A stretch of 32,087 bases of DNA, from assembly GCA_017309115.1 (NCBI GenBank), contig JAFLEF010000069.1:1-32087 (forward strand). Direction: 5' to 3'. The position numbers and the translations under genes are program-made. Under the pieces are notes generated by a model that was not told where the DNA came from, searched no databases, and worked only from the letters and a program-made list of their open reading frames with translations. Shown one piece after another: positions 1-32,087 of this stretch. The stretch's first letter is position 1. Every line of letters starts with the position of its first letter. The stretch is from Verrucomicrobiota bacterium (GTDB lineage: Bacteria > Verrucomicrobiota > Verrucomicrobiia > Limisphaerales > UBA9464).

Positions 1-130
1 AAGGGAAGAAGACGAAATTCGAAGAAGGAAGAAGAGCCTTCTGAGGAATGGTTCGAAGAAGAAGCTTCGGAAGGAGACGGAATTTCAAACCGCCAGGATC
101 TCACCAGTTTCGAACCGCCGCTGACACGGG
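1..130. other. Purine-rich non-coding stretch at left edge
   Basis: This stretch is rich in GAAGAAG-like triplets, with TTCGAAGAAG occurring twice (about 17-26 and 52-61). Reading frame 1 on the plus strand stays open here and reads as a Lys/Glu-rich tail, but it runs on through the following repeat and under the permease gene, so there is no sign of a natural gene end. It could be the 3' end of a gene lying to the left, which cannot be decided from the window. No RNA gene or promoter is recognisable. Confidence 0.35.
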
Positions 131-285
131 GAGGTGAACCGCAGATTAACCGCAGATTTTTTCGGCAAAAAGAACGTCCCCCTTTAGCTCCCCAACCGCT
201 CAGTGGTCACGTCTCTCGACCCCGAGCTCGCCAAAACAAAAAAGAAATCTGCGTTAATCTGCGTCCAATCTGCGTTTCCAACTGC
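131..285. repeat. CGCAGATT-family inverted repeat element, copy 1
   Basis: The left arm (137-162) has two tandem CGCAGATT units. The right arm (245-277) carries three inverted AATCTGCG units. A core of about 80 bases lies between them. A homologous element with the same flank words (GAGGTGAACC at the left, CCAACTGCAT at the right) occurs at 25879-26047, and even the core is recognisably related (CCAACCGCTCA / CCAATCGCTCA, CTCGACCC, AAGAAATCTGCGTTAATCTGCG). It lies just beyond the stop codon of the minus-strand permease operon, so its transcript could fold into a long hairpin there. No ORF is credible inside it. Confidence 0.85.
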
Positions 286-296
286 ATCGATCCCTC

Positions 297-1976
297 TCAG
301 CTTCCCTTCGCCCGAAACCAAGCGAACCAACGCCGCGACGCCACCGGTTCGGTCGCCACTTCCCGGAACCGTGAGGTCAACTGCAGTCGGGCTCGCAGCG
401 CCCAGAATGCCGAATTCAGCATCGCCAAGCCCCACCAACTCCCTAGCGAGAGGGCCATGGTGGGCTCGGGCAAAACGTCCCGGAAGCCGCCCATGACTCC
501 AATGAAAGAATACGCCGCCATACCCATCAGCCAGACCACCCAGGGCAACACCAAAATCCGACCGATCAGTCCCGACGCCACCGCCCGGCTCGTGGAATTG
601 AGTCCGGACCAAAGCCCATCCCAGGCGAGCGCCCAGAGGTCGACCACCAGCACGGACATGTAGGCCAATCCCATCCACAAGATCTCCGGCGCCCCGGTCG
701 CACCCGACGACCGCAACAAGAACCAGAGCCACAGCAGATCCAGGAAGAGCACGACCAACATTGGCCCCAGAAATTGCCGGCGAAGGGACAGCCAACGTCC
801 CGCCAATAGGTCGTCGATGGAGAGCGACGTGGACAACAGCAGTTCCAGCGCGCCACTGCGCCGATCATCGTAGAACTGACGGGGCGCTTCATTGGCCATC
901 CAGTACTTCAGAACGAGATGGAAGAAGATGCCCACCATCAGTCCCAGTTCCGGCTCCCACCAATTCTCCTGCGCCACGAACACCATAAACAGGTAGATCA
1001 ACACCAAGGTTCCCCCGAGGAAGCCCCACACGAGCCATCCACGCATCCAGTGTCGGGAGGTCAACCAAGCCACGGGTGATTGGTTCAACAACTCCCGCCG
1101 AAATTCGATCCGCGCCTCCGGATGCCAGAATCGCAGTCGATTCAACCAGCGGGTCCAAAACCACCCCGGCGCCGACGACGCTTTGTCCTGCCAGACCAAG
1201 GGCAGCACCAGACTCGCCACCAACAACGCCAGCAGTCCGACCCCACCCGTGAACAACAGAGCGTGGCGGTAGTTGGCCGACGACGTGCGATAGTTGGCAT
1301 CGGCCGAGTTGACATACGCCGCAAACGGCGAGGCATGGCTCAGCCAATTCTGATCCCACCGTTCCACCGACGTCGCCGGAACTCCCAACTGGGTCATGCT
1401 CCAACTCACCGAGGCGTTGAACAGAGGCGCACCCGCCGACAACACGACAATCATCAGAAAGGCCACCAGGACCGAACGCCGAACATCTGAAGTCAGGACC
1501 GACGCCAGCAATCCCAACGCCAGGGAACTAAACTGGGTCACCCCCAAGACCACCACCATCCGTCCATAATCCGCCAGCGTGACTCCGCCCATCAACAGCG
1601 ACAACGCCAGCAGAGGCATGACCGCGATCAGTCCGTAGAACGCTCCCAAGGAGGTCGCCGCCAGTTTACCCAGCGTTACGTCGTAGCCCTTGAGATCCGT
1701 CAGAAACAGCAGTCCCAACGTGCCGTCCCGCTTCTCGCTGGAAACGCTATCGGCACTGAACAACAACCCGGCCAACAGGCCAAATCCCAGCGCCATCGCC
1801 GAGGCCACGTAAAACACCGGCTCGCCGGTCATCTGAAACCCGATGCCACCCCGCATCATCAGGAACCACGAGCAGATCATCAGGCCGATCCCGACCGCCA
1901 CCAGCCGACTCCAATAGGTCCAGGGTCGGCGGGAGGCGACCCGCAACTCGCGACCGACAACGGGAAAAACGGTCAT
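297..1976 (-). CDS. ABC-2 type transporter permease (559 aa), second gene of a coupled pair
   Basis: This is an integral membrane protein with about a dozen hydrophobic segments. Two similar halves are visible: near residue 80 a motif EKRDGTLGLLFLTDL, and near residue 375 a motif DRRSGALELLLSTSL. Each follows a transmembrane segment, which is the usual ABC-2 permease arrangement. The protein therefore resembles two fused ABC-2 half-permeases. It starts with an ATG overlapping the stop codon of the upstream permease by four bases (ATGA), so translational coupling is likely. The neighbour is a paralogue with the same motifs at similar places. No ATP-binding subunit is present in the window, so substrate and direction of transport cannot be told. 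In this family such pairs usually serve export or envelope assembly; that role is an inference only. Confidence 0.85.
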   Translation of the reverse strand: MTVFPVVGRELRVASRRPWTYWSRLVAVGIGLMICSWFLMMRGGIGFQMTGEPVFYVASAMALGFGLLAGLLFSADSVSSEKRDGTLGLLFLTDLKGYDVTLGKLAATSLGAFYGLIAVMPLLALSLLMGGVTLADYGRMVVVLGVTQFSSLALGLLASVLTSDVRRSVLVAFLMIVVLSAGAPLFNASVSWSMTQLGVPATSVERWDQNWLSHASPFAAYVNSADANYRTSSANYRHALLFTGGVGLLALLVASLVLPLVWQDKASSAPGWFWTRWLNRLRFWHPEARIEFRRELLNQSPVAWLTSRHWMRGWLVWGFLGGTLVLIYLFMVFVAQENWWEPELGLMVGIFFHLVLKYWMANEAPRQFYDDRRSGALELLLSTSLSIDDLLAGRWLSLRRQFLGPMLVVLFLDLLWLWFLLRSSGATGAPEILWMGLAYMSVLVVDLWALAWDGLWSGLNSTSRAVASGLIGRILVLPWVVWLMGMAAYSFIGVMGGFRDVLPEPTMALSLGSWWGLAMLNSAFWALRARLQLTSRFREVATEPVASRRWFAWFRAKGS

Positions 1977-3664
1977 GCCGGAGTGACTTCACGAGGTTTT
2001 GCCGGAACCGACAAGTCCACACTGCACCAACCCGGAACAAACCGGCGTTCGGCCAACTGACGCCGGGCAAACCACGCGCCCCAAGACGTCACCGCCATCG
2101 CCAGGAGAATGCTGAACCACAGATAGAAGGAATCGCTGTTCCACCAGGGGATCCGCCCGTTGAACTTCTGACCGGCCTCGTCATTGGCCCAGTCAAGCAG
2201 AGCCGTCACCACAAAGGGCGCATGATGCACCACCCACGCGAGGGCGAAGGTGGTCAGAAAGGAGAGTCGGGACAGCGACAAACCCACCCCAAAGACCACC
2301 GTGGCGACGACCCATAGAGCAAACATCCACTCGACCGGCGGCATGACCCAGTAGCCCGGCCAGGCGAACTGGGGATCCTGTGAGGCCAGGTACCATCGCC
2401 AGCCAAACCGGATCTGCGGCAGGAACAGTAGGATCAGGGACGGCAGGAGAAAGCGCGTGGCCAATCCTCCCAAGCGTCCCCGAACCATGGCTTCTGGCGC
2501 CAGCGGAGTGACCAGCCAGAGCTCCAAGGCGCCGTTTTCCCGTTCCTGACGAAAACTCGCCGCCGCGGCAAACGCCACTCCCCCCAACAGCAGAACCCGA
2601 CCCATGAAGTAAAGCCCCTCGGCCGAGGAGCGCGGTACATCGATGGCCGTGCCCGCAATCGCCAGTGCCAACCCCAGCAGCGCCCAACCCCCGACCCGGG
2701 CGCTCCAGGTGCGAGATTGCAGCCAGCGAACCGGATTGGCTGTCAGGGCTTGCGCCCGACGTTTACGCCACCAAGTGCCCGCCACCTGAACCTCGGTCAA
2801 CCAACGGGCCACCTCCTGCCGTCGGGCCGACGGGGGTTCGCTGCGCCACGTCCGCGAAACTCCCACCGCCGCCAGACGAACCGTCAAGGCCACGAGAATC
2901 CACGAACAGACCCAGACCCAAAACGCGGTCCGCACTGCCGGCCAACCGGCGGCCAATGGCGTCCAATCGATCCAGAGTCCATTGAAGCCCTGGCTCGCGT
3001 AAAAACCCTGCCGCGCCAGGAACTGGTCCCACAAGGCATCCCAGGGAACCGCTGTTCCCGGAGTTCCATTCAACAGCGAACGCCACCAACCCGGGACCCA
3101 TTGGAGACCCAAGTACAGTGCGAAAAACAATGCGGCGGCGATGATCGCCAGCAGGAATGCCAACAACCGCGCCCGCCACCAGGACTCGGTCACCGCTGAG
3201 GCTGTCAGTCCCGACACCAACGCCAAGCCCAGCGCCGCCAACTCCAAAAGAAACATCCGAACGGCATCCAACCAACTCACCCCACCCATCAACACCGGAA
3301 TGACCATTACCGGCACCGCCGCCAGGACGAACACCAAACCGCGCAGAACATGAACGAAGGCCTTTCCCACGACGACATCCACCGGACGCAGCGGAGTCAG
3401 AAACAGCAACCCCAAGGTTCCTTCCCGACGTTCCCGACTGAGGCAATCGGCGGTGAGCACCGGCGCCAGAAACCAGATGCCCAGGAACAGCAGTCGATGC
3501 AGTCCGAGGAAGTAACCGCGCCCATTCATCTGACCGCCGTTGGCCTCGCGTTCCCAGGCCAGCCAGAAGAGCAACAGCACCACGCCACCGGCCAGGACCC
3601 GAAGCCAGTAGGTCCCACCCTGTCGCGCTTGTTCCCGCAACTCCCGTTGCAACACCGGCCACAT
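1973..3664 (-). CDS. ABC-2 type transporter permease (563 aa), first gene of a coupled pair
   Basis: This is a paralogue of the gene it overlaps. It has many transmembrane segments, the motif ERREGTLGLLFLTPL near residue 84 and a second related motif, RQERENGALELWLVTPL, near residue 370, again suggesting an internally duplicated ABC-2 permease. The start chosen (ATG at 3664, MWPVLQRELREQ) aligns with the N-terminus of the sister protein (VVGRELRVASRRPWTYW). Earlier in-frame starts at 3730 (ATG) and 3742 (GTG) would add 22-26 residues with no counterpart in the sister and no clear ribosome binding site. It is the first visible gene of the minus-strand unit, and its promoter should lie between 3665 and 3828, shared divergently with the LamG gene. 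The cognate ATPase must be encoded elsewhere. Confidence 0.82.
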   Translation of the reverse strand: MWPVLQRELREQARQGGTYWLRVLAGGVVLLLFWLAWEREANGGQMNGRGYFLGLHRLLFLGIWFLAPVLTADCLSRERREGTLGLLFLTPLRPVDVVVGKAFVHVLRGLVFVLAAVPVMVIPVLMGGVSWLDAVRMFLLELAALGLALVSGLTASAVTESWWRARLLAFLLAIIAAALFFALYLGLQWVPGWWRSLLNGTPGTAVPWDALWDQFLARQGFYASQGFNGLWIDWTPLAAGWPAVRTAFWVWVCSWILVALTVRLAAVGVSRTWRSEPPSARRQEVARWLTEVQVAGTWWRKRRAQALTANPVRWLQSRTWSARVGGWALLGLALAIAGTAIDVPRSSAEGLYFMGRVLLLGGVAFAAAASFRQERENGALELWLVTPLAPEAMVRGRLGGLATRFLLPSLILLFLPQIRFGWRWYLASQDPQFAWPGYWVMPPVEWMFALWVVATVVFGVGLSLSRLSFLTTFALAWVVHHAPFVVTALLDWANDEAGQKFNGRIPWWNSDSFYLWFSILLAMAVTSWGAWFARRQLAERRFVPGWCSVDLSVPAKPREVTPA

Positions 3665-3828
3665 TGGTCGCGCCCACCATGGGGTCGGGTTCGCGCCCTC
3701 GCAATCCTGGCTCGATTCTCCCGCACCCATTCCCAACAACACCCGAGGTCGCCAAAACCGGCCGACGAACTTTTTTTCGTGCAGTCGGTCTTCAGTGAGC
3801 GTTCTACTTAACCCCGAATCCCTAACTT

Positions 3829-6564
3829 ATGTTTAGCAACGCTCTCATCCGGCGTGCCGCACTCCCGTGCCTGCTCGTCGGCTCAATCCTAGCAATCTCC
3901 GAATCCCGGGCCGCGTTGTCCGAGGGTTTGGTCTCATACTGGCCAATGGAGGAAGTCGCCGGCGGCAAAACGCCTGACCTCGTCAGCGGCTACGACATGA
4001 CCCTCAACAACCTGACCGAGGCCGATCTGGTGGAGGGTAAATTCGGTAAGTGCTTCTCCTTCTCCAACGCCAAGCAGACCCTGTTGAGTCGCATTCACGG
4101 CGCCAACGACGATCTGCCGGCCAACAAGCACGCCGCCTTCACCATCGCCTTTTGGGCCAACGTCAATGGCACCGGGCAGACCGATCTGCGCCTCTTCTCC
4201 GAGGGATTCACTCCCAACAACAACAATCCACTCTTCAACATTGGCACCCATAACGGCGGCGCCGATGGCAGCGTGGATTTGTTCATTCGCCAAACCGGCT
4301 GGACCGACGTCAACCACATCAAATCCATCGCCCAACCTTTCGATGGCACGTGGCGTCACATCACCTTCGTTCAACAAGAAGACGGGTCCCGCAAACTCTA
4401 CGTCGACGGCCTTCCGGATGAGCTCGAGATTCCCGCCAAGGAAGCCGGCACCTGGATTCTCAATGACACCACCATCGGCGGCATCCTCCGCGCCTCTGCC
4501 TCCCACTGGGTCACCGGTCTCATCGACGAAACCGCCATCTGGAAACGCGCTCTGTCCGAAGCCGAGATCACCGAACTGAAAAATCAGGGGCTGGTCAGTG
4601 TGTTTCCGCCGGAAGCCAAGGGGCTGGTGGCCCACTGGCCGATGGAGGAAGTCGCCGGCGGCAAGACACCGGACCTCGTCAGCGGCTACGACATGACGCT
4701 CAACAACCTGACCGAGGCCGATCTGGTGGCGGGTAAATTCGGTAAGTGCTTCTCCTTCTCCAACGCCAAGCAGACCCTGTTGAGTCGCATTCACGGCGCC
4801 AACGACGATCTGCCGGCCAACAAGCACGCCGCCTTTACCATCGCCTTTTGGGCCAACGTCAACGGCACCGGGCAGACCGATCTGCGCCTCTTCTCCGAGG
4901 CGTTCACTCCCAACAATAACAATCCGCTCTTCAACATTGGCACCCACAATGGCGGCACCGACGGCAGCGTGGATCTGTTCATTCGCCAAACCGGCTGGAC
5001 CGACGTCAACCACATCAAGTCTACTGCCCAGCCATTCGACGGGACCTGGCGTCACATCACCTTCGTTCAACAGGAGGACGGTTCCCGTAAACTCTACGTC
5101 GACGGCCTTCCGGATGATCTCGAGATTCCCGCCAAGGAAGCCGGCACCTGGATTCTCAACGACACCACCATCGGCGGAATTCTCCGCGCCTCCGCCTCCC
5201 ACTGGGTTACCGGTCTCATCGACGAAACCGCCATCTGGAAACGCGCCCTGTCCGAAGCCGAGATCAACACCATCAAGAACTCGGGGGTTCCCAAGGTCAT
5301 CACCAAGCGCCAACCCCTCGAGATCAAATCCTTCATGGCTGACTACCCGGCCGCCGCCAACGGCGACCAAGTTTGGTTGCGCTGGGAAGGCAGCAAGGAC
5401 GCCAATTACTCCCTCGATCAGGGCGTCGGCGATGTCACAGCCCAAACCGCCGGTGGCGTCGGTGCCAAGGCGGTGACGGTGAATGCCACCACCACCTACA
5501 CCCTCACCGCCAGCCGGGGCAATGAAACCCTCACGGCGCAGTTCGCTGTCCGCGCGGTCCCAGGCGTGGCCGCGGGATGGCATCTGGTGGAGACCTTCGA
5601 ATTCCTTAACGACGGAAACATCGCCAACCAGAGCCAATGGCTCGGTGCCGAAGGCTTGTTCAGTGTCATTTCCCAAACGGGCAACAAGGCGCTCGGGTTT
5701 GATGACGGAGCCGACCTGACGGCACTAAAGCTGAATTCTTTCGGCCTGACCGAAGGCCAAAAGGGAACTCTGAGCTTCCGGATCCAGTTCCTGCCCACGC
5801 CCGCCGAAGAACTGTCGGCGCCGATCGGAGTGCACATCGGACTCACCGAACGTTCCATTCGGTTCAATGGCGACTTCAATCAAAACGTCGGGCCCTATGT
5901 TCGGTTGGAGCGTTTGGCGGAAGGCACCACTATCGATCTGCTGGCCCGCAATGGGGTGGCCACCCAATTCTACGAAGGCATGGTGGTGGATGCCTTCCAA
6001 CCGGGCGTGTGGTATCGGCTCTGGATGGATGTCGAGAACAAGCCCTTCAACGTGGTCGATGGAGTACAAAACGGCGGCGACGTGTACTCGGTTTATCTGC
6101 AGAAAGAAGGCGACGCCGGCCGCACCACGGTGTTCGAGAACTTCCTGGCCGACCGGGATGCGGTCACCATTGATCCCGCTCTGGGCGCCCCCACGGCCCA
6201 CCTGACGCACGTGTTCATCTCCACGCCGGGAACGGGTCAGTTGGCGAATCGGGTTCTGGTGGATGACTTCTTCATGAGCGTCGGCAGTTACAATTCCACC
6301 GTTCCCTACGTTCCCGTGGTTGGACCGACGGAAATCATCGTCACCGGCAGCGAGTTCAATCCCGCCAACGGCAGCTTCACCCTCACCTGGGGATCCCAGG
6401 CGGGTCTGCGATATCGGGTGGAGAAGCAAACAGCCTTGGGCGGCAGCTGGACGCCCCTGGCGACCGGGCACCCCGAAGGCGGAGCTGTCGGAACCTCAAC
6501 CTCCTATACGGACACCAACGCCGGCGCCCAGGCCGGATTCTATCGGGTGGTGTTCACCCCGTAA
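3829..6564 (+). CDS. Secreted protein with two tandem LamG-like domains (911 aa)
   Basis: A signal peptide is visible (basic RR, then a hydrophobic run ending in SRA near residue 29). Two concanavalin A-like LamG domains follow, roughly residues 33-250 and 265-482. Both contain WPMEE, AFTIAFWANV, DGTWRHITFV, KLYVDG and GLIDETAIWKRALSEAEI, the usual LamG landmarks. The copies are offset by exactly 232 residues and differ at only about five positions between WPMEE and LSEAEI. After an Ig-like stretch (about 495-580) comes a third jelly-roll-like region (about 590-820). The C-terminal domain is of the FTLTWGSQAGLRYRVEKQ ... FYRVVF type, common in Verrucomicrobiota extracellular proteins. Likely role: a cell-surface or secreted glycan-binding protein, with no catalytic motif seen. 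It is monocistronic with a strong terminator. The ligand is unknown. Confidence 0.88.
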   Translation: MFSNALIRRAALPCLLVGSILAISESRAALSEGLVSYWPMEEVAGGKTPDLVSGYDMTLNNLTEADLVEGKFGKCFSFSNAKQTLLSRIHGANDDLPANKHAAFTIAFWANVNGTGQTDLRLFSEGFTPNNNNPLFNIGTHNGGADGSVDLFIRQTGWTDVNHIKSIAQPFDGTWRHITFVQQEDGSRKLYVDGLPDELEIPAKEAGTWILNDTTIGGILRASASHWVTGLIDETAIWKRALSEAEITELKNQGLVSVFPPEAKGLVAHWPMEEVAGGKTPDLVSGYDMTLNNLTEADLVAGKFGKCFSFSNAKQTLLSRIHGANDDLPANKHAAFTIAFWANVNGTGQTDLRLFSEAFTPNNNNPLFNIGTHNGGTDGSVDLFIRQTGWTDVNHIKSTAQPFDGTWRHITFVQQEDGSRKLYVDGLPDDLEIPAKEAGTWILNDTTIGGILRASASHWVTGLIDETAIWKRALSEAEINTIKNSGVPKVITKRQPLEIKSFMADYPAAANGDQVWLRWEGSKDANYSLDQGVGDVTAQTAGGVGAKAVTVNATTTYTLTASRGNETLTAQFAVRAVPGVAAGWHLVETFEFLNDGNIANQSQWLGAEGLFSVISQTGNKALGFDDGADLTALKLNSFGLTEGQKGTLSFRIQFLPTPAEELSAPIGVHIGLTERSIRFNGDFNQNVGPYVRLERLAEGTTIDLLARNGVATQFYEGMVVDAFQPGVWYRLWMDVENKPFNVVDGVQNGGDVYSVYLQKEGDAGRTTVFENFLADRDAVTIDPALGAPTAHLTHVFISTPGTGQLANRVLVDDFFMSVGSYNSTVPYVPVVGPTEIIVTGSEFNPANGSFTLTWGSQAGLRYRVEKQTALGGSWTPLATGHPEGGAVGTSTSYTDTNAGAQAGFYRVVFTP
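3928..5272 (+). repeat. Tandem 696-base duplication inside the LamG gene
   Basis: The codons for the Trp of WPMEE lie at 3940 and 4636, so the period is 696 bases (232 codons). Long stretches are identical at the nucleotide level, including third codon positions, for example around GGTAAATTCGGTAAGTGCTT in both copies. This implies a recent duplication or ongoing gene conversion. Confidence 0.9.
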
Positions 6565-6583
6565 GTGTTGCTTCATTTCAAGC

Positions 6584-6614
6584 GGGGCAGGCGGAGATTC
6601 CGCCTGCCCCTTTT
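6584..6614 (+). terminator. Rho-independent terminator after the LamG gene
   Basis: A 12-base perfect stem (GGGGCAGGCGGA at 6584-6595 pairing with TCCGCCTGCCCC at 6599-6610) has a 3-base loop and is followed by TTTT. It lies 20 bases past the LamG stop codon and just before the stop codon of the convergent cytochrome gene. Read from the other strand it has no good T-run, so it mainly serves the plus strand. Confidence 0.9.
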
Positions 6615-6617
6615 GCT

Positions 6618-7415
6618 TTAGCGTGGCTCATTGGGGCGCCGCAGGGTCCACAGGTACGCCACCAAATCCCAACATTGCTCATCGCTCAGGCTCTCCCGGA
6701 AACTGGGCATCGGCGTTCCGTCCAGGCCCGTAAGCAATGCCCGAATCAGATCCTGGGGATGGGGTCCGCTGCGCACGGAAGGCTGGGTGAGATCCGCAGG
6801 AGGCGTCGCCCCGCCCCACTGATCCTCCAGTCCACTCGCGGCCGGACCGTCTCCCCTCCCCTGATCGCCGTGACACGGCACACAACTGACCCGATATAGC
6901 TCCCGGCCCCGTTGAACGTGGCCGCTTCGGTCACCGGCTTCCCACCAAGTCGGCATCGGAGGCAAGGGCAACGCCGCCGCCTTCCACTGGGGCCGATCCC
7001 ACCGGAGGGAGAAGGTCTGCAGATACTGAATCACGGCTCGCACCTCCCGATCGCTCAGATGCTGGAACGTCGGCATGCTGGTTCCGTAAAGCCCCCCGCG
7101 AATGGTCCGCTCGAGATCGGCTTCCAGCGGGAGCGAGCCGCTCGGAGTGGACCGGTATTTGAACACACCGGACGTGAACTTCCGGGGCCGGGGCCACATT
7201 CCCTGCGCCATCTCCCCTTTGCCGTCGCCCCAGCGCCCATGACACACGAGACAGTTGCGTTCGTACACGTACCGTCCTTCCTGAACGAGCGCATGATCCC
7301 TCGACTGGCCCGACTGGCCCAACGCCGGTCCGTTGGTCTGCGCCCAACATCCCCAGAGGATTCCGGCAAACACCGTCGCCCCGGCCATCATCCGTCCCGT
7401 TATGCCACCCCACAT
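6618..7415 (-). CDS. Di-heme cytochrome c (265 aa), exported
   Basis: Two c-type heme motifs are present: CLVCH (Cys55, Cys58, His59) and CVPCH (Cys178, Cys181, His182). Each is followed by a probable axial methionine in GTSMPTF (Met114) and GTPMPSF (Met236). The protein is therefore two mono-heme class I cytochrome c domains in tandem, acting as a periplasmic or membrane-anchored electron carrier. The start ATG at 7415 gives a hydrophobic signal sequence (AGATVFAGILWG). A longer reading frame to 7607 adds 64 polar residues before it, which would bury the signal, so it was rejected. An ATG at 7394 is an alternative. The gene is divergent from a CcoS-like gene, which suggests a link with a cbb3-type or similar terminal oxidase branch, but no oxidase subunit is in the window. 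Confidence 0.87.
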   Translation of the reverse strand: MWGGITGRMMAGATVFAGILWGCWAQTNGPALGQSGQSRDHALVQEGRYVYERNCLVCHGRWGDGKGEMAQGMWPRPRKFTSGVFKYRSTPSGSLPLEADLERTIRGGLYGTSMPTFQHLSDREVRAVIQYLQTFSLRWDRPQWKAAALPLPPMPTWWEAGDRSGHVQRGRELYRVSCVPCHGDQGRGDGPAASGLEDQWGGATPPADLTQPSVRSGPHPQDLIRALLTGLDGTPMPSFRESLSDEQCWDLVAYLWTLRRPNEPR

Positions 7416-7624
7416 GGGAAAACACTGGAGTCTCGCCGAGGGGAAGACCAACCCCGGTTTGCTCCGATCTGTTCCCGAATTGGCCAGCCCCCCTCGATCC
7501 AAGGATCTTTTCCCAGAATCAGGGTCGGACGTAGTGGAATCCCGGCGTCTGAACCGGACCGAACTGGAGACCCTTTCCGGGGTGCGGCATTCACGCATTT
7601 GACCCAACGAAAAACCGGGACAGC

Positions 7625-7792
7625 ATGTCGTCTATGCAGGCGGAACCGACACTCAACGAAGCGATCACCTGGCTGCTCCTCGCGGCCACGGCGGTCGGCG
7701 GATTCATCTGGGCCGTCACTCACGGTCAGTTTACCGACCTGGAACGTGCGGCTCGCCTTCCATTGGAAGACGACGACGAACCCCGCCAGTAG
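7625..7792 (+). CDS. ccoS: CcoS-like cbb3 oxidase maturation protein (55 aa)
   Basis: This small gene encodes one transmembrane helix (about residues 14-30) followed by the CcoS signature: WAVTHGQFTDLERAARLPLEDDD matches the family pattern WAV..GQF.DLE..A.R.L.DDD. CcoS is needed for insertion of heme and copper cofactors into the CcoN subunit of cbb3-type cytochrome c oxidase. The start could be ATG 7625 or ATG 7634; the first is given. The family is normally 45-70 residues, so the gene appears complete. It normally sits beside ccoG, ccoI or ccoN, and here none is visible: a di-heme cytochrome c gene lies divergently on the left and a sulfatase on the right. The functional link to the cytochrome is inferred from position. 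Confidence 0.78.
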   Translation: MSSMQAEPTLNEAITWLLLAATAVGGFIWAVTHGQFTDLERAARLPLEDDDEPRQ

Positions 7793-7887
7793 CAGTTCCG
7801 CTGGGTTCGGGCCGACCCGGAGTCGGTCTGTTCGCGCGAGCTCGGGCTGGACAACTCGATCGGGGGTCGCCTTGCTGGTAATCCAGC

Positions 7888-9339
7888 ATGCATTCGACCA
7901 ATCTCAGAGGACGGCCAGCCTCCAACCGCTGGTCCCTGATTGGGATAGGGTTCCTGTGTTGGACGCTGTTTGCGGCCGGGCTCCGGGCCGAATCACCGGC
8001 AACCGCGAATGTGGTCGTCCTCCTCGCGGACCAATGGCGCGCCCAGGCCTTCGGATTTGCCGCGGATCCCAATGTCCGCACCCCAAACTTCGACCGCCTT
8101 GCCCGGGAGAGTGTCCACTTTCGTCACGCGGTCGCCGGAATTCCGGTGTGCTCGCCCACGCGGGCTTCCCTGCTCACGGGTCAGCGTCCCCTGACCCATG
8201 GCATCTTCCTGAACGACGTTCCGCTGTCCACCAATGCGGTCACCCTCGCCAAAGTGCTTCGCCAAGCGGGCTGGCAAACCGGTGCCATTGGCAAATGGCA
8301 TCTCGATGGCCAAGGCCGATCCGCCTTTATCCCACCCGAACGTCGGCAAGGCTTCGACTACTGGAAGGTTCAGGAGTGCACTCACGACTACACGAACTCG
8401 ACCTACTATTCCGACTCCCCCACACCCCGGCGCTGGGAGGGCTATGACGCGTTGTCCCAAACGAAGGACGCCACGGCGTACATCCGCACCCAGGCGCAGT
8501 CCGGTCAACGCTTCTTCCTCTGGCTGGCTTGGGGTCCGCCCCATGATCCATACCACACCGCCCCGGAACGATTCCGGGCGCTCTACGATCCGGCCCGATT
8601 GATCCTGCGCTCAAACGTCCCTCCGGCCTTTGAACAGGCCACCCGCAAAAGTCTGGCGGGCTATTACGCCCACTGTTCTGCGTTGGACGAAGCACTGGGC
8701 GAACTGCTCTCGACGTTGGAGTCTACCGGACAGTCCACCAACACCCTCTTCCTCTTCACGTCCGATCACGGCGACATGCTGGGATCCCACGGTCTTTGGA
8801 AGAAACAGAAGCCCTTCGACGAATCCGCCCGAGTGCCGTTCCTACTCCGCTGGCCCGCCGGCCTCGGCGCCAGCGCCCGAACCGTGGACGCGCCGATCAA
8901 TTCCGAGGACGTCATGCCCACCCTGCTCGGACTGCTCCGCCTGCCTCGTCCGCCCAGTGTGGAAGGACTCGACTTCAGCGACCATCTACGCGGCGGACCG
9001 GCTCCGGGCGATGGCGCCGCCCTCCTCGCTTGCCTTTCCCCGTTCGGCGAATTCGAACGGCGAACCGGCGGCAAGGAATACCGGGGAATCCGAACGGCCC
9101 GATTCACCTACGTTCGGGATCTCCACGGACCGTGGCTTTTATTCGATCACCAAGCCGACCCGTATCAGCTCAACAACGGCGTCGGACAAGCCAGCTGGGC
9201 TACGGTCCAAGCCGACCTCGAACAGCGACTCCAGGAAAAGTTAGCGGCCCAACAGGACACGTTTAGGACCGGTCCGGAATACATCCGGCAGTGGAGTTAT
9301 CGGGTGAATCAGCACGGGACCGTTCCCTACCAGCCCTAG
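7888..9339 (+). CDS. Type I sulfatase, secreted (483 aa)
   Basis: This is an alkaline-phosphatase-superfamily sulfatase. The catalytic motif CSPTRASLLTGQRP starts at Cys88, the residue converted to formylglycine by the maturation enzyme. Other active-site elements are visible: ADQWR with Asp48, GKWHLD (Lys136, His138), GPPHDP (His219) and TSDHGDMLG (Asp293, His294). An N-terminal hydrophobic signal (about residues 15-33, ending LRAES) indicates export. The DQWR form and the overall length resemble the arylsulfatase/iduronate-sulfatase-like groups common in polysaccharide-degrading Verrucomicrobiota. The likely substrate is a sulfated glycan or ester, but the subgroup cannot be set by eye. No formylglycine-generating enzyme or other glycan genes lie next to it. 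A TGCTGG-TAAT-CCAGCA hairpin (7873-7888) touches the start codon. Confidence 0.9.
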   Translation: MHSTNLRGRPASNRWSLIGIGFLCWTLFAAGLRAESPATANVVVLLADQWRAQAFGFAADPNVRTPNFDRLARESVHFRHAVAGIPVCSPTRASLLTGQRPLTHGIFLNDVPLSTNAVTLAKVLRQAGWQTGAIGKWHLDGQGRSAFIPPERRQGFDYWKVQECTHDYTNSTYYSDSPTPRRWEGYDALSQTKDATAYIRTQAQSGQRFFLWLAWGPPHDPYHTAPERFRALYDPARLILRSNVPPAFEQATRKSLAGYYAHCSALDEALGELLSTLESTGQSTNTLFLFTSDHGDMLGSHGLWKKQKPFDESARVPFLLRWPAGLGASARTVDAPINSEDVMPTLLGLLRLPRPPSVEGLDFSDHLRGGPAPGDGAALLACLSPFGEFERRTGGKEYRGIRTARFTYVRDLHGPWLLFDHQADPYQLNNGVGQASWATVQADLEQRLQEKLAAQQDTFRTGPEYIRQWSYRVNQHGTVPYQP

Positions 9340-9456
9340 TGCGCGCTCGAACACTCTGGGTTGCTCCGAGCTGCTATCGAACAGGAGACGGTTGTGCCCA
9401 AAAGAATTCACTAAACCTTCCGGCCAAAGTGTGTTTACTCGCTCGCCACAACCTTC

Positions 9457-10758
9457 ATGAAGGAATTGCTGACACCGCCGCCGATCGTTCACAATCAACA
9501 CGCCGAAATCCGGGAGCTGTTCAACCGCTATGTGGTTCCCAGCTACGGACGTTTTGACCTGGTTCTGGATCGCGGTGCCGGCAGCTACGTCTGGGATGTC
9601 AGCGGCAAGCGCTACCTCGACTTGGGCGGCGGCATCGCCGTGTGTGCTTTGGGCCATGCGAATCCCGAAGTCACCGAAGCGCTGGTAGAGCAATCCCGCC
9701 GGCTGCTGCATGTCTCCAATCTCTACTACCACGGACCCCAGGGTCGGCTCGCGGAGCACATCGTGACCCACCTCGCCCCAGGCAAAGTCTTCTTCGCCAA
9801 CTCCGGCGCCGAAGCCAACGAGGGCCTGTACAAGGTCGCCCGCAAGTTTGGTCACGACGAGGGCCGCTTCGAAATCCTCACCGCGATCAATTCCTTTCAC
9901 GGCCGAACACTCGCCGGCATCGCCGCGACGGGTCAGGACAAGGTCAAGAAGGGCTTCGAACCTGCCGTCGCCGGCTTCCGACACATCCCGTTCAACGACT
10001 TAAAGGCGGCCCAAGACGCCGTGTCACCCGCGACGGTCGCCATTTTGATTGAAGGCATTCAAGGCGAAGGCGGCCTCACGCCCGCGACGGCGGAATACCT
10101 GCTGGGACTACGCCGCCTCTGTGACGAGAAGCGGATGCTGCTGCTCGTGGATGCCGTGCAATGTGGCCATTTCCGGAGCGGCCGGTACCAAAGCTTCCAA
10201 CGCATTCTCGAAGGCATTCCCGGTGCGGAAACGTTCCAGGCCGACGGTGTCTCCATGGCCAAGTCGCTGGGCGGTGGATTTCCGATCGGCGCATTTTGGG
10301 TGCGGCAGGAGTCCCACGGCGTCGCCCTTGCCGATCTCCTCGGACCCGGCACTCACGGCACCACTTTTGGCGGCACCCCCCTCGGCTGCGCTGTCGCGAA
10401 TCGAATTTTCGAGATCATCGAACGCGATCACCTGGAACAACACGTCCGGACCACCGGGGATTGGCTGAAGTCCGAATTGGAACGGCTCGCGAGGGCCTAT
10501 CCGGTGAGCGTCAAATCCGCCCGCGGTCTGGGCTTCATGCAGGGTCTGGAACTCCAGGCACGGGAAACGATTCCCGCCTTCGCCGGATCGGAAAAACCGG
10601 CGAGTCTCCAAATGGTGAACCGTCTCCACGAAGCCGGTGTACTCACGATCCCAAGCGGCAATCAGGTGGTGCGCCTTCTACCGGCGCTGAACATCCCTCG
10701 CGCCCAACTCGCCGAAGGCCTCGGCATCATCGAAGCGACGTTGAAGTCGTTGGGATAA
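9457..10758 (+). CDS. argD: Class III PLP aminotransferase, acetylornithine aminotransferase-like (433 aa)
   Basis: The fold-type I class III aminotransferase pattern is clear: the glycine-rich phosphate site NSGAEANE (from Asn115), SFHGRT, ILIEGIQGEGG, and the Schiff-base lysine Lys269 in SMAKSLGGGFPIGA. Length and order fit acetylornithine aminotransferase (arginine synthesis, N-acetylglutamate semialdehyde plus glutamate). Two spots depart from the usual motifs. The PLP-ring aspartate motif reads DAVQCGHFRSGR (Asp232, Ala233) where ArgD normally has DEVQTG.GRTG. The later motif reads TTFGGTPLGCAVA where most members have STFGGNPLACA. A related substrate such as succinylornithine, GABA or another omega-amino acid is therefore possible. 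The gene stands alone, without arg neighbours. Confidence 0.78.
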   Translation: MKELLTPPPIVHNQHAEIRELFNRYVVPSYGRFDLVLDRGAGSYVWDVSGKRYLDLGGGIAVCALGHANPEVTEALVEQSRRLLHVSNLYYHGPQGRLAEHIVTHLAPGKVFFANSGAEANEGLYKVARKFGHDEGRFEILTAINSFHGRTLAGIAATGQDKVKKGFEPAVAGFRHIPFNDLKAAQDAVSPATVAILIEGIQGEGGLTPATAEYLLGLRRLCDEKRMLLLVDAVQCGHFRSGRYQSFQRILEGIPGAETFQADGVSMAKSLGGGFPIGAFWVRQESHGVALADLLGPGTHGTTFGGTPLGCAVANRIFEIIERDHLEQHVRTTGDWLKSELERLARAYPVSVKSARGLGFMQGLELQARETIPAFAGSEKPASLQMVNRLHEAGVLTIPSGNQVVRLLPALNIPRAQLAEGLGIIEATLKSLG

Positions 10759-10764
10759 TCTCCC

Positions 10765-10984
10765 GGTAGGTCGAGGTTCCACCGAGCCGTTCACGTCTCG
10801 GCAAATGACGCGTTACCCGTCCACTCGCGCACGGCTCCGCGGAGCGTCGCCCTACCCCTCTTCCGACCTCTCTCAGCTCTCAGCTTCCCCCCGGTAGGGC
10901 GAGGTTCCACCGAGCCGTTCACGTCCCGCCGAATCACGCGTCACCCGTCCACCCACGCACGGCTCCGCAGAGCGTCGCCCCACC
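10765..10984. repeat. Two tandem GGTAGGGCGA palindromic units
   Basis: Unit 1 has arms at 10765-10789 and 10832-10856. Unit 2 has arms at 10893-10917 and 10960-10984. The left arm GGTAGGGCGAGGTTCCACCG(AGCCG) and the reverse complement of the right arm agree at about 21 of 25 positions, so each unit can form a 25-base-pair stem around a loop of about 42 bases. The units are 128 bases apart and separated by a TCTCAGC heptad block. A single left arm recurs at 29512-29536, and an arm in the right-arm version at 21640-21664. With the heptads, this block fills the 349-base gap between the aminotransferase and tetR; no gene is seen in it. Confidence 0.85.
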
Positions 10985-10992
10985 CTTCCGAC

Positions 10993-11034
10993 CTCTCAGC
11001 TCTCAGCTCTCAGCTCTCAGCTCTCAGCTCTCAG
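10993..11034 (+). repeat. CTCTCAG heptad array, six copies
   Basis: There are six perfect tandem copies of CTCTCAG, followed by CTTCCCCC. Shorter versions with the same flanks (CTTCCGACCTCTCAGC...CTTCCCCC) occur at about 10861-10892, 29478-29505 and 29797-29827. It ends about 15 bases before the tetR promoter. Confidence 0.9.
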
Positions 11035-11049
11035 CTTCCCCCAGACAAG

Positions 11050-11078
11050 TTGACTATCCGGTCAAATTACGTTATGGA
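11050..11078 (+). promoter_or_regulatory. Probable tetR promoter with overlapping operator
   Basis: A -35-like TTGACT (11050-11055), a 17-base spacer and a weak -10 TATGGA (11073-11078) lie 30 bases before the tetR start. The -35 box is one half of an inverted repeat TTGAC-TATCCG-GTCAA (11050-11065), a size and position typical of a TetR-family operator. The word GACAAGT just before it (11044-11050) recurs in the promoter of the pump genes. Autoregulation is inferred. Confidence 0.5.
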
Positions 11079-11107
11079 CTTGGGTGTTCCCGTAACCGAA
11101 CCGACCC

Positions 11108-11710
11108 ATGGGCCGTACCAGTGATGCTAGAGAACGATTGTTGACCGCCGCGCTCGACCTGATTTGGACGAACAGCTACGGCAGCATCAGCGTGGATGAC
11201 ATCTGCGCTCGCGCCGGTGTCAAAAAGGGAAGTTTCTACCACTTCTTCCCCTCCAAGGCCGACCTGGCGGTCGCCGCCTACGAGGAACATTGGCAGGAGA
11301 AACAACCGGAACTGGACGCCATCTTCTCCCCGCAGCTCCCGCCTTTGGAGCGACTTCGCCGTTGGACGGCCCATATTTACGAATCACAAAAGGCTCTCTG
11401 TGAGAAGTTTGGCCATGTTTGTGGCTGTCCCTACGCCAATGTCGGCTCGGAACTGGCATCCTTGGATGACCGGCTGCGCAGCAAGTCCGAGGAACTCCTC
11501 GGCCGCGGTCTGCGGTATCTGGAAAGCGCCATTGCTGAGGCCCAGCGTGATGGCGCGGTCAATGTCCCGGATATCCGAGCAACCGCTCTCCTCCTCGCCT
11601 CCACCGTCATGGGCCTAACCCTGCAGGCCAAGGTTCAAAATGACCCCGAAGTGTTGCGGGACCTCGAACCCACCGTGATGCGACTGCTCAGCGCCACGGT
11701 AAAACCCTAA
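11108..11710 (+). CDS. TetR/AcrR family transcriptional regulator (200 aa)
   Basis: The N-terminal helix-turn-helix is typical of TetR repressors: ISVDDICARAGVKKGSFYHF (about residues 27-46), followed by FPSKADLAVAAYEEHW. The C-terminal part is a helical ligand-binding domain containing FGHVCGCPYANVGSELA, with two nearby cysteines (CGC), as seen in a subset of AcrR/QacR-like regulators. It lies at the head of an RND efflux locus on the same strand and most likely represses it until a toxic compound binds. Operator candidates lie before its own gene and before the next one. The inducer is unknown. Confidence 0.9.
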   Translation: MGRTSDARERLLTAALDLIWTNSYGSISVDDICARAGVKKGSFYHFFPSKADLAVAAYEEHWQEKQPELDAIFSPQLPPLERLRRWTAHIYESQKALCEKFGHVCGCPYANVGSELASLDDRLRSKSEELLGRGLRYLESAIAEAQRDGAVNVPDIRATALLLASTVMGLTLQAKVQNDPEVLRDLEPTVMRLLSATVKP

Positions 11711-11719
11711 GCCTTCAGT

Positions 11720-11773
11720 TTGACAAGTCGCTTCCCGCCCCGAGTATGGCCCAGCTGATAGACGACCGGTCAA
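11720..11773 (+). promoter_or_regulatory. Probable promoter/operator of the efflux genes
   Basis: A perfect -35 TTGACA (11720-11725) is followed by TATGGC (11745-11750) or the offset GAGTAT as a weak -10. GACAAGT (11722-11728) and GACCGGTCAA (11764-11773, containing the palindrome GACCGGTC) match the words GACAAGT and CCGGTCAA at the tetR promoter (11044-11065). The shared words suggest that the TetR protein acts at both places. An in-frame ATG at 11746 falls inside this region and is therefore an unlikely translation start. Confidence 0.5.
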
Positions 11774-11799
11774 CAATTCACATCCCGTCCGTTGATCCC

Positions 11800-12120
11800 A
11801 TGAACACCGAACCCGTCCGCTTCCTCGAACCCGTCACCTTTACCGATCTTTCCCCCCGCTCCCTGTCGGCCGAATGCGAAGCTTGGCTGACGGAATACAA
11901 GGAGGCGTTCCTGGCCGGCCTAAAAGGAGAGCTTGGCGTCTCGCTCTCGCCCGAATGGATCCAGCACGCACTCCGCGAAGCCGACTCCCTCGCCTCCCTG
12001 ACTCCGGTGCCGTCGCTCTTCTGGCCCGAACTCGCCACTGAGAAACTCGCTGCGGCCCAAGCTTGGCAGGAACGCCAAAAGCAGCTTCTGGGCGGTCCCG
12101 AGATCTCTCTTACGGCCTGA
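11800..12120 (+). CDS. Small hypothetical protein in efflux operon (106 aa)
   Basis: I do not recognise a family. The product is a soluble, acidic, mostly helical protein (DLSPRSLSAECEAWLTEYKEAF near residues 17-38) with a central LSPEWIQHALREADSL and a Trp-rich C-terminal part (LFWPEL, AQAWQERQKQLL). There is no signal peptide or membrane segment. The start ATG 11800 was preferred over ATG 11746, because the earlier start lies in the proposed promoter. It sits between tetR and the RND adaptor, 17 bases before the adaptor start, so it is probably co-transcribed with the pump. A role as a cytoplasmic accessory factor is only a guess from position. Confidence 0.6.
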   Translation: MNTEPVRFLEPVTFTDLSPRSLSAECEAWLTEYKEAFLAGLKGELGVSLSPEWIQHALREADSLASLTPVPSLFWPELATEKLAAAQAWQERQKQLLGGPEISLTA

Positions 12121-12137
12121 ACCCCTGGATTCCCTTC

Positions 12138-13313
12138 ATGAAGCCATTCCTCTCGTCCGCCGCCCTAGTCTCTCTGCTAACTCTGGGAATCACCGCCTGC
12201 CGGCCCAGTCAATCGAGCCCCGCTTCCGCCGCTCCGCCCGCACCCCAGGTCACGGTGGCGCCCGTCGAAAATCGGGACTTAGTGGAGTACGACACGTTCA
12301 CGGCACGGTTGGATGCTCCCGAAGTAGTGGAGATTCGGCCCCGAGTCTCGGGTTACCTCACCGAAGTTCGCTTCCGACCCGGCGAACTGGTGAAAGCCGG
12401 CGACGTTCTCTTCATCATCGATCCCCGACCCCGGCAAGCTGTCTTTGACCGAGCCGACGCCGAGGTGAAGCGGGCCGAAGTGCGAGTCGACATTGCTTCC
12501 CGCGAAGCCAGTCGCGCCGAAGCCCTCTTCGAGACCGGGGCCGTCTCGATCGAAGAGGCGGATCAACGCCGCTGGGCGGTGACCGACGCTCAAGCCGTCC
12601 TTCAAGCCGCGATCGCCAGCCGCGAGACCGCCAAACTTGATCTGGAATTCTGCACCGTGAGGGCCCCGATCGACGGCCGCGTGAGCCGGGCGCTGGTCAC
12701 GGTCGGCAACAACGTGAGCGGCGTAGATGGCTTCACCACACTCCTGACCACGCTGGTCAGCGTGAATCCGATCTACGCCTACACCGATGTCGACGAAGCA
12801 AGTCTGCTCAAGTTTCGCCAACTGCTTCGGCAGGGAGAGATTTCCACCGACGGCCAGGGACGCGTCCTCGTAGAAATGGGCTTACCAGACGAAACCGGTT
12901 ATCCGCATCAGGGCTTCATCGAATCCATCGACAACCGGCTTGATCCAGGGACCGGAAGCATTCTGGTTCGTTCCGAGTATTCCAACACCGACGGCAAGCT
13001 GCTGCCGGGACTCTTTGCCCGCATTCGCATTCCCAGCAGCGCCAAGAAGCCCACGCTGCTCATTCACGAAACCGCCATTGGTACGGATCAGAACCAAAAG
13101 TTCGTCTACACTCTCACTTCTTCCAATACCGTCGCTTACCGACCGGTCTCCCTCGGTGGATCCGTGGGCACCAAGCGGGTCGTGCGCTCCGGACTTCAGC
13201 CCGGCGAGAAAGTCATTGTGAACGGTCTGCTTCGGGTCATGCCGGGCGCGCCCGTCAGTCCCATCGAGGAAGGTTCAACCCCACCGGCCTCCCCCACCAC
13301 CGCGCAACGCTAA
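12138..13313 (+). CDS. RND efflux periplasmic adaptor, lipoprotein (391 aa)
   Basis: This is a membrane fusion protein of the AcrA/MexE type. The N-terminus is a lipoprotein signal ending in LGITAC (lipid-modified Cys21), followed by a Ser/Pro/Ala-rich linker. The barrel-sandwich half is marked by RPRVSGYLTEVRFRPGELV. It is followed by a helical hairpin rich in Ala/Glu/Arg, then LEFCTVRAPIDGRVSRALV (second half of the sandwich) and a C-terminal beta domain (RPVSLGGSVGTKRVV, GLQPGEKVIVNGL). The ATG at 12138 gives the signal peptide, whereas an earlier in-frame start at 12063 would overlap the preceding gene. It connects the inner-membrane pump encoded 30 bases downstream to an outer-membrane channel, which is not encoded here. 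Confidence 0.92.
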   Translation: MKPFLSSAALVSLLTLGITACRPSQSSPASAAPPAPQVTVAPVENRDLVEYDTFTARLDAPEVVEIRPRVSGYLTEVRFRPGELVKAGDVLFIIDPRPRQAVFDRADAEVKRAEVRVDIASREASRAEALFETGAVSIEEADQRRWAVTDAQAVLQAAIASRETAKLDLEFCTVRAPIDGRVSRALVTVGNNVSGVDGFTTLLTTLVSVNPIYAYTDVDEASLLKFRQLLRQGEISTDGQGRVLVEMGLPDETGYPHQGFIESIDNRLDPGTGSILVRSEYSNTDGKLLPGLFARIRIPSSAKKPTLLIHETAIGTDQNQKFVYTLTSSNTVAYRPVSLGGSVGTKRVVRSGLQPGEKVIVNGLLRVMPGAPVSPIEEGSTPPASPTTAQR

Positions 13314-13343
13314 GCGCTCCTGACTCCGGTCCCCTCTGCGCGC

Positions 13344-16300
13344 ATGAACTTCAGTCACTTCTTCATCAAGCGTCCCATCTTCGCCGGAGTCCTTTCGGTC
13401 CTGATCTTTCTGGTCGGGCTGATCGCCATGTTCCGGCTGCCCATCTCGGAGTATCCCGAGGTGGTCCCGCCTCAGATCGTCGTGCGCGCCGTTTATCCCG
13501 GCGCCAATCCCACCACGATTTCCGAGACGGTCGCCGTGCCGCTGGAACAGCAGCTCAACGGCGTGGAGAATTCGCTCTACATCTTCTCCCAGGCCACCAG
13601 CGACGGCGTGATGACCCTGACGGTCACGTTCAAGCTGGGCACGGACATCGATCAAGCCCAGGTGCTCGTCCAGAACCGCGTTTCCCAGGCGCTGCCGAAG
13701 CTGCCGGAGGAAGTTCGCCGCCTCGGTGTGCTCACCCTGAAGTCCACGCCGGATCTCACGATGGTGGTGCACTTGTTCGCCACCGATGATCGCTACGATG
13801 AGGTCTATGTCCGCAATTACGCCACGCTCCAGGTGAAGGATGTGCTGGCGCGCATTCCCGGAGTCGGTCAGGTGCAGTTGTTCGGTTCCGGTGACTACGC
13901 CATGCGGGTGTGGTTGGATCCCGATAAGGTCGCCGCCAAATCCATGACGCCCGGCGACGTGGTCAACGCGATCCGGGAACAGAACATTCAGGTGGCCGCC
14001 GGTGCCGTCGGACAGCAACCCGTGTCGTCCCCGGTTTCGCTCGAACTGCAGATCAACACCAAGGGTCGGCTTACCACTGAAGAGGAGTTCGGCAACATCA
14101 TCATCAAAACCGGGGCCAACGGCGAAACGGTCCAACTGCGGGATGTCGCCCGCATCGAACTGGGCGCCGGTGAATTCGCGCTGCGTTCCCAGCTCAACAA
14201 TCGCTCCGCCGTCGCCGTTCCGGTGTTCCAACAACCCGGCAGCAACGCGCTGGAACTCTCCAAGAACGTCCGAGCCGCCATGGCCGAACTGAAGAAGAAT
14301 TTCCCGGCCGGCTTGGACTACGGGGTGGTCTACGACCCAACGGTGTTCGTCTCCAAGTCCATCGATGCCGTGGTGGCAACCTTGTTCGAAGCCATCCTGC
14401 TGGTGGTGCTCGTGGTCCTGATCTTTCTCCAAACGTGGCGGGCCTCAATCATTCCGCTCGCCGCCGTACCGGTTTCGTTGGTCGGCACGTTCGCGGTCAT
14501 GAGCGCCTTTGGATTCAGCATCAACGCGCTCTCCCTGTTCGGCCTCGTGCTGGCCATCGGCATCGTGGTGGACGACGCCATCGTGGTCGTCGAAAACGTC
14601 GAACGAAACATCTCCCTGGGATTGTCGCCCCTAGACGCTACCAAACGGGCGATGAACGAAGTCACCGGCCCGATCATCGCCACTGCCCTGGTCCTGTGTG
14701 CCGTCTTCGTTCCCACTGCGTTCATCAGCGGTCTGACCGGTCAGTTCTACAAGCAGTTCGCGATCACGATCGCCATCTCCACGGTGATCTCCGCTTTCAA
14801 TTCCCTGACTCTCTCGCCGGCCCTGGCGGCAGTGCTTCTCAAGGGGCACGATGCCCCCAAGGACGGGCTCACCCGCGCTCTGGACTTCTTGTTCGGTTGG
14901 TTCTTCCGGCCCTTTAACCGGTTCTTCACCTGGATCGGCGACAGCTATTCCCGAATGGTTGCCCGGATCATCCGGCTGAGCGGAGTGGCGCTGCTCGTGT
15001 ACGTCGGTCTGGTGTTTCTGTCGGGCAAGGTTTTCACGAGCGTTCCCACCGGATTCATTCCGGATCAAGACAAGCAATACCTGATCTGCGTGGCGCAACT
15101 GCCCGACGCTGCCTCGCTGGACCGGACCGACGCCGTCATGAAGCGCATGACGGAAATCGCCCTCCAGACTCCGGGCATTGAATCTTCCATCGCCTTCCCG
15201 GGACTTTCCCCCAACGGATTCACCGCCAGCCCGAATTCCGGAATCACCTTTGTGGGGCTCAAGCCGTTCGAGGAGCGGCGCGGACCGGGGCTATCAGCCA
15301 AGGAGATCACCGCCAAGCTCTCGGCCGCTTTCTCCCAAATTCAGGAAGCCCGAACACTCGTGCTCAACGCGCCGCCAGTGAACGGCCTGAGCACCGGGGG
15401 TGGCTTTAAGCTGTACCTCCAAGACCGCGCCGGTCTCGGTCAGGAAACCCTCTACGGAACGACCTGGGGCATCGTGGGACAAACCTACCAAACCAACGTG
15501 CTCCAGGCGGTGTACTCGACCTTCCAGATCAACGTGCCCCAACTCGACGCCGAGGTGAATCGGACGAAGGCCAAGTCCATGGGTGTCCCGCTGCAGAATC
15601 TGTTCGAGACGATGCAGATCTACCTGGGTTCACTGTATGTGAATGACTTCAATCGGTTCGGCCGAACGTATCAGGTGATCGCACAGGCCGACGCTCCGTT
15701 CCGGGCCAAGCCCGAGGACATCACACGACTGAAAACGCGGAACGCCTCCGGGCAGATGGTTCCGCTCGGTACCCTGGTGACGGTCAAGGAGTCCTACGGA
15801 CCCGACCGCGTGATGCGCTACAACGGACATCCTGCCGCGGAAATCAACGGCGCTCCGGCGCCGGGCTACAGCTCCGGCCAGGCCGAGGCCTTCATCGAGA
15901 ACCTCGTGCGGAAGAACCTGCCCAACGGCATGGGCTACGAATGGACCGAACTGGCCTATCAACAGCGGATCGCCGGCAACACGGCCCTCTACGTGTTCCC
16001 GCTCTGCCTGCTGTTGGTGTTCCTCGTGCTGGCCGCCCAATACGAGAGTTTCGCCCTGCCGCTCGTGATCATCCTGATCGTTCCAATGTGTCTGCTCAGC
16101 GCGATGGTCGGGGTGATCCTCAAGGGTCAGGACAACAATATCTTCACCCAGATTGGCCTGATCGTGCTGGTCGGATTGGCCTGCAAAAACGCGATTCTGA
16201 TCGTGGAGTTTGCCCGGGAAAAGCAGCACGAAGGCATGTCGATTGTGGACGCGGCTCTGGAAGCCTGCCGGCTGCGGTTGCGTCCGATCCTGATGACCAG

Positions 16301-16538
16301 CATCGCCTTCATTGCCGGCGTGTTCCCGTTGGTCATCTCGTCCGGCGCCGGTTCCGAAATGCGTCAGGCCATGGGCGTGGCGGTGTTTGCCGGCATGATC
16401 GGCGTCACGTTCTTCGGTCTCTTCCTAACGCCGGTCTTCTACGTCGTGGTCATGAAGATCGCCGCCCGTTTCACCACGCCGAAGCCCGCCACGATCCCGG
16501 CTCATCCCTCACCCGCCCATCACGCCCCTTCTGCCTAA
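13344..16538 (+). CDS. RND multidrug efflux pump, inner-membrane subunit (1064 aa)
   Basis: This is a full-length HAE1-family pump (AcrB/MexB/MexF-like). It begins with the canonical FIKRPIFAGVLSVLIFLVG helix 1 and RLPISEYPEVVPP, then the porter-domain start VRAVYPGANP. The proton relay in helix 4 is present as GIVVDDAIVVVENVERN with Asp410 and Asp411. The second half shows GFIPDQDKQYL, LNAPPVNGLSTGGGF, LLLVFLVLAAQYESF and the helix-10 segment GLACKNAILIVEFARE carrying the conserved Lys. Drug/proton antiport to the periplasm or outside is the family role. It is the third structural gene of the operon, and the SDR gene starts 22 bases after its stop. No TolC-like gene follows, so the outer-membrane channel must be shared from elsewhere. 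Confidence 0.95.
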   Translation: MNFSHFFIKRPIFAGVLSVLIFLVGLIAMFRLPISEYPEVVPPQIVVRAVYPGANPTTISETVAVPLEQQLNGVENSLYIFSQATSDGVMTLTVTFKLGTDIDQAQVLVQNRVSQALPKLPEEVRRLGVLTLKSTPDLTMVVHLFATDDRYDEVYVRNYATLQVKDVLARIPGVGQVQLFGSGDYAMRVWLDPDKVAAKSMTPGDVVNAIREQNIQVAAGAVGQQPVSSPVSLELQINTKGRLTTEEEFGNIIIKTGANGETVQLRDVARIELGAGEFALRSQLNNRSAVAVPVFQQPGSNALELSKNVRAAMAELKKNFPAGLDYGVVYDPTVFVSKSIDAVVATLFEAILLVVLVVLIFLQTWRASIIPLAAVPVSLVGTFAVMSAFGFSINALSLFGLVLAIGIVVDDAIVVVENVERNISLGLSPLDATKRAMNEVTGPIIATALVLCAVFVPTAFISGLTGQFYKQFAITIAISTVISAFNSLTLSPALAAVLLKGHDAPKDGLTRALDFLFGWFFRPFNRFFTWIGDSYSRMVARIIRLSGVALLVYVGLVFLSGKVFTSVPTGFIPDQDKQYLICVAQLPDAASLDRTDAVMKRMTEIALQTPGIESSIAFPGLSPNGFTASPNSGITFVGLKPFEERRGPGLSAKEITAKLSAAFSQIQEARTLVLNAPPVNGLSTGGGFKLYLQDRAGLGQETLYGTTWGIVGQTYQTNVLQAVYSTFQINVPQLDAEVNRTKAKSMGVPLQNLFETMQIYLGSLYVNDFNRFGRTYQVIAQADAPFRAKPEDITRLKTRNASGQMVPLGTLVTVKESYGPDRVMRYNGHPAAEINGAPAPGYSSGQAEAFIENLVRKNLPNGMGYEWTELAYQQRIAGNTALYVFPLCLLLVFLVLAAQYESFALPLVIILIVPMCLLSAMVGVILKGQDNNIFTQIGLIVLVGLACKNAILIVEFAREKQHEGMSIVDAALEACRLRLRPILMTSIAFIAGVFPLVISSGAGSEMRQAMGVAVFAGMIGVTFFGLFLTPVFYVVVMKIAARFTTPKPATIPAHPSPAHHAPSA

Positions 16539-16560
16539 TCCCACCGAGTCTCAACTCCCC

Positions 16561-17319
16561 ATGAAATCGCTGTCCGGCAAAGTCGTTCTCATCACCGGCG
16601 CCACCAGTGGCATTGGCAAGGCCACCGCGCTCGCGTTCGGAAAGGCAGGATCCCGCCTGATCGTCGCCGGACGGCGCGAAGCCGAGGGCGCCCATCTCGT
16701 CACCGAGCTGAAGGCGCTCGGAGCCGAAGCGCGGTTCGTGCGAACCGATGTCTCCCAAGAAGCGGAAGTCCGGACCCTCGTGGAAACGACGGTTACCACC
16801 TTCGGCCGACTGGATGTCGCCTTCAATAACGCGGGAGTGGAGGCCGCCGGCCCGATCACGGAATTTACGGTGGAGGAGTATCGGCGCGTGTTTGACGTCA
16901 ACGTGCTCGGCGTGCTGCTGGCCTTGAAATACGAGATTCCGGCTCTGCTCCAATCCGGAGGCGGCAGCATCATCAACACGTCCTCGGTCGCCGGTCAGAT
17001 CGGCATGGCGAACGTGAATCTCTACGTGGCCAGCAAACACGCTGTCGAAGGAATCACCCGCAGCACCGCCCTCGAATACGCCGCCCAAGGAATCCGCGTC
17101 AACGCGATCGCTCCCGGGGCCATCGTGACCGACATGGTCCAGCGCTTCACCGGCGGTCCGGAAACCGAAACCGGAAAGTACCTCGCCTCCATGCATCCCC
17201 TCGGCCGAATGGGACGGCCGGAGGAAGTCGCCCAGACCGTACTCTTTCTCGCGAGCGATGAAGCCAGTTTTGTAACGGGTCATACCCTCGCCGTTGACGG
17301 CGGCTGGCTGGCCAAATAA
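16561..17319 (+). CDS. Short-chain dehydrogenase/reductase (252 aa)
   Basis: This is a classical SDR oxidoreductase: the cofactor motif TGATSGIG (residues 12-19), NNAG (89-92), Asn114, the catalytic Ser in NTSSVAG (141-142) and YVASK (Tyr155, Lys159), then PGAIVTDM and the C-terminal GHTLAVDGGW. Arg38 and Arg39 after the second beta strand (VAGRRE) favour NADP(H). The substrate is unknown. It is tightly packed between the RND pump and the DUF5069 gene (22 and 12 bases), so it is co-expressed with efflux. It may reduce a reactive carbonyl or quinone that the pump also handles, which is inference. Confidence 0.92.
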   Translation: MKSLSGKVVLITGATSGIGKATALAFGKAGSRLIVAGRREAEGAHLVTELKALGAEARFVRTDVSQEAEVRTLVETTVTTFGRLDVAFNNAGVEAAGPITEFTVEEYRRVFDVNVLGVLLALKYEIPALLQSGGGSIINTSSVAGQIGMANVNLYVASKHAVEGITRSTALEYAAQGIRVNAIAPGAIVTDMVQRFTGGPETETGKYLASMHPLGRMGRPEEVAQTVLFLASDEASFVTGHTLAVDGGWLAK

Positions 17320-17331
17320 CCAACTCCCCTC

Positions 17332-17775
17332 ATGAATCCTGATCTCACGAAGCGTCCTCCGCGCAGTCCCCGCTGCAAACTCGGCGGCTACGTCCTCCTC
17401 CCCCGCCTCTTGGACAAGGGCCGCGCCGCCCTCGCCGGAACCCTCGGCGATTACAAGTACGGCTGTCCCCTGGACCAACACTTCCTGCGCTTCATCGGCA
17501 TTGACGCCGAAGCCCTGAAACAACAGTTGGCCACCGGCAAAGGCGACTGGGAGATCCTCACCTGGATCCAGGAAAACGCGTCGCTGAAACGTCAGCCCTG
17601 GGAAATCCGCTCGTGGTCTGACTACCACTCGAACCGCGGACCCGACAGCGACGCCGAGACCCTGGGATACTTCACCCAAGCCGTCCAACAGCTCAGCCCC
17701 GTCCGCGAAGACCTCCAGACCTGGATGGATCTGCTCGACGTGGACGACTTCGTGTCCTACGGCGGCAAGGCGTGA
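17332..17775 (+). CDS. DUF5069 domain protein (147 aa)
   Basis: The family is recognised from RSPRCKLGGYVLLPRLLDKGRA at residues 11-32, YKYGCPLDQHFLRFIGID in the middle and the LATGKGDWEILTWI segment. The function of DUF5069 is not known to me. It has no signal peptide or membrane helix and fills most of the protein. It ends the efflux operon, starting 12 bases after the SDR gene and followed by a GC-rich hairpin. The operon context suggests a cytoplasmic stress or detoxification role, but nothing catalytic can be read from it. Confidence 0.8.
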   Translation: MNPDLTKRPPRSPRCKLGGYVLLPRLLDKGRAALAGTLGDYKYGCPLDQHFLRFIGIDAEALKQQLATGKGDWEILTWIQENASLKRQPWEIRSWSDYHSNRGPDSDAETLGYFTQAVQQLSPVREDLQTWMDLLDVDDFVSYGGKA

Positions 17776-17794
17776 GGCGGCGTCAACCGCCGCC
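17776..17794 (+). terminator. GC-rich hairpin at the end of the efflux operon
   Basis: GGCGGCG-TCAAC-CGCCGCC forms a 7-base-pair stem starting directly after the DUF5069 stop codon. There is no T-run after it, so it may only be a 3' stabilising hairpin or a weak terminator. Confidence 0.35.
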
Positions 17795-17813
17795 AAATCG
17801 GGCCGTCGCCTCG

Positions 17814-17859
17814 GCGATAAATCTAAAGTTGCCTTTAGAAAAGAGCGATATATCTAAAG
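17814..17859 (+). promoter_or_regulatory. GCGATAAATCTAAAG direct and inverted repeats before the ATPase gene
   Basis: GCGATAAATCTAAAG (17814-17828) and GCGATATATCTAAAG (17845-17859) are direct repeats 31 bases apart. The first TCTAAAG also pairs with CTTTAGA (17833-17839) in a perfect 7-base inverted repeat with a TTGC loop (17822-17839). The last copy ends four bases before the ATG of the ATPase gene, leaving no room for a normal ribosome binding site. It is a likely operator or autoregulatory site, AT-rich in a GC-rich neighbourhood. Confidence 0.5.
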
Positions 17860-17862
17860 GTC

Positions 17863-19107
17863 ATGTTTGACCGTTGGTTCGCCGCAGCCCTGCGGACGAA
17901 GCTTTCCCGGCCCTATGTCCATTTGCTCTTCGGAGCTCGCCAGACTGGTAAATCCACGCTCCTGAATGGGCTGATTCCTGACGATTCCCTACGCTTCAAT
18001 CTGGCCGATCCGCAAGAGCGTTCCCGACTTCTGGCCAATCCCGGTGAGTTTGCGCAAGCCTGCCGGGCCCTACCCGCGAACAAAAAGGGGCAATTCGTCT
18101 TCGTGGATGAGGCCCAGTCCGTCCCCGCCGTTTTCGACGCGGTTCAGTCCCTCTACGATGCGGACAAGGCACGCTGGCGTTTCGTGCTTTGTGGAAGCTC
18201 CGCCCGCAAGCTGCGCTTAACGGGCGCCAACCTGCTACCCGGCCGCAGCATGGTGCATCATTTGTATCCGCTCACCCTGGCGGAACACCCAGCCAAGGCC
18301 ACCACCGCGTTGCCCGCGACGTCGCCCCTGCCTTTTTCCTGGAGTGACGACCAAGCTCCCCAGCACCCCTTCCCTGCGTGGGATCTGATGACGCGGCTGG
18401 CGTATGGCGCTTTGCCGGGAATCGTCACGGCCGACCCCCAGGACCGGCCCAGTTTGTTGAAGGGATATGCGTTCGTGCATTTGGAGGAAGAGATCCGGCG
18501 GGAGGCGTTCGTGAAGGACTGGGGTGCGTTTGTGCGGTTCCTTCAACTGGCCGCTACCGAATCTGGCCAAATCTTGAATTACGCGAGCATCTCCCAAGAG
18601 GTCGGGATCTCGCAACCGACAGTGAAGGGCTACTATCAGTTGCTCGAGGACATGTTTATCGGACTGCGGCTGCCGGCCTATTCGAAAAGCCCGCGGAAGA
18701 ACCTGCTCTCCACGCCGAAATTCCTCTTCTTTGACTTGGGCATTCGCCACGCGGCAGCGGGAATGAATCCCTCAACAGACCTGGTCAAAGCGGATCCCGG
18801 TCCCGTGTTTGAACAGTGGGTCGGAATCGAATTGTGGAATCGGCTGCAATACCTCGGCGAAGGCAGATTGTATCACCAACGCTCCCGCGACGGCGCCGAA
18901 ATTGACTTCATCATTGAGACCGGCGGGAGCCTGACGCCGGTGGAAGTGAAGTGGACGGAGCATCCCAGCCTGGCCGATGCGCGGCACCTCCTGACCTTCC
19001 TGGCGGAGAAGCCCAAGGAGGCACAACACGGCTATGTGATCTGCCGCTGCCCGCGCCCCCTGCAACTGCACGAGAACGTCACCGCACTGCCGTGGTTCTG
19101 CCTCTGA
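17863..19107 (+). CDS. AAA-family ATPase with DUF4143 C-terminal domain (414 aa)
   Basis: The Walker A motif GARQTGKST (residues 24-32) and Walker B motif FVFVDEAQ (78-85) sit in an AAA_14-type ATPase domain, followed by a small helical/winged-helix region (residues about 215-265, including ISQEVGISQPTVKGYYQLLE). The C-terminal DUF4143 domain carries EIDFI (Asp348) and PVEVKW (Glu361, Lys363), a PD-(D/E)xK nuclease-like pattern. Proteins of this build are widespread as single genes in bacteria and archaea, and their function is not established. It stands alone between the efflux operon and the convergent xseA gene. The AT-rich repeated leader and lone occurrence are consistent with a horizontally moving cassette. 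Confidence 0.85.
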   Translation: MFDRWFAAALRTKLSRPYVHLLFGARQTGKSTLLNGLIPDDSLRFNLADPQERSRLLANPGEFAQACRALPANKKGQFVFVDEAQSVPAVFDAVQSLYDADKARWRFVLCGSSARKLRLTGANLLPGRSMVHHLYPLTLAEHPAKATTALPATSPLPFSWSDDQAPQHPFPAWDLMTRLAYGALPGIVTADPQDRPSLLKGYAFVHLEEEIRREAFVKDWGAFVRFLQLAATESGQILNYASISQEVGISQPTVKGYYQLLEDMFIGLRLPAYSKSPRKNLLSTPKFLFFDLGIRHAAAGMNPSTDLVKADPGPVFEQWVGIELWNRLQYLGEGRLYHQRSRDGAEIDFIIETGGSLTPVEVKWTEHPSLADARHLLTFLAEKPKEAQHGYVICRCPRPLQLHENVTALPWFCL

Positions 19108-19118
19108 GGCCCCGACAC

Positions 19119-19142
19119 CTTCCGGATCAGAAGACCCGGAAG
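19119..19142. other. Hairpin between convergent ATPase and xseA genes
   Basis: CTTCCGG (19119-19125) pairs with CCGGAAG (19136-19142) around a 10-base loop. No T-run follows on either strand, so a terminator role is uncertain. Confidence 0.3.
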
Positions 19143-19170
19143 ATCAGCGGGAGAACTCGGGACGCCCTAT

Positions 19171-19198
19171 GGGCGTTCATTCGCGTTCATTCGCGGTC
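19171..19198. repeat. CGCGAATGAA decamer repeat overlapping the xseA stop
   Basis: On the minus strand this reads as CGCGAATGAACGCGAATGAACG, two decamer units. The last codons of xseA (ANERE then TGA) are encoded by the repeat, so the repeat supplies the stop codon. Degenerate CACGAAT words of the same style occur at about 29638-29697. Confidence 0.7.
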
Positions 19199-20787
19199 CC
19201 AACTCCAGGGCTCCCCCTCAGCTGAGCCCCCCGCACAGCTTCAATGCGCGAATCCACTTCGCCCTGAGCCAGCCGGGTTCGCACCAACTCCCCGGGCTTC
19301 GCCTCGGACGCCGCGCGGAGCAGTCGTCCGGTGCTGGCGTCAAACGTCAGCGAATATCCCCGCTCCAACACCTGCAACGGCGACAGCAGGCGCAGGCTGC
19401 GGTCGGCTCGTTCCCAGCGGACCTGGGAGCGTTCCCACTGACGCCGCGCGGCCACGGACAACCGCCGCCGCGCCTCCAGCCAGCGACGGCGTCCCTGCTC
19501 CAACACCACCGCCGGCCGGCGGTCCGTGAGCCGACGCAGAGCCGTCTGCCACGCCACTTGGGCTTCGCGCACCCCGCGCCGCCCGCCTCGAGCCAGAGCC
19601 ACGGTGAGGTCATCCACCCGCTGGGCCCGGGCCTCCAATTGACGCCGCGGATGCAGCCGTTGCAGGCGCGCCACCCAGTCCTGCGTGGTCTCCTGAAATC
19701 CGCCGAGCGTCCGGGCCACCATCCAGCGCAGCCGACGCTGCCCCTCCACCAGCCGTCCTTCGGCCGCGACGTATCCGGCGGTCAGCAGTTCCGCCGCCGC
19801 ACTGGGAGTGGCCGCGCGCAGATCGGCCACGAAATCGGAGATCGTAAAGTCCACTTCGTGCCCCACGGCGGAGATCACCGGCAACGCCGACTCCGCCAAC
19901 GCCCGAGCCACGACTTCTTCGTTAAAAGCCCAGAGATCCTCGAGGGAACCCCCGCCGCGAGTCACCAGAATGGCCTGCAACGATCCGGGGTTCTCCAGCT
20001 CCCACTCGTTCAACGCCCGCACCGCCGCCGCAATCTGCGCCGCCGCGCCTTCCCCCTGAACTCGCACCGGCACGAGCACAAACTCCAGTCCCGCAAACCG
20101 CCGCTCGACCACGTGAAGCACATCGCGAATGGCCGCGCCTGTCGGGGAAGTCACCAATCCCACCCGCCGCGGAAACGCCGGAATCGGCCGCTTCCGTTCC
20201 GACGCAAACAACCCTTCCGCCTGCAACCGCGCCTTCAGTCGTTCAAAGGCCGCCTGCAACGCTCCCACGCCCTCCAACTCCACCGCCGTCACGCGCAACT
20301 GATACTGCCCGCGGGGTTCGTAGACCGTGATTTCCCCGGTCAACGTCACCTTCACGCCATCGCGCAGCTGATTCCGCGCGCCGCCGCTCTGACCCCGGAA
20401 CAGCACACAGCTCAGTTGCGCCTGGGCATCCTTGAGCACGAAGTAGGCATGACCACTCGCTTGCAGGCGAAAGTTGGAAATCTCGCCCGTGACCCGAACC
20501 GCTCCGAAGGCGTCTTCCAACTGACGCTTGATGCCCTGGGTCAGTTCGGTCACCGACCACGCCGGCGGCGGCCCCGAAACGACCGGAGCCGCTGGAATCG
20601 CCGGCGCCGCTGATCGGGAAGGCGTCTTGACAGCCGCCGGTTCCGACACCACCGCCGGCTTCGACTCGGACTTTGTTTCCGGGGGAACTTCCGGCACGGG
20701 CGGCGGAGTCCGTTCCGGTTCGGAACGACGGGCAGGGGCGGCGAAGAGATCGCCGAAGTCCCATTGAGACTTGGAGGGTCGAGGCAT
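19177..20787 (-). CDS. xseA: Exodeoxyribonuclease VII large subunit (536 aa)
   Basis: XseA forms, with XseB, the nuclease that degrades single-stranded DNA in repair and recombination. After an N-terminal OB-fold (about residues 76-175: SVTELTQGIKRQLEDAF, GEISNFRLQASGHAYFVLKD) comes the catalytic domain with RVGLVTSPTGAAIRDVLHV (from about 208), TRGGGSLEDLWAFNEE and SAVGHEVDFTISDFVADLRA, then the long helical coiled region. It is longer than usual (about 400-450 aa) because of a 75-residue Pro/Ala/Glu-rich N-terminal tail starting SKSQWDFGDLF, and a C-terminus that reads into a repeat. It is the second gene of a unit with the HEAT-like gene (2-base gap). No xseB is visible. Confidence 0.93.
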   Translation of the reverse strand: MPRPSKSQWDFGDLFAAPARRSEPERTPPPVPEVPPETKSESKPAVVSEPAAVKTPSRSAAPAIPAAPVVSGPPPAWSVTELTQGIKRQLEDAFGAVRVTGEISNFRLQASGHAYFVLKDAQAQLSCVLFRGQSGGARNQLRDGVKVTLTGEITVYEPRGQYQLRVTAVELEGVGALQAAFERLKARLQAEGLFASERKRPIPAFPRRVGLVTSPTGAAIRDVLHVVERRFAGLEFVLVPVRVQGEGAAAQIAAAVRALNEWELENPGSLQAILVTRGGGSLEDLWAFNEEVVARALAESALPVISAVGHEVDFTISDFVADLRAATPSAAAELLTAGYVAAEGRLVEGQRRLRWMVARTLGGFQETTQDWVARLQRLHPRRQLEARAQRVDDLTVALARGGRRGVREAQVAWQTALRRLTDRRPAVVLEQGRRRWLEARRRLSVAARRQWERSQVRWERADRSLRLLSPLQVLERGYSLTFDASTGRLLRAASEAKPGELVRTRLAQGEVDSRIEAVRGAQLRGSPGVGTANERE

Positions 20788-20789
20788 GG

Positions 20790-21596
20790 TCAGTGTCGCG
20801 GTTCGGGAACAATGCCTCCTTCGGCATCCGAGCGGTAGGAATAGCGCGCCGCTTCCCGCACCACCGATACCTGATCGGCCTCCAACTGGGCGAGTAGTCG
20901 GGCCACGGCAGGGGTTCGCTCCGGAATGCCGTGCAACATCAGGGCGACCCGCATGCGAATCACCGGATCTTCCGACTGGGCCAATTGCTCCAGCAAGGGC
21001 AGCACCTCCAAAGGAATCGGCCAGTTGTTGGCCACCATCAAGGCGTACATTCGATTGGACGCTTTGGGCCGCAGCGCCGCTTCCAGGAGCAACCGGCGCA
21101 ATTCCACCGTGGTCGCGAGTTCGATCAGTGCCGGCGCCACCACCCGGACTTGGTCCCGCGCCAACGGCAACCGGGGAATCGACTTACCCCAGTTGTTGGG
21201 AAACTTCTTGCAGAATTGGTCCCAGAGGCGCGCTACCGCCGACTCCGGTCGGACGAGCCGATTCACCAGCGCCTTCTGACCCTCCAGGCTCAGCGGCCGT
21301 TCCGGCACCCGCTGCTCGGTTCCATCGCGAATTTTTAACTCTCTTAACGACTGTCCGTTGTCTACGAGCGTCCTTCCCGTCCAGGCATCGGACGAGCGCA
21401 ACGCCTCAAACTCCTTGAGCCACTCTCCGGCTTCCCGTTCCCCAGGAGATACTCCCCGGGCGAAGGCCCACGCCAAAACGCCCGCCAAGCACAGTCCCGC
21501 CACCGCCCACACCCAACCCGAAGCTCTCACCCGAGGCTGACGCCGCGGGGCTTCCCCGGGAATCAGCGGCTCAACGCGCGAGGTGTCGGTGTTCAA
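20790..21596 (-). CDS. Membrane-anchored HEAT-repeat-like protein (268 aa)
   Basis: One transmembrane helix (WVWAVAGLCLAGVLAWAF, about residues 28-45) is followed by a soluble helical domain. The last 100 residues look like degenerate HEAT repeats (LIELATTVELRRLLLEAAL, PLEVLPLLEQLAQSEDPVIRMRVALMLHG, RLLAQLEADQVSVVREAARYSY). A scaffold or protein-binding role is inferred. The longest frame, to 21701, has an N-terminus (FFLSTLNFQLST) translated from the TCTCAAC repeat and is not believable. A TTG at 21596, immediately inside the repeat edge, is the best remaining start, but the original start may have been lost when the repeat arrived. It is followed by xseA after 2 bases, so the two are co-transcribed. 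Confidence 0.65.
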   Translation of the reverse strand: MNTDTSRVEPLIPGEAPRRQPRVRASGWVWAVAGLCLAGVLAWAFARGVSPGEREAGEWLKEFEALRSSDAWTGRTLVDNGQSLRELKIRDGTEQRVPERPLSLEGQKALVNRLVRPESAVARLWDQFCKKFPNNWGKSIPRLPLARDQVRVVAPALIELATTVELRRLLLEAALRPKASNRMYALMVANNWPIPLEVLPLLEQLAQSEDPVIRMRVALMLHGIPERTPAVARLLAQLEADQVSVVREAARYSYRSDAEGGIVPEPRH

Positions 21597-21598
21597 TC

Positions 21599-22024
21599 TA
21601 GTTGAGAGTTGAAAGTTGAGAGTTGAGAGAAAAAAGGCCGGTTGGGCGACGCTCTGCGGAGCCGCCCGTCGGTTTGTGGCCCCAAGGCGGATTAGGTTCA
21701 CCGGTTTTGGCTCTTTTCAACTCTCAACCGGTTTGTGGTTGGGGAAAACCTCCGGAAACGGACGCGAGTTAAGATCATGAACCGACGTGGGAGATCGACG
21801 CGCTGCTCTGTCACTCTGACTCCCCTGACGAGTTTGCGAGTCGGACCAAAGGAATCCAGATGGCGCGTCCTTCCGTCCGCGGCTACGGCGGTTCATGGAA
21901 AGTCGAGATCCAGAGAACCAAGTGTTCATTGGATCCAAAACGGTTAGAAGGTTCCGACCGCGGCCGGACCCGCCGCCTTGTTTTCGTGTTTTTCTCTCAA
22001 CTCTCAACTTTCAACTCTCAACTA
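21599..22024. repeat. Element bounded by a 36-base perfect inverted repeat of TCTCAAC heptads
   Basis: The left end 21599-21634 and the right end 21989-22024 are exact reverse complements (TAGTTGAGAGTTGAAAGTTG... and its mirror), enclosing 354 bases. Inside are a GGTTGGGCGACGCTCTGCGG arm (21640-21659, continuing to 21664), a GGTTTGTGGCCCCAAGGCG box (21671-21689) and another heptad block (21714-21729). The first 132 bases (21599-21730) match in architecture and in several words the 130-base element at 23797-23926. Only weak ORFs are present: 96 codons minus from 22007 and 70 codons plus from 21735. The right end stops 2 bases short of the ymdB-like stop codon, and the left end lies 2 bases from the HEAT-like gene start. 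Confidence 0.85.
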
Positions 22025-22026
22025 CG

Positions 22027-22812
22027 CTATTCGGCCAAGCGCTCCGAGACGCGCTGGATTCCCAAGGCTCGTCCCGAAATCTCGTCCACTTCGATCACAC
22101 ACCCGTTGAGTTGGATGCCCGTGGTGCAGACCCCGAAACGCTGGGGCGACTGGGTCAGGAACCGCTGAATCACCGGCGCATACTCCCGGCCCAACACACC
22201 ATCATGACCTCCGGTGAATCCGGCATCGGTGAGACAGGCCGTGCCGCCCGGCAGAATCCGCTCATCCGCCGTCTGCACGTGGGTGTGCGTGCCCACGATG
22301 GCACTGACTTGACCGTCCAAATGCCACCCCAAGGCAATCTTTTCGGACGTCGCCTCGGCATGAAAGTCCACGAAGATGACTGGGGTCTCCGCCCGCAACA
22401 GCGCCACCTCCGCCGCCCCGACCACGAAGGGATTCTCCAGCGCGGCCATGAACGTCCGGCCCTGAAGATTCAAAACCCCCAACGGCGCCACACCGGGCTT
22501 GCTGACAATCGTCGCCCCCCGACCCGATACACCGGCGGGATAGTTGGCCGGACGCAGGAAGCGCGGTTCCTCCTTCAACAATTGAACCACGTCCTTCTGA
22601 TCCCACAGATGGTCGCCCGACGTGATGACCTCCACTCCCGCCGCAAACAGTTCGCCCGCAGTGCCGGGAGTAATGCCCGCGCCTCCGGCCGAGTTCTCGC
22701 CATTGGCCACGACGTAGTCGATCCGATGACGCTCCCGCAACTCCGGGATCAGCCGCTGGCACGCGCGCCGCCCCGGCTCGCCCACGACATCTCCGATGAA
22801 CAAAATCCGCAT
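22027..22812 (-). CDS. ymdB: YmdB-family metallophosphoesterase (261 aa)
   Basis: This is a member of the TIGR00282/YmdB family of di-metal phosphodiesterases, known in Bacillus to hydrolyse 2',3'- and 3',5'-cyclic nucleotides and to affect biofilm and motility choices. Metal-site residues are visible in order: MRILFIGDVVGEPGR (Asp8), VANGENSAGG (Glu39, Asn40), TSGDHLWD (His68), DFHAEATSEK (His151) and GTHTHVQTAD (His176, His178). The ATG at 22812 starts the protein at the canonical MRIL; a TTG nine bases earlier is possible. The length is normal for the family. It lies 69 bases downstream of a pseudopilin gene on the same strand and may be read from it. Confidence 0.93.
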   Translation of the reverse strand: MRILFIGDVVGEPGRRACQRLIPELRERHRIDYVVANGENSAGGAGITPGTAGELFAAGVEVITSGDHLWDQKDVVQLLKEEPRFLRPANYPAGVSGRGATIVSKPGVAPLGVLNLQGRTFMAALENPFVVGAAEVALLRAETPVIFVDFHAEATSEKIALGWHLDGQVSAIVGTHTHVQTADERILPGGTACLTDAGFTGGHDGVLGREYAPVIQRFLTQSPQRFGVCTTGIQLNGCVIEVDEISGRALGIQRVSERLAE

Positions 22813-22881
22813 TGCCGCCAAAGGTGGGACTGTCCGCAGCGCGGGGCAAGGACGCTTCCCACCGGACCGCGCCCACCGAAC

Positions 22882-23727
22882 TCAATAGGTGCCGTTCTTG
22901 GAACCCGGATTGTACCAGCAGTCATTCGGACCGGTCGGATTCGCGGTAGTCGGCCAGATCGCCTTGCCCGCGAAATCCGGGGAGAACCAAACCTGCATCT
23001 TGAGCGCGGCCGAAGAGCCGTCGAGACGCCCGACCGGAGCCACCCCGCCCACAAATTCCTTCTGATCCTTCGGCCGGCGACCGCCGCCATGCCGTTGCGA
23101 AATGCCCTCGTGCGGCTGATTACCAACGTCGTTGAACAGATACTGCTCCTCGCTCTCCGGGCCTTCCCACATCAGGATTCCCGTCGGTCGGAGCGCGCCC
23201 AGCTTGTAGGTGGACGTCAGCACAGTGGCTGGCGGCTGCGCGTACCCAATGATCGCGCCGTTCCACACGTAACTGCAGATCTTGATCTCGCGCTTCTTGA
23301 AGTCGGCCTTGCCCTTCGCCGTGCCGCGTTCCGCGAGGTCTTTGGGACAGGTCAGCAACTTGACGTTTCCAAGAAAGGGCGCGAGCTGGCCCTTCCTGAA
23401 CGACTCCACCTGATTCGAGAACGTCAGCGCATCGTCCCTGCCCGCTCCGCTGGGAATGTTTTTGGCGTGGCACCAGTTGTCCCGATCGGCGGGATAGCCC
23501 CAGCTCGAATACGGCAGGTAATCGACATTGTCCGCCGCGAACAAATGGGCGCCCAGGAGCACCTGCCGAATGCCGCTGAGGTCGTTGACCAACAGCGCGC
23601 GATCCCGGGCCTTGCCCAGGGCGGGAAGGATCATTCCCGCCAGAATCGCGATGATGGCAATCACCACCAGCAGTTCGATCAGCGTGAAGGCCGTGCGCTC
23701 GGAAGGAGAAGATCGGGAAGCATTCAT
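22882..23727 (-). CDS. Type II pseudopilin-like protein with prepilin cleavage signal (281 aa)
   Basis: The prepilin N-terminus is [21 protein letters not shown], with cleavage expected after Ala13 (instead of the usual Gly), Phe14 as mature residue 1 and Glu18 as the conserved Glu5. It is followed by GMILPALGKARDRA and a globular domain with GNVKLLTCPKD and a late HGGGRR. This is the abundant family found in large numbers in Verrucomicrobiota, Planctomycetota and Lentisphaerota, of uncertain job but exported through a type II/IV pilus-like path. The ATG at 23727 is preceded by AAAGAAG at good spacing; the longer frame to 23769 is not needed. The upstream region holds the inverted element at 23797-23926. 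Confidence 0.88.
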   Translation of the reverse strand: MNASRSSPSERTAFTLIELLVVIAIIAILAGMILPALGKARDRALLVNDLSGIRQVLLGAHLFAADNVDYLPYSSWGYPADRDNWCHAKNIPSGAGRDDALTFSNQVESFRKGQLAPFLGNVKLLTCPKDLAERGTAKGKADFKKREIKICSYVWNGAIIGYAQPPATVLTSTYKLGALRPTGILMWEGPESEEQYLFNDVGNQPHEGISQRHGGGRRPKDQKEFVGGVAPVGRLDGSSAALKMQVWFSPDFAGKAIWPTTANPTGPNDCWYNPGSKNGTY

Positions 23728-23796
23728 GGGAACTTCTTTAGGAAACGCCAAGGCCCTCGTCCCGGCCATACAAATCCGGTCGGGAACTCCCGGAAA

Positions 23797-23926
23797 CCAG
23801 CTGAGAGCTGAGAGGATCCAAAAACGGTAAACCGATTTCGCCTTGGGACCACAAACCCGTCCGCATTTCGAACGTGCCGATTCCCTGGATTTACCTCTCA
23901 GCTCTCAGCTCTCAGCTCTCAACTGG
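23797..23926. repeat. 130-base inverted element with CTGAGAG/CTCTCAG ends
   Basis: The left end is CCAGCTGAGAGCTGAGAGG (23797-23815). The right end, CCTCTCAGCTCTCAGCTCTC (23894-23913) then AACTGG, ends at 23926 and is its inverted partner. Flanking bases extend the pairing (CCCGGAAA before, TTCCCGG after). The core contains CGCCTTGGGACCACAAACCC, the reverse complement of the GGTTTGTGG.CCCAAGGCG box of the element at 21599-21730, and both cores share ACCG.TTTTGG. It lies in the divergent gap between the pseudopilin and DUF3500 genes, which otherwise holds nothing recognised. Confidence 0.8.
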
Positions 23927-23996
23927 TTCCCGGAATGGGAGCCTCCTTCCGGATTTTTTCCTTGGTCCCGAATCCGGAAAGGGAGAGTCATTTGCT

Positions 23997-25013
23997 GTGC
24001 ACATTCGATTTCTCCTCGCCTTCCTCTTTGGGCTTCAGGTGGCGGCTACCCCCGCCGAAGACATGACGCAGGCCGCGCAGACCTTCCTGAATTCCCTGAC
24101 CTCGGAACAGCGAGCCAAGGCGACGTTTCCCCTGAACCACAACGAGCGGGACAACTGGAACTATACTCCGGTGGATCGAAAGGGACTTTCCCTCAAGGAA
24201 ATGGAACCGGCCCAGCGCCATCTCGCCTACGGCTTGCTCAGCTCCGGGCTCAGCCAAAAGGGCATGGTCAAAGCGCTTTCGATCATGAGTCTCGAGCGAA
24301 TCCTTCAGGACATCGAAGGACCAAACCGTAAGTTCCCCCGCGATCCCGAGATGTATTTCGTCAGCATCTTCGGCACTCCCGACCTCAAGGGCGCCTGGGG
24401 CTGGCGGGTCGAAGGACATCACCTCGCCGTCAATGTTTCGCTCGCCGGCGGTGAACTGATTTCCGGGGCACCGAATTTCTTCGGCACCAATCCCGCCGAA
24501 GTCCGCCAGGGACCTCGCACCGGACTGCGCGTGCTCGCCGCCGAGGAAGATCTCGGACGCGACCTGGTCAAATCCCTTTCCAGCGAGCAGCTGAAGATCG
24601 CCCTCGTCGACACCAAGGCGCCGGACGACATCCTCACCAGCAATCAGCGGGTAGCCGACGCTGGCGCCCCGCGTGGCATCAGTTGGAATGAGCTGACCCC
24701 CACCCAGCAGGCCAAAGCGCTCACCTTGCTCAACGAATACGCCGGTCGTCTGCGTGGCGAACTGGCCGAGGCTGATCTGGCGGAGATTCACGCCGCCGGA
24801 CTCGCCCAGATTCGCTTTGCCTGGGCGGGCGGACTCGAAAAGGGACAACGCCACTACTACCGACTGGCGGGGCCGACCTTCCTCATCGAGTACGACAACA
24901 CTCAGAATGACGCCAACCACGCGCATGCCGTGTGGCGCGATTTGAAGAGCGACTTCGGCCGGGACTTCCTCGCCGAACATCTCAAGGCCAGCCACGCGAA
25001 GCAGGCGCCCTGA
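23997..25013 (+). CDS. DUF3500 domain protein, probably secreted (338 aa)
   Basis: The DUF3500 family is recognised from LTSEQRAKATFPLNHNERDNWNYTP (about residues 34-58), the LAYGLLSSGLSQKG stretch, FFGTNPAEV, and the C-terminal HYYRLAGPTFLIEYDNTQNDANHAHAVWRD, which carries the conserved Glu-Asp/His cluster. The biochemical function is unknown. The GTG at 23997 gives a clean signal peptide (HIRFLLAFLFGLQVAATPAE) with GGGAG about 11 bases upstream. The longer frame from ATG 23874 has an N-terminus (LSALSSQLST) translated from the heptad repeat and was rejected. Such proteins usually act in the periplasm or outside the cell. It is followed 70 bases later by a methyltransferase gene on the same strand. 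Confidence 0.85.
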   Translation: MHIRFLLAFLFGLQVAATPAEDMTQAAQTFLNSLTSEQRAKATFPLNHNERDNWNYTPVDRKGLSLKEMEPAQRHLAYGLLSSGLSQKGMVKALSIMSLERILQDIEGPNRKFPRDPEMYFVSIFGTPDLKGAWGWRVEGHHLAVNVSLAGGELISGAPNFFGTNPAEVRQGPRTGLRVLAAEEDLGRDLVKSLSSEQLKIALVDTKAPDDILTSNQRVADAGAPRGISWNELTPTQQAKALTLLNEYAGRLRGELAEADLAEIHAAGLAQIRFAWAGGLEKGQRHYYRLAGPTFLIEYDNTQNDANHAHAVWRDLKSDFGRDFLAEHLKASHAKQAP

Positions 25014-25083
25014 GCGGGGCCGCCCTGAATCAGGGTTCCCGCTGGTCTCAGCCCGCGGTCGACCCTACGATTCTCCCGCGATT

Positions 25084-25854
25084 ATGGCCGTCAGCGACCT
25101 GAGCGAAGGGCACTTTGCCAAGAAACAGCTCTTCTCGAAAAGCGGCCTGATTCGTTGGAGCCATCGGCGGCGGTTCGAGGTGGCGGTGCGCAAGTCGAAG
25201 GGGTTCGGCGGCCGGCACGTGCTCGATTTGGGCTGCGGTGACGCGACGTACTTTGCGCTGCTGTTGCAGTCTCCGGATTGTCCAAAGACGGCCGTCGGCG
25301 CCGAGGTGGATCCGCGGGTGGTGAAGGCGAACCGAATCCGCTTCGCCGATCATCCGCTGGTGTCCTTCGTCTTTCAGGAAGATCTGGAAGCGCCGGAATA
25401 CCGGGGCACGTTTGACGCCGTGGTGTGCATGGAGGTCTTCGAACACCTGACCGATCCCGACCACTACCTGGATCTCATTCACTCACTGCTCCGTCCGGGC
25501 GGACGCCTGCTGCTGAGCGTTCCCGTCGAGACCGGTCCCACCCTGGTGTTCAAGCAAGCCGTCCGGCGTCTGGCCGGTTGGCGGGGCATCGGCGACTATC
25601 GCTTCACCTTGCCCTATACCTTCTCCGAGTTGGCGCGCGGACTCTTCGCCGGATCCCGCCAGCATATTCCGCGAATCACCCACAGCACTCCCGGCGGAAT
25701 GACCTTTCACTGCCACAAGGGATTCAATTGGAAAACGCTGCGGGAACGAATCCGCCAGCGCTTCGTCATCGACCGCGTCACCACCTCGCCGATCAACGGA
25801 TTGCCGGCGGGCCTGAGCAGTCAGGTCTGGTTTGAGGCTCACAAGGCCGATTAA
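25084..25854 (+). CDS. Class I SAM-dependent methyltransferase (256 aa)
   Basis: A Rossmann-type methyltransferase: motif I HVLDLGCGDATY (residues 45-56), an acidic residue at the end of strand 2 (GAEVD, Glu74), CMEVFEHLTDPD (115-126) and the post-II segment LLRPGGRLLLSVPVET (135-150). This layout matches the Methyltransf_11/UbiE-like groups that act on small molecules or sugar/lipid acceptors. The C-terminal part is basic (TLRERIRQRFVIDRV). No signal peptide is present, so it works in the cytoplasm. The substrate is not deducible and the neighbours give no pathway clue. Confidence 0.88.
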   Translation: MAVSDLSEGHFAKKQLFSKSGLIRWSHRRRFEVAVRKSKGFGGRHVLDLGCGDATYFALLLQSPDCPKTAVGAEVDPRVVKANRIRFADHPLVSFVFQEDLEAPEYRGTFDAVVCMEVFEHLTDPDHYLDLIHSLLRPGGRLLLSVPVETGPTLVFKQAVRRLAGWRGIGDYRFTLPYTFSELARGLFAGSRQHIPRITHSTPGGMTFHCHKGFNWKTLRERIRQRFVIDRVTTSPINGLPAGLSSQVWFEAHKAD

Positions 25855-25878
25855 GCCGGACCGATTCAGACCGACCGC

Positions 25879-26047
25879 GGAGGTGAACCGCAGATTAAGC
25901 GCAGATTAAACGCAGATTTTTTAAGCAGAAAGCCCGGCCCTTTCCGCTTCCCAATCGCTCATCGAGCCCGGCGCCTCGACCCTGAACTTGGCCAACCAAT
26001 AAAGAAATCTGCGTTAATCTGCGCTTAATCTGCGGTTCCAACTGCAT
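25879..26047. repeat. CGCAGATT-family inverted repeat element, copy 2
   Basis: The left arm AACCGCAGATTAAGCGCAGA... (25886-25919) and the right arm (26005-26037) are reverse complements over 33 bases except for one extra A. Each arm is three CGCAGATTAA-like decamers, and the core is about 85 bases. The left flank GGAGGTGAACC and right flank CCAACTGCAT match copy 1 at 131-285. It fills most of the gap between the methyltransferase gene and the small gene at 26064, whose start lies 17 bases beyond it. Confidence 0.9.
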
Positions 26048-26063
26048 TGTTCCGACATAAGAT

Positions 26064-26378
26064 ATGCCCATGTTCTTTTTCCAGTTTGAGGTTCAACCGA
26101 AGCAGACGCACCCACAGCGAGACCAGTATGCCGGCGGGTTTGTCAATTGCTGGATCTTGCGCGACACGTTGAGTCAGGCTGAAGCAGTCGCTCGAAGTTG
26201 CCTTGGCGATGAGGAATGGCGCATCGTTTCGGTGGAAGAGTCGATGCTCATGACCCGAGAGAAGCAGGCGGAGTATCCAGCCGGAATCGAGTTTTTTGAG
26301 CAGGCAAAAATCGACAGGGAGGTCTTCGTTTTTCACACGTATCCCGTTGGAGCTCCAGATGACATAGATGCCGGCTAG
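26064..26378 (+). CDS. Small conserved-looking hypothetical protein (104 aa)
   Basis: I cannot name a family with certainty. The sequence FFFQFEVQPKQTHP followed by YAGGFVNCWI and a helix (LSQAEAVARSCLGDEEWRIVSVEES) looks like a compact alpha/beta domain, and the well-formed start and composition suggest a real gene. There is no signal peptide or membrane segment. Its GC content is lower than that of its neighbours (many A/T-ending codons), and it sits alone directly behind a CGCAGATT element, so recent acquisition is possible. Similar small lone proteins are sometimes immunity or antitoxin proteins, but nothing here proves that. Confidence 0.6.
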   Translation: MPMFFFQFEVQPKQTHPQRDQYAGGFVNCWILRDTLSQAEAVARSCLGDEEWRIVSVEESMLMTREKQAEYPAGIEFFEQAKIDREVFVFHTYPVGAPDDIDAG

Positions 26379-26440
26379 CATCGCTCTACCGAATCGCACC
26401 CAGGACACGTCACTTGGTCCTTCGGGCGCGAGGAGCGAGC

Positions 26441-27493
26441 TCAGTACGCCGGGTCGTCAGCATCCGGCGCTGTTTCCGACAGACTGATGGCATCCGCTGC
26501 GATTCGAGCCCGGGACGCTTCGACCTTCAGGTAGTGCAACACCACCGGGGCAAAGATCATCCCGGGGATGCCCATCAATCGTTCCCCCACGATCAGCCCT
26601 ATCAGGGTCAGCCACATCGGATTCTTGATCCGGTCGCCAATGATCTTGGAGTTCAGGAAATACTCGAACTTGTGAATGGTCACCAGGAACAGCAGCGCCC
26701 AGAGCGCCACTTGCGGCGAGATGGTGAAGCCCACACCAATGATCAGCGTGTTGCTCATCAGGTTCCCGACAATGGGCAACAGACCGCATAGAAAGGTCAG
26801 CACGATGATGACCGTGACGTAGGGATAGTCATTCCAGAGCAGGAACACCGACGTCACGGACGTGTTGATCGCCGAGATCATGATCTGGGCGCCAATGACC
26901 GTGGCAAAACTCGCGTAGAACGTCCGAAACCGAAAACTCAGTTCCCGACCGACCAAAGAATACAGACTCCCCCGGACGGCATGGGGATCCCCTTCCATCT
27001 GGAAGCGCGAATTCAGAAACAGGCTGATGGGCAACACCAGTCCGATGATGAACGACGCGATCTCAAACATCGCCCCGCGCACGTACAGGCCCACGTTGGC
27101 GAACTTCTCCCGGACCCCCTCCAACGCGAGCTTCTTGAGACTGCTGAAGTCCGTGAACGGCAGGTCGACTCCCTTCGACTCGGCGAAGTTGACCACGGCC
27201 GGGATCGTCTTCTCCGCCAACTTCGGCAACACCTCGTACGCCCGCTTCGAGAAGTATATCAACCCCAGAAACATCGCGGCGACGAAGATCACATAGCAGG
27301 TCACCGCCAGCCATTTCCGCCCCCCCAACGCCAAGCCCAGACCCCGGATCGCGAGGTAGCCGAACAGCGACGTCAGCACCAACGTCGCCAAATGCAGCCA
27401 GCCGATCAGGATCAGCAGGGCCAGCATGATCAGGAACGAGATTCGAACCGGAGCGCTGACGCCTTTGGGAAGGGAAGGAGAACTTTGGCTCAT
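26441..27493 (-). CDS. AI-2E family (PerM/UPF0118) transporter (350 aa)
   Basis: This polytopic membrane protein has about eight hydrophobic segments and the family landmarks: an N-terminal helix pair, a long amphipathic middle (VLPKLAEKTIPAVVNFAESKG), then YPYVTVIIVLTFLCGLLPIVGNL and the C-terminal GERLMGIPGMIFAPVVLHYL. Members have been linked to autoinducer-2 export or to Na+/H+ antiport; the substrate here is unknown. The ATG at 27493 is preferred over the TTG at 27505. It follows the glycyl-tRNA synthetase gene by 20 bases on the same strand and is likely co-transcribed with it. It is convergent with the small gene ending at 26378. Confidence 0.88.
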   Translation of the reverse strand: MSQSSPSLPKGVSAPVRISFLIMLALLILIGWLHLATLVLTSLFGYLAIRGLGLALGGRKWLAVTCYVIFVAAMFLGLIYFSKRAYEVLPKLAEKTIPAVVNFAESKGVDLPFTDFSSLKKLALEGVREKFANVGLYVRGAMFEIASFIIGLVLPISLFLNSRFQMEGDPHAVRGSLYSLVGRELSFRFRTFYASFATVIGAQIMISAINTSVTSVFLLWNDYPYVTVIIVLTFLCGLLPIVGNLMSNTLIIGVGFTISPQVALWALLFLVTIHKFEYFLNSKIIGDRIKNPMWLTLIGLIVGERLMGIPGMIFAPVVLHYLKVEASRARIAADAISLSETAPDADDPAY

Positions 27494-27513
27494 CCAAGAT
27501 TCCAATCGCGGGC

Positions 27514-29328
27514 TCAGCTCAGCCGTTCGCGCAGCCAGGCCGGCAGATCCCGGATGGCCAGGCGTTCCTGCCGGCTGTCATCCCGATGCCGCAACGTGAC
27601 GGTGTCGAGCAGTTCGGGTTTTTCACCCAGGGTGTCGAAGTCCACCGTGACGCAGAACGGCGTGCCGGCTTCGTCCTGACGCGCATAACGGCGGCCGATG
27701 GCCCCGCTCTCGTCGTAGAAGCAGGCGAAGTCGCGCTTCAACAAATTGAAGATCTCCCGCGCCTTGGCGACCAGCTCCGGCTTGTTCTTCAGCAGCGGAA
27801 ACACCCCGACCTTGATCGGCGCCACCCGCGGATGGAACTTCATCACCACGCGCGTCTCGCTCTTGCCCTTAGCGTCGGTCTCGGTGACTTCGGTGTAGGC
27901 ATTGGCCAGCAGGGCGAGGATCAAACGATCCACGCCGGCCGACGGTTCGATGACGTGCGGGATGTACTGGCCCTTGGACAGTCCCACGGCGTCCTCGCGC
28001 GCTTCCTTCTCGGCAGCCTCCGGCGCCACGCCCGACTTGGTCAGGTACTTGAAGCGTGCCTCATAGTACCGCTGGGTGAGTTCCGCCTGCTTCTCCGGGG
28101 TCAGCTTGCCCCAGGCCGTGCGCAATTCTTCGTCGAACACCCCCATCGGCTTGCCCGAGAACCGCTCGTGCTGCGACAGGTCGAAATCACTGCGGGCCGC
28201 GATGCCTTCCAATTCGTCACCCTTCACGTTCCCTGCCTCGTCCACCTTGCTGAAGGGGAACTTGAACAGGATGTCCGTGGTCGCCCGGGCATAGTGCGCC
28301 AACTCTTCCGGAGTCTGGATGTGGAAGCCCAGGGTATTCCGGGAAAGACCAATGCCCTCGTAGAAACGCACGCGTTCCTCGACCCAGTACTGATGCCACT
28401 TCTGCCAGCCCCAATCGGCCTGAGGTTCGCCCGGATGGCCCTCGACCGGCTGGGTGTTCACCGCGCCGGAGATGGCTTCAACCGCTTCGTCCGGCTTGAT
28501 GAAGAACTCCAGTTCCATCTGCTCGAACTCACGGGAGCGGAAGGTGAAGTTGCGCGGCGTCACCTCATTGCGAAACGCCTTGCCGATCTGCGCGATGCCG
28601 AAGGGCAGCTTTTGCCGGGAGGTTTCGTGAACGTTCTTGAACTGCGCGAAGATAGCCTGAGCCGTTTCCGGACGCAGGTAGGCCACGTTTTCGTCCGACT
28701 GGATCGGCCCGACCCAGGTTTGGAGCATGAGGTTGAACGGACGGGACGGCCCGAGCTCCACATTGCTGTCGGGATGGAAGTCGATGGAGTTCTCGACCGG
28801 CTGGGTCTGCTCACCCAGCAATACCAGGGCGGCCAGGTCGGCTTTCGCTTCGGGCAAGCTCTCCAGGAAGAACTCCCGGGCTCGCTTACGGGCGCTTTCC
28901 GGATGCCCACCCTTCTCCACCAGCAGCGCGAGACTCTTCTCAACCTTGGCGCCCGTGGTCGTGAATTCAGCACCGGTGAAGCGGTAAACGACTCCGGAGC
29001 GCGGCTCGACCTGATCCGTCCGCACGCGCTTCCGGGTCACGGGACATTCCCGCATCAGGTCCGCAAACGTGTCCACGTGACCGGACGCCCGCCAGATCTG
29101 CGGCGCCATGATGATGGTGGCCTCGAGACCGACGACGTCTTCGCGATGCCGGGTCATGGCCTGCCACCACAGGTCCTTCACATTGCGTTTCAGCTCCGCT
29201 CCCAGCGGACCGTAGTCCCAGAAGCCGTTGATGCCGCCGTAGATTTCCGACGACTGAAACACGAAGCCCCGTCGTTTGCACAACGAGACAATCTTCTCCA
29301 TCAACACGTTTTCCTTCGGTTCGGCCAT
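27514..29328 (-). CDS. glyQS: Glycine--tRNA ligase, dimeric type (604 aa)
   Basis: This is a class II synthetase of the eukaryote-like alpha2 type. Motifs in order: SSEIYGGINGFWDYGPLGAE (from about residue 26), VVGLEATIIMAPQIWRASGH, the motif 2 region FGIAQIGKAFRNEVTPRNFTFRSREFEQMELEFF, motif 3 GQYIPHVIEPSAGVDRLILALL, and the anticodon-binding domain starting APIKVGVFPLLKN and ending TVTLRHRDDSRQER. It attaches glycine to tRNA-Gly. The ATG at 29328 gives MAEPKENVLMEKIVSLCKRRG, the normal beginning. The frame stays open to 29670 but those 114 residues include VSQLSTFNSQLAPP, encoded by the heptad repeat, and are not part of the protein. It is the first gene of a unit with the AI-2E permease. 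Confidence 0.95.
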   Translation of the reverse strand: MAEPKENVLMEKIVSLCKRRGFVFQSSEIYGGINGFWDYGPLGAELKRNVKDLWWQAMTRHREDVVGLEATIIMAPQIWRASGHVDTFADLMRECPVTRKRVRTDQVEPRSGVVYRFTGAEFTTTGAKVEKSLALLVEKGGHPESARKRAREFFLESLPEAKADLAALVLLGEQTQPVENSIDFHPDSNVELGPSRPFNLMLQTWVGPIQSDENVAYLRPETAQAIFAQFKNVHETSRQKLPFGIAQIGKAFRNEVTPRNFTFRSREFEQMELEFFIKPDEAVEAISGAVNTQPVEGHPGEPQADWGWQKWHQYWVEERVRFYEGIGLSRNTLGFHIQTPEELAHYARATTDILFKFPFSKVDEAGNVKGDELEGIAARSDFDLSQHERFSGKPMGVFDEELRTAWGKLTPEKQAELTQRYYEARFKYLTKSGVAPEAAEKEAREDAVGLSKGQYIPHVIEPSAGVDRLILALLANAYTEVTETDAKGKSETRVVMKFHPRVAPIKVGVFPLLKNKPELVAKAREIFNLLKRDFACFYDESGAIGRRYARQDEAGTPFCVTVDFDTLGEKPELLDTVTLRHRDDSRQERLAIRDLPAWLRERLS

Positions 29329-29415
29329 AACGCAGAGACCGGCAGCCTCCGAATTGCGCTCCCCGGTGTCAATCGGCAGCAGGGCCCAAATTGCGCCCCC
29401 AGCAACCGGTGGGGC

Positions 29416-29827
29416 GAGTTGAGAGTTGAAAGTTGAGAGTTGAGAGACGAGCAGTCGCCCGCGCTTCCCGCTTCCCCCTTCCGACCTCTCAGCTCCCAGC
29501 TTCCCGCCCCCGGTAGGGCGAGGTTCCACCGAGCCGTTCGCGCCGCAACGAATTGATACGTCACCAATCCACAAACGGCGCCCCCCGCTTACCGCTTCCC
29601 GCTTTGCCTTCCCCCTTCCCCCCATGATCCACGAATTGCACCCCAGAAACACGAATCGGCGTTGAACCACGGATCACACGGAAGAAGCACGAATGCGGAA
29701 TTCCTTTTCACTTCCCGGTGTTGCCTCTCCGCACTCAGCCGACTTCGGCCTTTTCTCACCCCTCCCGCGCTTACCGCTTACCGCTTCGCCTTCCCCCTTC
29801 CGACCTCTCAGCTCTCAGCTTCCCCCC
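29416..29827. repeat. Mosaic of heptad, palindromic-arm and CACGAAT repeats
   Basis: The 499-base gap between glyRS and the pseudopilin gene contains no credible gene. It holds a minus-oriented TCTCAAC array (29416-29446), CTCTCAGCTCCCAGC (29486-29500), one GGTAGGGCGAGGTTCCACCG arm (29512-29536) without its partner, a run of TTACCGCTT/TTCCCGCTT words (about 29588-29610 and 29770-29787), CACGAAT words (29638-29697) and a CTCTCAGCTCTCAGCTT block (29804-29821). The glyRS promoter should lie in or next to this mosaic, but no clear -35/-10 pair is seen. Confidence 0.75.
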
Positions 29828-30754
29828 TCACAGCCCCTCTGGCCAGGGACCCGCCGTCCGTTCCCACAGCCAGCGGTAATCGGGATTGTCCCAAGCCATC
29901 CAACCCACCGCCTCGGCCTCCGCCCACGTCCGCACCGAGGGACCCGTCCGGGGATCCTTCCATCGATGCAGCTCCCCATGACCATCGGCAAAACTGAGCG
30001 CGCCCGTTCCCCCGTGCCGCCGAGCGGGCCAGTGCGCCGGCCAATACGACTTCGGCCCATCGGTCCAGCGAAACTGAAACGCACTGTTCTTGATCGTCAG
30101 CTCATGCTCATCAATGAACACGTAGGTCTCCGCGGGAGACTTCCGGGCGAAATCTCCCCACTTCACAAAGGCATTCGGATCATACTGGTCCACCACCCCG
30201 TTTCGCATACCCACCCCGTTTCCGCACACAATCGACTGGTTCATGGTGTAACTCCGCACCCGCCGCGGCCCGCGCCGTTTCTCCAGGAAATACCGGCTGT
30301 CATCCCCGGGACAATGGAAGATCTCGGCGGCCTTCAAGTACGAGCCCAGATGCCCCGGCCCCGGCGCCAGCAACAAGGCACTATTGGTTAAATCGGAAAG
30401 CTCCCGAGCGTACCACGGTGACATGATGCCATTCACCCAGCGGGCCTGCTCCGGCATGATGATGTTGATCTCCGACGGGGTCAGCCAGCCCTCGTGGTCA
30501 TCGGCATACAAATGGAAGGCAATCTGCAACTGTCGGAGGTTATTCAGACAGCCAATTCCCCACGCTTTCTGACGCGCCCGAGTCAGCGCGGGCAACAGCA
30601 GACCCGCCAGAATCGCAATCACCGCGATGACCACCAGCAGCTCAATCAAGGAGAAGCCCCGCCTGGAGCGGACCCGGCACCTGGAGTTCCGGCCAGACGT
30701 TCGGCCGGAAGGATTTCTCTCCAGCTGCTCCCCGACTGGTGTTTCGCGACTCAT
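29828..30754 (-). CDS. Type II pseudopilin-like protein with H-X9-DG motif (308 aa)
   Basis: The prepilin signal is [21 protein letters not shown]: cleavage after Gly33, mature Phe34, Glu38 as Glu5. It is followed by [13 protein letters not shown]. Near the C-terminus the exact H-X9-DG pattern is present (His247, Asp257, Gly258 in [16 protein letters not shown]), the hallmark of this large Planctomycetota/Verrucomicrobiota family. It also has a conserved FHCPGD at about 146-151. The 33-residue leader is longer than in the pseudopilin at 22882-23727 and rich in Arg. The gene starts 9 bases after the stop of the secreted protein upstream, so the two form an operon. The function is unknown; it is exported through the pilus-type secretion route by inference. 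Confidence 0.9.
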
Positions 30755-30763
30755 GGAAGGTGG

Positions 30764-31606
30764 CTACGGCTTGCGCAGCCGGAAGTAACGCTGAGGTTCG
30801 CCCTCCGAGGTAAGCGGCACATCCACTCCAGGTCCACCGGTGGGGTAGTACTCCCATTGGATGGGAGGAGCGAGGTTCGTGGTGCTTTCCAGCGTCCAAG
30901 CACTCACCGCTTGGGGCCAACTCAGCCGAAGCACCGGCTGGTCCGACTCATTCTTCGCCACTACTCCCGCCAGCGGAATCTGCGGCGGAAGTCCCGCCGG
31001 GATGGGTTGGTCCGGCACCGGATTCCAATCCCACGCGTCCAACGTGAAGGGCCTGGGAAACAGGGTGTCCGGCCGACTGAACTTCAACCAACCGTAGTGC
31101 CGTCCGTCTTCCAGATCGGCCCGAAAGCCGATCAGAAATGATGTTTTGTTGGTGAAAAATGGTTCCGGCAAAAATCGACTCAAATCCGCATAAAACCAAA
31201 CAGGAAACACCTCCTGTTGCCTGAACATGTTTAATGGCAGAATAACACTCGATGACTGATAAACAGGGCTTTGCACACCGACGTACTGCAAAGATTCAAA
31301 AGGAATGCTCAACTGACTTGCTCGCACAAATTTCGCATTGAGGCTCGGCTCTATTTGGTAGCCCACTTCAAACACCTCACCAAAAGACGGATAATAGTGG
31401 ACTCTATACTCCAATTCAAAACTCGAATCTAAATCCAAATCTATCGATGCCAGTAGACCCGACTGGGTCACCGGCGGAACGGGCAGATCTATTGGCTCAA
31501 CACCCCTACTCAGGTCGGGCAAAGCTACGAAAAGTATGGCAAGTATACTCCAGAAAAGGCCTGCCTGCCATGACCGGCGCACAACATCTGTTTCTAGGAC
31601 TTCCAT
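30764..31606 (-). CDS. Secreted protein, paralogue 1 of a tandem pair (280 aa)
   Basis: No named family is recognised. A signal-like hydrophobic stretch (AGLFWSILAILFVALPDL, residues 15-32) is followed by a beta-rich domain (residues about 40-210) and a short C-terminal domain LRLSWPQAVSAWTLESTTNL ... QRYFRLRKP, the type seen at the ends of many Verrucomicrobiota extracellular proteins and also on the LamG protein at 3829-6564. The C-terminal third is almost identical to the next gene upstream. The part encoded by about 31140-31560 is clearly AT-richer than both ends. It is followed 9 bases later by the pseudopilin gene. A surface or pilus-associated role is inferred from this context. Confidence 0.8.
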   Translation of the reverse strand: MEVLETDVVRRSWQAGLFWSILAILFVALPDLSRGVEPIDLPVPPVTQSGLLASIDLDLDSSFELEYRVHYYPSFGEVFEVGYQIEPSLNAKFVRASQLSIPFESLQYVGVQSPVYQSSSVILPLNMFRQQEVFPVWFYADLSRFLPEPFFTNKTSFLIGFRADLEDGRHYGWLKFSRPDTLFPRPFTLDAWDWNPVPDQPIPAGLPPQIPLAGVVAKNESDQPVLRLSWPQAVSAWTLESTTNLAPPIQWEYYPTGGPGVDVPLTSEGEPQRYFRLRKP

Positions 31607-31620
31607 AATGGCTATTAATG

Positions 31621-32087
31621 CTACGGCTTGCGGAGTCGAAAATAGCGTTGCGGCTCGCCTTCAGCCGGAAGAGGGACATCCACTCCAGCCCCACCGGTGG
31701 GGTAGTACTCCCACTGAATCGGAGGAGCCAAGTTTGTGGAGCTTTCCAGAGTCCAGGCGCTCACCGCCTGGGGCCAACTCAGCCGAAGGACCGGCTGGTC
31801 CGACTCGTTCTTCGCCACTACTCCCGCCAGCGGAATCTGGGGCGGCAGTCCTGCCGGGATGGGTAGGTCCGGCACCGGATTCCAATCCCACGCGTCCAAC
31901 GTGAAGGGCCGGGCAAACAGCGTATCGGGCCGGCTAAACTTCAGCCATCCGTAGTGCCGCCCGTCTTCCAGATCGGAACGGAAACCGATGAGCATGGAAG
32001 TCCTGTTCGTGAAAAAGCGGTGCGGAAGAGCGAATGCCAGATCGCGGTAGAACCAAGTTGGAAAGACCTCTTGTTGGCGGAAGGTTA
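31621..32087 (-). CDS. Secreted protein, paralogue 2 of the tandem pair (partial)
   Basis: The frame is open to the right edge of the window, so the N-terminus is missing; 155 codons are visible. They begin TFRQQEVFPTWFYRDLAFAL and align with MFRQQEVFPVWFYADLSRFL of the downstream paralogue. From the GRHYGWLKFSRPDTLF stretch to the end the two differ at only a handful of positions (for example PDQPIP versus PDLPIP, GGPGV versus GGAGV). It stops 14 bases before the start of paralogue 1. The unit would be paralogue 2, paralogue 1, pseudopilin. The function is unknown. Confidence 0.82.
   Translation of the reverse strand, partial: TFRQQEVFPTWFYRDLAFALPHRFFTNRTSMLIGFRSDLEDGRHYGWLKFSRPDTLFARPFTLDAWDWNPVPDLPIPAGLPPQIPLAGVVAKNESDQPVLRLSWPQAVSAWTLESSTNLAPPIQWEYYPTGGAGVDVPLPAEGEPQRYFRLRKP

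Follow-up and report, generated by a model that had tools for sequence, protein, structure and literature searches.

REP, BIME and REPIN elements are intergenic, occur as inverted pairs, contain GC hairpins and are built as mosaics. In the published passages considered here, heptamer repeats of bacteria are treated one heptad at a time and have been linked to slippage, G-quadruplexes or translational control. In Xanthomonas, GGGAATC repeats form the nearest published case to the locus analysed here (Rehm et al. 2015, PMC4692102). According to the cited sections, the majority of these repeats have four units, 89% and 93% are intergenic, and they lie at most 50 bp from starts, if on the antisense strand, or from stops, if on the sense strand; 70 and 75 cases of paired sites in 'convergent orientation' were counted, the repeats are generally without association with mobile elements, and G-quadruplexes are discussed by the authors (PMC4692102). 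The TAACTGA heptamers of Beggiatoaceae, Cyanobacteria and Bacteroidetes are read as translation-control sites in the cited part of their description (MacGregor 2015, PMC4679880). In BrickBuilt of Porphyromonas gingivalis, as far as the cited passages go, a minisatellite of 23-nt units lies within a MITE, the 12-nt TIRs resemble those of IS elements, and three of four complete copies carry short duplications of unequal length (PMC4596501). For TCTCAAC heptads in bacteria, no published report was found in the open-licence literature.

The element studied here is a 426-nt non-coding stretch at positions 21599–22024 of the window (the whole stretch of 32,087 nt that was analysed), between a ymdB-like phosphoesterase gene and a gene for a HEAT-repeat protein. 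It is bounded by two arms of 36 nt (21599–21634 and 21989–22024) that are exact reverse complements of each other (100% complementary) with a spacer of 354 nt; direct comparison confirmed this arrangement, which had been proposed in an earlier sequence-only reading. The right arm, on the plus strand, consists of a T-run followed by TCTCAAC, TCTCAAC, TTTCAAC and TCTCAAC. The left arm, on the minus strand, appears as four GTTGAGA/GTTGAAA heptads with an A-run on the inner side, and its pyrimidine-rich TCTCAAC strand reads leftwards, towards the HEAT-repeat gene. With the T's on the inside and a final A, the arm can be divided as CTCTCAA CTCTCAA CTTTCAA CTCTCAA CT, with the T variant in the third heptad, so that each arm contains a block of ∼30 nt and four heptads, C[TCTCAAC TCTCAAC TTTCAAC TCTCAAC]T. 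The heptad pattern is not a product of chance, since the window contains 11 matches to YTCAACTYTCAAC at no more than one mismatch against 0.13 expected, and none of 100 shuffles reaches 11. Folding of the element gave a minimum free energy of −192.1 kcal/mol as RNA (z −8.6) and −108.9 as DNA (z −10.0), and in neither case was any of 100 shuffles as good. A 36-bp stem could form between the arms, in RNA or in single-stranded DNA, so the element, if it acts at all, probably acts as a hairpin in an untranslated region, and is otherwise probably tolerated filler. A search of Rfam in the region 20500–23200 returned no match up to an E-value of 1.

Both neighboring genes lie on the minus strand and, as the sequence-only reading had noted, the element fits between them to within 2 nt on each side. 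The HEAT-repeat gene (20790–21596) ends at 21596 with a TTG start codon, which is our choice of start, and the ymdB-like gene (22027–22821) begins on this strand map with its stop codon at 22027–22029. The longest frame of the HEAT-repeat gene (20790–21701) extends upstream through the heptads (FFLSTLNFQLSTRLN), and an automatic start call placed there would translate the repeat. The element is located inside an apparent ymdB–HEAT–xseA gene string. When filled and empty sites were compared in congeners, a check to which that reading lent itself, two of them (G004 and G003) proved to keep the gene pair without the insert: ymdB and the HEAT-repeat gene are adjacent, the HEAT-repeat protein is 41% and 39% identical, and the tblastn matches of the two genes are 77 and 139 nt apart, respectively. 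These gaps are no larger than what the unaligned N-terminus of the HEAT-repeat protein fills (31 and 49 residues), which leaves no room for an insert at the junction. In the other two congeners (G001 and G002), xseA directly follows ymdB. Because two congeners have no room for it, we infer that the element was added in the present lineage or, less likely, was lost in both of the others.

The interior of the element is a mosaic, because its different parts match different loci, and the ends and core pieces of the element are distributed separately. Next to the left arm, motif comparison in the sampled own genome identified a REP-like GC-rich hairpin module (GGTTGGGCGACGCTCTGCGGAGCCGCCC) at 21640–21667 on the plus strand. 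It is the one REP-like hairpin of the element, and its tag is GGTT rather than the GGTA or GGTG that precedes 146 of the 204 GGGCGASSCW sites in the sample. It is followed, at 21670–21714 on the plus strand, by a segment that repeat comparison showed to be the right half of an 83-nt repeated core (CGGTTTGTGG...GGTTCACCGGTTTTGGCTC); elsewhere this core sits between two heptad arrays at exactly that spacing, and a subfamily with the core between arrays exists in the own genome. An internal array of two heptads, TTTCAAC TCTCAAC, oriented like the right arm, occupies 21715–21728 (plus strand). Another repeated module, whose short ends are inverted (CATGAACCGACG / CGGCGGTTCATG), spans 21744–21903 on the plus strand and has homologues of 75–83% identity on five contigs (C52, C74, C60, C31 and C18), with a short match on C51. 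The last stretch, 21904–21988, is almost matchless among the own-genome candidates that were scored, apart from one 79% match that runs from 21958 into the arm.

Parts of the element recur throughout the genome. The 7.53-Mb own genome contains 210 occurrences of TCTCAACTCTCAAC and 102 of TCTCAACTTTCAACTCTCAAC, the latter being absent from all of 58 relatives, four congeners included; the own genome also gives hits with the backward-read control (56 and 79), which is unavoidable in arrays of the TCTCAAC heptad. For TCTCARCTCTCARC (two TCTCARC units), 1,145 occurrences were counted in the own genome and 19, 23, 0 and 0 in the four congeners, and the pattern is present in 18 of 59 genomes, own included. 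Three TYTCAAC units are found in 28 of 387 genomes of the phylum (own included), and another heptad, GCTTMCC, occurs as three units at 190 places in the own genome and in 2 of 58 relatives. With the whole element as a DNA query, at least 140 matching stretches were obtained in the own genome (the best 40 of 457 candidates were scored). The sequence-only reading had named a lack of other copies as the outcome that would count against it, and the genome search shows copies of the element's parts. Its description of an insertion-like non-coding element agrees with this recurrence and with the two congeners that have no room at the junction. Its proposal of a non-autonomous element family holds in that relatives exist and fails in that the element is composite rather than a single transposon. 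Most of the own-genome statistics below refer to 1.11 Mb of the 7.53 Mb, composed of 57 of 59 own-genome stretches around repeats and the window; this sample was chosen for holding repeats, so densities are biased, and gene calls come from a home-made caller and are rough. A very dense heptad cluster, with 42 TYTCAAC arrays in 55 kb, is located on one contig of the same genome (C42 of G000, 24000–79084).

Other repeats of the window can be listed alongside. Two CTCTCAG arrays, the longer of 6.3 units, lie with REP-like GC hairpins at 10832–11036 (R> C> R> C>), just upstream of a frame that we take to be a TetR-family regulator. An AGCTGAG/CTCTCAG foldback at 23799–23924 has an 8-nt direct repeat 3 nt outside each end, perhaps by chance. 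At 29417–29819 a heptad cluster is found (<B A> A> A> A> C>) whose first array falls in the N-terminal extension of a frame, presumably that of a glycyl-tRNA synthetase. Arrays of an 11-nt unit (CGCAGATTAAA-like) at 138–263 and 25887–26035 occur in both orientations and constitute another repeat family; for the CGCAGATTA family of 11-mers, polarity differs between two search patterns. Judged by eye, a large frame at 3829–6564 contains two nearly identical internal stretches of ∼230 residues, the mark of a recent internal duplication, and adjacent frames at 30764–31606 and 31621–32085, the second of which is cut by the end of the window, have near-identical C-terminal parts, as after a recent tandem duplication.

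Three heptad families were defined: A (CTTACCG), B (TCTCAAC, in the form of TYTCAAC arrays) and C (TCTCAGC). The phase and unit number of family B, to which the arms belong, are nearly constant. Among 105 TYTCAAC arrays with at least three units, 80 have exactly four, 55 of these 80 read C-C-T-C, and exactly one extra base on the 5′ (left) side fits the period in 101; on the right side one further base fits in 69 arrays and none in 27. Since phase and unit number vary so little, the family B arm looks like a block of ∼30 nt that is copied as a unit. Such copying is well supported only for family B, the other two families being looser: the 89 arrays of family C range from 3 to 7 units (47 with three and 31 with four) at a constant phase, and the 30 arrays of family A range from 3 to 8 units, 13 of them with four, at a phase that is not constant. 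AAGGGGT, a minor own heptad with 32 arrays that was counted within family A, has G-tracts. GTTGAGA and GCTGAGA contain no GG run and hence no G-tracts for a G-quadruplex.

The perfect complementarity of the arms follows from the consensus of the module. In the 1.11-Mb sample, the exact 36-mer occurs only at the two arms, the 35-mer that remains without its last A occurs nine times and the 30-nt inner part 55 times. The longest exact match between paired arms has a median of 23 nt (21 cases), and the median is also 23 nt for arms taken from different stretches in ∼1,000 random pairings, 3.8% of which reach 36 nt. This length is reached by 3 of the 21 real pairs (P = 0.04) and, when the window's own pair is left out, by 2 of 20 (P = 0.17). 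As arms of different loci match equally well, no process that copies the ends is needed to account for the perfect 36-mer, and, contrary to the sequence-only reading, perfect arms do not imply youth, selection or joint copying. Special (concerted) copying of both arms was dropped for the same reason, paired arms being no more alike than arms across loci, and there was no sign of template-switch correction, in that identity within elements is not above identity between elements. The final 'TA' of the arms is incidental. The sequence-only reading had compared the TA...TA ends with those that a TA-targeting element would leave, while noting that TA also belongs to the palindrome; such an element is not supported by 72 de-duplicated own arrays, in which the second base after the heptads is G in 37 and A in only 8.

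The arrays have a marked polarity. We call a pair outward when the purine-rich array is on the left and the pyrimidine-rich array is on the right, i.e. when the purine-rich strands converge. With families A, B and C taken together, neighbors within 150 nt in the own sample comprise 57 outward and 5 inward pairs, and 172 on one strand. When only pairs with unrelated middles are counted, 12 are outward and 2 inward (P = 0.013). Family B alone gives 34 outward and 3 inward pairs within 500 nt, many of which repeat the 83-nt unit. Heptad families, hairpin and core occur together in clusters, and the preferred order of arrays along the strand (neighbors within 120 nt) is A before C at 58:8, B before C at 17:4 and A before B at 24:16.

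The arrays are mostly intergenic: only 12 of 150 B arrays fall inside called genes, though 74.6% of the sample is called coding, and 44 of the 129 that were kept are no more than 25 nt away from a called gene. For a test of direction at gene borders, 372 of the 452 A, B and C arrays were kept, namely those outside genes, with a called gene on both sides and in a region shorter than 3 kb. The pyrimidine strand is directed at the nearest gene border in 259 of the 372, alike at starts (114:49) and stops (145:64). A single array is present in 76 of 159 repeat-bearing intergenic regions, and 57 of these 76 are directed at the nearest border and 19 away from it. Arrays between divergent genes account for 72 of the 372, and those between co-directional genes for 188.

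The same heptads occur in other phyla. An exact 28-mer scan of GTDB species genomes returned at least 99 stretches, 80 of which were taken as loci, and the taxa among the matches listed are Bacteroidales, Prevotella, Clostridia, Planctomycetes, Kiritimatiellae, Fibrimonadales, Cytophagales and other Verrucomicrobia. Foreign arrays contain both TCTCAAC and TTTCAAC, intermixed, and are less uniform in length. The exact 28-mer was therefore dropped as a sequence shared across phyla, and only the heptads can be called shared. Among the loci listed, all 24 foreign inverted neighbors that a looser heptad pattern identified within 150 nt are outward, and within 300 nt the counts are 25 outward and 1 inward; pairs with unrelated middles amount to 13 outward and 0 inward. 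Several of the foreign middles are short and palindromic. A search of 387 genomes of the phylum for spacers of 5–35 nt, which has almost no power, found two outward sites (in two other genomes) and one inward site (in the own genome). Primer pairing through an 'AAC' microhomology before the foreign arrays was considered and dropped, as in several loci the palindrome continues into the core. Among IMG/VR viral contigs, 23 stretches (L284–L306) contain the four-heptad block; two pairs of neighbors within 150 nt are outward there and none is inward, and the viral-contig scan returned one ymdB relative. These viral matches do not enter the argument.

We consider it reasonably probable that the element is a composite, non-coding foldback (quasi-palindromic) intergenic repeat, made of modules that have been multiplied and recombined. 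Its ends would be two inverted copies of the 30-nt four-heptad module, drawn from a set comprising the three heptad families, the REP-like GC hairpin, the 83-nt core and others, which would have been multiplied and recombined in intergenic spaces. New copies would come from duplication of the whole module rather than from fresh slippage at every site; hairpins may have provoked template switching and shared heptads recombination, perhaps with the help of a trans-acting enzyme.

This composite origin has to be weighed against mobility of a more conventional kind. If the element were a MITE (a non-autonomous TIR transposon) whose ends are heptads, a DDE transposase would have mobilized it, possibly at TA targets. 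The inverted 36-nt exact arms qualify as TIRs; the flush fit between genes, the empty sites in two congeners and the many copies also speak for this reading, as does the repeated occurrence of two heptad arrays separated by exactly 83 nt. Individual direct repeats near the ends point the same way, one of 8 nt at the 23799–23924 element (0.09 expected in 63) and one of 6 nt at a foreign locus (L200; 0.04 expected in 22 foreign elements). However, direct repeats of at least 3 nt were present in 9 of the 63 own elements against 8.0 expected from shuffled pairings and in 4 of the 22 foreign ones against 2.6, so that target duplications do not characterize the elements as a set. No dinucleotide is conserved outside the ends. 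Elements with common ends differ in their cores, heptads often stand alone, as in the 76 single-array regions, and in the part of the own genome that was searched no transposase parent bounded by the element's ends was found. We regard such a transposon as unlikely, and a Tc1/TA element was rejected because TA is not conserved and target duplications are at the level of shuffled pairings. Doubtful, too, is a REPIN/BIME-like origin, in which inverted REP hairpins are moved by a Y1 (RAYT/TnpA_REP) transposase and the heptads are hitch-hiking flanks. It draws on the hairpin at 21640–21667 and on the GGTA or GGTG tags of most such sites, and the verrucomicrobium O. terrae is reportedly highly enriched in GTAG repeats (PMC3733652). 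The own genome contains five Y1_Tnp matches over the cut-off, but none of these loci (∼1.5 kb on each side) carries a GGGCGASSCW hairpin or a heptad block, which goes against a suggested Y1/REP-type parent with heptad ends. A match to GTAGGGCG is present at one of the five; three have no heptad pair, and at each of the remaining two a single heptad-like match of 11 nt stands isolated, ∼1.1–1.2 kb away. Many heptad arrays are also without a REP hairpin alongside.

Plain heptanucleotide microsatellites, generated by independent polymerase slippage and inverted only incidentally, would fit the range of unit numbers in families A and C and the variable phase of A. Heptanucleotides are, in the cited sections, the most abundant class of 5–11-nt repeats in most genomes surveyed, and slippage has been proposed for such repeats (PMC4679880, PMC4692102). 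Slippage is nevertheless quite improbable here, given the constant phase, unit number (four in 80 of 105) and shared internal variant of family B, the attachment of arrays to a limited set of repeated flanks and the non-random polarity. A selected regulatory hairpin, or bidirectional terminator with A-run, hairpin, T-run and heptad stems active on both strands, would account for the pyrimidine-rich 3′ arm on either strand, the strong folding and the nearness to gene borders. A terminator scan of 21500–22150 found 1 site against 0.9 expected, arrays also occur between divergent and co-directional genes, and the element lies within the ymdB–HEAT–xseA string, where such a signal would not fit in two congeners; we judge this explanation very unlikely. 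On either side of a break, G-rich telomeric strands would have this same polarity, and a telomerase-like reverse transcriptase could have added RNA-templated heptads to broken ends so that the purine-rich strand is the 3′ end. If this were true, a non-coding RNA template holding the heptads (GTTGAGAGTTGA) should exist. Bacterial DRT10 reverse transcriptases do make tandem-repeat cDNA, but in the cited passages this cDNA is not described as inserted in chromosomes, and the Eco3 DRT10 repeats are 9 nt long (PMC12632851). The three RVT_1 genes of the own genome have no heptad run in their ∼1.5-kb flanks, and the inner modules between the arms would be left unexplained, which makes this possibility highly improbable. 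An integron attC site was rejected, as the polarity of the core sites would be reversed over a long span.

For the composite foldback repeat itself, recombination or template switching alone leaves unexplained both the single polarity across heptad families and the border-directed solitary arrays (57 against 19). It is conceivable, though not likely, that the element represents a class of foldback repeats with heptad arms that spans several phyla, with the same heptads and one preferred polarity, and is made by a dedicated copying activity. Examples would be the addition of purine-rich heptads, templated by RNA, to the 3′ ends of intergenic breaks, or an enzyme acting in trans and copying the whole module; G-quadruplexes would not be needed. 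What copies the heptad blocks is directly testable by strain comparison in heptad-rich species. The significance of the locus lies in a polarity common to several heptad families in one genome and to the TCTCAAC/TTTCAAC heptad in other phyla.

Compared with the described systems, the element has most in common with the GGGAATC repeats of Xanthomonas, as far as the cited sections describe them (PMC4692102). Four heptads prevail in both, in 80 of 105 TYTCAAC arrays and less so in families A (13 of 30) and C (31 of 89). Inverted pairs with converging purine-rich or G-rich strands are found in both (57:5 here, and 12:2 with unrelated middles), and we would read the published 'convergent orientation' as the polarity observed in our sample. 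Both are intergenic and close to gene borders. Unlike GGGAATC, TCTCAAC and TCTCAGC have no G-tracts, and quadruplexes are therefore unlikely as a general cause of the polarity. Several heptad families are present in one genome here, joined with REP-like hairpins and other modules, and the phylum is another one. The Xanthomonas repeats are mostly found between the same genes in two species, whereas two congeners lack the insert here, and for the related Nostoc repeats only a few pairs were seen (PMC4692102). The TAACTGA repeats are, in the cited sections, likewise short heptamer repeats that are mostly intergenic, patchy across phyla and sometimes mixed with other heptamers, and they are absent from the relative's shorter intergenic region in three compared cases; unlike those studied here, they consist of a different heptad in direct repeats, with one indirect repeat in BOGUAY (PMC4679880). 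BrickBuilt shares tandem repeats within an inverted-ended element, according to the passages cited (PMC4596501). With REP, BIME and REPIN elements, the element shares its intergenic position, inverted ends, GC hairpin and mosaic build, and it differs from them in that its arms are heptad arrays and that a link to a Y1 transposase was not found at the five loci.
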